This document shows, in pieces, positions 1-50,995 of a stretch of DNA of 50,995 nt. The translations under genes were made by a program, and so were the position numbers. The notes beneath the pieces were generated by a model. It saw nothing but the letters and a program-made list of their open reading frames with translations, searched no databases and was not told where the DNA came from. The stretch is from positions 1 to 50,995 of the forward strand of contig JAFSWM010000055.1 in NCBI GenBank assembly GCA_017444485.1. Reading direction: 5' to 3'. The DNA is from Bacteroidaceae bacterium (GTDB lineage Bacteria; Bacteroidota; Bacteroidia; Bacteroidales; Bacteroidaceae). Position 1 is the first letter of the stretch; every line of letters starts with the position of its first letter.

Positions 1-28
1 CCTGAGCCAGGATCAAACTCTGCGTTGG
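1..28 (-). rRNA. rrs: 16S ribosomal RNA, 5' end (partial)
   Basis: The reverse complement begins with the universal 16S 5' signature AGAGTTTGATCCTGGCTCAG (on the plus strand within 2-21). The gene runs leftwards off the window, so only about 28 bases are present. The mature 5' end is placed 7-8 bases before AGAGTTTG by analogy with E. coli numbering, so the right boundary is approximate. Confidence 0.95.
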
Positions 29-292
29 AAATGTATAATAATAAATACATTAAATAACTTGTCTTGACTGGCAGGATTTCACTGTCTTAGTTGAATGGAT
101 TAGGAATTGACTTCTGCGTGTACCCTACTCTGTTCAACCATTAAGATCAAACTGAGCGGTTACACACCCTTGTGCCGAATGTTGAGACAGACGCATGAGC
201 GCTGCCTTGATACATTTCGGCTAGTACTACTCTAGCTGTTGCATGTAACTCTTTCTAAGATCGTTTGGTTTTTTGCTTTTTTAGCGCGAAAC
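29..292 (-). other. rRNA operon leader (5' external transcribed spacer)
   Basis: This non-coding stretch lies between the mature 16S 5' end and the predicted rrn promoter. It would be transcribed leftwards and trimmed during rRNA processing. I see no gene in it. Its extent follows from the promoter call at 299-329, with transcription starting roughly 7 bases downstream of the -7 box. Confidence 0.6.
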
Positions 293-298
293 CGAATG

Positions 299-329
299 CA
301 AAAATACGGCGGGATTTGGGACGAACAAA
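299..329 (-). promoter_or_regulatory. rRNA operon promoter (Bacteroidetes -33/-7 type)
   Basis: On the minus strand TTTG (326-329) is followed after exactly 19 bp by TATTTTTG (299-306). This matches the Bacteroidetes housekeeping consensus TTTG-N19-21-TAnnTTTG. An A/T-rich tract with long T and A runs at 330-360 lies just upstream and could act as an UP-like element. Confidence 0.85.
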
Positions 330-487
330 CTTTTTCTCACTTTTTTTTCGAAAAAATCACCCAAAAGGGGTCGTTTTTCCTCATTTAGCAATCTCTGGGT
401 GTCGTTTTTGAGGTGATTTTTGAGGGTTTTCGGGCTATAACGAGGGTGCAAAAGTTTGCGCTTGCGCAGTGGTGCGCTACTTGGTGG

Positions 488-549
488 GTTGTAGTTTAAA
501 CGAGGTCCGTGTGACTTTAAAGTCACACGGACCTCGTTTAAACTACAAC
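488..549. repeat. 62-bp perfect palindrome, copy A
   Basis: Bases 488-549 read the same on both strands with no mismatch. The centre is between 518 and 519 in GACTTTAAAGTC, and both ends contain GTTTAAAC. It starts 35 bases beyond the glsB stop, between the 3' end of glsB and the rrn promoter, so it could act as a transcript-end hairpin for glsB. A decayed relative with extra GTTTAAACTAC units lies at 18140-18231. The rest of 330-583 shows no gene. Confidence 0.9.
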
Positions 550-583
550 GGATATTGTTTTGTGTGGCGGCGGAGCCTTCTGC

Positions 584-1663
584 TCAATGATTGGAGGGGA
601 CTTTGCTTGAAGCGGCGGCATCGGTTTCGCCGGAGAGAAAGACGTCGCGCAGGATGTTCATCGATTCGGGGTTTTGCTGTACGAAGGAGTCGATGTGGCG
701 CATACGTTTCTCTTCGAGGATTTCGTCGAAGGCGATGAGTATGCCTGTCTCCTCCACCTGCCCGAAATCTTCGTTGACTGCGGTGCCGAAGACGCGCATG
801 GTGGGACTGAGTCCCATGTAGGCGTTGATGAGCGGGGGGATGTTGTATCCGAGTTTGCGCACTTCGGTGTTGAGTATGTGGTAGTCCTCCTTAAATGTTT
901 CTTTGACGAAGAGGTCGTCAAGTTGGCAGCGCGGCGTGTCGATGACGGCGGGGTTGATGGGAGTGATGAGCGCGTCTTTATCGCCGAAGTGTTTGTTGAG
1001 GAAATAGAGGATCATGTCGCGCGAGCGGCGGTTGAAGGTGGGGTACATGGTCATCTTTCCGAAGAAGTAGCGCACGGAGGGCATGATCACGGTGAGTGCT
1101 CCAAGTCCGTCCCAGAGGTTGTCGAGTGCAAAGAGGCTCTTGTACGAGCTGCGGGTGCTCTGATATTCGAGCGTGACGAAGGAGCGCCCGAGTTCCACGG
1201 TGGTGCTGAGGTAGTCGCGGATAAACTCTTGCGAGAAGTGGAACATGTGGCTGGTGGCGAGGTGTGGCTGGCCGTCTTCCTGGAATTTGCATTCGCGCCC
1301 GGGGAGGAAGCGATAGCCTCCGAGGATTTCCTCGCTCTCGGGACACCACACGATGAGTTGGTAGTAGGGGTTGTCGCCGAGGTCGAATTCATCGAGGTCT
1401 ACTTCTTTTCCGGTGCCGCCGCCTGCTGTGCGGAAGGCAATCTCGCGCAGGCGGCCAATCTCGCGCAGTACGTTTGGTGCGTTCTGTACCGTTACGACGT
1501 AGATCTCATTGTTGCTCTTGTTGGTGGAGCGTAGTTTGCGGGCTGGGGTGAGTTCTTTTTTGAGTAATTCGCGGCTCACCGGAGGAATGATTTGCTGCAC
1601 GGGATATTTGGTTTGTCGCTTGGAGAGTTTGGGAAGATCGGAGGCAGGAATCAATCGCCGCAC
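584..1663 (-). CDS. glsB: Putative glycine lipid N-acyltransferase GlsB (GNAT/hemolysin-like)
   Basis: This 359-residue cytoplasmic or membrane-associated acyltransferase is of the hemolysin-like/OlsB GNAT family. Residues 50-125 carry the family core with REIAFRTAGGGTGKEVDLDE, then ILGGYRFLPG. In Bacteroides, GlsB N-acylates glycine (3-hydroxy-fatty acyl donor) as the first step of glycine-lipid synthesis, and the O-acyltransferase GlsA finishes the molecule. The gene directly follows a PlsC-type gene (49 bp gap), which is the GlsA/GlsB pairing and the main support for the specific call. The start is a GTG at 1661-1663 with no in-frame ATG that keeps the N-terminus. A TATATATATA tract lies a few bases upstream. 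The generic alternative is a hemolysin/GNAT protein of other acyl-acceptor specificity. Confidence 0.8.
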   Translation of the reverse strand: MRRLIPASDLPKLSKRQTKYPVQQIIPPVSRELLKKELTPARKLRSTNKSNNEIYVVTVQNAPNVLREIGRLREIAFRTAGGGTGKEVDLDEFDLGDNPYYQLIVWCPESEEILGGYRFLPGRECKFQEDGQPHLATSHMFHFSQEFIRDYLSTTVELGRSFVTLEYQSTRSSYKSLFALDNLWDGLGALTVIMPSVRYFFGKMTMYPTFNRRSRDMILYFLNKHFGDKDALITPINPAVIDTPRCQLDDLFVKETFKEDYHILNTEVRKLGYNIPPLINAYMGLSPTMRVFGTAVNEDFGQVEETGILIAFDEILEEKRMRHIDSFVQQNPESMNILRDVFLSGETDAAASSKVPSNH

Positions 1664-1712
1664 TCCGTATTATATATATAATTAGGTATATGTACTAAAC
1701 GGGAACGTCCGC

Positions 1713-2531
1713 TCAGAGCGCATAGACTTTGTCGTAAACGAACTGCGCCCACTCCTTGTGGCTGCGACTATTGTCGAAGGTCTGCCAGGGTATGGGCTTT
1801 CCGAATCTGACGGTGAAGGTGTTGCCCCTGTTCTTGAAGGCCTCATCGGCAAGATAGAGCATCGCGATATTGAACTTGATGCCGAGGCGTTTGCATACGT
1901 TAGCTACCCGATAAAAGAAGTCGCTGTTCTGCCCAAGGAAGTGTATGGGCACCACGTCGCGCTCTGTGGCGATGCTTTTCTGAATGAACGTCTTTTTCCA
2001 GGGCACGTCGCGTATGACGCCCTTTGTCTTGCGTGAGCAGAGGTCGGCTGGGAAGATGATGATGTGGTTCTCGGAGTTGAACGCCTCGTTCACCTTTCGG
2101 GCAAAGTCGTGTCCCTGTGCTCCGAACTTGTTCACACCGACACAGAGGGGTGCTAAGCCTTTGAGGTTCATCAGCAGGTCGTTCACGAGGTAGCGTATCC
2201 GCCCGTCGTAGCGGTGGCCGAGTATGCTTCCAAGGGTGATGCCGTCGATGCCTCCGAGGGGGTGGTTTGAGACGAAGGTATAGCGCTTGCCATCATCGGC
2301 AGCGGGCAGGAGTTCTTCGCCTTCTTTTTCTACCTTCACCCCCATAAAATCTACTGCGGCGTCGAGCCAGGGCACTCCCTCCATGTCGCCTACGCGCTGA
2401 AAAAAGTCGTTGAGTTCGTCCTCGTGGACGATGCGCCGAAGGTAGTTGATGAGAAAGCGTGGCACGAAGCGGGCCTTGTTGCCAGCCTTCTCTCGCACCA
2501 CGTTTTCTATGTCAAGACGTTGCTGTGCCAT
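1713..2531 (-). CDS. glsA: Putative glycine lipid O-acyltransferase GlsA (PlsC domain)
   Basis: This 272-residue lysophospholipid-type acyltransferase has a catalytic block NHPLGGIDG at residues 89-97 (H90 and D96, a slight variant of the HX4D motif) and a substrate-binding block IIIFPADLCSRK near 157-168, equivalent to the FPEG motif. It is expected at the inner membrane, adding the second acyl chain to N-acylglycine made by the product of the downstream gene. The start is the ATG at 2529-2531 (MAQQRLD). A longer in-frame reading to 2573 is rejected because the predicted -7 box TACTTTTG at 2555-2562 lies inside it. The assignment as GlsA rests on the neighbour; other PlsC roles remain possible. 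Confidence 0.78.
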   Translation of the reverse strand: MAQQRLDIENVVREKAGNKARFVPRFLINYLRRIVHEDELNDFFQRVGDMEGVPWLDAAVDFMGVKVEKEGEELLPAADDGKRYTFVSNHPLGGIDGITLGSILGHRYDGRIRYLVNDLLMNLKGLAPLCVGVNKFGAQGHDFARKVNEAFNSENHIIIFPADLCSRKTKGVIRDVPWKKTFIQKSIATERDVVPIHFLGQNSDFFYRVANVCKRLGIKFNIAMLYLADEAFKNRGNTFTVRFGKPIPWQTFDNSRSHKEWAQFVYDKVYAL

Positions 2532-2554
2532 TGATAATCTTGTAAAACCAAACG

Positions 2555-2562
2555 CAAAAGTA
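2555..2562 (-). promoter_or_regulatory. -7 box for glsA-glsB
   Basis: The minus strand reads TACTTTTG, a perfect TAnnTTTG, 23 bp before the glsA ATG. No clear TTTG is seen 19-21 bp upstream, so only the -7 element is supported. Confidence 0.6.
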
Positions 2563-2604
2563 GGAAAAACCATGTTTGGAAACCCACTGGTGCGAAAGTT
2601 TTTC

Positions 2605-2612
2605 TATTTTTG
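2605..2612 (+). promoter_or_regulatory. -7 box for the outer-membrane protein gene
   Basis: TATTTTTG matches TAnnTTTG and lies 22 bp before the ATG at 2635. The -33 element is not recognisable. Confidence 0.5.
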
Positions 2613-2634
2613 CCTTGTCTAAACTTTTAATACC

Positions 2635-3309
2635 ATGAAAAACTGCCTTTCTCTACAAAAATTGCTGCTTGTAATAGCCTTGTGCCTTTTTTCGCCAGCA
2701 ATTCTGCAAGCACAAAGAAACGTGTTCACTCCGGCTGTCGGCATAGGCGGCGGCATCAATGTGGACTTCGGGAATAACAAATCGACTGCGAGCCTGAGGC
2801 TTCAGGCCGCTCTGGGCAAACCCGACGACATTCTCAACATCTCTTGCGGCTTCGGGTATCGAGGTTGGTTTGATTTGCATCCACCCCGCGAGTTTATCAA
2901 CCACCCGAGCTTTTCTGACTATCTGCTCTATCATGATGAAAATGGGCACGACAATTACATCCGTCCTATGGGCGGGCAGCTCATCATACCTGCCGAAGCC
3001 CACCTCAACCTTGTACCCCTTGGCGACGACTGCTACCTCTTTGCAGGTTGTGGCATTGAGTATGGCATACGGCTCTATAAGTCTCGTCGCTATGAGAGAC
3101 ACTATGGCGCTCCCGTCCTCAACAACAGTTCGCTCGCCGTCTATCCGATGCTGGGAGTGAACGTTGCCCAGGAGAATTGGGGCGGCAGCATCGCGCTGTA
3201 TTACCGCTTCTATACAAAGGACTGCCTCAACAGCAAGGAGATCCCCATCCAGAAGTTTGAGTCAAACAATGTATTCGGCATCCAGTTCATCGTGTGGGGA
3301 ATCCTATAA
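2635..3309 (+). CDS. Predicted outer-membrane beta-barrel protein, secreted, unknown function
   Basis: This 224-residue protein has a classical signal peptide: a basic start MKNCLSLQK, a hydrophobic core LLLVIALCLF, and a cleavage region ending LQAQ near residue 27. The mature part alternates short hydrophobic strands with Gly/Asn-rich turns and ends in an aromatic-rich strand (FGIQFIVWGIL), as seen in small outer-membrane beta-barrels of Bacteroidetes. I recognise no enzymatic motif. It is a single-gene unit with its own -7 box and a terminator at 3341-3383, divergent from glsA. The function is unknown and the barrel call is inference from the pattern. Confidence 0.7.
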   Translation: MKNCLSLQKLLLVIALCLFSPAILQAQRNVFTPAVGIGGGINVDFGNNKSTASLRLQAALGKPDDILNISCGFGYRGWFDLHPPREFINHPSFSDYLLYHDENGHDNYIRPMGGQLIIPAEAHLNLVPLGDDCYLFAGCGIEYGIRLYKSRRYERHYGAPVLNNSSLAVYPMLGVNVAQENWGGSIALYYRFYTKDCLNSKEIPIQKFESNNVFGIQFIVWGIL

Positions 3310-3340
3310 CGGCGAGGAAGTCCGAGAGGCATGAAATTGT

Positions 3341-3383
3341 TTACCCCTTACGGCAATTGAAGCACGTAAGGGGTAACTCTTTT
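3341..3383 (+). terminator. Rho-independent terminator
   Basis: A 12-bp perfect stem (TTACCCCTTACG at 3341-3352 with its complement at 3365-3376) is followed by CTCTTTTG. It ends the transcript of the upstream outer-membrane protein gene. Confidence 0.85.
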
Positions 3384-3466
3384 GACCTTTTCTACCCGTC
3401 ATTTGAACCTTGAACTATCAGAAAAACGACTGAAAAGGCGTTTTTTGCAAAAAAAAGCGAGCAAAC

Positions 3467-3499
3467 GTTGCGCTATATGCACAGGAACACCTACTTTTG
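3467..3499 (+). promoter_or_regulatory. tRNA-Arg promoter
   Basis: GTTG (3467-3470), a 21-bp spacer and TACTTTTG (3492-3499) lie 23 bp before the tRNA. The -7 box is perfect and the -33 box matches three of four bases. Confidence 0.65.
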
Positions 3500-3522
3500 C
3501 ACTCGCATTTAGCGTAATGCAC

Positions 3523-3596
3523 GGCTCGTTAGCTCAACTGAATAGAGCATCTGACTACGGATCAGAAGGTTATAGGTTTGAATCCTATACGAGTCA
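3523..3596 (+). tRNA. tRNA-Arg (anticodon ACG)
   Basis: A 74-nt cloverleaf. The acceptor GGCTCGT pairs with ACGAGTC (3589-3595, one G-T pair). The anticodon stem TCTGA/TCAGA encloses loop CTACGGA with ACG at 3557-3559. The T arm contains GGTTTGAATCC. The discriminator is A3596, and CCA is not encoded. ACG is read as ICG after deamination. Confidence 0.95.
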
Positions 3597-3600
3597 CAAA

Positions 3601-3644
3601 CGTGCGGGGACGCGACCATCGGTTAGCGTCCCCGCACGTTGTTT
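3601..3644. terminator. Terminator hairpin between tRNA-Arg and the phosphoesterase gene
   Basis: CGTGCGGGGACGC (3601-3613) pairs perfectly with 3626-3638, followed by TTGTTT. It sits between the tRNA (plus) and the converging phosphoesterase gene (minus) and could serve both. Confidence 0.75.
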
Positions 3645-3678
3645 ATCTATTGGGCTTGGCGACTGGGCGCGGTGCGTC

Positions 3679-4770
3679 TCAGCGCAGTGTCGCCACGACG
3701 TATTCCGACTGCGTGCCGATACGGAACTTGCCGCCCCATATACCGATGCCGCTCGACACATAATAGCGCGTCGTGCCACGCTGCCACTCACCCCACGAGC
3801 ACTCATACATCCGGTCCGTGACCCACGATATCGGCCAGACTTGCCCACGGTGGGTGTGACCACTCAGTTGGAAGTCCACACCGGCCCGTTCAGCACGATC
3901 CAGATCGTAGGGCTGGTGGTCGAGGACGATGATGTATTTGTTCTTATCCACGCCTTTGATGAGGTGCTCCAAGGGTTTGCGACGCATATTGGTGCGGTCG
4001 TCGCGGCCTACGAGCACAATGCCGTCGGCAATCTCCCCCGCCTCGTCGATGAGCAGGCGGATGCCGGCTTCCTTGAAGAAGTTCCTCGCCCGCTGCGAGC
4101 CACTGTAGTACTCGTGGTTGCCCAGGCAGGCATAAACGGGGGCTTTCAGTCGGCGGAACTCGGCGGCAGCGTCTTCCTCCACCAGCGGGCGGGCGCTGAT
4201 GTCGATGATGTCGCCGGCGATGAGCACAAAGTCGGGATTCTCGGCATTGATCAGGTCCACCCACCGCGCGAGTTCTTTTCGGGGGTTGTGGTAGCCGAGG
4301 TGTAGGTCGCTCGCCATCACGATGGTATATTCCCTTTGCAGAGGTTTCTCGCTCTTGAGCGTCAGCGGCACGCGCACCTTGTTGCGATAGTGTATGTTCC
4401 CGAAGAGGAACACCATGAAGAGCACGCCCAGCAGCGCTGCCGTGCCGTACCAGTTTGCCGTCACCCACTCGCGCGGCAGAATATGTGCCAGCCGCGCCAC
4501 ATCGATGAGCAAGAAAAGCATCACCGCGTAGAGCAGCACGAACGGGGATGAAGTACCCACGTCATACAGCACGCGGGCCACGGGCAGGGGCCACCTTTCC
4601 AACCCCAACGTGAAGTTCAGGAACAGCATCCCCACGCACATCACGCCCAGCGCTATGATGGCCGCCTTCCACCATCCGTCCAGCGGCAGTAGCGTCCACA
4701 GGTGCCAGCCCACGTACAAGAGGCCTATCAGCGGGAGCACCATAAAAAGGATCATCCACATCATCTTCAT
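3679..4770 (-). CDS. Membrane-anchored calcineurin-like metallophosphoesterase
   Basis: This 363-residue protein of the YaeI/YkoQ-like family has an N-terminal half with about four hydrophobic segments (roughly residues 5-25, 35-55, 72-92, 108-125), which anchor a C-terminal phosphoesterase domain. The metal-binding blocks are visible in order: ASDLHLGYH, IAGDIID, LGNHEYYSG and SGHTHRGQ. The family hydrolyses phosphodiester or pyrophosphate bonds in lipid or nucleotide substrates; the substrate here cannot be read from the sequence. The start is the ATG at 4770, which directly begins the first membrane segment. It lies downstream of kbl in the same direction but is separated from it by a terminator (4824-4868), so it is probably a separate transcript. 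Confidence 0.87.
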   Translation of the reverse strand: MKMMWMILFMVLPLIGLLYVGWHLWTLLPLDGWWKAAIIALGVMCVGMLFLNFTLGLERWPLPVARVLYDVGTSSPFVLLYAVMLFLLIDVARLAHILPREWVTANWYGTAALLGVLFMVFLFGNIHYRNKVRVPLTLKSEKPLQREYTIVMASDLHLGYHNPRKELARWVDLINAENPDFVLIAGDIIDISARPLVEEDAAAEFRRLKAPVYACLGNHEYYSGSQRARNFFKEAGIRLLIDEAGEIADGIVLVGRDDRTNMRRKPLEHLIKGVDKNKYIIVLDHQPYDLDRAERAGVDFQLSGHTHRGQVWPISWVTDRMYECSWGEWQRGTTRYYVSSGIGIWGGKFRIGTQSEYVVATLR

Positions 4771-4823
4771 GGGATAGAGTTTGTCTTCAAACAGTTTCTA
4801 ATCGGTCGGGCCAAGTCTGGCCA

Positions 4824-4868
4824 TAAAAAGCCGCGATGTGAACGGATGCGTTCCTCCACATCGCGGCT
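4824..4868 (-). terminator. Rho-independent terminator of kbl
   Basis: A 12-bp stem (4829-4840 with 4857-4868, AGCCGCGATGTG) is followed on the minus strand by TTTTT (4824-4828). It lies 36 bp after the kbl stop. Confidence 0.85.
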
Positions 4869-4904
4869 GTTTTGGCTATGAGGATTGCTCCGATTGCCTT
4901 GCGA

Positions 4905-6092
4905 TTACTTCAGTACGCCCAACTGCTTGCCTACCTTGATGAAGGCTTCGATGCAGCGGTCGAGGTGCTCGCGTTCGTGTCCAGCACTGATCTGCACGCG
5001 GATGCGTGCCTGTCCTTTGGGCACCACGGGATAATAGAAGCCCGTGACGTAGATGCCTTCTTCCTGCAAGAGTGCGGCATACTTCTGCGAGAGGGGAGCG
5101 TCGTAGAGCATCACGGCGCAGATGGCGCTCTGTGTGGGTTTGATGTCAAACCCTGCGGCCATCATCTTGTCGCGGAAGTAATTGACGTTCTCCACGAGTT
5201 TGTCGTGCAGGGCGTTGCTCTCCTTGAGCATCTTGAACATCTCGATGCCTGCGCCCACGAGGCCCGGTGCGAGGCTATTGGAGAAGAGGTAGGGGCGGCT
5301 GCTCTGGCGCAGTTTGGCAATGATCTCCTTCGGGCCGGTGGTGAAGCCGCCCATGGCGCCGCCGAAAGCCTTGCCGAGCGTGCCGGTATAGATATCCACG
5401 CGTCCGTAGGTATTGAAAAACTCGCTCACGCCGTGACCGGTGGGGCCTACTACGCCGGCGCTGTGGCTCTCATCCACCAAGACGAGCGCATCGTACTTCT
5501 CGGCGAGGTCGCAGATCTTGTCCATCGGGGCCACATTACCGTCCATAGAGAACACGCCGTCGGTGCAGATGATGCGGAAGCGCTGTGCCTGGGCCTCTTG
5601 CAAGCAACGCTCCAGGTCGGCCATGTCGGCATTGGCGTAGCGATAGCGCACGGCCTTGCAAAGACGCACGCCGTCGATGATGCTGGCGTGGTTGAGGGCG
5701 TCGCTGATGATGGCGTCGTCCTTGGTGAGCAGGGGTTCGAACACACCGCCGTTGGCATCGAAGCATGCGGCATAGAGGATCGTATCCTCGGTCTTGAAGT
5801 AGTCGCTGATGGCGGCTTCGAGTTCCTTGTGGATGTCGTGTGTGCCGCAGATGAAGCGTACGCTCGACATACCGAATCCGCGCCTATCCATCGCGTCCTT
5901 AGCAGCCTGGATGAGGCGCGGGTGGTTGGAGAGGCCAAGGTAGTTGTTGGCGCAGAAGTTCAGCACGGTCTTGCCAGCCACTTGGATGGCGGCCTGCTGC
6001 GGGCTTTCGATGAGGCGCTCCTCCTTGTAGAGGCCGGCCTCGCGGATTTCCTGAAGTTGTTGCTTCAGGTGGTCTTGGAATTTTCCGTACAT
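4905..6092 (-). CDS. kbl: Glycine C-acetyltransferase (2-amino-3-ketobutyrate CoA ligase)
   Basis: This 395-residue PLP-dependent alpha-oxoamine synthase cleaves 2-amino-3-ketobutyrate with CoA to glycine and acetyl-CoA, the second step of threonine breakdown. The PLP lysine is K241 in TGTLGKAFGG. The cofactor block LVDESHSAG is at 205-213 and CANNYLGLSNHP at 48-58. Length and motifs match Kbl throughout. The gene diverges from tdh, the first enzyme of the pathway, across a 154-bp intergenic region holding mirror-image promoters. The related activities 8-amino-7-oxononanoate synthase and serine palmitoyltransferase are less likely because of the tdh partner. Confidence 0.94.
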   Translation of the reverse strand: MYGKFQDHLKQQLQEIREAGLYKEERLIESPQQAAIQVAGKTVLNFCANNYLGLSNHPRLIQAAKDAMDRRGFGMSSVRFICGTHDIHKELEAAISDYFKTEDTILYAACFDANGGVFEPLLTKDDAIISDALNHASIIDGVRLCKAVRYRYANADMADLERCLQEAQAQRFRIICTDGVFSMDGNVAPMDKICDLAEKYDALVLVDESHSAGVVGPTGHGVSEFFNTYGRVDIYTGTLGKAFGGAMGGFTTGPKEIIAKLRQSSRPYLFSNSLAPGLVGAGIEMFKMLKESNALHDKLVENVNYFRDKMMAAGFDIKPTQSAICAVMLYDAPLSQKYAALLQEEGIYVTGFYYPVVPKGQARIRVQISAGHEREHLDRCIEAFIKVGKQLGVLK

Positions 6093-6148
6093 AGGGTGTA
6101 GGGTTTATTTGTATTTGGATTTAGCAAGCGTTCTCACGCGTTTTCGCT

Positions 6149-6203
6149 GCGCAAAAGTACGGCAAATCTTTTGCGGCACAAAAGCTTTGCCGTACTTTTG
6201 CGC
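6149..6203. promoter_or_regulatory. Mirror-symmetric bidirectional promoter of kbl and tdh
   Basis: An 18-bp inverted repeat (6149-6166 with 6186-6203, GCGCAAAAGTACGGCAAA) contains a perfect -7 box TACTTTTG on each strand (minus 6152-6159, plus 6193-6200). A nested 6-bp inverted repeat (6168-6173 with 6179-6184) contains the two -33 TTTG boxes (plus 6170-6173, minus 6179-6182). Spacers are exactly 19 bp in both directions and everything is symmetric about base 6176. Each -33 box therefore lies between the two start sites. Confidence 0.88.
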
Positions 6204-6246
6204 TGCGAAACACTAACACACAAACACAACAATCCGCAACCAGACT

Positions 6247-7203
6247 ATGAGAAACATTCTTATCATTGGTGCAACCGGTCAGATAGGCTCCGAGTTGACC
6301 ATGAAGTTGCGCAAGACCTACGGCAACCGCCACGTGGTGTGCGGCTATATCCCCAGTGCCAAGCCCAAAGGCGTGCTCAAGGAGAGTGGCCCCTACGAAA
6401 TCTGCGACGTGACCGACGGCGAGCAGATTGCCACCGTGGTGCTCAAGCACAACATCGACACCATCTTCAACCTCGCAGCCCTGCTTAGCGTGGTGGCCGA
6501 GGGACGTCCGCAATTGGCATGGAAGATAGGCATCGATGGCTTGTGGAACGTGCTGGAGGTGGCTCGCGAGCACGACTGCGCCGTGTTCACTCCGAGTAGC
6601 ATCGGCTCGTTCGGCCCCGAGACTCCGCCCGACCACACGCCTCAGGACACCATTCAGCGTCCTCGCACCATCTACGGCATCTCTAAGGTCACCACCGAAC
6701 TGCTCTCCGACTACTACCATAATAAATACGGAGTGGACACTCGCTCGGTGCGCTTCCCTGGCCTGATCTCCTATGTCACCCCTCCTGGTGGCGGCACCAC
6801 CGACTACGCCTGCGACATCTACTACAGCGCGGTGCGCGGTGAGAAATTCGTCTGCCCCATTGCTGCCGGCACCTTCATGGACATGATGTACATGCGCGAT
6901 GCCCTCAATGCCTGCGTGAACCTGATGGAGGCCAACCCCGACCGCCTCATCCACCGCAACAGTTTCAACATCGCCTCCATGAGTTTTGACCCCGAGGGTG
7001 TGGCAGCGGCTATCCGCAAGTACAAGCCTGAGTTTGAGATGGAGTACGACGTGGATCCCCTCAAGCAGGCCAATGCCGACAGTTGGCCCAACAGCATCGA
7101 CGACACCTGCGCTCGTCAGGAGTGGGACTGGGCCCCGCGCTTCGACCTGGACGCCATGACGCGCGACATGCTTGACAAACTCAGCGTGAGACTTCACGAT
7201 TAA
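6247..7203 (+). CDS. tdh: L-threonine 3-dehydrogenase (SDR/epimerase type)
   Basis: This 318-residue NAD-dependent extended SDR protein has nucleotide-binding motif GATGQIG at 8-14, catalytic Y143 and K147 in YGISK, and upstream Ser residues in FTPSSIGSFG (114-123). This is the UDP-galactose-epimerase-like threonine dehydrogenase common in Bacteroidetes, not the zinc-dependent type. It oxidises threonine to 2-amino-3-ketobutyrate, which Kbl then converts to glycine. The ATG at 6247 is 46 bp downstream of the -7 box of the shared promoter. The epimerase annotation that such proteins often receive is unlikely given the divergent kbl. Confidence 0.92.
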   Translation: MRNILIIGATGQIGSELTMKLRKTYGNRHVVCGYIPSAKPKGVLKESGPYEICDVTDGEQIATVVLKHNIDTIFNLAALLSVVAEGRPQLAWKIGIDGLWNVLEVAREHDCAVFTPSSIGSFGPETPPDHTPQDTIQRPRTIYGISKVTTELLSDYYHNKYGVDTRSVRFPGLISYVTPPGGGTTDYACDIYYSAVRGEKFVCPIAAGTFMDMMYMRDALNACVNLMEANPDRLIHRNSFNIASMSFDPEGVAAAIRKYKPEFEMEYDVDPLKQANADSWPNSIDDTCARQEWDWAPRFDLDAMTRDMLDKLSVRLHD

Positions 7204-7212
7204 ACCATTTCT

Positions 7213-7369
7213 CAAGTTTCAGGAGTTATGATATGGAGTTAAAAGGGGGAGTTAAAAAAGAGCCGATACTTTATTGCCTTCCATTCTACCCTACGCAACA
7301 AGGTAACGGCCCCTTATAACTACCTTTCATAACTACTTTTCATAACTCCTAAATAACTACCGAAACTTG
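7213..7369. repeat. TAACTNC-type dispersed repeat with inverted ends, copy 1
   Basis: The left end reads CAAGTTTC then AGGAGTTATGA (7213-7231). The right end carries TCATAACTCCT (7340-7350) and GAAACTTG (7362-7369), an imperfect inverted repeat. Between them are further ATAACTAC and TAACTCC units. The 29 bp from 7338 onward match the minus strand of 41413-41441 at 25 positions. It fills most of the 246-bp gap between tdh and the S9 peptidase gene; no gene is seen in it. Confidence 0.7.
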
Positions 7370-7380
7370 AACCCCTTGAC

Positions 7381-7430
7381 AAGGCGCAAAGGCCCGCAAA
7401 AGGCAAACGGCGGGGCTTTGCGCCTTTCTT
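7381..7430 (+). terminator. Strong hairpin with T-rich end (tdh terminator or leader attenuator)
   Basis: AAGGCGCAAAG (7381-7391) pairs with CTTTGCGCCTT (7416-7426), with extra pairing inside, followed by TCTTTG. Only 19 bp separate it from the peptidase ATG, too little for a separate promoter. It therefore either ends tdh transcription or sits in the peptidase leader. Confidence 0.6.
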
Positions 7431-7449
7431 TGCAAACAAGGACACAACC

Positions 7450-9270
7450 ATGATTCCCTTAGAAGACTTCTTCCGCAACAGCCCGCAGACGGGTTTCCAA
7501 ATATCGCCCGACGGACGGCACATCTCCTATCTCGCACCCTACCGCGATCGCATGAACATCTTTGTGCAGCCGGCCGAGGGCGGCGGGCAGCCCGTGCAAC
7601 TCACGCACGAGACCGCGCGCAGCGTGGCGGGGTATATGTGGAAAGGCAACGACCGCATCCTTTTTCTCAAAGACAGTGGTGGCGACGAGAACTATAGGCT
7701 TTTTGCCGTGAGCATCGACGGCACGGGGCTGCGCGGGTACACCGACTTCCCCAACGTGCGCACCAGCCTCATCGACGACCTTGAAGACACGCCCGACGAA
7801 GTGCTCATCGCCCTGAACCACCGCAACCCGGAGGTGTTTGATGCCTACCGCCTGAACCTCTGCACCGGCGAGTTGCGCCTGATTGCCGAGAACCCTGGCA
7901 ACATTCAGGGCTGGATGACCGACCGCGAGGGGAGGCTCCGTGTGGCCACCGCCATCGTGGACGGCGTGAACACGCAATTGCTCTATCGCGACAGCGAGGA
8001 CGAGGACTTCCGCCCCGTGCTCACCACCAATTTCAAGGAGACGGTGGACTTCCTCACTTTCCTGCCGCACAGCAACGAGGTGTTGGCCATCACCAACCTG
8101 GGGCGCGACCTCACCGCCCTGGTGCGGATGGACGCCCCCACGTGCCGCGAGTTGGAGGTGCTCTACGCGCATCCCCGCTACGACATCAGCGGCATCTACT
8201 ATTCCAAGAAGCAGGAACGCCTGCTCTGTGCCAGCGTCACCGGTCAGCAGGGGCCGCTGCGCCACTACTTCGACGAGGACTTCCGTCGGTTTCGCGAGGG
8301 GCTCGACGCGTTGTTCCCGGGCTATGTGGTGGGGCTGGCCGACAGCGACAAGGAGGAGCACGACTTCCTGCTCTATGTGGGCAACGACCGCACCCGCGGG
8401 GCTTACTATTCCTACCGCGAAGGCAGCGAGCCGCACCTCATCGCCCAACTCGCGCCGTGGCTGCCTGAAGACCAGATGGGCCGCATGTTCCCCATAGAGT
8501 ACCGCGCCACGGATGGCCTCACCATCGAGGCCTACCTCACCCTGCCCGCCGGTCTCACCCCCGAGACGGCTCGCAGCCTGCCCGTGGTGGTCAATCCGCA
8601 CGGCGGCCCCTGGGCACGCGACACGTGGGGCTTCAGCAGCGAGGTGCAGTTTCTGGCCAGCCGTGGATACGGCGTGCTGCAAATGAACTTCCGCAGCAGC
8701 ACGGGCTACGGACGTCGGTTCACCGAGGCAGGCTATAAGCAATGGGGCGGCGACGTGATGCGCGACATCAACGACGGCACGCGGTGGCTCATCAGCCAAG
8801 GCATTGCCGACCCGCGGTGCATCGCCATCTACGGCGGCTCGTTCGGAGGCTATGCAGCACTGGCAGGCGTGACGTTCGAGCCCCGTCTCTACGCCTGTGC
8901 GGTGGACTATGTGGGCGTGTCGAACCTCTTCACCTTCATGCAGACCATCCCGCCCTACTGGCGTCCGCTCCTCGACATGCTCCACGAGCAGGTGGGCGAC
9001 CCCGAGGCCGACCACGACCTGCTCGCTGCCACCTCGCCGGCCCTGCATGCCGACCGCATCCGGGTGCCGCTGCTCGTGGCACAGGGGGCTAACGACCCGA
9101 GGGTGAACAAGGCCGAGAGCGACCAGATGGTTAACGCCCTGCGCGAGCGGGGCATCGAGGTGGAGTATATGGTCAAGGACAACGAGGGCCACGGCTTCCA
9201 CAACCAGGAGAACCGCTTCGACTTCTACCGCGCCATGGAACGCTTCCTGGCCAAGCACCTTAAGAAGTAG
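7450..9270 (+). CDS. S9 family peptidase (prolyl oligopeptidase-like)
   Basis: This 606-residue serine peptidase has an N-terminal seven-bladed propeller region (about 1-350) with WD40-like PD repeats such as FQISPDGRHISYLAP, followed by an alpha/beta-hydrolase domain. The triad is visible as S464 in GGSFGGYA, D549 in GANDPRV and H581 in NEGHGFH. No signal peptide is present, which suggests a cytoplasmic enzyme that trims short peptides of acylaminoacyl- or dipeptidyl-peptidase type. The exact specificity is not readable. It lies downstream of tdh in the same direction, separated by a repeat and a hairpin. Confidence 0.9.
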   Translation: MIPLEDFFRNSPQTGFQISPDGRHISYLAPYRDRMNIFVQPAEGGGQPVQLTHETARSVAGYMWKGNDRILFLKDSGGDENYRLFAVSIDGTGLRGYTDFPNVRTSLIDDLEDTPDEVLIALNHRNPEVFDAYRLNLCTGELRLIAENPGNIQGWMTDREGRLRVATAIVDGVNTQLLYRDSEDEDFRPVLTTNFKETVDFLTFLPHSNEVLAITNLGRDLTALVRMDAPTCRELEVLYAHPRYDISGIYYSKKQERLLCASVTGQQGPLRHYFDEDFRRFREGLDALFPGYVVGLADSDKEEHDFLLYVGNDRTRGAYYSYREGSEPHLIAQLAPWLPEDQMGRMFPIEYRATDGLTIEAYLTLPAGLTPETARSLPVVVNPHGGPWARDTWGFSSEVQFLASRGYGVLQMNFRSSTGYGRRFTEAGYKQWGGDVMRDINDGTRWLISQGIADPRCIAIYGGSFGGYAALAGVTFEPRLYACAVDYVGVSNLFTFMQTIPPYWRPLLDMLHEQVGDPEADHDLLAATSPALHADRIRVPLLVAQGANDPRVNKAESDQMVNALRERGIEVEYMVKDNEGHGFHNQENRFDFYRAMERFLAKHLKK

Positions 9271-9306
9271 CGCTGACCGCCGTTTCACGGCACGCTTTGC
9301 CCGATG

Positions 9307-9399
9307 GATACCGCCCGTTTCACCTAGTGGAACGGGCGGTATCACTGCATGATACTGGCGGTTCCACTAGGTGAAACAACGAGTTCCACTAGGTGAAAC
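9307..9399. repeat. Three copies of a GTTTCACCTAGTGGAAC unit, one inside a long hairpin
   Basis: Copy 1 is at 9317-9333 on the plus strand; copies 2 (9361-9377) and 3 (9383-9399) are on the minus strand, all identical over 17 bp. Copy 1 is extended by GATACCGCCCGTT (9307-9319) pairing with 9331-9343, giving a 13-bp stem plus an inner CAC/GTG stem. It sits between the convergent S9 peptidase and DUF2752 genes. There is no T-tract, so termination is uncertain. Confidence 0.8.
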
Positions 9400-9446
9400 A
9401 GGGCCGCTTGGGGCGGGTGTGGGGGCGGTGCGTGGGGTTCTTGGTG

Positions 9447-9824
9447 TCAGATTCCCAGCACGTTGCGCACCACGAACCAGGCCACGGTGGCGATCAAAAA
9501 GGCAGCGGCGAGGGGCCGGCATTCCACGATGCGCGTCAGCCTATCGCGCACGGCGCACGGCGGCAGCAGGCGCGACAGCAGGAAGAGCACCAGGTAGAGC
9601 AACGTGGGGATGAGGAAATAATTGTGCGCAAGGGCCTCCCCCACCCTGCCTTGCAGCAAGGCATGCAGGAAGCGTTGCGCGCCGCAGCCCGGGCATTGCA
9701 GGCCCGTCAGGAGCCGGAACGGGCAACGGGGCATCCAGGCACACTCTGCGGGGTCGCACAGCGCATAATAGGTCAAGAGCGCCACCGCCGCGAGCGCCAC
9801 TGCCATCGTCCTCCCCCTGCGCAT
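9447..9824 (-). CDS. DUF2752 small membrane protein
   Basis: This 125-residue protein has an N-terminal hydrophobic segment (about 7-22), the cysteine motif CPGCGAQR at 44-51 that marks DUF2752, and two more hydrophobic stretches (about 68-87 and 105-122). The function of the family is unknown; the CPGCG block is a possible metal or redox site. The start is the ATG at 9824, which overlaps the TGA of the upstream phosphodiesterase gene by one base (TGATG), implying translational coupling. It is the last gene of the long minus-strand unit that begins with the MATE gene. Confidence 0.8.
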   Translation of the reverse strand: MRRGRTMAVALAAVALLTYYALCDPAECAWMPRCPFRLLTGLQCPGCGAQRFLHALLQGRVGEALAHNYFLIPTLLYLVLFLLSRLLPPCAVRDRLTRIVECRPLAAAFLIATVAWFVVRNVLGI

Positions 9825-10324
9825 CACCTGCTGCCTGTTAGTTCCACCACCTGGCAGTCCTTGAAGTCCTTCCCCTCCACGGTGAGCGTCACCAGCGTGC
9901 GCACCCGCTGCCAGCCCGAGAGCCCCGCTGCGCCGGGATTGATATGGAGCATGCCGAGCGACCGGTCGTACATCACTCGGAGGATGTGCGAATGCCCGCA
10001 AACAAAGAGGTGGGGCGGGCGCTGACGCAGGCGGTAGGCGATGCTGCGGTCGTAGTGCCCCGGGTAGCCGCCGATGTGCTTGAGCAGGATGTCGGCCTCC
10101 TCGCACCTGAAGCGCAGCACCTCGGGAAACAGGCGCCGCAGGTCGCCGCCGTCGATGTTGCCATGCACGGCCCTGAACACCGGCACCAGCGCGGCGAGCC
10201 GCTCGGCCACCTCGGTCGAGCCGATGTCGCCCGCGTGCCATATCTCGTCGCAGCCCGCAAAGTGCTGGGCGAAGCGCTCGTCCCAATAGCCGTGCGTGTC
10301 GGAGATGATGCCTATCCTTTTCAT
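9824..10324 (-). CDS. YfcE/MJ0936-type metallophosphodiesterase
   Basis: This 166-residue single-domain phosphodiesterase has metal sites in ISDTHGYWD, HAGDIGS, VHGNIDGGD and CGHSHILR, in the order and spacing of the YfcE family. It is cytoplasmic and acts on phosphodiesters; the natural substrate is unknown for most members. The start is the ATG at 10324 (MKRIGII). A TTG three codons upstream is possible but gives no better match. A 7-bp hairpin (10338-10344 with 10355-10361) lies just upstream of the start, in the 45-bp gap after the kinase-like gene. Confidence 0.85.
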   Translation of the reverse strand: MKRIGIISDTHGYWDERFAQHFAGCDEIWHAGDIGSTEVAERLAALVPVFRAVHGNIDGGDLRRLFPEVLRFRCEEADILLKHIGGYPGHYDRSIAYRLRQRPPHLFVCGHSHILRVMYDRSLGMLHINPGAAGLSGWQRVRTLVTLTVEGKDFKDCQVVELTGSR

Positions 10325-10369
10325 ATTATACAAGACGATGCCGCAGGCGCGGTAGCGGCATGAGCGAGG

Positions 10370-10990
10370 TTATAAGTCGGCGAGCCGCGCCTTGACAAAC
10401 TCGGCAATCAGCGCCGTCGTGGCATCGAGCCCGAGGCGGCTGCTGTTGATGCACAGGTCGTAGGTAGAAGCCGCGCCCCAATGGCGGTTGCTGTAGAAGT
10501 TGTAGAACTCAGCGCGCTCGCGGTCGCCGTGTTCCATCATGCGGCGCGCCGCCTGCTCGTCGCAGCCCGTCATCTCCATGATACGCCTCAGGCGGTCGGG
10601 CGCGTCGGCAGCGATAAACACGCTGACCAGGCGCGGGTGTTCGCGCAGCACATAGTCGGCACAACGCCCGATGAACACACACGAGCCTTCCCCTGCAGCA
10701 TGGCGTATCGCGTCGCTCTGCACCCGAAAGAGCGACTCCTCCGTCAGTTGCCCCTGATAGAACTCGTTGCCGGCCCAGGCGGTGTGGAACTGCCCCATCA
10801 CGCCCCTGAAGAAGCCCTTGTGCTCGTCCTTACGTTCGAACACGGCCTCGCAGAGCCCGCTCTCTTTCGCCGCCAAGGTCAGGATCTCCTTGTCGAAATA
10901 CCTGGCCCGAAACATCTCGGCCAAGCGCTTGCCTACATATCTGCCGCCGCTGCCCAGCGAGCGGCCAATGGTGATGACAAAGGGTTGCAT
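10370..10990 (-). CDS. Cytidylate kinase-like family protein
   Basis: This 206-residue P-loop protein has nucleotide-binding motif GRSLGSGG at residues 9-16, then a core with FIGRCADYVL and a LID-like basic stretch (DRERAEFYNFYSNRHWG). This is the cytidylate kinase-like family (PF13189), which resembles CMP kinase but is distinct from the essential Cmk. The substrate is unproven. It starts 12 bp after the res stop in the same direction, so it is probably co-transcribed with the restriction-modification genes, although functional linkage is unknown. Confidence 0.82.
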   Translation of the reverse strand: MQPFVITIGRSLGSGGRYVGKRLAEMFRARYFDKEILTLAAKESGLCEAVFERKDEHKGFFRGVMGQFHTAWAGNEFYQGQLTEESLFRVQSDAIRHAAGEGSCVFIGRCADYVLREHPRLVSVFIAADAPDRLRRIMEMTGCDEQAARRMMEHGDRERAEFYNFYSNRHWGAASTYDLCINSSRLGLDATTALIAEFVKARLADL

Positions 10991-11002
10991 AGGTTTTCGT
11001 AT

Positions 11003-13729
11003 TTATATAGCGTACATCTCAAAGAGTTTGTCCAAATCCTCGTTGGTCAACGCGGTTTGCACACGCTCGCGCAGTTCGGTGCTGGCGGCGAAGTCCAGGC
11101 GGCGGTAGGCCTTGCCCGTCGGCGTGCTCTGTTCGCGAATGAGTTGGGCGCGCATCACGCTGGGATTCTCCCCAGCATACTGCGCCAATGCCTGCGCCTT
11201 GCCCACGTTGTCGTCGCGCGTGGCATCGTGCGGCTCAAGGATGTCGAGCAGGTAGCCGCCACCTGCCTCGCGGCGCACCACGAGGAAGTCGGGATAGAAA
11301 CCGCGCATCTGCCCCTTGTAGCGGTAGGGCAGGCACAGCGCGCCAGAACCGCGCGAGGGGTTGCGATACCAACAGCGGAAGTCGGCGCGCCGGCGTTCCT
11401 CGTCTATCACTCCCTGCTCCCATTTGTTCAGTCTGATCCTCGCATAGCCCGTGCGCTCGTCGATGAAGAGGTGGTCGGAGCATTCCGCGCCGTTCTCATC
11501 GCACCTGAAGGCGATGTTCTCGCCCAGCGTGAATGGGACGTTGCTCACCTCTGCACTGTCGCGAACAATGTCGCGGTATCTCGTGCGCAGGGTGTCAGAC
11601 AGATAGATGGTCCTACTGCGATACTTATCATTAAGTTCGCGGTATTTCCTCTTGGCGAACGATGCCAGGGCATCTTGGCAGCCCTCATCAGAGGCGTAGA
11701 TGACCACATCCACCATAAAGTTGCCAGGGTGATTGGTGTCGTCGTACTTCCTGCCGTAGGCCTGCGCCACACCCTGCTCGCCCAGCCTCCTCTCCGCGAT
11801 GCGCACCTGGCGTTCGAGGTCTATCGACGTTTCCAGGAACAAGTCCTTGACGCTCTCCCGCTTCAGTGGTTCGCCAAAGGCATCGTATACCTGAGAGAAC
11901 ATCTCGAAGTTGAGCACCTGCTCCCTGGCCGCGGCATACTTCCCGCTGCGCTTCATGGCCGCAATGTGCTGGTGTATCATCTCCGTCATTTCGTCAATGA
12001 CCGCAGTGTCGGCCTCCACGTCAAGCCCTGAGGTGAGCAGGAACGAAGTGAGTTGAGCCAGCGACTTGATAGGGTTGTTCATCACGAAGCCGCGGATGTG
12101 GTAGGTGGGCAGTGCCAGCCTGTTGATGAATTCCACGATGGCTTCGCGGGCTATGCCATCATACTCAAAGTCGAACGCCGGCTGGGGCGTGGCGGCAGAT
12201 TGCTTTGGATGCCTGGGAATGCTGGCCACCTCGGTGCTTGGGCCTGCTCCATACACGCTGGCTGTGTCGTTCGTCACCTGCGGCGCGTCCCACAGCCCCG
12301 GCCCTTCCTGTACAACGGCAGCCTGCTGGTGGCTGGGGCGCGGACGCGAGGTGAGTATGGTCAGCGTGCCGTGCTGCAAGTCATCTTCATAGATGTCCGT
12401 GGGCAGTTCGCCGCCCTCCGAGTGTTGCAGTTCATCAACGACGGCACTCACGGTCTCCGCATCGAAGTGAGGCAGGAACAGACGCACCTCGTTCAGCGTG
12501 TCATCCACCTGGATGTGCTTCTGTATCGGTGTGCGCACCATGCGCCCCAGTAGTTGCGCGATGGCCGTCGCATCGGTGTAGCGTCGGAACGACATCATCG
12601 TCTCGGCGCGAGGGCAGTCCCAGCCCGTGGAGAGTGTCTCCTTGAAGAAGACGAGGCGCACCCGCTCCGTGTCTTGTATCTTCGACGGCTCACAGTAGAG
12701 CACCTCCCGTCCGCCCACGCTCAGCGCGCCCCGCGTGTCGCCGAAGGCGTGCACGACCTCACCGCTCTCAAAGTGCAGACCCGCGCGCCGCTCTATCATT
12801 TCGAGGCAAGCCGCAAGGTCGGTGTCTGTCACCTTGCCGCCGCTGCCGTTGAGCACCTGCACCACAAACACAGGGCGCACCATCCAGTGGTGCTGCTCCT
12901 TGCAGTATGCCTCCCAGTGGCGGCACTTCGCCACCCACTCGTCGGTGGCGGCGGCGAGCACGGCCATGTCCTTCTGCTCCCCTTGCTCAGCGGGATAGGT
13001 GATGACCACGCGGTCTTTCAACAGGCCGCTCTGCCGCACTTCCTCCGTCAGCACCTTCACGCTGCGCTGCGTGGAGGCGGATTTCTTCACCAGCTGGCTG
13101 AAACGCTCGATAGTGGCCGACATACCGACCACCACCGGCGCGGGCGGCAGGCTGTCGGCCTCCGAGCCGAGGATGAACTTCTGCATAATGGTGGTGGCTC
13201 GTCCGGCCTCCCTGCCGCGCATACCTCGGTGCGCCTCATCGATGATGAAGTAGAGGCGGTCGGATTTCTCGCGGATGGTATTGGCCAGCGTCTCCCAGAT
13301 GGTGTACTGCCGCGCGTCGCTGTGGCGTGTGAGGTTGCTCGTGCGCGAAAGCTTCTGCGTGTTGAGGAAGTAGATGTGCCCCTCCTCCAGCGTCTCGCGG
13401 TCGAAGCCCACGTCCCTTATGGCCACGCACTGGTGCAGGCGTATCTTGTCGGCCTTGGCCGCTATCTTGTCCCTTGACTGCTCGTTGAGTTCTGGCGAGT
13501 CGCTGAGCCACACGAAGATGGCCTCAGGCTGCTCCACAAAGTCCGCGCTACCCGTGAGGATGCTCTCAATGAGTGCGGAGAGGATGATGGTCTTGCCGCT
13601 GCCCGTGGGTGCGGTGAAGGCCACCACCTGCGGTGTACCGTCGTGGCGGTATTCGCTCAGGGCGGCGGCGCACTGGCGGCGCAGTCGCTCCAGGGCGCTT
13701 TGCTGGAAGGAGAAGAGTTCTACTATCAT
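11003..13729 (-). CDS. res: Type III-like restriction enzyme Res subunit (SF2 helicase-nuclease)
   Basis: This 908-residue protein has Walker A in TAPTGSGKT (K46), DEAH box IIDEAHRGM at 162-170, and motif VI QLLGRMVRTP near residue 395, giving a complete SF2 helicase. The C-terminal part carries a PD-(D/E)XK-like region, YPDFLVV near 812 followed by LDILEPH near 830. The canonical lysine of ExK is histidine here. Paired with the Mod gene two positions upstream, it should translocate on DNA and cut unmodified sites. It lies 25 bp after fic in the same operon. Loss of nuclease activity is possible given the altered motif. Confidence 0.88.
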   Translation of the reverse strand: MIVELFSFQQSALERLRRQCAAALSEYRHDGTPQVVAFTAPTGSGKTIILSALIESILTGSADFVEQPEAIFVWLSDSPELNEQSRDKIAAKADKIRLHQCVAIRDVGFDRETLEEGHIYFLNTQKLSRTSNLTRHSDARQYTIWETLANTIREKSDRLYFIIDEAHRGMRGREAGRATTIMQKFILGSEADSLPPAPVVVGMSATIERFSQLVKKSASTQRSVKVLTEEVRQSGLLKDRVVITYPAEQGEQKDMAVLAAATDEWVAKCRHWEAYCKEQHHWMVRPVFVVQVLNGSGGKVTDTDLAACLEMIERRAGLHFESGEVVHAFGDTRGALSVGGREVLYCEPSKIQDTERVRLVFFKETLSTGWDCPRAETMMSFRRYTDATAIAQLLGRMVRTPIQKHIQVDDTLNEVRLFLPHFDAETVSAVVDELQHSEGGELPTDIYEDDLQHGTLTILTSRPRPSHQQAAVVQEGPGLWDAPQVTNDTASVYGAGPSTEVASIPRHPKQSAATPQPAFDFEYDGIAREAIVEFINRLALPTYHIRGFVMNNPIKSLAQLTSFLLTSGLDVEADTAVIDEMTEMIHQHIAAMKRSGKYAAAREQVLNFEMFSQVYDAFGEPLKRESVKDLFLETSIDLERQVRIAERRLGEQGVAQAYGRKYDDTNHPGNFMVDVVIYASDEGCQDALASFAKRKYRELNDKYRSRTIYLSDTLRTRYRDIVRDSAEVSNVPFTLGENIAFRCDENGAECSDHLFIDERTGYARIRLNKWEQGVIDEERRRADFRCWYRNPSRGSGALCLPYRYKGQMRGFYPDFLVVRREAGGGYLLDILEPHDATRDDNVGKAQALAQYAGENPSVMRAQLIREQSTPTGKAYRRLDFAASTELRERVQTALTNEDLDKLFEMYAI

Positions 13730-13754
13730 GGTCTATACGCGTCGTTCGCAGGAT

Positions 13755-14639
13755 TCAGTCCTCTTGTTCGTAGTAATAGGAATAGTCTATGCCTTTCATG
13801 AAGAGTTCGCGGTCGTCGATGCGGTCGGTCAGCGCGCCACGGAGCAGCCCGCGTATCTTCGTGCTGTCCATGTGGCTCTCTATCATCGCGTCGAGATACG
13901 TCCGTTTGTCTATCTTGCTCCAGTCCACGCACAGCGCGAGCCGCTTCTTGAGGATGAGGTCGAGCCAGATGCGCGTGCTGCGTCCGTTGCCCTCCATAAA
14001 GGGATGCGCCACGTTCATCTCCACATACTTGTTCACAATCTCGTCGAACGTACCCTCGGGCATACGCTCTATGGTACGCAGGTTCTGCGGCAGGTATTCG
14101 GCCAGGCAAAATAGTGTGTTGCCCTTGGCGATGGTCTTGGTGCGTATCTTGCCCGCAAAGTCGTACAGCCCGCCGAAGATGTAGGCATGTATCTGCTGCA
14201 ACGCCTTCACCGTCCCCACGTCTTCGACGGCCACGAGGTTGCTCTCCCACAGGGTGTAGGCTTTCTTGCGGCTGCGTCCGTCGATGGAGTTGTCGCTGTA
14301 GGTGAACCAGTCAAGGAAGGCCGCCGTGTTCTTCGACGGAAGCGTCTTAATCACGGCCTCTATGTCCTTTTGCGCAAGGCAGTCCGTGGCATACCGCTTG
14401 CCGTCAGCCGCAACGAGTTTCAGTTGACTACAACGTGTAGCCAACTCGTTGCCCGACTTTCTCAGCCTGGTCTTCAGCACGCTCCAATAGCGTCGTGGAT
14501 TGGGGCTTTCAGTGATTGCGCCCACTATATCCACTATAGAGAAGAACCATTGGCCTTCCTCATTGTTCCAGACGGCGCGCACTTCATGGTCTTTGTAGAA
14601 GCGGAACGAAAGTTTTGTGGTTGAGGAGTGTTCTTTCAT
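13755..14639 (-). CDS. Bro-N domain fused to class III Fic AMP-transferase
   Basis: This 294-residue two-domain protein has a Bro-N/antirepressor-like domain at residues about 10-112, with the pattern RAVWNNEEGQWFFSIVDIVG. Residues about 118-294 form a Fic domain with active-site loop HPFMEGNGRSTR (H212). The C-terminus GIDYSYYYEQED carries an SxxxE inhibitory motif (S287, E291) where class III Fic proteins such as NmFic have S-YYY-EG. Class III enzymes transfer AMP to targets such as gyrase and are auto-inhibited. It lies between mod (9 bp gap) and res (25 bp gap), so it is part of the restriction-modification operon. A role in guarding or regulating that system is inference. Confidence 0.88.
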   Translation of the reverse strand: MKEHSSTTKLSFRFYKDHEVRAVWNNEEGQWFFSIVDIVGAITESPNPRRYWSVLKTRLRKSGNELATRCSQLKLVAADGKRYATDCLAQKDIEAVIKTLPSKNTAAFLDWFTYSDNSIDGRSRKKAYTLWESNLVAVEDVGTVKALQQIHAYIFGGLYDFAGKIRTKTIAKGNTLFCLAEYLPQNLRTIERMPEGTFDEIVNKYVEMNVAHPFMEGNGRSTRIWLDLILKKRLALCVDWSKIDKRTYLDAMIESHMDSTKIRGLLRGALTDRIDDRELFMKGIDYSYYYEQED

Positions 14640-14648
14640 GGCGCTGGC

Positions 14649-16619
14649 TTACTGCGGGCGGTTGATGCGGAAGTTGTCGAGGTAGTCCTTGTAGAGTTGG
14701 AAGGTGGTACGGGGGCTGAGGCGGGCGGCCATCTCGCGGTACATTGTCTCGGAGTCTGTGACGAAGAACACGGTGTTGATGCCCGGCGCATCCTCCACCT
14801 CCTGCACGAAACGGGCATAGGCGCGCCTGTCCACCAGCACGGCGAAGGCGTTCTCTGGCAGCACGAGCATCGGCGGCACGCCGTCGCCCTGCAGCACCGG
14901 CGGTGCGCCGTGGCAGCCCGCCTTCATCCAGAGCAGGGGTAGCAGTTCGCGAAACTGCCTGCCGAGGGCCACGCGGGTCTTGTCGAGGAAACCGAGGCGG
15001 AAGAAGGCGCAGCGCGCGTCGAAGCCGTCGGCCATGGCGCGCTCCGTGCCGAGGTAGTTGCCTTTGAGGAGCTGCCCGTTGATGTCACGCCCGAGGATGC
15101 TGCACACGGTGCGCGGCCAGGTGACGTAGCGGGCTATGCCGAGGCGTTCCCACTCCGCGTCGCCCTGCTTGTGGCCCTGCTTCGTGAGGGCTTTGGCCTC
15201 AGCGTCGCTCACCTCGTTGTTCGTCACCATAATGCAGCGTCTGTGCCCCCCGTCCTCCGCGTTGAGCAGGTTCACGGCGTGCAGCGTCGTGCCGCTGCCT
15301 GCGAAGAAATCGACTATTAACGCGTTTTTCTTATCAGCAACAAAGAACTTTAATGTATCTCGTACGGCATAAAGGGACTTTGGGAAGTCAAAGCGTTTGC
15401 CTATTATTGAATTAAGGATGTTGGTTCCATATGTTTCCGCATTATGCGTAGGCATATTCCAAACCCTTTTAGGAGGGGTTGTTCCTTGTGAATAATAGAT
15501 GGCTTGGATAGAGCCGTCTTCATCGTACCCTAACTTAGTGGCGATGCCACTTTCTATATCTTTAATAGTCCCTTCTGGCAGATAATAGACAGTGCCCTCT
15601 TCCTTTCTTTTATCCCAATTTACTTTTATGTAGCCTTTACCCCAGTTGACGATAGCTTGTTTCTGCTGTAAACTCCATAATCTTTCGTCCCCTTTACTAC
15701 TTAGAGGCCATAAAGCAACACAACCGTCTGGTATGGTGACAGTATGTCTATCAACATTGTATTGCAGAACCTCACCAATAGAATGTATTTTACCATCTAC
15801 CTTAGAAACAAAAATAGGATAGAATTGGTTTGGTCGAGAATGTCTAATCGCTTGTGGTGCTCTACGCCTAAATCCCAGCCACTCAATATGCCTATTGGAT
15901 TCTTTCTTTATTTCAGTATCAAGCATATTGTATTCAACAGGTATTAAATTTGAACTTCCAAATTCAATTATAAATAGGTATTCTTCAACACGAGAAAATT
16001 GCCCTGTTCTAACAACTCCTTTAGCACTTATTACACTTGTTACCATCTGCCTCCTTGCATCGGGGAAGAGTTCTTCAAGCAGACAGCCGAGGTGGAGGTA
16101 CTCCTTTTCGTCGATGGTGACGATGAGCACGGAGCAGGCGGGGTTGAGCAGTTTCTTGGCCAGCAGGAGGCGGCGCTTCATGAACGAGAGCCACTTGGAG
16201 TGGCGGTACTGGTCCGCGCCGTCCACATAGTCGTTGTTGTACTTCCAGTCGCGCGCCCCGGTGTTGTAGGGCGGGTCGATGTAGATGCAATCCACCTGGC
16301 CCGCGTAGAGGTATTGCAGCAGTTGCAGGGCGTGGTAGTTGTCCGCCTCGATGAGGGTGTGCCAATTCTCCCTCGGTCCCTTTGCGGGCGCAGCAATGTC
16401 GTGCGCAGGAATGGTATCCTGCAGTTCCAGATAGGGATATATCGGTTCGCCGAAAGGCACTTCGCGCCCCAGGTCGGGCAGATAGGCGGTTTCGGGGAGG
16501 TGTTCCTCGAAGACGAGGCCGAACTTCTTGTGCTTCAGCGTGCGGCGCACCTCCGCCTCTATGCGTTGGCGCAGGCCATCGTCGGGTATTTGGGCAATGA
16601 GTTCATTCAAGGCTGACAT
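14649..16619 (-). CDS. mod: Type III-like DNA methyltransferase Mod subunit
   Basis: This 656-residue adenine-specific methyltransferase has motif IV CIYIDPPYNTG near 111-121 and motif I VDFFAGSGTTLHAV near 440. That is the DPPY-before-FxGxG order of beta-class enzymes such as type III Mod. The region between them, the target recognition part (about residues 190-436, bases 15310-16045), is clearly AT-rich, while both flanks are GC-rich like the rest of the genome. It starts 7 bp after the MATE stop and is followed by fic and res, so the whole set is probably co-transcribed. The target site cannot be read from the sequence. Confidence 0.9.
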   Translation of the reverse strand: MSALNELIAQIPDDGLRQRIEAEVRRTLKHKKFGLVFEEHLPETAYLPDLGREVPFGEPIYPYLELQDTIPAHDIAAPAKGPRENWHTLIEADNYHALQLLQYLYAGQVDCIYIDPPYNTGARDWKYNNDYVDGADQYRHSKWLSFMKRRLLLAKKLLNPACSVLIVTIDEKEYLHLGCLLEELFPDARRQMVTSVISAKGVVRTGQFSRVEEYLFIIEFGSSNLIPVEYNMLDTEIKKESNRHIEWLGFRRRAPQAIRHSRPNQFYPIFVSKVDGKIHSIGEVLQYNVDRHTVTIPDGCVALWPLSSKGDERLWSLQQKQAIVNWGKGYIKVNWDKRKEEGTVYYLPEGTIKDIESGIATKLGYDEDGSIQAIYYSQGTTPPKRVWNMPTHNAETYGTNILNSIIGKRFDFPKSLYAVRDTLKFFVADKKNALIVDFFAGSGTTLHAVNLLNAEDGGHRRCIMVTNNEVSDAEAKALTKQGHKQGDAEWERLGIARYVTWPRTVCSILGRDINGQLLKGNYLGTERAMADGFDARCAFFRLGFLDKTRVALGRQFRELLPLLWMKAGCHGAPPVLQGDGVPPMLVLPENAFAVLVDRRAYARFVQEVEDAPGINTVFFVTDSETMYREMAARLSPRTTFQLYKDYLDNFRINRPQ

Positions 16620-16626
16620 GGGCTTT

Positions 16627-18000
16627 CTAGCTTTTGGTTTCAGTTTTCAACTTGAAGTCCCTCACCTGCCGCCACAGCATCACGGCAGCGAGGAGGAAGG
16701 CCAGGGCGTCGCTCACGGGGTAGGACCACCACACGCCCTCCACAGGGTCGGCCAGCAGGCGGGGCAGCACGAGCAGCGCAGGGACGATGAATATCAGTTG
16801 GCGCGTGAGCGAGAGGAATATCGCCGTGCCGGGCTTGCCGAGGCTCTGGAAGAAGGCCGTGGCCACGATGCAGAGCCCCACCACGGGAAACGTTAGCGAA
16901 AGTATGCGCATGGCATGGGCCGACATGGCAATGAGTTCGGGCGAGTCGCTGGCAAACAGAGTGGCGCAAGGCTCGGCCCAGAACATAGCGACGAGGAAGC
17001 CAAGCGTGGTGATGGCCGTGCCGAAGATAAGGGCCCAGCGCAGCACCTCAATGACGCGGTCGAATTTTTGCGCCCCGTAGTTGTAGCCCGCGATGGGCTG
17101 CATGCCCTGGTTCAAGCCAATGACTACCAGCACCACCAGCATCAGCAGGCGATTGGCAATGCCGTAGGATCCCACGGAGTAGTCGCCGCCGTAGGCCGCC
17201 AGCGAGCGCGTCATCAGCACCGTGACGAAGCAGGCACACAGGTTGATCAAGAAAGGCGAAAGCCCAATGGCCAACGACTGCCGCACAATCTTCGGGTCGA
17301 GGTGTAGGTGCTTGCGCTGTATGCGTATCAGGTCGTCCTTGCGCGAGAAGAGGCGTATCTGCCAGAGCAGCATCAGCAGTTGCGCCGTCACGGTGGCCGC
17401 CGCCGCGCCACGTATGCCCCAGCCCAGCACGAAGATGAAGAGCGGGGCGAGCAGGCAGTTCACCACCACCGTCCCTATCGTGGCGTGCATGGCCTTCTCG
17501 GGGCGGTTGGTGGAGCGCAGCAAGGCATTGAGCCCCAGGTAGAGGTGGGTGACGACGTTGCCCACGAGTATCACCGTCATGAAGTCATAGGCCGGACCTA
17601 TCGTCACGTCGCTCGCCCCGAAGAAGCGCAGCACGGGGCGTAGCATCAGTTGCAGCACCAACTGCAGCGAGAGGCCCATCACCACGTTCATCACCAGCAC
17701 GTTTCCCAGTATCCTATTTGCCGCTTCATAGTCCTTCTGCCCCAGGCGCACGCTCATCAGCGTACTGCCTCCCACCCCCACCATGGCGCCAAAAGCGCCG
17801 GTGAGCGACATCACGGGCATGGTCAGCGCCAGCCCCATAATGGCCGCGGGCCCCACGCCCTGACCGATGAAGATACCGTCGATGATATTGTACACGCTGC
17901 TCGCCGCCATCGCCACGATAGCAGGTAGCGCATATTGGAACAACAGGCGTCCCACGGGCTTCTCGCCCAGCACAAGGAATTTCTCTTTTTCGTCTTGCAC
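16627..18000 (-). CDS. MATE family efflux transporter
   Basis: This protein of about 457 residues has some 12 hydrophobic segments typical of Na+/H+-driven multidrug efflux pumps. The family start GRLLFQYALPAIVAMAASSV and the loop FIGQGVGPAAIMG are visible. I place the start at the GTG at 17998-18000 (VQDEKEKFLVLG), because homologues begin here and a -7 box at 18053-18060 lies inside the longer ATG reading that extends to 18120. A GTG at 18034-18036 is another candidate. The gene heads the minus-strand unit that continues with mod, fic and res only 7 bp downstream. The substrate is unknown. Confidence 0.88.
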   Translation of the reverse strand: MQDEKEKFLVLGEKPVGRLLFQYALPAIVAMAASSVYNIIDGIFIGQGVGPAAIMGLALTMPVMSLTGAFGAMVGVGGSTLMSVRLGQKDYEAANRILGNVLVMNVVMGLSLQLVLQLMLRPVLRFFGASDVTIGPAYDFMTVILVGNVVTHLYLGLNALLRSTNRPEKAMHATIGTVVVNCLLAPLFIFVLGWGIRGAAAATVTAQLLMLLWQIRLFSRKDDLIRIQRKHLHLDPKIVRQSLAIGLSPFLINLCACFVTVLMTRSLAAYGGDYSVGSYGIANRLLMLVVLVVIGLNQGMQPIAGYNYGAQKFDRVIEVLRWALIFGTAITTLGFLVAMFWAEPCATLFASDSPELIAMSAHAMRILSLTFPVVGLCIVATAFFQSLGKPGTAIFLSLTRQLIFIVPALLVLPRLLADPVEGVWWSYPVSDALAFLLAAVMLWRQVRDFKLKTETKS

Positions 18001-18052
18001 GTCAGAGGGTATTTGCTGACCTCCCGCACCGAGCACGGGAGAAAACTGCTGG

Positions 18053-18060
18053 CAAAGATA
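18053..18060 (-). promoter_or_regulatory. -7 box upstream of the MATE/restriction-modification unit
   Basis: The minus strand reads TATCTTTG, a perfect TAnnTTTG. No clean TTTG is seen at the right distance. It would place the start of the transcript near 18046 and thus argues against translation from 18120. Confidence 0.5.
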
Positions 18061-18139
18061 CGGCAGGAGCGGTAAAAAGCCTACCCGCCTTGCCGCATTT
18101 TTAGCCCCGCACGAGCCCATCGAACCGTGCTCCGTCCTC

Positions 18140-18231
18140 GTTTAAACTACAGCGGACATAGTTTAAACTACAACGGACATAGTTTAAACTACCTCCGTGT
18201 GACTTTAAAGTCACTCGGACCTTGTTTAAGC
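18140..18231. repeat. GTTTAAACTAC array and decayed palindrome, copy B
   Basis: Three copies of GTTTAAACTAC start at 18140, 18161 and 18182 (exactly 21 bp apart), with ACNGCGGACATA-like spacers. A shorter palindrome around GTGACTTTAAAGTCAC (18199-18214) and a degraded right arm follow. The core and flanks match the 62-bp palindrome at 488-549. It fills the gap between the divergent MATE unit and the 3' end of the deacetylase gene. Confidence 0.85.
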
Positions 18232-18250
18232 AACGTCGTACACCGCCTCT

Positions 18251-18862
18251 TCAAAGCAGGCCGAAGCGGTAGCCTTGTTCTTGGAGCCACTCTATGGCGC
18301 GAGGGAGGGCGTAGAGCAGTTTGTCGTGGCTTTTGAGGGAGTCGTGGAATGTGATGATACTACCCGGGCGGGCATAGCGACGCACATTGCGCAGCACGTC
18401 GCGTCCGTTGAGGTGCCGGGAGTAGTCGCGCGTGACGAGGTCCCACATCACGATGGTGTATCCTGCGCGCCGCACGCTGCGGTACTGCCTTGTCTTCATC
18501 CATCCGTGAGGCGGGCGGAAGAGGTCTGTCTGCAGGAGTTTATTGGCCTCTTCCACATCGCGCAAGTAACTGCTCGTGCCGTGGCGAAAGCCTCCGATGT
18601 GGTGGTAGGTGTGGTTGCCGATGCGGTGGCCGGCATCCTTTACCTGCTTGAACTCCTCGGGATGCTTACGAACATTGTCGCCCACCATGAAGAAGGTGGC
18701 CTTCACACCATAATGTTGCAGCACACCGAGCACCCAGGGTGTGACCTCGGGGATGGGGCCGTCGTCGAAGGTGAGATAGATGGTCTGGTCGTAGCGCCCC
18801 ATACGCCACAGGGCATGCGGGTAGATCCAACGTAAGTAGGGGGCCGGTTGCTCAATAAACAT
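18251..18862 (-). CDS. Polysaccharide deacetylase (NodB domain, CE4)
   Basis: This 203-residue CE4 enzyme has motif 1 TFDDGP at 31-36, motif 2 HTYHH with metal ligands H84 and H88, and motif 3 FRPPHGW. A later tryptophan/aspartate motif (VMWDLVTRDY) and FHD near the C-terminus complete the set. It removes acetyl groups from N-acetylated glycans such as peptidoglycan or surface polysaccharide. No clear signal peptide is seen; the N-terminus is short and weakly hydrophobic. It lies 74 bp after the DUF2723 gene, with a terminator-like hairpin between, so expression may be by read-through. Confidence 0.88.
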   Translation of the reverse strand: MFIEQPAPYLRWIYPHALWRMGRYDQTIYLTFDDGPIPEVTPWVLGVLQHYGVKATFFMVGDNVRKHPEEFKQVKDAGHRIGNHTYHHIGGFRHGTSSYLRDVEEANKLLQTDLFRPPHGWMKTRQYRSVRRAGYTIVMWDLVTRDYSRHLNGRDVLRNVRRYARPGSIITFHDSLKSHDKLLYALPRAIEWLQEQGYRFGLL

Positions 18863-18874
18863 TGCCCGGAGAAT

Positions 18875-18923
18875 AAAAAAGCCCTACCCGCCCCCTCCTT
18901 TCACGAGGAGAGAGCGGATAGGG
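18875..18923 (-). terminator. Terminator-like hairpin after the DUF2723 gene
   Basis: An imperfect stem joins CCCTA-CCGC-CTCCT (from 18882) with AGGAG-GCGG-TAGGG (to 18923). On the minus strand it is followed by TTTTTT (18875-18880). Confidence 0.65.
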
Positions 18924-18936
18924 GAAAGGGTGTGAC

Positions 18937-21900
18937 TTAGAAGCCGAAGGGCGACGTACCGGTCTCGGGAGCGGCCTGGGGCTGCTGCTGGCGCATCTGC
19001 TGCTGAATGACTTCAAAGCCAGAGCGTCCGGCTGTGCTCTCGGAGAGCGCGGTGAAGTCGCGTTCCAACTGCTCGTACTGCTTGGCATCGCAATCGGCAA
19101 GTCCTTCAAGGGCCATAGAAGTGATTTGCAGTTCGCGGTAGCACTGCTCACCGAGATTGCCATAGATGTAGTCCTCGGAGAAGGAGTTCATCCAGCGCAA
19201 CTTGGCCATGGACTGACGGGCTATGGCGGCATAGAGCATGGCGGCGTCCTTCTTGTCACCAAGTTTGAGCCAGATGTCGGCCAGGTCGAGGTCGCTCACA
19301 TCGACAGGCACTGTACTGAATGGCAGTTCCTTCTTGGCTTTTGCCAGCACCGCTGCGGCGCGTTTCTGATCGCCCCTCGCCATGAGCGACTTGGCGAGCA
19401 GCCCCATCATGTGGCGGTGCGTGCGGCACATACGCATATTGGTCTCGTCGAGATAGATACCCTCCCATGACACGTTGCCCCAACGGAAACGGTTCATCAT
19501 GTTGTCGTACATCTTATCGACGTCGGCCTGTTGGTCCCAGATAAAGGGGGTGATGCGATAGGCAAGGCCTTCGAGAGCCAAGTATTTCTGCAGGCCAGCA
19601 TAGTTGTCCTGCCCGAGGGTGACGCTCATGAAGATGGGGCGTTTCCAGTCGTTGCGCGCCAGCATCTCATAGACCATCATCTGACTCTTGGTGATGCCAC
19701 GCTTCCCTGCCCAGGAGATGGTGATGTAGTCGGGTATGCTGTCGGGACCAGCGGGTAGCGTCATGCCACTGGCTATCACATTCTGCTTATTGACAGGCAC
19801 CACCACGCTGTCGGTGGGAATGATGATATGTTCGCCCTCACGAATCTTGCCCGGACGCACATAGTTGTCAATGATGTAGAGCAGGCTGTAGGGGTTCACG
19901 CTGGGGTCTTTGGCCTTGATCTCATCCAGTTCTCGGCGGTACTCGGGCCTGACCACGAAGTAGTCGTAGCCCATGTTGTCCACATACTGATAGGGTTCCC
20001 AGTCGATGGGCAGCGAGGGAGAGTCGTAGGCGGGGCGTACCATCTGGTCGGTGTACCAGGATGTCTGCAGGTAGGAGAGGTTGCAGACACGGGCATCGGT
20101 TCGGAAGCCCTCCACCTCCTGCGCGTACCACAGGGGGAAGGTGTCGTTGTCGCCGTTGGTATAGATGATGGGTTCGCCCTTTTCGGGGAGTGACGAGAGG
20201 TAGTTCATGCCGAAGTCGCGGCACGCGAAGCGTCCGGAGCGGTCATGGTCGTCCCAGGTTTGGCTGACCATCTGTAGCGGCACCAGCACGCCAAGGGTGC
20301 CGGCGATGCAAGCCGCGGCTATGTCGTTCTTCAAGAACTTGCGCAACAATGCGGCAATCCCTGCCACGCCCAGGCCGATCCAGATGGCGAAGGCATAGAA
20401 CGAGCCAGCATAGGCATAGTCGCGCTCGCGGGGTTCCTGAGGCTTCTGGTTGAGGTAGAGCACAATGGCCAGGCCAGTCATGAAGAACAGGAAGAACACC
20501 ACCCAGAACTGCTGGATGCCCGGCTTACCCTTGTATGCCTGCCAGAAGAGGCCTATCAAGCCGAGCAACAGCGGCAGGCAGTAGAAGACGTTGTGCCCCT
20601 TGTTGTTCTTCAGGTCGTCGGGCAGCAGCGACTGGTCGCCGTAGAGTGCGTTGTCGATGAAGGAAATGCCCGTGATCCAGTTGCCGTGCTCCTTCTCTCC
20701 AAATCCTTGCACGTCGTTTTGGCGTCCAGCAAAGTTCCACATGAAGTAGCGCCAGTACATGAAGTTGATCTGATAGGACATGAAGAAACGCAGGTTGTCC
20801 GTCTGCGAGGGCATCTCGCCCTGGAAGTAGCGGCCTTCCCACTCGCCGTCCACGAGCCTGAGGTCCACGCCGCCGAGCCACTGCTCGTAAGCCTTGGCAT
20901 GGAGCGGGCTGTGCATGCGCGGGAAGAGCATCTTCATTGCCGAGGGATAGACATAACCATCGGTTATCTCCACCTCATCGTATCGGTCGGGCTCGCTGGC
21001 GTCCTTCTTCTCGTGGCGTTGCACACGCGCCTTCTTGCTCATATCGATGGGTTGGGACGTGTAAGCCTCGCCATAGAACAGAGGCGTGTCACCATATTGC
21101 TCACGTCCCAAGTATTCGCCCAGCGTGAAGACGTCCTCGGGAGAGTCCTGGTCCATGGGCGGGTTGGCCGTGGAGCGAATCACGATGAGTGCGTAGGTGC
21201 TGTAGCCTATCATCAGCATCAACATACAGAGCAACGAGGTGTTGAGCGCCCGCTTGCGCAGCAGGAAGTCTTTGCCACGCTTGAACTGCAACAGGAAGTA
21301 GAGGGCCACAAGAACCACCACACCGATGAAGAGCGAGGTGAAACCATGGCCGACGAAGGGGATACCCAGCAAGGCTACGCTCACCAGGAACAAGGCGTTG
21401 ATCAGCGTGCGGTTGCTCTTGGTGGTGCTCCATATGGCAGCAAGCACCACACCCACCAGCACAAAGATATAAACCACGAGTCCGCTGTTGAAGCCCATGC
21501 CGAGGGTGTTCACAAAGAAGAGTTCGAACCATCCGCCCACCTTCACAATGCCCGGCACTACGCCGTAGAGCACAGCGGCTATCAGCACGAAACTGACGGC
21601 GAGGGCTATCAGAGAACCCCATAGGTTGGCCTGCGGGTTCTTCTTATAGTAATACACCAGGGTGATGGCCGGCAAGCAGAGCAGGTTGAGCAGGTGCACG
21701 CCGATGCTCAGGCCCGTGAGGTAGAATATCAGCACCAGCCAGCGGTCGCTACCAGGCTGGTCGGCACGTACCTCCCACTTGAGGATGAGCCAAAAGACCA
21801 GAGCGGTGAACATGGATGAGTAGGCATAGACCTCTCCCTCTACGGCTGAGAACCAGAACGTGTCGCTCCAGGCATAGGCCAGTGCGCCAGTCAGTCCGCA

Positions 21901-22269
21901 GCCCATCACGAGCAGCGTCTGAGGGAGGGAAACCTCTGAGCCATTGTCGGTCACTATGAGTTTGCGCGCCAGGGCCGTAATGGTCCAAAAGAGGAACAAG
22001 ATGCACAACGCGGAAAGGAGCGCGGACATGATGTTCACCATCAGGGCCACCTGCGACGGATCGCTGGCAAACAGAGAGAAGAGGTTGCCCGTGAGCATGA
22101 AGAACGGCGCACCAGGCGGGTGCCCTACTTCAAGTTTATAGGCGGTGGCGATGAACTCGGGGCAGTCCCAGAAACTTGCCGACGGCTCCACCGTCGAGCA
22201 GTAGGTGATGGCAGCGATGGCAAAGACCACCCAGCCCAACACGTTGTTCAGCAGGTTGTATTGTTTCAT
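18937..22269 (-). CDS. DUF2723 multi-pass membrane protein (putative glycosyltransferase-type)
   Basis: This 1110-residue protein has an N-terminal DUF2723 domain with the conserved opening PSASFWDCPEFIATAYKLEV and GHPPGAPFF (about 28-57), acidic residues in the first periplasmic loop, and about a dozen membrane segments up to residue 650. A large C-terminal soluble region follows, probably with helical TPR-like repeats. The family is related to PMT/ArnT-like GT-C glycosyltransferases, so transfer of a lipid-linked sugar outside the inner membrane is plausible but unproven. The C-terminus is Gln/Pro-rich. It starts 1 bp after the small membrane protein gene and precedes a polysaccharide deacetylase, fitting an envelope-glycan role. 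Confidence 0.83.
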   Translation of the reverse strand: MKQYNLLNNVLGWVVFAIAAITYCSTVEPSASFWDCPEFIATAYKLEVGHPPGAPFFMLTGNLFSLFASDPSQVALMVNIMSALLSALCILFLFWTITALARKLIVTDNGSEVSLPQTLLVMGCGLTGALAYAWSDTFWFSAVEGEVYAYSSMFTALVFWLILKWEVRADQPGSDRWLVLIFYLTGLSIGVHLLNLLCLPAITLVYYYKKNPQANLWGSLIALAVSFVLIAAVLYGVVPGIVKVGGWFELFFVNTLGMGFNSGLVVYIFVLVGVVLAAIWSTTKSNRTLINALFLVSVALLGIPFVGHGFTSLFIGVVVLVALYFLLQFKRGKDFLLRKRALNTSLLCMLMLMIGYSTYALIVIRSTANPPMDQDSPEDVFTLGEYLGREQYGDTPLFYGEAYTSQPIDMSKKARVQRHEKKDASEPDRYDEVEITDGYVYPSAMKMLFPRMHSPLHAKAYEQWLGGVDLRLVDGEWEGRYFQGEMPSQTDNLRFFMSYQINFMYWRYFMWNFAGRQNDVQGFGEKEHGNWITGISFIDNALYGDQSLLPDDLKNNKGHNVFYCLPLLLGLIGLFWQAYKGKPGIQQFWVVFFLFFMTGLAIVLYLNQKPQEPRERDYAYAGSFYAFAIWIGLGVAGIAALLRKFLKNDIAAACIAGTLGVLVPLQMVSQTWDDHDRSGRFACRDFGMNYLSSLPEKGEPIIYTNGDNDTFPLWYAQEVEGFRTDARVCNLSYLQTSWYTDQMVRPAYDSPSLPIDWEPYQYVDNMGYDYFVVRPEYRRELDEIKAKDPSVNPYSLLYIIDNYVRPGKIREGEHIIIPTDSVVVPVNKQNVIASGMTLPAGPDSIPDYITISWAGKRGITKSQMMVYEMLARNDWKRPIFMSVTLGQDNYAGLQKYLALEGLAYRITPFIWDQQADVDKMYDNMMNRFRWGNVSWEGIYLDETNMRMCRTHRHMMGLLAKSLMARGDQKRAAAVLAKAKKELPFSTVPVDVSDLDLADIWLKLGDKKDAAMLYAAIARQSMAKLRWMNSFSEDYIYGNLGEQCYRELQITSMALEGLADCDAKQYEQLERDFTALSESTAGRSGFEVIQQQMRQQQPQAAPETGTSPFGF

Positions 22270-22270
22270 A

Positions 22271-22753
22271 TCAATGCTTGGTTTTCTTAGTCTTGGAACG
22301 GCGGCGCACCTTCGGCGCGTCGAGCACGGTGTTCCTCAGCAAGGTAAAAAAGAAGATGTTGAGCAAGAATAGGAAGAGGAACACCACGATGAACAACAGC
22401 AAGGTCACGGCCTCAAAGCCCAATCCTGTTGCCTCGCCGAGGTTGGCAAGATCGGTGTAGGCCAGTTCGAACGCTTCCTGCAAAGGCATGTCATAGTGTT
22501 GCCAAAGTTTCAGCGTGCCGAAGGCGAAAGGCAAGAACCACACCACCGTGGCAGCAGTCAGCGCGAAGCGTTTGGGTGTGCGCTGCTTCCACAATTTAAA
22601 GATCATCAGCAGCATGGGCAGGGCTGCCGTGAAGGTGAGCAGAGCGGGTTGCGTATAGATGAAAGCAATGCTATTCACTTCCTCAACAGTATAGCCGCTC
22701 AAGACGGCCACTACCTCCATCACGCCGCAACAAAATCGGTAGAGGGTATCCAT
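22271..22753 (-). CDS. Small membrane protein, unknown function
   Basis: This 160-residue protein has three to four hydrophobic segments (about 28-50, 64-80, 115-138) and a strongly basic tail (APKVRRRSKTKKTKH). I do not recognise a family. The stop is 1 bp before the DUF2723 start, so the two are surely co-transcribed and may work together. The ATG is immediately preceded by TATATATA on the minus strand, and a -33/-7 promoter is seen at 22792-22822. Confidence 0.75.
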   Translation of the reverse strand: MDTLYRFCCGVMEVVAVLSGYTVEEVNSIAFIYTQPALLTFTAALPMLLMIFKLWKQRTPKRFALTAATVVWFLPFAFGTLKLWQHYDMPLQEAFELAYTDLANLGEATGLGFEAVTLLLFIVVFLFLFLLNIFFFTLLRNTVLDAPKVRRRSKTKKTKH

Positions 22754-22791
22754 TATATATATACGGAGTGCTTCTTTCTGGTTTCAGCGTG

Positions 22792-22822
22792 CAAAGATAG
22801 TGTGAAAAGGCGGAAATGCAAG
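22792..22822 (-). promoter_or_regulatory. Promoter of the small membrane protein-DUF2723 unit
   Basis: On the minus strand CTTG (22819-22822), a 19-bp spacer and TATCTTTG (22792-22799). The -7 box is perfect and the -33 box matches three of four bases. Confidence 0.65.
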
Positions 22823-22873
22823 CGAGGCGTATGATTTCGCACGCAAACAGGTCGCCCTACGGCCAAAAAACAC

Positions 22874-22881
22874 TACTTTTG
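22874..22881 (+). promoter_or_regulatory. -7 box of rfbB
   Basis: TACTTTTG, a perfect TAnnTTTG, lies 39 bp before the rfbB ATG. No clear -33 box is seen. It lies inside a longer in-frame reading of rfbB and so supports the start at 22921. Confidence 0.55.
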
Positions 22882-22920
22882 CCCAATCATAAGTATAACT
22901 CAACCAAACCTAACAGATTA

Positions 22921-24045
22921 ATGAAGACCTATCTTGTCACCGGTGCCGCCGGTTTTATCGGTTCTAACTTCGTGAAGTATATGCTGGGGCGCTACGACGA
23001 TGTGCGCCTCGTATGCCTTGACCTGCTTACCTATGCAGGCTATTTGGGCACCATTGACGAGAATATCGACGGAGAGCGCTGCATCTTCGTGCGTGGCGAT
23101 ATCGGCGACCGCAAACTGGTGGACAGCCTGATGAAGGACTATGACGTGGACGTAGTGGTAAACTTCGCCGCCGAGAGCCATGTGGACCGTAGCATCGAGA
23201 ACCCACAACTATTCCTTCAGACCAACATCCTCGGCACGCAAACGTTGCTTGAGGCCGCAAAGGCAGCCTGGCAGACGGGTAAAGGTGCTGACGGGTTCCC
23301 AACCTATCGTGACGGCGTACGCTACCACCAGGTAAGCACCGACGAGGTCTATGGATCGCTCGGCAAGGAGGGATACTTCACTGAAAACACGCCCCTCGAT
23401 CCACACAGCCCCTACAGCGCATCGAAGGCCAGTGCGGACCATTTCGTTGCAGCCTATCGTGACACGTACCACCTGCCAGTGAGCATCACCCGCTGCTCCA
23501 ACAACTACGGTCCCTACCATTTCCCCGAAAAACTGATCCCCCTGATCCTCGGGAATATCCTCAAGGCAAAGCCCCTACCCGTATATGGCAAGGGCGAGAA
23601 CATTCGCGACTGGCTCTATGTGGAGGACCACTGCAAGGCCATCGACATGGTGGTGCGCAACGGGAAACCAGGGAATATCTACAACGTGGGCGGACACAAC
23701 GAACGGCAGAACATCGTCATCGTGCGCACCATCCTTACCCTCGTGCGCGAAGAGATGGAGCAAAATCCCGAATTGCGCACCCTGCTGCCCGCCGATAAGC
23801 GTGAGGACCTCAGTTGGATCGGCGAGGGACTCATCACCTACGTCACCGACCGCCTCGGCCACGACCTGCGCTACGGCATCGACCCGCAGAAGATCAAAGA
23901 CGACCTCGGGTGGTATCCCGAGACCGACTTCGAGACTGGCATCCGCAAGACCGTGCATTGGTACCTCACCCACCGCGAATGGGTAGAAGCCGTCAGCGGC
24001 GACGACTACCAGCAGTACTACGAACGGATGTACGCGGGCAGATGA
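22921..24045 (+). CDS. rfbB: dTDP-glucose 4,6-dehydratase
   Basis: This 374-residue extended SDR enzyme has NAD-binding GAAGFIG at 8-14, catalytic STDEVYG with T140, D141 and E142, and Y165/K169 in YSASK. These are the RfbB-specific residues that convert dTDP-glucose to dTDP-4-keto-6-deoxyglucose for rhamnose and other deoxysugars. The ATG at 22921 begins MKTYLVTGAAGF. A longer frame from 22816 is rejected because the -7 box lies inside it. The other rhamnose genes (rfbA, C, D) are not in the window. The stop overlaps the tsaE start (ATGA). Confidence 0.93.
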   Translation: MKTYLVTGAAGFIGSNFVKYMLGRYDDVRLVCLDLLTYAGYLGTIDENIDGERCIFVRGDIGDRKLVDSLMKDYDVDVVVNFAAESHVDRSIENPQLFLQTNILGTQTLLEAAKAAWQTGKGADGFPTYRDGVRYHQVSTDEVYGSLGKEGYFTENTPLDPHSPYSASKASADHFVAAYRDTYHLPVSITRCSNNYGPYHFPEKLIPLILGNILKAKPLPVYGKGENIRDWLYVEDHCKAIDMVVRNGKPGNIYNVGGHNERQNIVIVRTILTLVREEMEQNPELRTLLPADKREDLSWIGEGLITYVTDRLGHDLRYGIDPQKIKDDLGWYPETDFETGIRKTVHWYLTHREWVEAVSGDDYQQYYERMYAGR

Positions 24046-24476
24046 CGCTACGCATTCCCACTCCCGCCGACCTGCCCGCTGCTGCCACCGAGTTCGTGAG
24101 GCAGACGAGCGGACACACGGTCTTCGCGTTCAAGGCCACGATGGGCGCAGGAAAGACCACATTCATCGCTGCCGTATGCAAGGCCCTCGACGTGGCCGAC
24201 ACCGTCACTTCACCCACCTTCGCCGTGATCAACGAATATCGCCGCGAGCCAACGGGGACACCGGTCTATCACTTTGATTTCTATCGCGTGAAGAACGCTG
24301 AAGAGGCGCGCGACATGGGTGCAGAGGACTACTTCTACAGCGGCATGCCCTGCTTCGTGGAATGGCCAGACATTGCAGCAGACCTCCTGCCCGACGATAC
24401 AATATATATATATATAGACGTGGAGCCTGATGGCACGCGCAACCTTACCATGAGGTTTCCCGACGACAGAACTTAA
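24042..24476 (+). CDS. tsaE: tRNA threonylcarbamoyladenosine biosynthesis ATPase TsaE
   Basis: This 144-residue P-loop protein has Walker A MGAGKTTF at 34-41, followed by the TsaE blocks TSPTFAVINEY and HFDFYRV and a late VEWPD. It drives turnover of the TsaB-TsaD complex that makes t6A on tRNAs reading ANN codons. The start ATG overlaps the rfbB stop by 4 bases, so the two are translationally coupled. Bases 24402-24416 are a run of seven and a half AT dinucleotides encoding IYIYID, an unusual simple repeat in a normally essential gene. Confidence 0.92.
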   Translation: MTLRIPTPADLPAAATEFVRQTSGHTVFAFKATMGAGKTTFIAAVCKALDVADTVTSPTFAVINEYRREPTGTPVYHFDFYRVKNAEEARDMGAEDYFYSGMPCFVEWPDIAADLLPDDTIYIYIDVEPDGTRNLTMRFPDDRT

Positions 24477-24488
24477 ACACGACCTGCT

Positions 24489-26816
24489 ATGGCACGCAAA
24501 GCCCTTTCCCTCATCGTAGCAGTGCTCATCACCGCAACGATGGTAGCCCAGAGCGTCAGCAACCCCGACGTGCGTTCCTTACCCCAAGAAGTGAAAGACA
24601 CGGTGACCGCACTGCGTCTCACCGGAACCCTCACCGAGGACGAAAACTCCGACTTCCGGCAGTTGCGGGAAGTATGCGGACGGCTCGCCACGCTCGACAT
24701 GAGCGCGGCGCAAGTGGAAAGCATTCCCGACAACGCCTTCTTCGGAGCGGCGCAATTTAAGCATGTGACGCTCCCTGCCAAGGTGAAAAGCGTGGGGCGC
24801 TACGCCTTCTATCGCTGCACATCGCTCACCGGCACCCTCATCCTCCCCGAAGGATTGCAAACGCTGGGCGAAGGAGCCTTCCAAGGTTGCAGCAAGGTGA
24901 AACAACTCGTCCTCCCAAGCACGCTGGAACGAATTAGCCCCTGGGCCTTCTCGCGTATGTTGGAACTGCGCGACACACTCACCATTCCCGAGGGCGTGAA
25001 AGTTATAGACCGAGGCGCTTTCTACCTGTCGTTCCGTATCCCCGCCATTGACCTGCCGGCCACGCTCGACACCATTGGCCCCGAGGCCTTCGGGCATTCC
25101 GTGCACCTCAGTTATATCCGCGTGCGCGCCACGACGCCCCCCGTGCTCAGTCCCAGCGCGTTCCGTGATGATGTGTTCGCGACGGCAAGGCTCGTAGTGC
25201 CCGCAGGATGCGAAGCGGCCTACAAGAAGGCACCCGTATGGAGTCGCTTTTTCGATCACAGCGCCCCCGTAGCCTGCACCGCTGACACCACGCTCGCGCT
25301 CATCCCCTGGCCAACGAGAGTAGAACGTCCGCAGGGTGAGCCCCTCGTATGGTCACGCTTGCCACTGCTCGCAGGCGCGGGGATGTACGCCAACGAATAC
25401 GAGAGGCTGAACGAGGTGCTCGAGGAGTACACCGACTACCAGAAGCCGAAAGGTGCGCAGGCCTACATGCCATGTATGGAGATCGATCCGTCGCTACCTG
25501 CCGAGGGCTACGTGCTTGACATTGACGCAAACGGACTCCGCATCAAAGGCGGCAGCACCACGGGTATCTTTTATGGCATCATGACGTTGCGTCAGGTACT
25601 TATCAGCGGTGCGCCCGAAGGAGGTCGATGCCGCGCCACATCGCCCCTACACATCGAAGACGCTCCGCGACTGGCTGTGCGCCAACTGATGATAGACCCC
25701 GCACGAACCTTCATCAAGGCCAACGAGATCGAAGACTTCATCCGCGAGATGGCCTACTTGAAGTACAACATGCTGCAACTGCACCTGTGCGACGACCAGG
25801 CCTGGCGCGTGGAGATAAAGGCATATCCGGAACTCACTGCTGAAAGTTCGGTGCGCCCTGCACTCGACGACATGCACCGCGAGAGCGCTGGATTCTACAC
25901 CCAGTCAGAACTACGCCACCTCGTGGACGTAGCGGCCAAGTGGCACGTCATGCTGGTGCCCGAGGTAGAAATGCCCGGCCACCAGACCGCAGCCTTCCAC
26001 GCTCTGCCCTACCTCACCTGTGACACGACTAAGCGGTTACCCATTCGTGTGCGTAGCGGGGTGGCCAACGAACTGCTCTGTGCTGGTCGGGAAAGTACCT
26101 ACACCTTCCTCGGCACCGTGATTGGCGAACTCTGCAAGATTTTCCCAGCCCCGTATTTCCACATCGGGGGCGACGAAGCCGGACACCCCGCACTGGGCTA
26201 TTGGACTTCATGCCCCGACTGCAAGACTCAGGCCGCACGTCTCGGTTTTGAACTTGACGGCAAGAACAACTGGCGGCTGCAAGAATATATGTTCGACCGC
26301 ATCATCGACACCCTGCAAAACAAATACGGCAAGACGCCCCTTTTCTGGTACGAGACCGACTTCCACAACATACAAAGCGGCTGCGTGACCTACGCATGGC
26401 GACATGGCAAGACTGGTCTCGCTATTGATGCAGCGTTGCGCAACAAAGCCCGCATATTGCTCTGCCCTGGTGAGTACTGCTACTTTGACTATCCCATGGA
26501 AAAGGGCGATCTGCCCGACAAGAATTGGGGCATGCATGCCACGCCCTTACAAAAAGTATATTCCTTCGACCCCACATGGGGTAAGGGTGAAGAGTTTGAG
26601 CGAACGAGCCTCTTCGGTGTGGCCGGCACACTGTGGGGAGAATGCATGCCCGTCACCGAACGCCTGCGCTACATGGCTTTCCCGCGTATCTTCGCGCTGA
26701 TCGAAGCAGCGTGGTCGCAACAAGAGGCGCGTGACTATCAACACTTCCTGCGCCGTCTCACCCCCAACGTGAACGACCTCAGCCGCCGCGCCGTTCCCTG
26801 GTCCAACAAATACTGA
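24489..26816 (+). CDS. Secreted BspA-type LRR + GH20 beta-N-acetylhexosaminidase
   Basis: This 775-residue protein has a signal peptide (about 1-20, ending MVAQ) and BspA-type leucine-rich repeats at about 60-250 with repeated cores such as LTGTLILPEGLQTLGEGAFQ. A GH20 domain with its own N-terminal subdomain follows (about 275-400) and then the catalytic barrel. The catalytic Asp-Glu pair is D562-E563 in HIGGDEAGHP, and the active-site blocks MIDPARTF and PEVEMPGH are present. It should release terminal beta-linked GlcNAc or GalNAc from glycans in the periplasm or at the surface. The LRR part may bind the substrate or a host protein. It follows tsaE by 12 bp and precedes GH89. Confidence 0.9.
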   Translation: MARKALSLIVAVLITATMVAQSVSNPDVRSLPQEVKDTVTALRLTGTLTEDENSDFRQLREVCGRLATLDMSAAQVESIPDNAFFGAAQFKHVTLPAKVKSVGRYAFYRCTSLTGTLILPEGLQTLGEGAFQGCSKVKQLVLPSTLERISPWAFSRMLELRDTLTIPEGVKVIDRGAFYLSFRIPAIDLPATLDTIGPEAFGHSVHLSYIRVRATTPPVLSPSAFRDDVFATARLVVPAGCEAAYKKAPVWSRFFDHSAPVACTADTTLALIPWPTRVERPQGEPLVWSRLPLLAGAGMYANEYERLNEVLEEYTDYQKPKGAQAYMPCMEIDPSLPAEGYVLDIDANGLRIKGGSTTGIFYGIMTLRQVLISGAPEGGRCRATSPLHIEDAPRLAVRQLMIDPARTFIKANEIEDFIREMAYLKYNMLQLHLCDDQAWRVEIKAYPELTAESSVRPALDDMHRESAGFYTQSELRHLVDVAAKWHVMLVPEVEMPGHQTAAFHALPYLTCDTTKRLPIRVRSGVANELLCAGRESTYTFLGTVIGELCKIFPAPYFHIGGDEAGHPALGYWTSCPDCKTQAARLGFELDGKNNWRLQEYMFDRIIDTLQNKYGKTPLFWYETDFHNIQSGCVTYAWRHGKTGLAIDAALRNKARILLCPGEYCYFDYPMEKGDLPDKNWGMHATPLQKVYSFDPTWGKGEEFERTSLFGVAGTLWGECMPVTERLRYMAFPRIFALIEAAWSQQEARDYQHFLRRLTPNVNDLSRRAVPWSNKY

Positions 26817-26900
26817 CCGTATTCACTCCGCTGTCCCCGCTGCCATTACGTTAAGAACGAAGCACGGGGATACCCATACCATATTATATATAATAGCACC

Positions 26901-29756
26901 ATGAAGAAGATCTTTTCCTTATTGTTCGGCCTGACGCTGTGTGTCGCCGCCCACGCTGACCCTATAGCAAGCCTACTGCAGCGCATCCTGCCAGAAAACG
27001 GCGACGCATCAAAGTTCGCCTGGACGATCTCCGCCACAGGAGGTGTAGATCAGTTCACGCTGAGTTGCGACGGTTCAACAATCAACGTCAGCGGCAACAA
27101 CTATGTAAGCATTGCTGCGGGGATCAATTGGTATCTGCAACACCATGCAGGCATTGACATCTCGTGGAACAACCCCTCAGATCGTCTGCCTGCCACGTTG
27201 CCCACTTGTTCTGAAGAGACACACACCTGCAGCGCGGACTTCCGCTACTATCTCAACTTCTGCACCCATTCCTACACCATGGCCTTCTGGGGCTGGGAAC
27301 GTTGGCAACAGGAGATAGACTGGATGGCACTACACGGCATCAACCTGCCGCTCATCATCACGGGTATGGAATGCGTGTGGCGCGACGTGCTCATCAATGG
27401 TTACGGATACTCTTCGCTCGATGGTGTGAACGCGTTTGTCACAGGTAGCGCCTACTACGGCTGGTTCTTTATGAACAACATGACGGCCTGGGGTGGGCCA
27501 CAGCCCGAGAGTTGGTTTACACAACGTGAGGAACTGGCCAAGCGTATCTTCGCCCGTCTGAACGAATATGGCATGACTCCTGTGGTGCCAGGCTATGTGG
27601 GGATGGTGCCTAAGGACTTTCTGACGCTCGCCGCTCCTGAGAAGGTGGCTGCATGGAGCACTACCGACATCGTGGGCGGCGGATCGTGGAACGCTTTTGA
27701 GCGCCCCTACTTCGTGAGAAACAATGACCGCCTCAAGGAGTTCGGCGCACAGTATTATGCCGCCATGAAGCGCGTGTTCGGCGATGTACTCGCCACGCAT
27801 TATTATGCCATTGATCCCTTTCACGAGGGCGGTGTGCCAAGTGGCGTGAGCACTCCCGCACAAAGCGTACAGGCCATGTACGACGCACTGCTGGCCTACG
27901 ACAGCGAAGCCGTATGGGTGGCACAGCACTGGCAAGAAAACCCTGGCACATACCTCACGCGCACCGTGCCTGCGGGCAAACTCCTTATCCTTGACCTCCA
28001 TGGTGACAGTAGCGCAGACACGGAATGTGGCGGCAACAATTCCGACGCAACTGGCGTCAAGCACGACTGGATTTGGGGACATACGAGCAACTTTGGCGGC
28101 AACGTAGGACTCTTCGGACGTATGGAGCGCATCATCAGTTGTTACTACGGCGCAAAAGCCAAGGCTGCATCAAGCAATTTCAAAGGTATCGGCACCCTGC
28201 CCGAGGGCATTGAGAACAACAGCATGCTCTACGACCTGATCTATATGTTGCCATGGGCCAACGAGACCTACACCTCCGACCGCTGGCTCGGCGACTATGT
28301 GACAATGCGCTATGGCCTCACACCAGAGAAAGACGGCGAGGCATTTGCCACAATGCTCAGCGCCTGGAAACGTCTCGCTACGGGCGTATACAACTGCCCC
28401 ACCAACAAACAGCAAGGCACCACCGAGAGCGTCTTCCTGATGCGCCCCGCCACTAAACCAGGCACAGTGAGCAGTTGGGCACAGTCCTCTTGGTATTGGG
28501 ACATCGAAGACCTGCGCACCGCGCTCTATGAGATGCTCTCGCTGAGCGATCGTCTCAACACATCAAACAACTACCGCTACGACCTCGTGGACGTGATGCG
28601 CCAGGTACTCGCTGACTACGGCAAGCAGACGCTCGACAGCATATCTTCGGCCTCCACCACAGCCTTGCGGCGCCCCATTGCCAATCGTTTCCTGCAACTC
28701 ATCCTTGACCAAGACACGCTACTCGGCACACGCACAGAGTTCAGACTGGGACGCTGGACGGAAATGGCACGTGCGCTCGGACAGACCGACGAGGAGAAGG
28801 CACTCTATGAACAGAACGCTCGCATGCTTCTCACCACCTGGGGCGACCGAGCACAATGCGAAGACGGCAGACTGCACGACTATGCCAATCGTGAATGGCA
28901 AGGGCTTTTGTCTTCATATTATTACCCACGCTGGAGTGCGTTCGTGGCACGGAGTTTCACCAACCAACAATGGTTTGCAAACTTCGAATGGCCATTTGCC
29001 AAAGGCACACGCAGCACCGGTAGCAGTTACCTTCCGCAGGGTGCACCATATATATATGGAGCATTCACTGCCGAGGCCGTGGGAGACGAAATCGAAACTG
29101 TGCGTAGGTTGTACAACAAATATTTCGCCGAATGGCAGCCCGCTGTTTATACCCTCGCCCAACCCGACTACACCTGCACCTATCGGCTCACCAACGCGGA
29201 GAAATGGTATGGCGATGCCGACACAGAAGGTCTCTGCCTCACCATGCCCAACTCTGACTACAACGGCTACCGCCTGAAGCGTACAACGCTCAAGGCCGAC
29301 GACACCTCCTACCTCTGGATGTTTGAGCCCTCCCCCACCACAGATAAGGCCGTTCGGCTGAAGAGCGTGTATATTGCCGAACTGGCAGACAGTCGTTACG
29401 GCCCTTACCTCTGCAGCACACCCTCCACAACGGGCTATCCTGCCTTCACGTTCAATGCCACGGGCAGCGACTATTATCTGTATCAATGCGGGGAAGACTT
29501 CTACCTCGTTGATGTAACAGGCGATATTTTCATGTCGCCCGACGTGGCCTGGGCGGAAGCCTGCGTGCTTGTAGGCAGTAGCCGCAAAGCCACATCACTG
29601 CTTCACCTGCAGCCAGTCACGCCCACCAGCATCGCACTGAAAGAAGCCGCGGCAAAGCAAGCCATGACAGCCTACGACCTGCAAGGGCGCACAGTGCCGT
29701 CACCACTGGCCAGAGGCATCTATATTATTGACAGTCGGAAAGTCTTTATGCGCTGA
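26901..29756 (+). CDS. Secreted alpha-N-acetylglucosaminidase (GH89, NAGLU family)
   Basis: This 951-residue protein has a signal peptide (about 1-19, AAHA) and an N-terminal alpha/beta domain. The GH89 core is recognisable by NFCTHSYTMAFWGWERWQQE and LPLIITGMECVW, by the conserved Glu E309 in PFHEGG, and by helices rich in Trp and Tyr. It removes terminal alpha-linked GlcNAc, as in heparan sulfate fragments or gastric mucin O-glycans. After about residue 750 the chain has a lectin-like beta-rich module. The last 30 residues (DLQGRTV...GIYIIDSRKVFMR) match the T9SS-type C-terminal tail seen in two other proteins of this window. It lies 84 bp after the GH20 gene and is probably co-transcribed with it. 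Confidence 0.9.
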   Translation: MKKIFSLLFGLTLCVAAHADPIASLLQRILPENGDASKFAWTISATGGVDQFTLSCDGSTINVSGNNYVSIAAGINWYLQHHAGIDISWNNPSDRLPATLPTCSEETHTCSADFRYYLNFCTHSYTMAFWGWERWQQEIDWMALHGINLPLIITGMECVWRDVLINGYGYSSLDGVNAFVTGSAYYGWFFMNNMTAWGGPQPESWFTQREELAKRIFARLNEYGMTPVVPGYVGMVPKDFLTLAAPEKVAAWSTTDIVGGGSWNAFERPYFVRNNDRLKEFGAQYYAAMKRVFGDVLATHYYAIDPFHEGGVPSGVSTPAQSVQAMYDALLAYDSEAVWVAQHWQENPGTYLTRTVPAGKLLILDLHGDSSADTECGGNNSDATGVKHDWIWGHTSNFGGNVGLFGRMERIISCYYGAKAKAASSNFKGIGTLPEGIENNSMLYDLIYMLPWANETYTSDRWLGDYVTMRYGLTPEKDGEAFATMLSAWKRLATGVYNCPTNKQQGTTESVFLMRPATKPGTVSSWAQSSWYWDIEDLRTALYEMLSLSDRLNTSNNYRYDLVDVMRQVLADYGKQTLDSISSASTTALRRPIANRFLQLILDQDTLLGTRTEFRLGRWTEMARALGQTDEEKALYEQNARMLLTTWGDRAQCEDGRLHDYANREWQGLLSSYYYPRWSAFVARSFTNQQWFANFEWPFAKGTRSTGSSYLPQGAPYIYGAFTAEAVGDEIETVRRLYNKYFAEWQPAVYTLAQPDYTCTYRLTNAEKWYGDADTEGLCLTMPNSDYNGYRLKRTTLKADDTSYLWMFEPSPTTDKAVRLKSVYIAELADSRYGPYLCSTPSTTGYPAFTFNATGSDYYLYQCGEDFYLVDVTGDIFMSPDVAWAEACVLVGSSRKATSLLHLQPVTPTSIALKEAAAKQAMTAYDLQGRTVPSPLARGIYIIDSRKVFMR

Positions 29757-29896
29757 ATGCCCGGAGAACCAATCCCCAGCATAGGGTATAACGGCCTTGT
29801 AATAAGTCTTTTGCAAAGTTCGGCTTTCATTTGAGGACACACCACGGGCTACAAAATGGGAAAAACACACTTTTTTTGAAAAAAAACTTGGAAACT

Positions 29897-29928
29897 CTTG
29901 CACGGAGTGAATTCCCGCTCTACTTTTG
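29897..29928 (+). promoter_or_regulatory. Promoter of the small Ala/Asp/Ser-rich lipoprotein
   Basis: CTTG (29897-29900), a 20-bp spacer and TACTTTTG (29921-29928). Upstream lies a strongly A/T-rich stretch (about 29868-29890) that may enhance initiation. Confidence 0.7.
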
Positions 29929-29975
29929 CAGCGTTTTAAGGCAATTGATTGTTTTACTTAAACCCAAAAAACAAA

Positions 29976-30197
29976 ATGAAAAAGTTAGTTTTCATGTTCG
30001 TAGCTTTCGCAGCTATTAGCTTCGCTTCTTGCGGCGGCAACACCACCGCTACCACCGAGGGTGCCGACACCACCGCCGCCGACAGCGCCGTTGAGGCTGT
30101 TGACAGCGCCGCTACCGACAGCGCCGCTACTGACAGCGCCGCTGCTCCCGTTGAGGCTGCCGCTGCTGATAGCGCCGTTGCTGACAGCGCAAAATAA
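29976..30197 (+). CDS. Small low-complexity lipoprotein
   Basis: This 73-residue protein has a lipoprotein signal MKKLVFMFVAFAAISFAS ending at the lipobox cysteine C19. The mature part is built almost only of Ala, Thr, Asp, Ser and Glu, with repeats of the type A-TDSA and A-DSAV, so it is acidic and probably disordered. I know of no function; a surface or periplasmic space filler or a highly expressed envelope protein is possible. It has its own strong promoter and terminator (30221-30254). The ATG at 29976 is chosen because it starts the signal peptide; the frame is open further upstream without meaning. Confidence 0.8.
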   Translation: MKKLVFMFVAFAAISFASCGGNTTATTEGADTTAADSAVEAVDSAATDSAATDSAAAPVEAAAADSAVADSAK

Positions 30198-30220
30198 GCT
30201 GTAAGTTACAAGAGAGACTG

Positions 30221-30254
30221 AACCTGTAGGGACCAAGTCCCCACAGGTTTTTTT
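30221..30254 (+). terminator. Rho-independent terminator
   Basis: AACCTGT-GGGAC (30221-30233) pairs with 30237-30249 with one mismatch and a 3-nt loop, followed by a run of seven T. It ends the small lipoprotein transcript 23 bp after its stop. Confidence 0.92.
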
Positions 30255-30293
30255 CTTCACACACACAGAACTACGTTCCACATCTCCATAGCC

Positions 30294-30530
30294 ATGAAAA
30301 AAGCATTCTACATCGTACTGGCTACCGCTGCCCTCTCGCTTGCGGCCTGCAACGGTAAGACTGATGCAAACCAAGGTGGTACCGACAGTCTCAATGCCGA
30401 CTCTATCATCCCCACCGACAGCGTGCGCATAGACAGTCTCACGGGAGACACCATCTATGAGGAAGACGCGCCCCAAGGGGTGGCCACCTCAAAGGAAGAC
30501 AGCGAAATCGCGCCCCCGCCCGGACGCTGA
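30294..30530 (+). CDS. Small lipoprotein, unknown function
   Basis: This 78-residue protein has lipoprotein signal MKKAFYIVLATAALSLAA and lipobox cysteine C19. The mature part is acidic and rich in Asp, Ser and Thr (TDSLNADS, TDSVRIDSLTGD) and ends EIAPPPGR. It resembles the preceding lipoprotein gene in layout, suggesting a diverged tandem pair, although sequence identity in the mature part is low. A terminator follows at 30582-30629. Confidence 0.78.
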   Translation: MKKAFYIVLATAALSLAACNGKTDANQGGTDSLNADSIIPTDSVRIDSLTGDTIYEEDAPQGVATSKEDSEIAPPPGR

Positions 30531-30581
30531 ACTCTTTGTTCTACCAATTATTTTCAGCGCACAAGCACAAAACGTTTGAAA

Positions 30582-30629
30582 CACCAGTCCGGGCGGGAGA
30601 AACACATCTCGCTCGGACGGTGTTCTTTT
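30582..30629 (+). terminator. Rho-independent terminator
   Basis: CACC-GTCCG-GGCG-GGAGA on the left pairs with TCTCGCTCGGACGGTG on the right with small bulges (30582-30622), followed by TTCTTTT. Confidence 0.8.
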
Positions 30630-30687
30630 CACAACGCACACTGCCCTAAACGCACAATCCCTCACCTCCTAAAACCACACACGAACC

Positions 30688-32064
30688 ATGTCACAATCAC
30701 GCGGAAACTTCAGCGGGCGGATCGGTCTGATATTGGCCTCTGCCGGCTCGGCGGTAGGCTTAGGTAACCTTTGGCGCTTCCCTACCGAGTGCGGACAAAA
30801 TGGTGGTAGCGCATTTCTCATCATCTATCTTACCTGCGTAGTGGTGTTCGGGCTGCCTGTCATGGTGAGTGAGTTTATGATAGGGCGTGCAGCAAGGGTA
30901 AACGTAGGCAGGGCCTACGACGTGCTGTCTCCCGGCACTCCATGGAAATGGACAGGCAGGATGCAAGTGCTCACGCCGCTCATCATATTATGTTTCTATA
31001 ATGTAGTGGCTGGCTGGACACTGTGGTACACCGGAGCCGCAGCAATTGACTTCTTCCCCACCCTCGCGGCCAGCGGGGACGGAAAGGTGTTCACTGACTT
31101 TTTTGCTGGTTTTGTAGGCTCCTGGTGGAAACAGATCGTCTGCCTTATCACCTTTGCCCTGCTCACGCACCTCGTCATCGTGCAAGGTGTATCGAAAGGC
31201 ATAGAAAGAGCCAGCAAACTCCTCATGCCCGGGCTTTTCGTGCTATTGCTCGTACTGGTGGGCTGTGCCATGTTTATGCCAGGGACGGCCGACGGCCTTG
31301 CTTTCCTGTTCAAGCCCGACTTCTCCAAAATTGACAGCGGTGTTGTGCTCTCGGCAATGGGGCAGGCATTCTTCTCGCTCAGCCTCGGCATGGGCATCCT
31401 GACGACCTACGCTTCCTATTTCCGCGACGATGCCGATCTGGGCAAAAGCGCGCTCTCCGTATGTATCATTGACACCTTCGTGGCCCTGCTTTGCGGCATG
31501 TTTATCTTCCCCACCGTGTTCACCACTGGCATTGAACCTACGGCAGGGCCAAGTTTGCTCTTCGAGACTTTGCCCAGCGTGTTCCAACAGGCATTTGGAG
31601 GAAGCCATGTGCTGGCTTATGTGATGTCGCTCTGCTTCTTTGTGCTGCTTGTATTAGCCACACTCACCAGCGCCATCAGTGTACACGAGGCCATCACTTC
31701 GTATGTGGCAGAGCAGTTCAAACTGACACGCAAGGTGGCTGCACGCATCGTCACAGTGATCACGACGTCATTCGGCGTGTTTTGCGCCCTGTCGCTCGGG
31801 GCGGGCTCCGACTGGCTCTGTTGGGGAGACAAACCACTCTTTGACTGGTTTGACTACGTCACAGCCAAGTGGATGCTCCCTATTGCGGGTTTCTTCATCT
31901 CCATCTATGCCGGCTGGTGGCTCAGCAAGCGGATTTGGTGGACACAGATGACCAACTCCGGCACCCGTCGCTTCCCCCTCTTCGGCCTGTTCTTCTTCAT
32001 GGTGCGGTGGGTATGCCCCATCGGTATCCTGCTAATTTTCCTCAATGAATTGGGTGTCTTTTAA
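30688..32064 (+). CDS. Sodium-dependent transporter of the NSS (SNF) family
   Basis: This 458-residue membrane protein has the family signature GSAVGLGNLWRFP in the first transmembrane segment and about 11-12 hydrophobic segments in all. It also shows the unwound TM6-like SLGMGILTTYASYF region. It is a LeuT-fold Na+ symporter for amino acids or related amines; the substrate is not readable. It is a single-gene unit between a terminator and a 233-bp gap. Confidence 0.9.
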   Translation: MSQSRGNFSGRIGLILASAGSAVGLGNLWRFPTECGQNGGSAFLIIYLTCVVVFGLPVMVSEFMIGRAARVNVGRAYDVLSPGTPWKWTGRMQVLTPLIILCFYNVVAGWTLWYTGAAAIDFFPTLAASGDGKVFTDFFAGFVGSWWKQIVCLITFALLTHLVIVQGVSKGIERASKLLMPGLFVLLLVLVGCAMFMPGTADGLAFLFKPDFSKIDSGVVLSAMGQAFFSLSLGMGILTTYASYFRDDADLGKSALSVCIIDTFVALLCGMFIFPTVFTTGIEPTAGPSLLFETLPSVFQQAFGGSHVLAYVMSLCFFVLLVLATLTSAISVHEAITSYVAEQFKLTRKVAARIVTVITTSFGVFCALSLGAGSDWLCWGDKPLFDWFDYVTAKWMLPIAGFFISIYAGWWLSKRIWWTQMTNSGTRRFPLFGLFFFMVRWVCPIGILLIFLNELGVF

Positions 32065-32297
32065 CAAAGTCCCCTTTCTTATTATAGAAGTAGATATCCC
32101 TATATTAGCGACTAAACTGGGGAGAGGAACGACATCGTGAAGAGACTTTGGCGGACGCCTACCGTTCTCTATTATGATAGCACGCCACTCCGCTTGCACA
32201 AGCGGTTAATACGCGGACGCCGCCCCCTTATGGCACGCTTTTTGTTTAAGCCTTGTACTCATTTGTATGTTCTCCTGATAAATGCTGATATGAACTT
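32065..32297. other. 233-bp intergenic region upstream of clpC with a short palindrome
   Basis: No ORF is supported. It contains CCGCTTG-CA-CAAGCGG (32190-32205), a perfect 7-bp inverted repeat that could be an operator. GCGGACGCC occurs twice (32151-32159 and 32213-32221). A weak promoter candidate, TTTG (32241-32244)-N21-TATGTTCT, lies before clpC. A small RNA here cannot be excluded. Confidence 0.45.
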
Positions 32298-34817
32298 ATG
32301 AATAACGACTTTTCTTCTCAACTCTCTCATATCCTCAACCTGAGTCGCGAAGAAGCGCGCCGCTTCCGCAACTCGCGTATTTCCGCACGCCACCTGCTTC
32401 TGGGTATGTTGCGCGATGGCGAGAACGCTGCTACCGAAGCCTTGCGTGCTGCCGGCGTTAGCCTTGAGACACTAAAGTACCGCGCTGAACAAGCCAGCAG
32501 CGAAGCAGCCAGTAGCGAGGAACTTCCTGAGGCTGGGGCTGCGTTTGACCCTTCCGTAACACGCATACTGAAACTTTCGTTCCTTGAGGCACGTCTGGCC
32601 CGTCAACGCGAGGCCGGCGTGGAGCACTTGTTGCTGGCCATACTGAGGGACAAAGAAAACGATGGGAACAAGATGCTCGCCGCCGAAGGTGCCAACTACG
32701 AGAAACTTTCGCAACGGCTACATCGTGGACACAGCCTTGCTGCTTCAATCCCAAACTATAGTAGCATGGAGGAGCCTGAGGCTTTCCCCAAGGGCGAGGG
32801 AGCAAGCGGCACCAGGCAGAAATCACAACAGGGAGAGGACAGCGACACACCAGTGATCGACCAGTTCGGCACAGATCTCACCCGCGCAGCCGCCGACGGC
32901 AAACTCGACCCCGTTGTAGGGCGCGAGAAAGAGATGATGCGCATCGCACAAATTCTGTCGCGCCGCAAAAAGAACAACCCAATCCTCATCGGCGAGCCCG
33001 GTGTGGGAAAAAGTGCGGTGGTGGAAGGTTTGGCCCAACAGATAGCACGTGGAGAGGTGGCTCCCTCGCTGCAAAATAAGCGCATCATCACCCTGAACAT
33101 GGCAAACATGGTGGCTGGCACGCAGTATCGCGGCCAGTTTGAGGAGCGCCTGCGCCGTCTCATCGAGGAGATGGAAGCACACCCTGAAATCATCCTTTTC
33201 ATGGACGAGATCCATACCATCATCGGTGCAGGCAGCGCAGCAGGTAGTCTCGACGCGGCCAACATGCTCAAGCCCGCACTGGCCAGGGGACAGTTCCAGT
33301 GTATCGGAGCCACCACCGTCAGCGAATACCGCAAAAGTATCGAAAAGGACGGCGCGCTCGAAAGGCGTTTCCAGAAAGTGATGCTTGCTCCCACCACCGA
33401 GGAAGAGACCCTGCAGATACTCCACAACATCAAGGACCGCTATGAGCAACACCACCACGCCACCTATACCGACGAGGCGCTCGAAGCCTGCGTACGACTC
33501 ACAGTCAGATACGTCACCGACCGTTCCCTGCCCGACAAAGCCATTGATGCCCTCGATGAGGCTGGAAGTCAGAAAAACCTCACTAGCGTGACCGTGCCGC
33601 AAGACATCACCGAGGCCGAGCGCGAGATTGCTGCGCTGAAAGAGCGCAAGAACGAAGCGGCCCGCCGGCAGCAGTATGAAGAGGCTGCTAACCTGCGAGA
33701 CGAGGCACAACGCATGCAACAGGCTCTTGATGTACGCAAACGCGAATGGCAAGAATCATTGCAGGGCGAACACCACATCGTGGACAAGGCTGACATCGCT
33801 ACCGTCGTTTCCATGATGAGCGGTGTGCCCGTCACACAGATGGCGCAAGCCGAAAACATACGCCTCAAAGGGATGCGCAATGCGCTGACCGAACGTGTCA
33901 TCGCTCAGGAAGAAGCCATTGACCGCTTGGTGCGTAGCATCACCCGCAACCGCATTGGCCTTAAAGACCCCAACCGCCCCATTGGGACATTCATGTTCGT
34001 GGGACCCACCGGTGTCGGCAAAACTTATCTGGTAAAAACCTTGGCCGAGTTTATGTTCGGAAGCCAAGACGCGCTCATTCGTGTTGATATGAGCGAATAC
34101 GGAGAGAAGTTCAGCACCAGCCGCCTCGTAGGTGCGCCTCCGGGATATGTGGGTTACGAAGAGGGCGGCCAACTCACAGAGAAAGTGCGCCGCAAACCCT
34201 ATAGCATTATCCTGCTTGACGAGATAGAGAAGGCTCACCCCGATGTGTTCAACACCCTGCTGCAAGTGATGGATGAAGGGCGCATGACCGATGGCAACGG
34301 CACCACAGTGGACTTCCGAAACACAGTCATTGTTATGACCAGCAACAGCGGCACGCGCCAATTGCGCGAATTTGGCGGTGGCATAGGTTTCGAGGCCACC
34401 ACTGAAGCCAGCGGCACGGCGGCAGAAGCCATCGTGCGAAAGGCATTACAACGCCAGTTCGCCCCCGAATTCCTTAACCGCCTGGACGATATCATCATGT
34501 TCCGCCCGCTCAACGAAGACAGCGCGCTGCAAATCGCAAGCCTTGAACTTGACGACCTGGCCAAGCGGGTGCAAGCCCTCGGGCATACCATTACGTTCAC
34601 TGACGAAGCCCGTCGCCTGATCGTCAGCAAAGGATTCAACGCAGCCTATGGAGCACGTTCCCTGAAACGGGCTGTGCAGGAGCATGTGGAAGACAGGCTC
34701 ACCGAACTGCTTATGGACGCCACAGACACCTGCAACTTTGTCGTAGAAACGGATGTCGATGAAATCCGCGTGCGCAACTTCGCAACCAAAGAATCTGACA
34801 ATCAGCCACAGGGCTGA
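32298..34817 (+). CDS. clpC: ATP-dependent Clp protease ATP-binding subunit ClpC
   Basis: This 839-residue Hsp100 protein has an N-terminal double Clp-N repeat (about 1-150). AAA1 has Walker A GEPGVGKS at 232-239 and Walker B ILFMDEIH. A UVR-like coiled middle region follows (RRQQYEEAANLRDEAQ, about 455-475). AAA2 has GPTGVGKT at 569-576 and LLDEIEKAHPDVFN. The short middle region with a UVR motif marks ClpC rather than ClpB. It unfolds substrates for ClpP, which is not in the window. It is probably stress-regulated; a terminator follows at 34849-34885. Confidence 0.93.
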   Translation: MNNDFSSQLSHILNLSREEARRFRNSRISARHLLLGMLRDGENAATEALRAAGVSLETLKYRAEQASSEAASSEELPEAGAAFDPSVTRILKLSFLEARLARQREAGVEHLLLAILRDKENDGNKMLAAEGANYEKLSQRLHRGHSLAASIPNYSSMEEPEAFPKGEGASGTRQKSQQGEDSDTPVIDQFGTDLTRAAADGKLDPVVGREKEMMRIAQILSRRKKNNPILIGEPGVGKSAVVEGLAQQIARGEVAPSLQNKRIITLNMANMVAGTQYRGQFEERLRRLIEEMEAHPEIILFMDEIHTIIGAGSAAGSLDAANMLKPALARGQFQCIGATTVSEYRKSIEKDGALERRFQKVMLAPTTEEETLQILHNIKDRYEQHHHATYTDEALEACVRLTVRYVTDRSLPDKAIDALDEAGSQKNLTSVTVPQDITEAEREIAALKERKNEAARRQQYEEAANLRDEAQRMQQALDVRKREWQESLQGEHHIVDKADIATVVSMMSGVPVTQMAQAENIRLKGMRNALTERVIAQEEAIDRLVRSITRNRIGLKDPNRPIGTFMFVGPTGVGKTYLVKTLAEFMFGSQDALIRVDMSEYGEKFSTSRLVGAPPGYVGYEEGGQLTEKVRRKPYSIILLDEIEKAHPDVFNTLLQVMDEGRMTDGNGTTVDFRNTVIVMTSNSGTRQLREFGGGIGFEATTEASGTAAEAIVRKALQRQFAPEFLNRLDDIIMFRPLNEDSALQIASLELDDLAKRVQALGHTITFTDEARRLIVSKGFNAAYGARSLKRAVQEHVEDRLTELLMDATDTCNFVVETDVDEIRVRNFATKESDNQPQG

Positions 34818-34848
34818 ATCTAAGACTGCAATACAACACGATTCCGCT

Positions 34849-34885
34849 GAGGGTGTGTCACACAAAAGGCACACCCTCCTTTTTT
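34849..34885 (+). terminator. Rho-independent terminator of clpC
   Basis: GAGGGTGTG (34849-34857) pairs with CACACCCTC (34870-34878), followed by CTTTTTT. Confidence 0.92.
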
Positions 34886-34962
34886 GTCTACACATTCTGT
34901 GCACCACAGGGAAACAGGATAAGTTTGTGGCACGGAGCGCCCATTAATCCGTGCGATTGCAC

Positions 34963-34970
34963 TAACTTTG
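34963..34970 (+). promoter_or_regulatory. -7 box of the Na/Pi cotransporter gene
   Basis: TAACTTTG matches TAnnTTTG and lies 23 bp before the ATG at 34994. The -33 element is unclear. Confidence 0.5.
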
Positions 34971-34993
34971 CGGCGGAAACAATCCCACTCTCT

Positions 34994-36718
34994 ATGGAAA
35001 CCCAACCCGACCTATTGTGGGCCGCCGGGCGCGTGCTCGGTTCGCTGGCGTTGCTCATGTTCGGCATGAAACTCATGAGCGAGACGCTACAGAAGATGGC
35101 TGGTCCGCAACTTCGCCACGTGCTGGGGCGCATGACCACAAACCGCTTCACGGGGATGCTTACCGGCATGGGCGTGACGGCAGCAGTACAGAGCAGCACG
35201 GCCACCACGGTGATGACAGTCTCGTTCGTTAATGCCGGACTTCTCACCCTCGCACAGGCCATCAGCGTCATTATGGGCGCAAACATCGGTACCACGCTTA
35301 CGGCATGGATCATTTCAGCCGGTGTGTCGTTCAATATCACCGACTTCGTTTGGCCAGCCTTCTTGCTCGCCACTTTCCTGCTCGCTCGCCGCAAGAGCCG
35401 CAACGTGGGTGACTTCCTCTTCGGCGTGGCTTTTATGATACTCGGGCTGGGTACACTGAGGCAAACAGGAGTGGACCTGCGACTCGGAGAAAACGAGGCA
35501 GTACTGGGATTTTTTGCTTCGTTCGACCCCCAGAGTTTCCTCACCACACTCACCTTCCTGCTCATCGGCGGCATACTCACCATGTGCGTGCAGTCTTCGG
35601 CAGCAGTGATGGCCATTACCATGATTCTTTGCTCCAGCGGCGCACTACCCATCTACCAGGGCATCGCCCTCGTCATGGGTGAGAACATTGGCACCACCGT
35701 GACCAGTAACCTCGCCGCACTCACCGCATCCACACAAGCACGCCGCGCTGCATTTGCACACATGTTCTTCAACCTCTTCGGCGTGATGTGGATGCTCGCT
35801 GTGTTCCATCCTTTCATTGATGGCGTGTGTGCCCTCGTCGGATACGACACCACACTGACACCCGACACTGCAGGACAGGCGGCCTTCCTTGCCAACGCTG
35901 CCAAACTCAACGTGGTGCTGGCGGCCTTCCACACCTGCTTCAATGTGGTGAACACGGGCGTGCTCATCGGTTTTATCCCTCAGATAGAGCGTATCGTGTG
36001 CTGGGTCATCAAGGACAAGCCCAAAGACGAACAGAGCGAGGAGAACGAACCCACGCGTCTGCAATACATTGAAAGCGGACTGGTGCAAGTGCCGGAAATT
36101 GCTGTGCTGCAGGCACAGAAAGAGGTCGTGGCATTTGGCAAACGCACACAGCGCATGTTCAATCTGACACACGCCTACCTCACCGGCCCCTCGGAGGCAC
36201 GCACCGCAGAAGCCTTTGATCGTATCGCGGACTACGAATCCGTCTGCGACAACACCGAGATAGAAATTGCCCGATACCTCGAAAAAGTGGGCGAGCAGCA
36301 CCTCAGTGATGACACGAAGGGGAAAATACGCGAGATGATCCGCCAAATCAGTGAACTCGAAAGCATCGCCGACAGTTGCTTCCGTATGGCGCGCACCGCA
36401 AACCATGCAAACGAACTCGGGCACATCTTTGACAAACGGCAACGCACCGAGATCGATAAGATTGCTGAACTCACCGGACAAGCCCTCACCCGCATGAACG
36501 AAGCCCTCACGCTGCGACGCGAAGAACTCACCATGGACGAGACGTGGCGCATCGAGACGCGGATCAACCAAGAGCGCGACCGCATTAAGGCCGAAAACAT
36601 CTCTGCCATAGAAAGCGGGGAACGACACTATGCCATTGGGGCTGCCTTCGCCGACCTGATTGGCGAATGTGAGAAAATTGGCGACTATGTGGTCAATGTC
36701 GTACAGACACGTTGCTAA
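34994..36718 (+). CDS. Na/Pi cotransporter family protein with PhoU-like domain
   Basis: This 574-residue protein has duplicated Na/Pi cotransport repeats in the N-terminal two thirds, each with a QSS motif: VQSSTATTVM and VQSSAAVMAI. Conserved glycine-rich GANIGTTLTAW and GENIGTTVTSN follow them. The C-terminal part (about 390-574) is helical and PhoU-like. It imports phosphate with sodium, possibly gated by the PhoU-like domain. The ATG at 34994 follows a -7 box; an open frame further upstream overlaps the clpC terminator and is rejected. Confidence 0.9.
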   Translation: METQPDLLWAAGRVLGSLALLMFGMKLMSETLQKMAGPQLRHVLGRMTTNRFTGMLTGMGVTAAVQSSTATTVMTVSFVNAGLLTLAQAISVIMGANIGTTLTAWIISAGVSFNITDFVWPAFLLATFLLARRKSRNVGDFLFGVAFMILGLGTLRQTGVDLRLGENEAVLGFFASFDPQSFLTTLTFLLIGGILTMCVQSSAAVMAITMILCSSGALPIYQGIALVMGENIGTTVTSNLAALTASTQARRAAFAHMFFNLFGVMWMLAVFHPFIDGVCALVGYDTTLTPDTAGQAAFLANAAKLNVVLAAFHTCFNVVNTGVLIGFIPQIERIVCWVIKDKPKDEQSEENEPTRLQYIESGLVQVPEIAVLQAQKEVVAFGKRTQRMFNLTHAYLTGPSEARTAEAFDRIADYESVCDNTEIEIARYLEKVGEQHLSDDTKGKIREMIRQISELESIADSCFRMARTANHANELGHIFDKRQRTEIDKIAELTGQALTRMNEALTLRREELTMDETWRIETRINQERDRIKAENISAIESGERHYAIGAAFADLIGECEKIGDYVVNVVQTRC

Positions 36719-36765
36719 AAGCATCAGCCGCACCGCTTCCACCAACAAATGGTTATAGCCATAAA

Positions 36766-36796
36766 ACAGGCGGCTGCCCCAAAGACAGCCGCCTGT
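36766..36796. terminator. Bidirectional terminator hairpin
   Basis: ACAGGCGGCTG (36766-36776) pairs perfectly with 36786-36796. It lies between the convergent Na/Pi cotransporter gene (plus) and tRNA-Pro (minus); A-rich flanks on the left give U residues in the minus transcript. Confidence 0.75.
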
Positions 36797-36813
36797 GTGC
36801 TTTCCGTACTGTG

Positions 36814-36888
36814 TCGGGGTGAAAGGATTCGAACCTTCGACCCCCTGCTCCCAAAGCAGGTGCGCTAACCGGACTGCGCTACACCCCG
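36814..36888 (-). tRNA. tRNA-Pro (anticodon TGG)
   Basis: A 75-nt cloverleaf on the minus strand. The acceptor CGGGGTG pairs with CACCCCG (plus 36815-36821) and the discriminator is A. The anticodon stem CCTGC/GCAGG encloses TTTGGGA with TGG, and the T arm is GGTTCGAATCC. Confidence 0.95.
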
Positions 36889-36919
36889 TGAGGCTACGGC
36901 GGAAAGCCGATAACGGGTG

Positions 36920-36927
36920 CAAAAGTA
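36920..36927 (-). promoter_or_regulatory. -7 box of tRNA-Pro
   Basis: The minus strand reads TACTTTTG 31 bp before the tRNA 5' end. A matching -33 box is not evident. Confidence 0.55.
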
Positions 36928-37075
36928 GCAAAAAATTGAAGACGCACACGGACACATTCCTTTTTCTGCCTCAAAACTGCTGACACAATACCGCAGAACC
37001 TTAAAAAAACAACTACGAACTCACACATCTACCCTTTGCACGATCATCGCAACACCTTCATCCTCCCCAAAACAC

Positions 37076-39295
37076 ATGGACACCAACACTTCTGCCCCTA
37101 AGCACCACAACCCTGAACTGCGCACGGCGTGGGATTTCGTGGAACACACTGGCCATAGCGTATTTCTCACAGGAAAGGCGGGTACAGGTAAGACCACATT
37201 CCTGCGCACCGTGGTGGAGCACACATCGAAACGCTGCATCGTGGTGGCTCCTACGGGGGTGGCGGCCATCAACGCGGGCGGTGTCACCGTGCATTCATTC
37301 TTCCAACTGCCTCTCTCCCCCTATATACCAGGTGCACAGATGAAGTCGAAATTTGACTTCAGTAAAGAGAAGCGCCGTCTCATTGCTTCGCTCGACCTGC
37401 TCATCATTGACGAGATCTCAATGGTACGCAGCGACCTGCTCGACGCCATCGACAGTGTGCTGCGCCGTTTTCGCGACCACGGGAAGCCCTTCGGCGGTGT
37501 GCAACTGCTCATGATCGGCGACCTGGCACAACTCACGCCAGTAGTTACCCCTACGGAGGAACCGTTGCTGAAAGCCTACTATGACACACCCTACTTCTTC
37601 GGCTCAAAGGCCCTAGCAGCAGTGGATTATGTAACCATAGCCCTTACCCACGTCTATCGTCAGCAGGACGAAAAGTTCATCAGCATCCTCAACCACGTCC
37701 GCGAAGCACGTCTCACGCCCGACGACTTTGCTGCACTCGCCGCACGCCACATCCCGGCCTTCTCACCATCTGCTGATGAAGGCTACATCCGCCTCACCAC
37801 GCACAACAATCTTGCTGCCCGCTATAACGATGCCGAGTTGCAGCGATTACCAGGGGTAGGGGTGCGTTTCAGCGCGAAGGTACGCGGCACATTCCCCGAG
37901 ACCTCCTACCCCACCGACGAGACACTCCTACTCAAGGAAGGAGCACAGGTGATGTTCATCAAGAACGACCCCTCTGGCGAGCATCGATATTATAATGGGC
38001 GCATCGGGCGTGTGGTCAGTCTCTCCGAGGATGAAATCCTCGTGCAGTGTACTGGTGATGACGAGCCGATCGCCGTAGAACCTTTGGAATGGGAAAACAC
38101 CCGCTATCGTCTCAACGACGAGACACGCGAGATAGAGGCCGACGTGCAAGGCGTGTTCCAGCAATATCCGCTACGTCTGGCATGGGCTGTAACCATCCAT
38201 AAGAGCCAGGGACTCACCTTCGAACGTGCGGTCATTGACGTAAACCAGAGTTTTGCCCCCGGGCAGGTATATGTGGCTCTGAGCCGCTGCCGCACCCTGG
38301 AGGGGCTTGTGCTGACTGCCCCGCTCGATCCCCGCGCCATATTGAGCGACAGTAGCGTGAACGAATATATGGCGGGGCAGGGGGAAAGGGCGAAAGAGAA
38401 CATCGCGCGCCTGCCGTTGCTCAAGCAAGAATATACCCGCCATTTGCTGCTTGAACTATTTGATTTCAGCGCACTGTTTGAAGCACAGCAACGCATGGTG
38501 AGGCTCTTCACAGAATTCTTCGCCCGTAAGGAGAGTCTATTATACACGAAGCACCAGGATGCGTGGGAACTACTAAAAACACAAGTGGAAGATGTGGCGT
38601 TGAAGTGGGCCAGCGTGATACGAAGCAAGCCCGTCGCACTGCTTAACGAACCCGATTTCATTGCCCGCGTCAGTCAGAGCGCACGTTATTTTGCAGACAA
38701 ACTGGCCAAAATACTCTATGAGCCTCTATTACAGACCAAAAAGGTGAAGACCGAGAACAAACAGGCTCGCAAACGGCTTGACAGCGCATGGGACGAACTG
38801 CACCGCCTATGGTCATCACGAGGGCGACTGCTGGAAAAGATATCTGAAAAAGGATTTAGCCCGGCCACCTATCTAAAAGAGAAACAAACTGCCATACTTG
38901 ACGTGCTCTACGAGGGCGCGCCACAATCCAAAAAGGCCTACAAGCCCAAGGTAAACAAAGAACCGAAGCCCAAGACATGGGAGATCTCCTATTCCCTCTA
39001 CCGACAAGGCAAGAGCCCGAAAGAAATCGCCGAGGAGCGTGGTCTCAAAGAAAGAACGATATGCGAGCATTTGTGCCGCTACGTGGAGACGGGCGAGATT
39101 CCTGTTGCAGAACTTGTGCCTGAGATTCACGCAAGGTTCTTGCGCGCCGCGTTGGAACACACTGACCTGCAAGGCTCGCTTTCTGCCGTTAAAGAGATGT
39201 GTCCCGCCTCTATCACATGGAACGAACTCCATTTGGTGGCCGCAGCAATGCGAGGCGAACAGGCCAGGGATGAGCAGAAGAACAACGACCGATAG
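37076..39295 (+). CDS. PIF1-like DNA helicase with C-terminal helix-turn-helix
   Basis: This 739-residue SF1B helicase has Walker A GKAGTGKTT at 33-41, Walker B LLIIDEISMV, motif III LLMIGDLAQLTPV, and a late motif WAVTIHKSQGLTFERA with VALSRCRTLEGL. That is the PIF1/RecD2-like order. The C-terminal 100 residues carry a helix-turn-helix (SPKEIAEERGLKERTICEHL), as in the helicase-HTH_40 proteins of Bacteroidetes. It probably unwinds DNA in replication or repair. It ends 8 bp before the sufD stop on the other strand, so the two converge with almost no spacer. Confidence 0.88.
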   Translation: MDTNTSAPKHHNPELRTAWDFVEHTGHSVFLTGKAGTGKTTFLRTVVEHTSKRCIVVAPTGVAAINAGGVTVHSFFQLPLSPYIPGAQMKSKFDFSKEKRRLIASLDLLIIDEISMVRSDLLDAIDSVLRRFRDHGKPFGGVQLLMIGDLAQLTPVVTPTEEPLLKAYYDTPYFFGSKALAAVDYVTIALTHVYRQQDEKFISILNHVREARLTPDDFAALAARHIPAFSPSADEGYIRLTTHNNLAARYNDAELQRLPGVGVRFSAKVRGTFPETSYPTDETLLLKEGAQVMFIKNDPSGEHRYYNGRIGRVVSLSEDEILVQCTGDDEPIAVEPLEWENTRYRLNDETREIEADVQGVFQQYPLRLAWAVTIHKSQGLTFERAVIDVNQSFAPGQVYVALSRCRTLEGLVLTAPLDPRAILSDSSVNEYMAGQGERAKENIARLPLLKQEYTRHLLLELFDFSALFEAQQRMVRLFTEFFARKESLLYTKHQDAWELLKTQVEDVALKWASVIRSKPVALLNEPDFIARVSQSARYFADKLAKILYEPLLQTKKVKTENKQARKRLDSAWDELHRLWSSRGRLLEKISEKGFSPATYLKEKQTAILDVLYEGAPQSKKAYKPKVNKEPKPKTWEISYSLYRQGKSPKEIAEERGLKERTICEHLCRYVETGEIPVAELVPEIHARFLRAALEHTDLQGSLSAVKEMCPASITWNELHLVAAAMRGEQARDEQKNNDR

Positions 39296-39303
39296 CCCTG
39301 CTA

Positions 39304-40647
39304 TCATTTCCCACAAAGGCCGCAACCTGCGCAATGGGTGTCTGCCGCACCACGTATGCGCTGATCAATCAGCGTAGTCAGCCGGTCGCGCAGAGCAGGG
39401 AGGCCGATGTGGGCGACAATCTCGCTCACAAAGGCGTGTTGCAGCAGTAGCCGTGCCTCCTCCTCACCGATACCGCGCTGACGCATGTAGAACAAAGCGG
39501 CTTCGTCAAGTTTGCCGACCGTAGCCCCGTGGTTGCATTTCACATCGTCGGCATAGATTTCCAGCATGGGTTGCGTCAGGGCACGCGATGTGGGCGAAAG
39601 GCAGAGGTTGGCCGACGTCTGGTGCGACACGGTCTGTTGTGCACCTGGCGCTACATATACTTTTCCGGCAAAAGCCACGGTGCTCTCACCATCCAGCACG
39701 CTCTTGTACAGCATTTCACTGTTGCACTCTGGCGCTTGGTGGTTGACGAGCAGGTTGTTGTCAATGTGCTGCGTGCCGCCCGCCACGATTGCACCGGCCA
39801 GGTGCACCGAGGCTCCTGTTCCCTCGAGCGTCACGTCTGCCTGTGTGCGTGAGAGGCCTGCACGAAGCGTCACGTCACAGACGGACAAGCGGCTGTCGGC
39901 CTCCTGACGGGCATAGAGGTTGTGGACACGGTTGCAAACGGCACGTGTCTCTTCCACCCCATACACGTCTAACTCTGCCCCCTTGCCGAGGAACACCTCC
40001 GTCACCTGCGTGGTGAGCGTGGGTGCACTGCTCTCGCAATGGTCGCAAAGCAAGATTTGTGCACGGCTCCGAGCCTCACACACCACGAGCAAGCGGCGGT
40101 TGTGCATCGCAGCGGTGCGGGTGGAAGCGGTGAACACGATTTGCAGCGGTGTGGCGGAGTGAGTCCCCTCCTTTATATATATAAGGAGTCCGTCCTGAGC
40201 CAGGAGCGTATTGAGCGCAGTGAGCGGGTCACGTCCTGGTGCGGCCAGCGCATGGTAATTGTCATGCAGAATGCTTGGGTAGCGGCTCTGTGCCTCCGCG
40301 AGCGACAGTACCTCCACCCCCTCCTGCCTTCCCACTGTGTTATTGCCCTGAAGCATCGGCACATCGCCAGCCACATAGATGGTCTGTGCGGAAAGCCCTG
40401 GCACAGCACACCGAGTGGGTAGCGCCTTTGGGGCATGGCGCAACAAGTTCAATCCATAGTCGGGCGCGAGCAAGGCCGACACATCAGTATATTTGTATCG
40501 CTCGGTGCGGCGAGTGGACAGCCCATCGGTTTGCAGCAAGTCAAAAGCCGATTGCCTTACAGCGTTCATTACCTCAGGCGAGGCGGTCTGCAAACGCTCA
40601 CGTTGCGCGCCAAAAAGGTCGAGGTATTGTTGGAGCGCAGCGTTCAT
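39304..40647 (-). CDS. sufD: Fe-S cluster assembly protein SufD
   Basis: This 447-residue protein has the right-handed beta-helix core of SufB/SufD and the conserved C-terminal blocks KCNHGATVG-like (DDVKCNHGATVGKLDE) and RGIGEEEARLLLQHAF. It partners with SufC and SufB in the SufBC2D scaffold. The N-terminal extension typical of SufD rather than SufB is present. The ATG overlaps the sufC stop by 4 bases. A TATATATATA tract occurs inside the gene near 40172-40182. Confidence 0.92.
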   Translation of the reverse strand: MNAALQQYLDLFGAQRERLQTASPEVMNAVRQSAFDLLQTDGLSTRRTERYKYTDVSALLAPDYGLNLLRHAPKALPTRCAVPGLSAQTIYVAGDVPMLQGNNTVGRQEGVEVLSLAEAQSRYPSILHDNYHALAAPGRDPLTALNTLLAQDGLLIYIKEGTHSATPLQIVFTASTRTAAMHNRRLLVVCEARSRAQILLCDHCESSAPTLTTQVTEVFLGKGAELDVYGVEETRAVCNRVHNLYARQEADSRLSVCDVTLRAGLSRTQADVTLEGTGASVHLAGAIVAGGTQHIDNNLLVNHQAPECNSEMLYKSVLDGESTVAFAGKVYVAPGAQQTVSHQTSANLCLSPTSRALTQPMLEIYADDVKCNHGATVGKLDEAALFYMRQRGIGEEEARLLLQHAFVSEIVAHIGLPALRDRLTTLIDQRIRGAADTHCAGCGLCGK

Positions 40648-41393
40648 ATCCCTTCGGGTTTGATGAAGTCAAAACCCTTTTCCTCAATCTCATATCCCAG
40701 GTCGGCCCCGCCGCTACGCACGATGCGGCCATCCATCAGCACATGCACAAAGTCGGGCTTGAGATAGTCGAGCATGCGTTGGTAGTGGGTGATGACAAGT
40801 GCGGCGGTGTCGGCAGTGCGCAGGTTGTTGAAGCCCTCTGCCACCACGCGCAATGCATCCACGTCAAGACCGCTGTCGGTTTCGTCAAGGATAGAGAAGA
40901 CAGGCTCCAGCACTGCCATCTGGAAGATTTCGTTGCGCTTACGCTCACCACCACTGAACCCCTCGTTTACCCCGCGGCTCATGAAGTGGGCGTCAAGCCC
41001 CACGGCCTGGCGCTTCTCGCGTAGCATCTTGAGGAAATCGGCGGCCTTCATGGGTTCTTCACCTCGATATGCCCGCCGTGCGTTCACGGCTGCGCGGAGG
41101 AAGTTGGTCATCGAGACGCCGGGGATTTCCACAGGTTGCTGAAACGACATGAAAACGCCCTCTCGGGCGCGGTCCTCGGGCGGCATGGAGAGCAGATCCT
41201 TGCCTTTGAAAACCACGGCACCTCCCGTCACTTCATATTTGGGATTACCCACCAGGACATGGCTGAGCGTAGATTTTCCCGATCCGTTGGGCCCCATCAA
41301 CACATGTACCTCGCCCGCATTTATCGTTAGGTTCACACCGCGAAGAATGGGCTTGCCCTCCACCGAGGCGTGTAGGTCGCTAATCTGTAGCAT
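40644..41393 (-). CDS. sufC: Fe-S cluster assembly ATPase SufC
   Basis: This 249-residue ABC-type ATPase has Walker A GPNGSGKST, ABC signature FSGGERKRNE, and Walker B FSILDETDSGLD with the SufC-specific SGLDVDAL. It powers the SufBCD scaffold for Fe-S cluster assembly. It is the first gene of a two-gene unit with sufD. sufB, which usually lies directly upstream in Bacteroidetes, is not here: the next gene upstream is unrelated and divergent. Transcription probably starts near 41484 and passes through a repeat in the leader. Confidence 0.94.
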   Translation of the reverse strand: MLQISDLHASVEGKPILRGVNLTINAGEVHVLMGPNGSGKSTLSHVLVGNPKYEVTGGAVVFKGKDLLSMPPEDRAREGVFMSFQQPVEIPGVSMTNFLRAAVNARRAYRGEEPMKAADFLKMLREKRQAVGLDAHFMSRGVNEGFSGGERKRNEIFQMAVLEPVFSILDETDSGLDVDALRVVAEGFNNLRTADTAALVITHYQRMLDYLKPDFVHVLMDGRIVRSGGADLGYEIEEKGFDFIKPEGI

Positions 41394-41410
41394 AGTTTAT
41401 TATATTATTC

Positions 41411-41469
41411 CTGTTTCAGTAGTTATTCAGAAGTTATAAAAGGAAGTCAATTGGAGTAGTTATATGAAG
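41411..41469 (-). repeat. TAACTNC-type dispersed repeat, copy 2 (in the sufC leader)
   Basis: The minus strand carries ATAACTTCTGAATAACTAC then TGAAACAG, plus a further ATATAACTACTCC. Over 29 bp it matches 7338-7366 at 25 positions. It lies between the sufC -7 box and the sufC start, so it would be part of the transcript leader. Confidence 0.65.
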
Positions 41470-41490
41470 CCGTTACTTTTCAAGGCAGCG

Positions 41491-41498
41491 CAAAAGTA
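41491..41498 (-). promoter_or_regulatory. -7 box of sufCD
   Basis: The minus strand reads TACTTTTG, a perfect -7 box, 97 bp before the sufC ATG. The -33 element is not clear. Confidence 0.55.
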
Positions 41499-41689
41499 CG
41501 AAAAACTACTCGAAACCCGCCACGACTACCAGTAATACCACCCGAGAAGCATCGTTTAGCGTGTAAGGTGTGGGGGTCATCCCCATTTTTTTTCGGGAAA
41601 CAAGGCCGCCCGTATCAATTTTTGGAGAGGAAAAAACGCTAAGCCACGCGTTTTTTAACGCAAGAAATTCTTCGTTTGCCAAAAATAAG

Positions 41690-41697
41690 TATATTTG
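41690..41697 (+). promoter_or_regulatory. -7 box of the large secreted protein gene
   Basis: TATATTTG matches TAnnTTTG 94 bp before the ATG at 41792. The -33 element at the right distance is not canonical. Confidence 0.5.
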
Positions 41698-41791
41698 CGC
41701 TGAAAAACCAATCCTTATGCGGGCCTCGCGCACCGCTCAACCACAGAACTTTACGACAACAATTCACATTATTAACCAAACTTACTTCACA

Positions 41792-44700
41792 ATGAGAAAG
41801 TTTACTTCTTTTCTCGTACTGATGTTGCTCGGCTTCGTCAGCATCAGTGCACAAGAGACGTACAACAACAAGGTCATCGAAGTGAAAGGTGACCAAGTTG
41901 TGGCTCTTGAAGAGTTGGTAGATGGTGGCACTTACGTCTTGTTCAACAACGGGCGTAACGCCTACATCTACGAGCGGGCAGACAACGCGCTCTACCAATC
42001 CGCGAATTGCGAGGAAGGTTCTGACGCCACGTTTGTCTTCACGTTTGAGGTGAAGTCTACCTCCGACACCGAGGTCCAGGCCAGCATCCGTTCGGCCTAT
42101 GGACGCTACCTGCCCGACGTGAGCGGCAACCAAGCGTTGAGCACGCAGGACGCCCCCGCCATCTACACCATCACCATGCCTGAGGACGGCGTGTTCCACT
42201 TCACGATGCCCAGCGGCAAAGAACTCAATGGTAATGGTAACGGTACCAATGGCGACGGAGCGACCGTAGCCTCCTGGATCAGCGGCGACGGCGCCAATGG
42301 TAAGTTCACCATCTACATGGTGGAAGTTGGCGACCCGCAGGCATGGATGGTTCTTGACCAGGTGCTGGCTGAGATTCAGTTCGATGGCAGCAACTACCAG
42401 GCCGACATCCCTGGTGGCTATCCCCAGGACCTCATCGACGCCTGCCAAAACGCCTATGACCTGGCTTGCGACATCCAGGCTGACTACGGTGCATACAGCG
42501 ACGAGGAAATCACACAGGCCGCTGACGACCTGCGCGCTGCCTATGAGGCACTGCTCGCCGGACAGATCCCCGTATCGTTCCAGGCTGGCAACTACTACCT
42601 GGTAAGCGCACGTATCGGCACGTCCAACAACATGATGGACAACCTCGACGACCTCTCCAATGTGGACGCTGCCTATGCCGACCTCTCCTCTTCCACCGCG
42701 CTGTGGAGCGAGGCATTCGATGCTACGGTGTTGGGCGCTAACGCTGAGCCCCAGTACATTTGGAAGTTCGAGGCCGCCGGCACCACCGAGGACGAGAAGC
42801 CCCTCTACACCATCAAGAACCTGGCCATCGACCAGTACCTAAACAACACCACTGGCGCCTCCACAGCCTATGGCTTCACCGCAAGTGCAGAAGAGGCTGG
42901 TAAGTTCGTGGTAGGTACCAGCACCGCAGTGGCTGGCTTCATCACCATCGTGAACTCCGCTATCACCACAGAGCACTCTGGCCTCCATTCCGCAACCAGC
43001 GGTAAGAAAGTGGTGAACTGGACTCCCGCAGCAGGCGGTAGCGCCTGGACCGTTGTGGCAGTGGACGACGAGACCATCGCTCAGATGGGCACCAAGATCG
43101 ACTCCCTGCGCAACGCCGCAGCCCAGAAGGCCCTGAACGACACCCTGCAGAAGTACTACACCGCAGCGGTGGCAGCCCGTGAGGCTGGTCGCACCTTCAC
43201 CTTCGAAGGCACCAACGACGGACAGTTCCCCGTAGGCGAAGGACTCCTGATCGACGAGACACAGGTATGGGTATATCCCGCCGACCCCGATGAGAACAAC
43301 ACTCCGGGCCTCTTTGACGGCGTATTTAATGGCACAACTACCTTCATTCACACCAGCTGGCACGCCAGTGTACAGGGCACCGAGCCCCACTACATCCAAA
43401 TGGACCTCGGCGAAGAGGTGTCCACCCTCGTGCTGAAGTATGCTGTGCGCAGCGACGCCGGCACGCCCGACATCCCCTACACAGTGACGCTCTACGGAAC
43501 GAACGACGCGAACCTGCTCTCCACCGATGAGGACACCATCCCCAGCAGCGAGTGGACGAACCTGGGCGACTACACCCTCAACTGGCAGTATCCGCTCCTC
43601 GACGCTGACGGCAACACAGTGAGCGTAAGCATGCGCGGCAACATCCGCGGCCTCATCCCCGAGGGCGAGGGCGCTGGCGTGACGAGTTTCGAATTCCCCG
43701 CAGCCTACCGCTACGTACGTATGGCAGTGAACAGCACGGTGCAGAGCGTCAAGAATGGCTCAACACGTACCAACGGCGACGGCTTCAACTACTGGTGCAT
43801 GGCTGAACTCCGCGCCTATGCCGCCACCTACGACCCCGACTGCGTATATGCACACATGGACGAGGCAGCCATCAACGCTCTTGAGAGCAGCCTGGCAACC
43901 GCCAAGACCGAACTGGCTGACGAAAAGGCCACGCAGGGCACCATCGATGCACTGAAGGCTGCCTACGAAGCATTCATGGCTGTATTCCCCGACAAGAACA
44001 AGCTCAACGCTGCCATCGCAGAAGCCAAGACATGGTCAAAGAATGCTGTGGAAGGCGAGGAGATCGGTAACTACAAGGCTGGTGCATTGACTGCCTTCAA
44101 TACTGCCGTTAATGATGCACAGAGTGTTGCCGATGGAACGCTGACCTTCGAGGCCTACAACAACGCCATGCAGAACCTCTCCAACGCTGTTGAGACACTG
44201 GCAGGCAAACTCGTATTGCCCGAAACTGGCTACTACAACATCCAGAGCCTCACCACTGGCGCCGCTAAGGATGCCTACTTGTGCGCACGCTACACCAGCA
44301 CCACCGACAGGAGCGCTGTGAGCGGACTCGGATGGAACTACGCCGGCAAGAACCCGGGCGACTACCTCAACACCCTCTGGTACGTAGAAAAGACTGAAAG
44401 CGGTGCCTACACGTTCAAGAACGTGGCCAGCGGCTACTACATGCAGAACACGCAGACCACCCTCAGCGGTGCTGTGGCACAGGGCACCGAGCCTTGTGAG
44501 ATTGATCTCCGTGCCGCACGCGACAGCGCAGGTATCGGTCTGAACTTCATCATCAACGCCGAAGAGGGCCTCTACGGTAACGCACAGCCCGGCGGCAACG
44601 TATTCGTGGTATGGAGCAGTGCACAAGGCAATGACAACAGCGCGTTCTCCTTCGTGCCCGCCGACTACGGCCAGATGATGACCATCGACCTGAACAAGCC

Positions 44701-45283
44701 CGTGAGCGTAAACGTACTGCCCTTCACCGCAGTGCCCTACGGCGACTGCTACAGCGTGGCTGGCATCACCGAGGACGGCACAAGCGTAGCGCTGAACGCC
44801 ATCAGCGGCGAAATCCCCGCTGGCACACCGTTCGTCATCGTGGCCGACACCTCCGTGACCAAGAACGTGCAGCTGATGCTCCTCGCTACCACGCCCGACG
44901 ACGTGTCGTACGTCTACGAGCCCCTCACCGTGAACGGCCTCGTGGGCACCTTCGAGCCCGACACTATCTCCGAGACCGAACTCGTGATGAAGGCCGACTG
45001 CTCCGAACTCGTATACGCAAGTTCCGCAGCACTGAAGGCCATCGCACCGAACAGCGGCTACTTCGTATGGAGCGACCTGCAGGCACTGCCCCGCGTGAGC
45101 GCAGGTGACCAACTGCTCCCGCTCATGGAAGACCTCGTGAACGGCATCGGCACCCTCGTGGCTGAACCCGCCGCAGGCAAGCGCCAAGGCGTATTCACCC
45201 TCCAGGGACAGAAGATCACCGACACGCGCAACCTGCCCGCCGGCGTTTACATCGTCAACGGACGCAAAGTCCTCGTGAAGTAA
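41792..45283 (+). CDS. Large secreted multidomain protein (F5/8 type C, FIVAR, lectin-like modules)
   Basis: This 1163-residue protein has a signal peptide MRKFTSFLVLMLLGFVSISA. Two beta-trefoil-like or lectin-like modules (about 25-170 and 807-950) share the pattern of Tyr/Asn-rich strands. A discoidin/F5-8 type C domain lies at about 500-680 (PHYIQMDLGEEVSTLVLKYA through YRYVRMAVNS). FIVAR-like three-helix repeats lie at about 690-805. The C-terminus is FTLQGQKI...GVYIVNGRKVLVK, the T9SS-type tail. No catalytic domain is recognised, so a carbohydrate-binding or adhesive surface role is inferred. Codon use is strongly C-ending, suggesting high expression. The ATG at 41792 is chosen for the signal peptide. 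Confidence 0.82.
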   Translation: MRKFTSFLVLMLLGFVSISAQETYNNKVIEVKGDQVVALEELVDGGTYVLFNNGRNAYIYERADNALYQSANCEEGSDATFVFTFEVKSTSDTEVQASIRSAYGRYLPDVSGNQALSTQDAPAIYTITMPEDGVFHFTMPSGKELNGNGNGTNGDGATVASWISGDGANGKFTIYMVEVGDPQAWMVLDQVLAEIQFDGSNYQADIPGGYPQDLIDACQNAYDLACDIQADYGAYSDEEITQAADDLRAAYEALLAGQIPVSFQAGNYYLVSARIGTSNNMMDNLDDLSNVDAAYADLSSSTALWSEAFDATVLGANAEPQYIWKFEAAGTTEDEKPLYTIKNLAIDQYLNNTTGASTAYGFTASAEEAGKFVVGTSTAVAGFITIVNSAITTEHSGLHSATSGKKVVNWTPAAGGSAWTVVAVDDETIAQMGTKIDSLRNAAAQKALNDTLQKYYTAAVAAREAGRTFTFEGTNDGQFPVGEGLLIDETQVWVYPADPDENNTPGLFDGVFNGTTTFIHTSWHASVQGTEPHYIQMDLGEEVSTLVLKYAVRSDAGTPDIPYTVTLYGTNDANLLSTDEDTIPSSEWTNLGDYTLNWQYPLLDADGNTVSVSMRGNIRGLIPEGEGAGVTSFEFPAAYRYVRMAVNSTVQSVKNGSTRTNGDGFNYWCMAELRAYAATYDPDCVYAHMDEAAINALESSLATAKTELADEKATQGTIDALKAAYEAFMAVFPDKNKLNAAIAEAKTWSKNAVEGEEIGNYKAGALTAFNTAVNDAQSVADGTLTFEAYNNAMQNLSNAVETLAGKLVLPETGYYNIQSLTTGAAKDAYLCARYTSTTDRSAVSGLGWNYAGKNPGDYLNTLWYVEKTESGAYTFKNVASGYYMQNTQTTLSGAVAQGTEPCEIDLRAARDSAGIGLNFIINAEEGLYGNAQPGGNVFVVWSSAQGNDNSAFSFVPADYGQMMTIDLNKPVSVNVLPFTAVPYGDCYSVAGITEDGTSVALNAISGEIPAGTPFVIVADTSVTKNVQLMLLATTPDDVSYVYEPLTVNGLVGTFEPDTISETELVMKADCSELVYASSAALKAIAPNSGYFVWSDLQALPRVSAGDQLLPLMEDLVNGIGTLVAEPAAGKRQGVFTLQGQKITDTRNLPAGVYIVNGRKVLVK

Positions 45284-45313
45284 ACACCCGCGCACAGCGC
45301 AAACCCCACTACT

Positions 45314-45352
45314 ACGGGGAAGAGACCATATCGGGCCTCTTCCCCGTTTTTT
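45314..45352 (+). terminator. Rho-independent terminator
   Basis: ACGGGGAAGAG (45314-45324) pairs perfectly with 45337-45347, followed by six T. It ends the transcript of the large secreted protein gene. Confidence 0.92.
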
Positions 45353-45373
45353 GTTGTTTGATGGTTTGCCCCC

Positions 45374-45397
45374 TGGGAGCGCGGGCGTCCCGCCCGC
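45374..45397 (+). repeat. GGGAGCGCGGGCG hairpin repeat, copy 1
   Basis: TGGGAGC then GCGGGCG-TCC-CGCCCGC, a 7-bp stem with a 3-nt loop. The same unit recurs at 49306-49329 and, inverted, at 49421-49444. Confidence 0.8.
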
Positions 45398-45583
45398 GAC
45401 CGCGTACAAGGATTGCAGCCCCGCCTAACGATACATACGAAATCGCTAAAAACAGAGTCCGTGTTACTTTAGTTTGGGAAGAATTACGAGGTTTTCTGTA
45501 GTTACTCCATTTCCTCAATCCCAAGCTTCAGCACGTCATCCTCATTGAATTGATGCGTGCGCTGTGGCTGTTGGCATACTGTG
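45398..45583. other. Intergenic sequence before hicA, possible gene remnant
   Basis: No complete gene is seen. A short piece near 45466-45486 (GAGTCCGTGTTACTTTAG) resembles the palindrome core at 488-549 in decayed form. On the minus strand 45504-45560 reads HQFNEDDVLKLGIEEME-stop, which looks like the end of a small protein with no visible start, possibly a leftover. Confidence 0.35.
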
Positions 45584-45817
45584 CTACAGATTTTCCAGCA
45601 ACGAGATAAACTCCTGCCGAGAAATACCAAGATTGCGCAGGGTGTTCTTGACGATGAACTCCCTAACGGGATCTATATGTGTCTGTATGATAACGGGGCG
45701 CGACATCCCTTCCTTCGCCCATGCCTCATGCCCTCCACGCTTTCTATCACATTTCAGCCCGAGGGCCGTAAGCGCACGACGGAAATCCTGCAATGAAATG
45801 TTGGAGAGGCTTTTCAT
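45584..45817 (-). CDS. hicA: HicA-type mRNA interferase toxin
   Basis: This 77-residue dsRBD-like toxin has the fold pattern of HicA: an N-terminal helix SLQDFRRALTALGL, a strand with GGHEAW that contains the catalytic His, and a C-terminal helix HIDPVREFIVKNTLRNLGIS. HicA cleaves mRNA and is neutralised by HicB. It follows hicB with a 4-base overlap (ATGA), so the order is antitoxin then toxin, the reverse of the E. coli hicAB arrangement. Confidence 0.92.
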   Translation of the reverse strand: MKSLSNISLQDFRRALTALGLKCDRKRGGHEAWAKEGMSRPVIIQTHIDPVREFIVKNTLRNLGISRQEFISLLENL

Positions 45818-46203
45818 ACGCCCACAGGAATATTAATGCGCATGGGCATCACGATACGCTGATAAGATTTGTCGCCCCCTATCAAGCTGGCATATTCTGG
45901 CTTGCGCGAAAGTGTGCGGAACGCGGGCGGTTCAGCTGAATGCTTGCGTACCTTCCAGCCATGGTCTTTCAGGTCGTCAAGAAGGGTGCCGTTTTCTACA
46001 CACCACTCAATGTGGAGTTGGAAACACTCAAAAAAGTTTTTCACTGCATCGGCATAGTCCTTGCCTGAAGTGGCGATGTCAAGACTGGGACAATACGCCA
46101 CGTATGCATTGTCTTCTGGAAAAACGTAGAATGGCAATTGAAAGTGGTATTCGGCGCCATTGCCCTCTTCGTGGGCTTGAGCCTCGAGTGTGAAATGTTT
46201 CAT
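45814..46203 (-). CDS. hicB: HicB-type antitoxin
   Basis: This 129-residue protein has the partial RNase H-like HicB fold: FQLPFYVFPEDNAYVAYCPS and LDIATSGKDYADAVKNFFEC are the typical strands and helix. No clear C-terminal helix-turn-helix or ribbon-helix-helix is visible; the tail ends RIVMPMRINIPVGV, so autoregulation may differ from the E. coli type. It is the first gene of the pair, with a -7 box at 46274-46281. Confidence 0.9.
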   Translation of the reverse strand: MKHFTLEAQAHEEGNGAEYHFQLPFYVFPEDNAYVAYCPSLDIATSGKDYADAVKNFFECFQLHIEWCVENGTLLDDLKDHGWKVRKHSAEPPAFRTLSRKPEYASLIGGDKSYQRIVMPMRINIPVGV

Positions 46204-46273
46204 AAGTTTGAATAATGTAACAGTGAAACGCGGTGGCGTTCAAACTTTCTCCATCCGAATGAGGTGGATTCCG

Positions 46274-46302
46274 CAAAAGTAGTTTATAAACCTTTAATGG
46301 TT
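46274..46302 (-). promoter_or_regulatory. hicBA promoter region with inverted repeat
   Basis: The minus strand reads TACTTTTG (46274-46281). An inverted repeat AACC-N6-GGTT (46289-46302) overlaps the expected -33 position and could be an operator for autoregulation. Confidence 0.5.
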
Positions 46303-46440
46303 GTCGTTTTTTGAATGATTTTTTAAGATGAGTCTTTATTTCTCTTTGAACAAGACGGAATTTGTTGTTATCGGACTCGTTCTGGCTATGCTTGCCTGCG
46401 AAGGCTTTGTGCGCGAGCGGTTAGGGCCTATAGATGCAGG

Positions 46441-46467
46441 AAAGGGATGCCGGCGGGGCATCCCTTT
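46441..46467 (-). terminator. Hairpin downstream of tRNA-Ser
   Basis: AAAGGGATGCC (46441-46451) pairs perfectly with 46457-46467. It lies 13 bases after the tRNA-Ser 3' end and probably ends its transcript, although no long T-tract follows. Confidence 0.7.
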
Positions 46468-46480
46468 GAGGATAAAAACG

Positions 46481-46568
46481 CGGAGAGAGGGGGATTCGAA
46501 CCCCCGAACCGCTTTTGACGGTTACACGCTTTCCAGGCGTGCCTCTTCAGCCACTCGAGCATCTCTCC
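46481..46568 (-). tRNA. tRNA-Ser (anticodon GGA)
   Basis: An 88-nt tRNA with a long variable arm, as expected for Ser. The acceptor GGAGAGA pairs with TCTCTCC and the discriminator is G (plus 46481). The anticodon loop CTGGAAA gives GGA, and the T arm is GGTTCGAATCC. Confidence 0.95.
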
Positions 46569-46585
46569 TGGGGGTTTCCAAGGCG

Positions 46586-46616
46586 CAAAAGTAGGCAGAA
46601 ACGGCGAACCGACAAA
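46586..46616 (-). promoter_or_regulatory. tRNA-Ser promoter
   Basis: On the minus strand TTTG (46613-46616), exactly 19 bp, TACTTTTG (46586-46593): a perfect match to the consensus, 17 bp before the tRNA. Confidence 0.85.
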
Positions 46617-46776
46617 ATTTTCAAAGTATTTCGCCAAAAAAATCTGCGACAGAGGCTGGGCACTGGTGTGTGGGAGGCTGCAGGAAGAAGGACTCACGGG
46701 CAGGTCAGGGCGATGTCAGAGGCTGTCGGAAGGCCGGTTTGGGTAGAGTGAAAGCGCACGGGGCGGCATTTTTGCT

Positions 46777-46784
46777 TACTTTTG
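46777..46784 (+). promoter_or_regulatory. -7 box of xseA-xseB-trmB
   Basis: TACTTTTG, a perfect -7 box, lies 38 bp before the xseA ATG. The -33 element is not clear. Confidence 0.55.
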
Positions 46785-46822
46785 CAGTGCGGCGTGCGCA
46801 TACTCACCCGCCCCACCCTGAT

Positions 46823-48061
46823 ATGGACAAGACGCTCTCACTCCTCGAACTCAACTCGTTGGCTTCTGCGGCCCTGGGGCAGGCTTTGCCCGGGCGATAC
46901 AACATCGTGGCCGAAATCAGTGAAATCTCCGGACGGAGCGGCGGCCACTGCTACCTGACGTTAATCGAGAAAGGTGCCCTGGGCGACACCGTGGCCAAGG
47001 CACCGGCACACATCTGGCGCAACAGGTGGGCCAACGTCTCTGCACAATTCGTCAGGGCCACAGGGCAAGCCTTGGCTGCTGGGATGAAGGTGCTTGCTGT
47101 GGTGGAGGTGGAACTACACACACAATACGGCTACTCGCTGAATGTGCTGGACATTGACGCGTCCTATACCATGGGCGAGCAAGCACGCCGCCGCCAGGAG
47201 ACAATCCTTCGGCTCAAGGCCGATGGCGTGTACGACATGAACCGCGAGTTGCCGCTGCCCCGCCCTTTGACGCGCGTCGCTGTGGTGTCGAGTGCTACCG
47301 CCGCTGGTTATGGTGACTTCTGCCGCCAGTTGGAACAGTCGGGCTACCCGATCCGCCCCACCCTATTCGAGGCCGTGGTGCAAGGCACATCCGCCCCTAC
47401 TTCGGTGATTAGAGCGTTGGAACGCATTGAGGCGGTGCGCGATGATTTTGACGCCGTAGTCATCATTCGCGGTGGCGGCGCGACAGACGACTTGGTGTGT
47501 TTCGACGACTATGACCTGGCGAGTGCCGTGGCTCAGGCCAGCCTGCCAGTGCTCACCGGCATCGGGCACGAGCGCGACACGAGTGTGACCGACATGGTGG
47601 CCTGCCGTGCTTTCAAGACGCCTACTGCCGTGGCCGCCTTTCTCATCGATCGTCACAACGAGGAACTGCGCACCATCGACGACCTCATGGCACGCCTATC
47701 AAAGAGCGTCTCAGAGGCAGTGAACCACCACACGCTGCTCCTACGCGAGACCTCGGCGCGTCTGCAAATCGCTGCGAAAAGCCTCTCCCAAGCGGAGCGT
47801 CTGCGTACAGAACGTCTGCGCCTACTCCTGTCCACCGCTACACGAAGCCACCTCGGCAACCAACGTCAGCGGCTCGCCACCCTCGGCAAGCAAGTTGCGC
47901 TGCTCGACCCTCAGAACGTGCTGGAGCGCGGCTACAGCCTGACCACCTGCGGCGGCCACGTAGTGCGCCGCGCCAGCGACCTGCACCATGGCGATGTGCT
48001 ACTGACCCGCTTCGGGAAAGGCACAGCGCAGAGCCGCGTGGAGATTGTTACAGAAGAATAA
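46823..48061 (+). CDS. xseA: Exodeoxyribonuclease VII large subunit
   Basis: This 412-residue protein has an N-terminal OB-fold (about 1-100, with AEISEISGRSGGHCYLTL) and a catalytic domain with AVVSSATAAGYGDF, VIIRGGGATDDL and TGIGHERDTSVTDMVACRAFKTPTA, the conserved XseA blocks. A long coiled-coil C-terminal part and the final GYSLTT segment follow. With XseB it forms an exonuclease that degrades single-stranded DNA in repair. The ATG at 46823 (MDKTLSLLEL) follows a -7 box; an open frame upstream is rejected. Confidence 0.94.
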   Translation: MDKTLSLLELNSLASAALGQALPGRYNIVAEISEISGRSGGHCYLTLIEKGALGDTVAKAPAHIWRNRWANVSAQFVRATGQALAAGMKVLAVVEVELHTQYGYSLNVLDIDASYTMGEQARRRQETILRLKADGVYDMNRELPLPRPLTRVAVVSSATAAGYGDFCRQLEQSGYPIRPTLFEAVVQGTSAPTSVIRALERIEAVRDDFDAVVIIRGGGATDDLVCFDDYDLASAVAQASLPVLTGIGHERDTSVTDMVACRAFKTPTAVAAFLIDRHNEELRTIDDLMARLSKSVSEAVNHHTLLLRETSARLQIAAKSLSQAERLRTERLRLLLSTATRSHLGNQRQRLATLGKQVALLDPQNVLERGYSLTTCGGHVVRRASDLHHGDVLLTRFGKGTAQSRVEIVTEE

Positions 48062-48089
48062 CGACAACCTTATTTATCCCCCGATAATC

Positions 48090-48296
48090 GTGGAAAACCA
48101 ACCTATCACCTACACCGCTGCCCTGGCTCGCGTGGAAGAAATCGTCGCCTCGCTCGAGAGCGGCACGTGCGACATCGACCAGTTGTGCGAGCGCATCGCC
48201 GAAGCGAAACGTCTACTGACATTCTGCGCCAAACGCCTTGAAGACGTGGACGCACAGTACGAACTCCTCATGAAATCCGACGATGGGCAAGGGTAA
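48090..48296 (+). CDS. xseB: Exodeoxyribonuclease VII small subunit
   Basis: This 68-residue helical protein has the XseB pattern [18 protein letters not shown] then [18 protein letters not shown]. It wraps the coiled coil of XseA. The start is placed at the GTG at 48090 ([10 protein letters not shown]), since no ATG exists; a TTG at 48045, overlapping xseA, is an alternative that adds 15 unlikely residues. It overlaps trmB by 14 bases, so all three genes are one operon. Confidence 0.9.
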
Positions 48297-49056
48297 ACTG
48301 GCCAAGTTCGCCGAGATGGCGGCGCTGCCCAACGTGGTGGAGTGCCCCTTCCCACAGACGGACACAGACTTCGCCCTGCGTGGGCGTTGGGGTACTGACT
48401 TCTTTGGCAACGACCGCCCCATCGTGCTCGAACTGGGCTGCGGGCGCGGCGAATACACCGTGGGACTGGCACGGCTGTTTCCCGACATGAACTTCATTGG
48501 CGTGGACATCAAAGGAGCACGCATGTGGAGCGGTGCGACGGAGGCTCAGCGCGAGGGGCTGGCCAATGCGGGCTTCCTGCGCACCCGTGTGGAGTTCATC
48601 GATCGGCTCTTCGGTCCCGATGAGGTGAGCGAGATATGGCTGACGTTCAGCGACCCGCAGATGAAAAAGCCCCGCAAGCGCCTCACCGGCACACACTTCC
48701 TCGAACGCTACCGCGGCTTCCTACGCGACGGAGGCACAGTGCATGTCAAGACCGACTCGCAGTTTCTGTTTACCTACACCAGCCTGCTCTGCGAAAAGAG
48801 CGACCTGCCCGTTGAAGCCTGCACCGCCGACCTCTACGGCACATTGAGCGACGCTTACGACGCTGTCACGCAGCGCGTCCTCGGCATCCGCACCTATTAC
48901 GAGAGCCAGTGGCTCGGGCGCGGCATCCCCATCAAGTACCTGCGCTTCCGCCTCCCCGCCGCTGCCACACTCTCCGAGCCCGACGTGGAAATCCCCTTCG
49001 ACTCCTACCGCTCCTACAACCGCAATCGCCGCAGCGAACGCAGCGCGGGCAAGTAG
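48283..49056 (+). CDS. trmB: tRNA (guanine-N7-)-methyltransferase TrmB
   Basis: This 257-residue SAM-dependent methyltransferase has SAM motif [29 protein letters not shown] (motif II), and the family motif [13 protein letters not shown] in place of the E. coli DPWPKKRH. It makes m7G46 in tRNA. The C-terminus extends past the core with a basic tail ([14 protein letters not shown]). Its ATG lies inside the end of xseB. Confidence 0.93.
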
Positions 49057-49147
49057 CCGAAGACGATGGACAAGCAGTAACGCATTGCAATTGATGGCAA
49101 CACCGCAGGTATAGATCAATGTACTTTTATGGCCTAAACGATAAGTT

Positions 49148-49279
49148 ATGGCAAAATACAAAAGACACATCGCAGATAAACTTCTTGAACGAAAGGTTCT
49201 CGGGAAGGGTGCTGTTCTTATTGAAGGCCCCAAGTGGTGTGGCAAGGCGAGCGCAGAAGCAAACAAAACTCATTTTTGA
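49148..49279 (+). pseudogene. Remnant of an AAA-type ATPase (DUF4143/AAA_14-like)
   Basis: A 43-residue reading starts MAKYKRHIADKLLERK and reaches LIEGPKWCGKA, the Walker A region of the ATP-binding proteins that carry a DUF4143 domain. Homology breaks off within the loop after WCGK and a stop follows at 49277-49279. Intact members have about 350-430 residues, so this is only the 5' end of a deleted gene. Confidence 0.72.
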
Positions 49280-49305
49280 TTTGATTATGCCGAGCCGCAG
49301 CCTAC

Positions 49306-49329
49306 TGGGAGCGCAGGCGTCTCGCCTGC
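49306..49329 (+). repeat. GGGAGCGCGGGCG hairpin repeat, copy 2
   Basis: TGGGAGC, then GCAGGCG-TCT-CGCCTGC. Compensatory changes on both sides of the stem compared with copies 1 and 3 keep the 7-bp pairing, which suggests selection on the hairpin. Confidence 0.8.
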
Positions 49330-49381
49330 ATGACCGTTGCGAGTGGCTCAATGCCTGAGCAAAGGGCTATATCATCTTATT

Positions 49382-49418
49382 ACGTTTAAGAGCCCCCATC
49401 GAGGGGACTCTTAAACGT
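49382..49418. repeat. Long hairpin next to repeat copy 3
   Basis: ACGTTTAAGAG (49382-49392) pairs perfectly with 49408-49418. After one mismatch CCCC pairs with GGGG around a 5-nt loop. It has no T-tract and lies 2 bases from the inverted repeat copy at 49421. Confidence 0.75.
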
Positions 49419-49420
49419 TT

Positions 49421-49444
49421 GCGGGCGGGACGCCCGCGCTCCCA
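49421..49444 (-). repeat. GGGAGCGCGGGCG hairpin repeat, copy 3 (inverted)
   Basis: On the minus strand this is TGGGAGC then GCGGGCG-TCC-CGCCCGC, identical to copy 1. With copy 2 it flanks a 91-bp segment as an inverted pair. Confidence 0.8.
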
Positions 49445-49478
49445 GGGCACTTCGTCAGGCGTCACTAAGCTAATACTC

Positions 49479-49664
49479 TCAGGGATCCTCTTCCCAGAGC
49501 CTGCGTTTGGGACAAAGGGCTTCTTCTGGGGTATGCTCTTCTTCGTTCAGTGTCGTGTTGGTCTGCTTTGCGGTCGTTGTGCCGAGAGAGTTGAGCAGCA
49601 GAGCGTGCTTAAGAACCAAGCGGGCAGCCTCTGCCGCTGGCTTTTCATATGGTTTCTTTGTCAT
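49479..49664 (-). CDS. Short peptide, 61 residues, unknown function
   Basis: The protein starts MTKKPYEKPAAEAARLVLKH and continues with a hydrophobic LLLNSLG and a Thr/Glu-rich tail. The start resembles the K-x-Y-x-K-P-x-x-E peptides of 50-80 residues often found in Bacteroidales near secreted LRR proteins, and such a gene does follow upstream here. No signal peptide or enzyme motif is seen. Support is the start pattern and position only; it may still be chance. Confidence 0.5.
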   Translation of the reverse strand: MTKKPYEKPAAEAARLVLKHALLLNSLGTTTAKQTNTTLNEEEHTPEEALCPKRRLWEEDP

Positions 49665-49698
49665 AGCAAACTTGTTATTTAGAATGGTAAATGCTTAG

Positions 49699-49822
49699 AA
49701 CCACAAAAGACACAAAAGTCCACAAAGGGCTCGGGAGTGTGTTTGGTGTTGTATTAGTGTGTTTTGTGGTTGATGTTTGGGAACCACGAAGGGCACGAAA
49801 AGAGTCAAATGAACACGAAGAC
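49699..49822 (-). repeat. CACAAAG/CACGAAG-type repeat arrays
   Basis: Two imperfect arrays: 49699-49728 with CCACAAAAGACACAAAAG, and 49783-49822 with CCACGAAGGGCACGAAAAG. On the minus strand they read as CTTTTGTG and CTTCGTG units. They lie between the short peptide gene and the end of the LRR gene; no gene is supported in 49665-49917. Confidence 0.6.
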
Positions 49823-49917
49823 TCTATCGCGTTAGTGACCCTGTGGTCTTCTTTGTCGCCTTTTCTATCCACTCCCCTCTCGCCCTTTAGGGGAGAGAGG
49901 GGGGAGGGAGGGGCTGT

Positions 49918-50995
49918 TTACTTAGCCATCACTTTCTTTCCGCCAACGATGTAGATACCGCCCTGCTGCATAGTGCCGTTGACGCGGCGTCCTTGCAGGT
50001 CGAAGATAGCGGGAGCGGTTTCGTCGTCGGAGGACGTGTAGAGATATTGTATGTCGGTAGTTTGTCCGTCTTCGTCCTCGAAACGTAGCATCATGGGGCG
50101 CGTAGCGGAAAGGTTGGAGGGCAGTTGCAGATAAGCCTTATTGGCCGCCAGCGTACCACCGACGCTCGCCACCTTGTAGAACCCGATACCTTTAGAACCA
50201 TTCGCTAGGATGTAGTTCGTCATGTCGCCCTCTGTCTGGTTGAGCGTGATGGGCGATGTGGTACCTTTGAGGAGGTTCGTGAGGTAGGCACTAACTTTCT
50301 GCTTCGGCACATCATACACGCCCGCTGTTCCGCGGAGTACGATTCCAGTATTAGCGGGAACATAGTTGACCCGCGTCAGCGTAACTTCACCAGAAGCATA
50401 CCCCGTAGCAGTATATGCCTCCAATCCTTCAACGCTGGAGAAATCCAGGCCTGAGGCATCACAGTATGTACCCATGGTGTTGTTTAGCGTGATGACTGAC
50501 TTCCCCTTTTCCTCTATTTCCTCTATGTTTTCAAAGCTACTCCAAGGTTCTGTATTCTCATAGAGCGCTTTTGTCCCTGCAGGCACATAAAGTGTTGCAG
50601 TTGTGGGTACATAATCAAACATAGCACTGCCATAAGTACAATTCGTAGGGTCGTCCCAACTTAGGGTGATGCTCGTTAGGCCGGTGCAGCGAGAGAACGC
50701 CATGCTGTTGATGCTGGTGACGGAATTGGGGATGGTGATGCTCGTTAGGCTTGTGCAGTTTTCGAACGCACTGAGCCCGATGCTGGTGACGGAATTGGGG
50801 ATGGTGGTAGCCTTGCAGCCAGCAACGAGCGTATTGCTCGCTGTCTCAATGATAGCATTACAGTTGTCGCGGGAGTCGTACTTCGTATTGCCAGTTTCTA
50901 CCTTGATGCTCGTTAGGCCTGTGCAGTCACTGAACGCAGCGTCTCCGATGCTGGTGACGGAATTGGGGATGGTGATGCTCGTTAGGCCGGTGCAG
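49918..50995 (-). CDS. BspA-type leucine-rich repeat secreted protein (5' end beyond the window)
   Basis: The frame is open from the window edge to the stop at 49918, about 358 residues. The upstream part consists of LRR_5 repeats of about 23 residues with the core LTSITIPNSVTSIG then AF-x-x-CTG. A degenerate insert (KVETGNTKYDSRDNC) separates repeats. After the repeats come a beta-rich domain (about 260-50 residues from the end) and the T9SS-like tail IFDLQGRRV...GIYIVGGKKVMAK. Such proteins are surface adhesins or protein-binding factors. An ATG at 50703 exists but lies within a repeat, so it is not the start. Confidence 0.88.
   Translation of the reverse strand, partial: CTGLTSITIPNSVTSIGDAAFSDCTGLTSIKVETGNTKYDSRDNCNAIIETASNTLVAGCKATTIPNSVTSIGLSAFENCTSLTSITIPNSVTSINSMAFSRCTGLTSITLSWDDPTNCTYGSAMFDYVPTTATLYVPAGTKALYENTEPWSSFENIEEIEEKGKSVITLNNTMGTYCDASGLDFSSVEGLEAYTATGYASGEVTLTRVNYVPANTGIVLRGTAGVYDVPKQKVSAYLTNLLKGTTSPITLNQTEGDMTNYILANGSKGIGFYKVASVGGTLAANKAYLQLPSNLSATRPMMLRFEDEDGQTTDIQYLYTSSDDETAPAIFDLQGRRVNGTMQQGGIYIVGGKKVMAK

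Follow-up and report, generated by a model that had tools for sequence, protein, structure and literature searches.

The window, by which we mean the whole 50,995-nucleotide stretch of Bacteroidaceae DNA analysed here, holds a gene that fuses a Bro-N domain to a Fic domain and lies between the mod and res genes of a type III-like restriction-modification (RM) operon. We propose that its product is an autonomous, self-inhibited AMP-transferase of the NmFic type, carried as a cassette within the operon, which would provide an independent, possibly abortive, layer of defence or addiction; we judge this reading about evenly balanced between right and wrong. The architecture itself is not new—by profile match the protein is a member of PDC-S04, a listed class of phage-defence candidates.

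The features of the operon are collected in Table 1. All three genes run in the same direction, with 9 bp between mod and the Bro-N–Fic gene and 25 bp between the Bro-N–Fic gene and res, so they are likely co-expressed; the open reading frame coordinates confirm the placement and spacing given in the original prediction. Its description of the RM system as "type III-like" is fair: Mod is assigned to type III with a strong match to the PADLOC MTase_III model (8.7e-146), but Res, a ResIII match at 5.7e-14, matches the PADLOC REase_III models weakly and over part of the protein only (best 1.1e-8).

Table 1. Features of the mod-fic-res operon, numbered from the first letter of the window
Feature	Position	Strand	Basis or remark
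Entire mod-fic-res stretch	10991..16626	(-)	missing between MATE and cytidylate-kinase-like genes of genus relatives
Res, ResIII/DEAD helicase-type restriction subunit, 908 aa	11003..13729	(-)	PF04851 5.7e-14; PADLOC REase_III weak, best 1.1e-8
Bro-N–Fic fusion gene, PADLOC PDC-S04 type	13755..14639	(-)	294 aa, ATG start; PDLC04841 match
NmFic-type Fic domain, about aa 116-294	13758..14294	(-)	Pfam, NCBIfam and PDB matches
C-terminal inhibitory helix motif SYYYE, aa 287-291, then Gln	13767..13781	(-)	sequence and alignment
Catalytic loop HPFMEGNGRSTR, aa 212-223	13971..14006	(-)	sequence and alignment
Bro-N domain, about aa 8-114	14298..14618	(-)	hhalign 99.7%; PF02498 matches of homologues; 44% identity to a Bro-N protein
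Mod, N6/N4 DNA methyltransferase, 656 aa, type III-like	14649..16619	(-)	PF01555 6.5e-16; PADLOC MTase_III 8.7e-146

The identification of the N-terminal domain as Bro-N is well supported by sequence comparison. The window protein itself has no Pfam match to PF02498 (Bro-N) at E≤1; within an alignment of 70 sequences, made up of the window protein and 69 listed homologues that are 56–80% identical to it, PF02498 is matched by 52. An hhalign comparison between a profile built from 21 N-termini and an alignment of 16 PF02498 matches gives a probability of 99.7% (E 2.5e-26), and the N-terminal domain of the window protein is 44% identical over 94 aa to one PF02498-matching Bro-N protein, so the Bro-N-like domain that had been proposed ahead of Fic is borne out by sequence. 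A PDB sequence search with this domain returned no significant chain (best E 0.26). Phage records contained six partial matches to Bro-N–Fic, none reaching 80% of the query, and a scan of viral contigs with the N-terminal alignment gave 125 pattern matches and no confirmed relatives. Of 14 regions around Bro-N proteins without Fic, found through Pfam, five had an RM label within 5 kb, two of these five by a helicase label only (L195 and L205). The pneumococcal prophage protein Bro, as portrayed in the relevant passages of PMC4257102, is a toxin candidate with an ORF6C C-terminus and is not fused to Fic.

The C-terminal domain matches Pfam PF02661 at 1.3e-11, and residues 118–292 match the NCBIfam NmFic-type equivalog NF046029 with 253.5 bits, above the cut-off of 230; the domain also resembles NmFic chains in the PDB over its whole length (best E 6.3e-58), with EfFIC and related chains matching as well. 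Its catalytic loop, HPFMEGNGRSTR, is intact and conforms to the HxFx(D/E)GNGRxxR pattern of class III Fic proteins, so the Fic domain and loop are as originally described. Across the 70 aligned sequences, the catalytic His (replaced by Tyr in L101), the Pro and the second Gly of the loop are each present in 69, and the Glu, first Gly, Asn and both Arg in all 70.

The C-terminal inhibitory helix of class III Fic proteins has a Ser and a Glu in an SxxxE arrangement, which SYYYE supplies: SYYY is invariant in the 70 sequences, and the inhibitory Glu is present in 69 (L090 stops at a contig end before it). In class III Fic proteins Gly or Asn follows the inhibitory Glu. The window protein has SYYYEQ (aa 287–292), which had been read as an inhibitory motif with an odd Gln; SYYYE is intact and the Gln is there, but it is a family trait rather than an oddity, because Q or E occupies the position in 67 of the 70 (Q 42, E 25, L 1, S 1, absent 1) and Gly or Asn in none. 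A degenerate inhibitory motif or local lesion was rejected on the same count. The retention of catalytic and inhibitory motifs at 56–80% identity suggests that Fic catalysis is under selection in the family, and by its motifs the Fic domain is probably a self-inhibited AMP-transferase.

A review (PMC12894286) describes NmFic as AMPylating itself at Tyr183/Tyr188 and then modifying gyrase at Tyr109, and PMC6408439 describes EfFIC as both AMPylating and de-AMPylating itself. The first Tyr of SYYYE is invariant in the 70-sequence alignment. GyrB of the same genome has the equivalent of Tyr109, in the context GGKFDKNSYKVSGGLHG, and Tyr is likewise found at this position in another GyrB homologue, presumably ParE; by analogy, gyrase or topoisomerase IV is probably the target of the Fic domain.

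The whole protein is covered by the PADLOC model PDLC04841 of PDC-S04 (residues 8–294 against positions 3–292 of 292, E 1.8e-141), which means that a single defence-candidate model already describes the two-domain architecture; searching for this architecture, as had been suggested, recovered it both there and in homologues. The type III-embedded protein of L088 and the type I-embedded protein of L002 are likewise end-to-end matches. According to those passages of PMC12988326 that introduce them, PDC candidates were found by 'guilt-by-embedding'. The window protein shares with PDC-S04 the profile match, the architecture and the embedding in a known defence system, here between the mod and res genes of an RM operon. 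In the portion of PMC12409345 that deals with PDC-S04, deletion of such a gene, which may or may not carry Bro-N, from the clinical isolate E. coli NILS69 gave no evidence of defence. A search of open-access literature (preprints excluded) found no paper linking a Fic domain with Bro-N and restriction-modification, and none on Fic with type III RM and an antirepressor.

Several known proteins come close to the window protein. NmFic and EfFIC have in common with it the Fic domain, the catalytic loop, and a C-terminal inhibitory helix with Glu and with Tyr next to Ser; unlike them, it carries a fused Bro-N domain, and Gln or Glu rather than Gly or Asn follows the inhibitory Glu in its family. 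Class III Fic proteins are described as a single Fic domain in the pertinent part of PMC6408439, whereas the window protein has two domains and Gln after the Glu. Because Gly or Asn is missing at this position, we file the protein under PDC-S04 and use NmFic-type as a description only. PDC-S13, a class that includes E. coli DinD (2.4e-121 to model PDLC04919), is alike at the N-terminus, where model PDLC04920 matches residues 11–112 of the window protein at 6.9e-33; its members also occur in an RM operon (L083) and in the mod/res slot (L199 by PDLC04920, L203 by PDLC04919), but they have no Fic domain. The first 267 of the 717 positions of the PADLOC type I specificity model PDLC03083 match E. 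coli DinD (L111:761-1585), which hints that fusions of DinD with a type I specificity subunit exist. PDC-M59 (M59A with Doc) and SoFic resemble the window protein in placing a Fic-fold protein in the mod/res slot of type III operons, but they consist of two genes rather than a fusion and belong to other Fic types. M59A has no Pfam match, and in L281 its C-terminal part weakly matches PDC-S13. SoFic, a class II Fic, acts against phages according to the relevant section of PMC11514479.

The original prediction also called for a tabulation of neighbouring genes and took enrichment next to mod and res as support for a system. Scanning genome contigs with the N-terminal alignment gave at least 541 relatives, from which the best 80 loci were taken; these were selected by rank of similarity to the query, which makes the sample uneven, and contig ends truncate many of their flanks. 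A full-length Bro-N–Fic protein (270–325 aa) is found in 70 of these best 80. We scored 77, leaving out two without an in-frame focal match (L059 and L085) and one whose best match is another Fic protein (L054); copies that are broken or partial (L048, L051, L066, L077, L091, L095 and L096) are counted among the 77. With profiles for HsdM, HsdS, HsdR, Mod and Res, an RM gene lies within 5 kb of 37 of the 77 and within 300 bp of 20 (best 80 of at least 541). This compares with 2 of 20 control sites within 5 kb (one-sided Fisher p 0.0014), which were hand-picked on large contigs of 8 genomes and are neither random nor matched to the collection loci; one of the two positives is a helicase-type label 4 kb away (L139) and the other a type I locus (L145). 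Stand-alone NmFic-type genes have an RM gene within 5 kb in 1 of 11 cases (one-sided Fisher p 0.013 against 37/77). RM labels were assigned by iterated profiles seeded with a few proteins; a Pfam check of nine labelled genes found RM proteins in all nine, the one at L100 belonging to the MmeI type and not the HsdM type. Repeating the labelling on a larger training set put an RM label at 36 of the 77 loci (HsdM, HsdS or Mod at 31, two or more RM labels at 21; best 80 of at least 541) and at 21 of the 40 loci having more than 5 kb on both sides.

The association stands as an enrichment for RM (37/77 against 2/20) but not as one specific to mod and res: the neighbours are mainly type I, typically in the orders HsdS-[fic]-HsdR and HsdM-[fic]-HsdS among the loci listed, and in an even sample of the phylum RM is near in 1 of 13 regions (these include L125, where the focal match is another Fic, L124, where the copy is broken, and several with short flanks). 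Pfam scans covered 30 neighbours at 23 of the 40 loci that lack an RM label and found no RM family. Many neighbours at such loci are housekeeping genes, e.g., an alanyl-type tRNA synthetase (L104), Hsp70 (L098) and DnaA (L103), and a few are defence-like: Cas12a (L091), DUF1016 (L089), KAP NTPase (L041) and a second Fic (L046). The phylum sample and the 23 scanned loci indicate that RM is not needed and that a non-defence role is possible.

On a tree of 80 rows, RM linkage changed at least 16 times among 57 scored tips; the labels of 10 tips outside the 70-sequence alignment were set by hand. It is also weakly clustered: the RM group requires 22 changes where shuffling gives a mean of 26.3, and the moves are thus not independent of descent. 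A plasmid homologue in Treponema saccharophilum sits after hsdS of a type I operon, and no RM gene is annotated near a partial match (39.5% identity over 88% of the query) on a plasmid of Streptococcus dysgalactiae. The Bro-N–Fic gene thus behaves as a mobile cassette that often, but not always, enters RM operons.

The collection loci also showed variation around and within the gene. One type I operon holds two full-length Bro-N–Fic copies with a DinD-labelled 164-aa open reading frame between them (L082:9947-13375), and at L042:8062-12342 the gene is flanked by a penicillin-binding protein gene and an FtsW/RodA-type gene. The Cas12a (Cpf1) gene of L091:4766-10327 is upstream of a broken copy with the Bro-N part alone. 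Short second Bro-N open reading frames precede the full gene at L043:7414-7710 (98 aa) and L047:4353-4733 (126 aa), and the second Fic protein of L046:1709-2677 has a winged-helix C-terminus and lies 167 bp downstream of Bro-N–Fic. At three loci (L051:9998-10441, L077:9995-10654 and L095:9944-10480) the Fic core is partly or wholly deleted in frame, with Bro-N and the SYYYE end kept; as far as its deletion, L095 shares 99% identity with L082, and the matches on either side of that deletion overlap by 10 bp.

Of the loci examined, two have precisely the mod-fic-res order, the window and L088, a Campylobacteraceae MAG from another phylum; type III genes lie within 5 kb at three more (L069, L081 and L090). 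The Bro-N–Fic proteins of the window and L088 fall in different, well-supported clades of the tree; the two Mods share 33% identity over 431 aa and BLASTP finds no match between the two Res proteins, so the loci look like separate insertions. Next to the genes for plasmid relatives of the window's Mod (40–46% identity) from Paenarthrobacter, Deinococcus and Rhodococcus comes a downstream DEAD/DEAH helicase gene that overlaps by 1–4 bp and leaves no room for a guest; from these three related pairs we conclude that Bro-N–Fic is not a standing part of such mod-res pairs. The MATE and cytidylate-kinase-like genes that flank the operon in the window adjoin directly, without the operon, in 16 of 19 genus-relative loci, and the whole operon is therefore most simply a horizontally acquired insertion in this lineage. 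A search of 247 genomes of the class with the window's Mod (E≤1e-60) returned the window's Mod alone, and the PADLOC Mod model had four matches in 395 phylum genomes (E≤1e-40), the window's Mod included.

To place the junction itself in context, a survey of mod-res operons used four type III Mods as queries, two of them from Bro-N-family junctions (L088 and L199), and gave matches in 87 of 395 phylum genomes. We examined 59 regions—57 from the upper part of the Mod list, where some at contig ends were skipped, and two already known; one had no Mod and 10 no Res downstream, and from the 48 scored we set aside L311 and L312 (the L199 and L203 loci). In the remaining 46 operons (L254–L310), the junction is empty in 13 and holds one to three guest genes in 33, with near relatives inflating several guest classes. 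By profile, the guests are DUF1016/YhcG nucleases in 12, PDC-M59A with Doc in six, an M59A-like piece with SoFic in two, and others that are AlbA_2 or AAA-type; Pfam and PADLOC served as a check on representatives, two Doc proteins and one SoFic among them, and several guests are unclassified. Fic-fold proteins are thus at the junction in 8 of 46 (Doc 6, SoFic 2), partly in related genomes. Bro-N–Fic, Bro-N or DinD-like was the best guest label in none of these 46 operons, which were not chosen through Bro-N, and we therefore rejected the idea that Bro-N dominates the mod/res slot. The M59A of L281 matches the Bro-N protein profile, and PADLOC by its C-terminal part. The slot in L199 holds a PDC-S13 Bro-N protein with a classic Bro-N N-terminus and no Fic, and that in L203 a DinD-like PDC-S13 protein sharing 34% identity over 258 aa with E. 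coli DinD. In L272 and L286, open reading frames of 149 aa with a PDC-M59A-like label precede SoFic, as though Doc and a portion of its partner had been replaced.

We picture the protein acting as follows. At rest the C-terminal SYYYE helix would block the active site, as in NmFic; release may come from self-AMPylation of the Tyr equivalent to NmFic Tyr183, from a changed oligomeric state, or from a ligand bound by Bro-N. The released Fic domain would AMPylate GyrB/ParE at the Tyr109 position and so stop replication and growth. Bro-N would most likely give the trigger or the location by binding DNA, nucleoprotein or a phage product. If RM failed or the operon were disturbed, growth would then stop, which would amount to an independent, possibly abortive, defence or addiction layer. 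The abortive second layer of defence put forward in the original prediction is a plausible candidate.

The cassette might instead be chiefly a selfish stabiliser, the Fic protein being a one-gene toxin, inhibitor included, that imposes a cost when the RM operon or its carrier is lost, and phage defence being incidental. We consider this rather unlikely: class III self-inhibition suits a one-gene toxin, Bro-N–Fic is found in many unrelated contexts, and the operon site is empty in 16 of 19 genus-relative loci, most simply through a recent insertion; however, the inhibitory helix is in the same chain and there is hence no labile antitoxin to lose, and the RM enrichment of 37/77 (one sample, best 80 of at least 541) suggests a link with defence. 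That the gene is a mere passenger, a mobile gene that landed at an insertion-tolerant junction and has no functional link to RM, strikes us as distinctly unlikely. The assorted guests in 33 of 46 surveyed operons would fit such a junction, as would the roughly half of the collection homologues not near RM (best 80 of at least 541), but the guests that can be classified are defence-type families (DUF1016/PDC-S02, Doc/PDC-M59, SoFic, AlbA_2 and AAA, with several guests unclassified) and the catalytic motifs are kept.

The protein has also been suggested as a control on Res, and more broadly it might regulate restriction, with Fic AMPylating Mod or Res, or Bro-N acting on the operon or the RM subunits, so that restriction is delayed or tuned during establishment. 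The likely co-expression of the three co-directional genes agrees with this, as do the PDC-S13 proteins (one Bro-N, one DinD-like) in the mod/res slots of L199 and L203 and the DinD–specificity-subunit fusions suggested by PDLC03083. Bro-N–Fic nevertheless occurs with different RM types and often without RM, its RM linkage has changed at least 16 times, guest-free mod-res pairs exist, and the divergence of Mod and Res between the window and L088 makes a specific target in either unlikely; dedicated control on Res is accordingly improbable, and regulation of restriction in general hardly a strong candidate. An autonomous NmFic-type AMP-transferase acting as a defence or addiction layer is instead supported by the NmFic equivalog match, the kept motifs, the target Tyr, the PDC-S04 match and the RM enrichment; it is weakened by the phylum sample (1/13), the PDC-S04 deletion that gave no evidence of defence, the absence of Gly/Asn after the inhibitory Glu, and the losses of the Fic core in three relatives.

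A wider and more speculative extension, which we think has a small chance of being right, is that RM operons share Bro-N, together with the DinD branch, as a surveillance domain with swappable effectors—Fic, the C-terminus of PDC-S13/DinD, and perhaps Doc via PDC-M59A; Bro-N would set off an effector, e.g., gyrase AMPylation, when restriction fails or self-DNA is damaged. If true, Fic-fold back-up killers would commonly dock at the mod/res junction. Across the phylum that was sampled, defence-type genes of various kinds are frequent at mod/res junctions, and Fic-fold enzymes are among them. Should Bro-N prove to be the trigger, the fusion would reveal how restriction and back-up killing are linked. 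The findings give a defence candidate that had been listed without explanation a testable idea: a self-inhibited enzyme, joined to a sensor domain of phage type, that has entered restriction operons of more than one type again and again.
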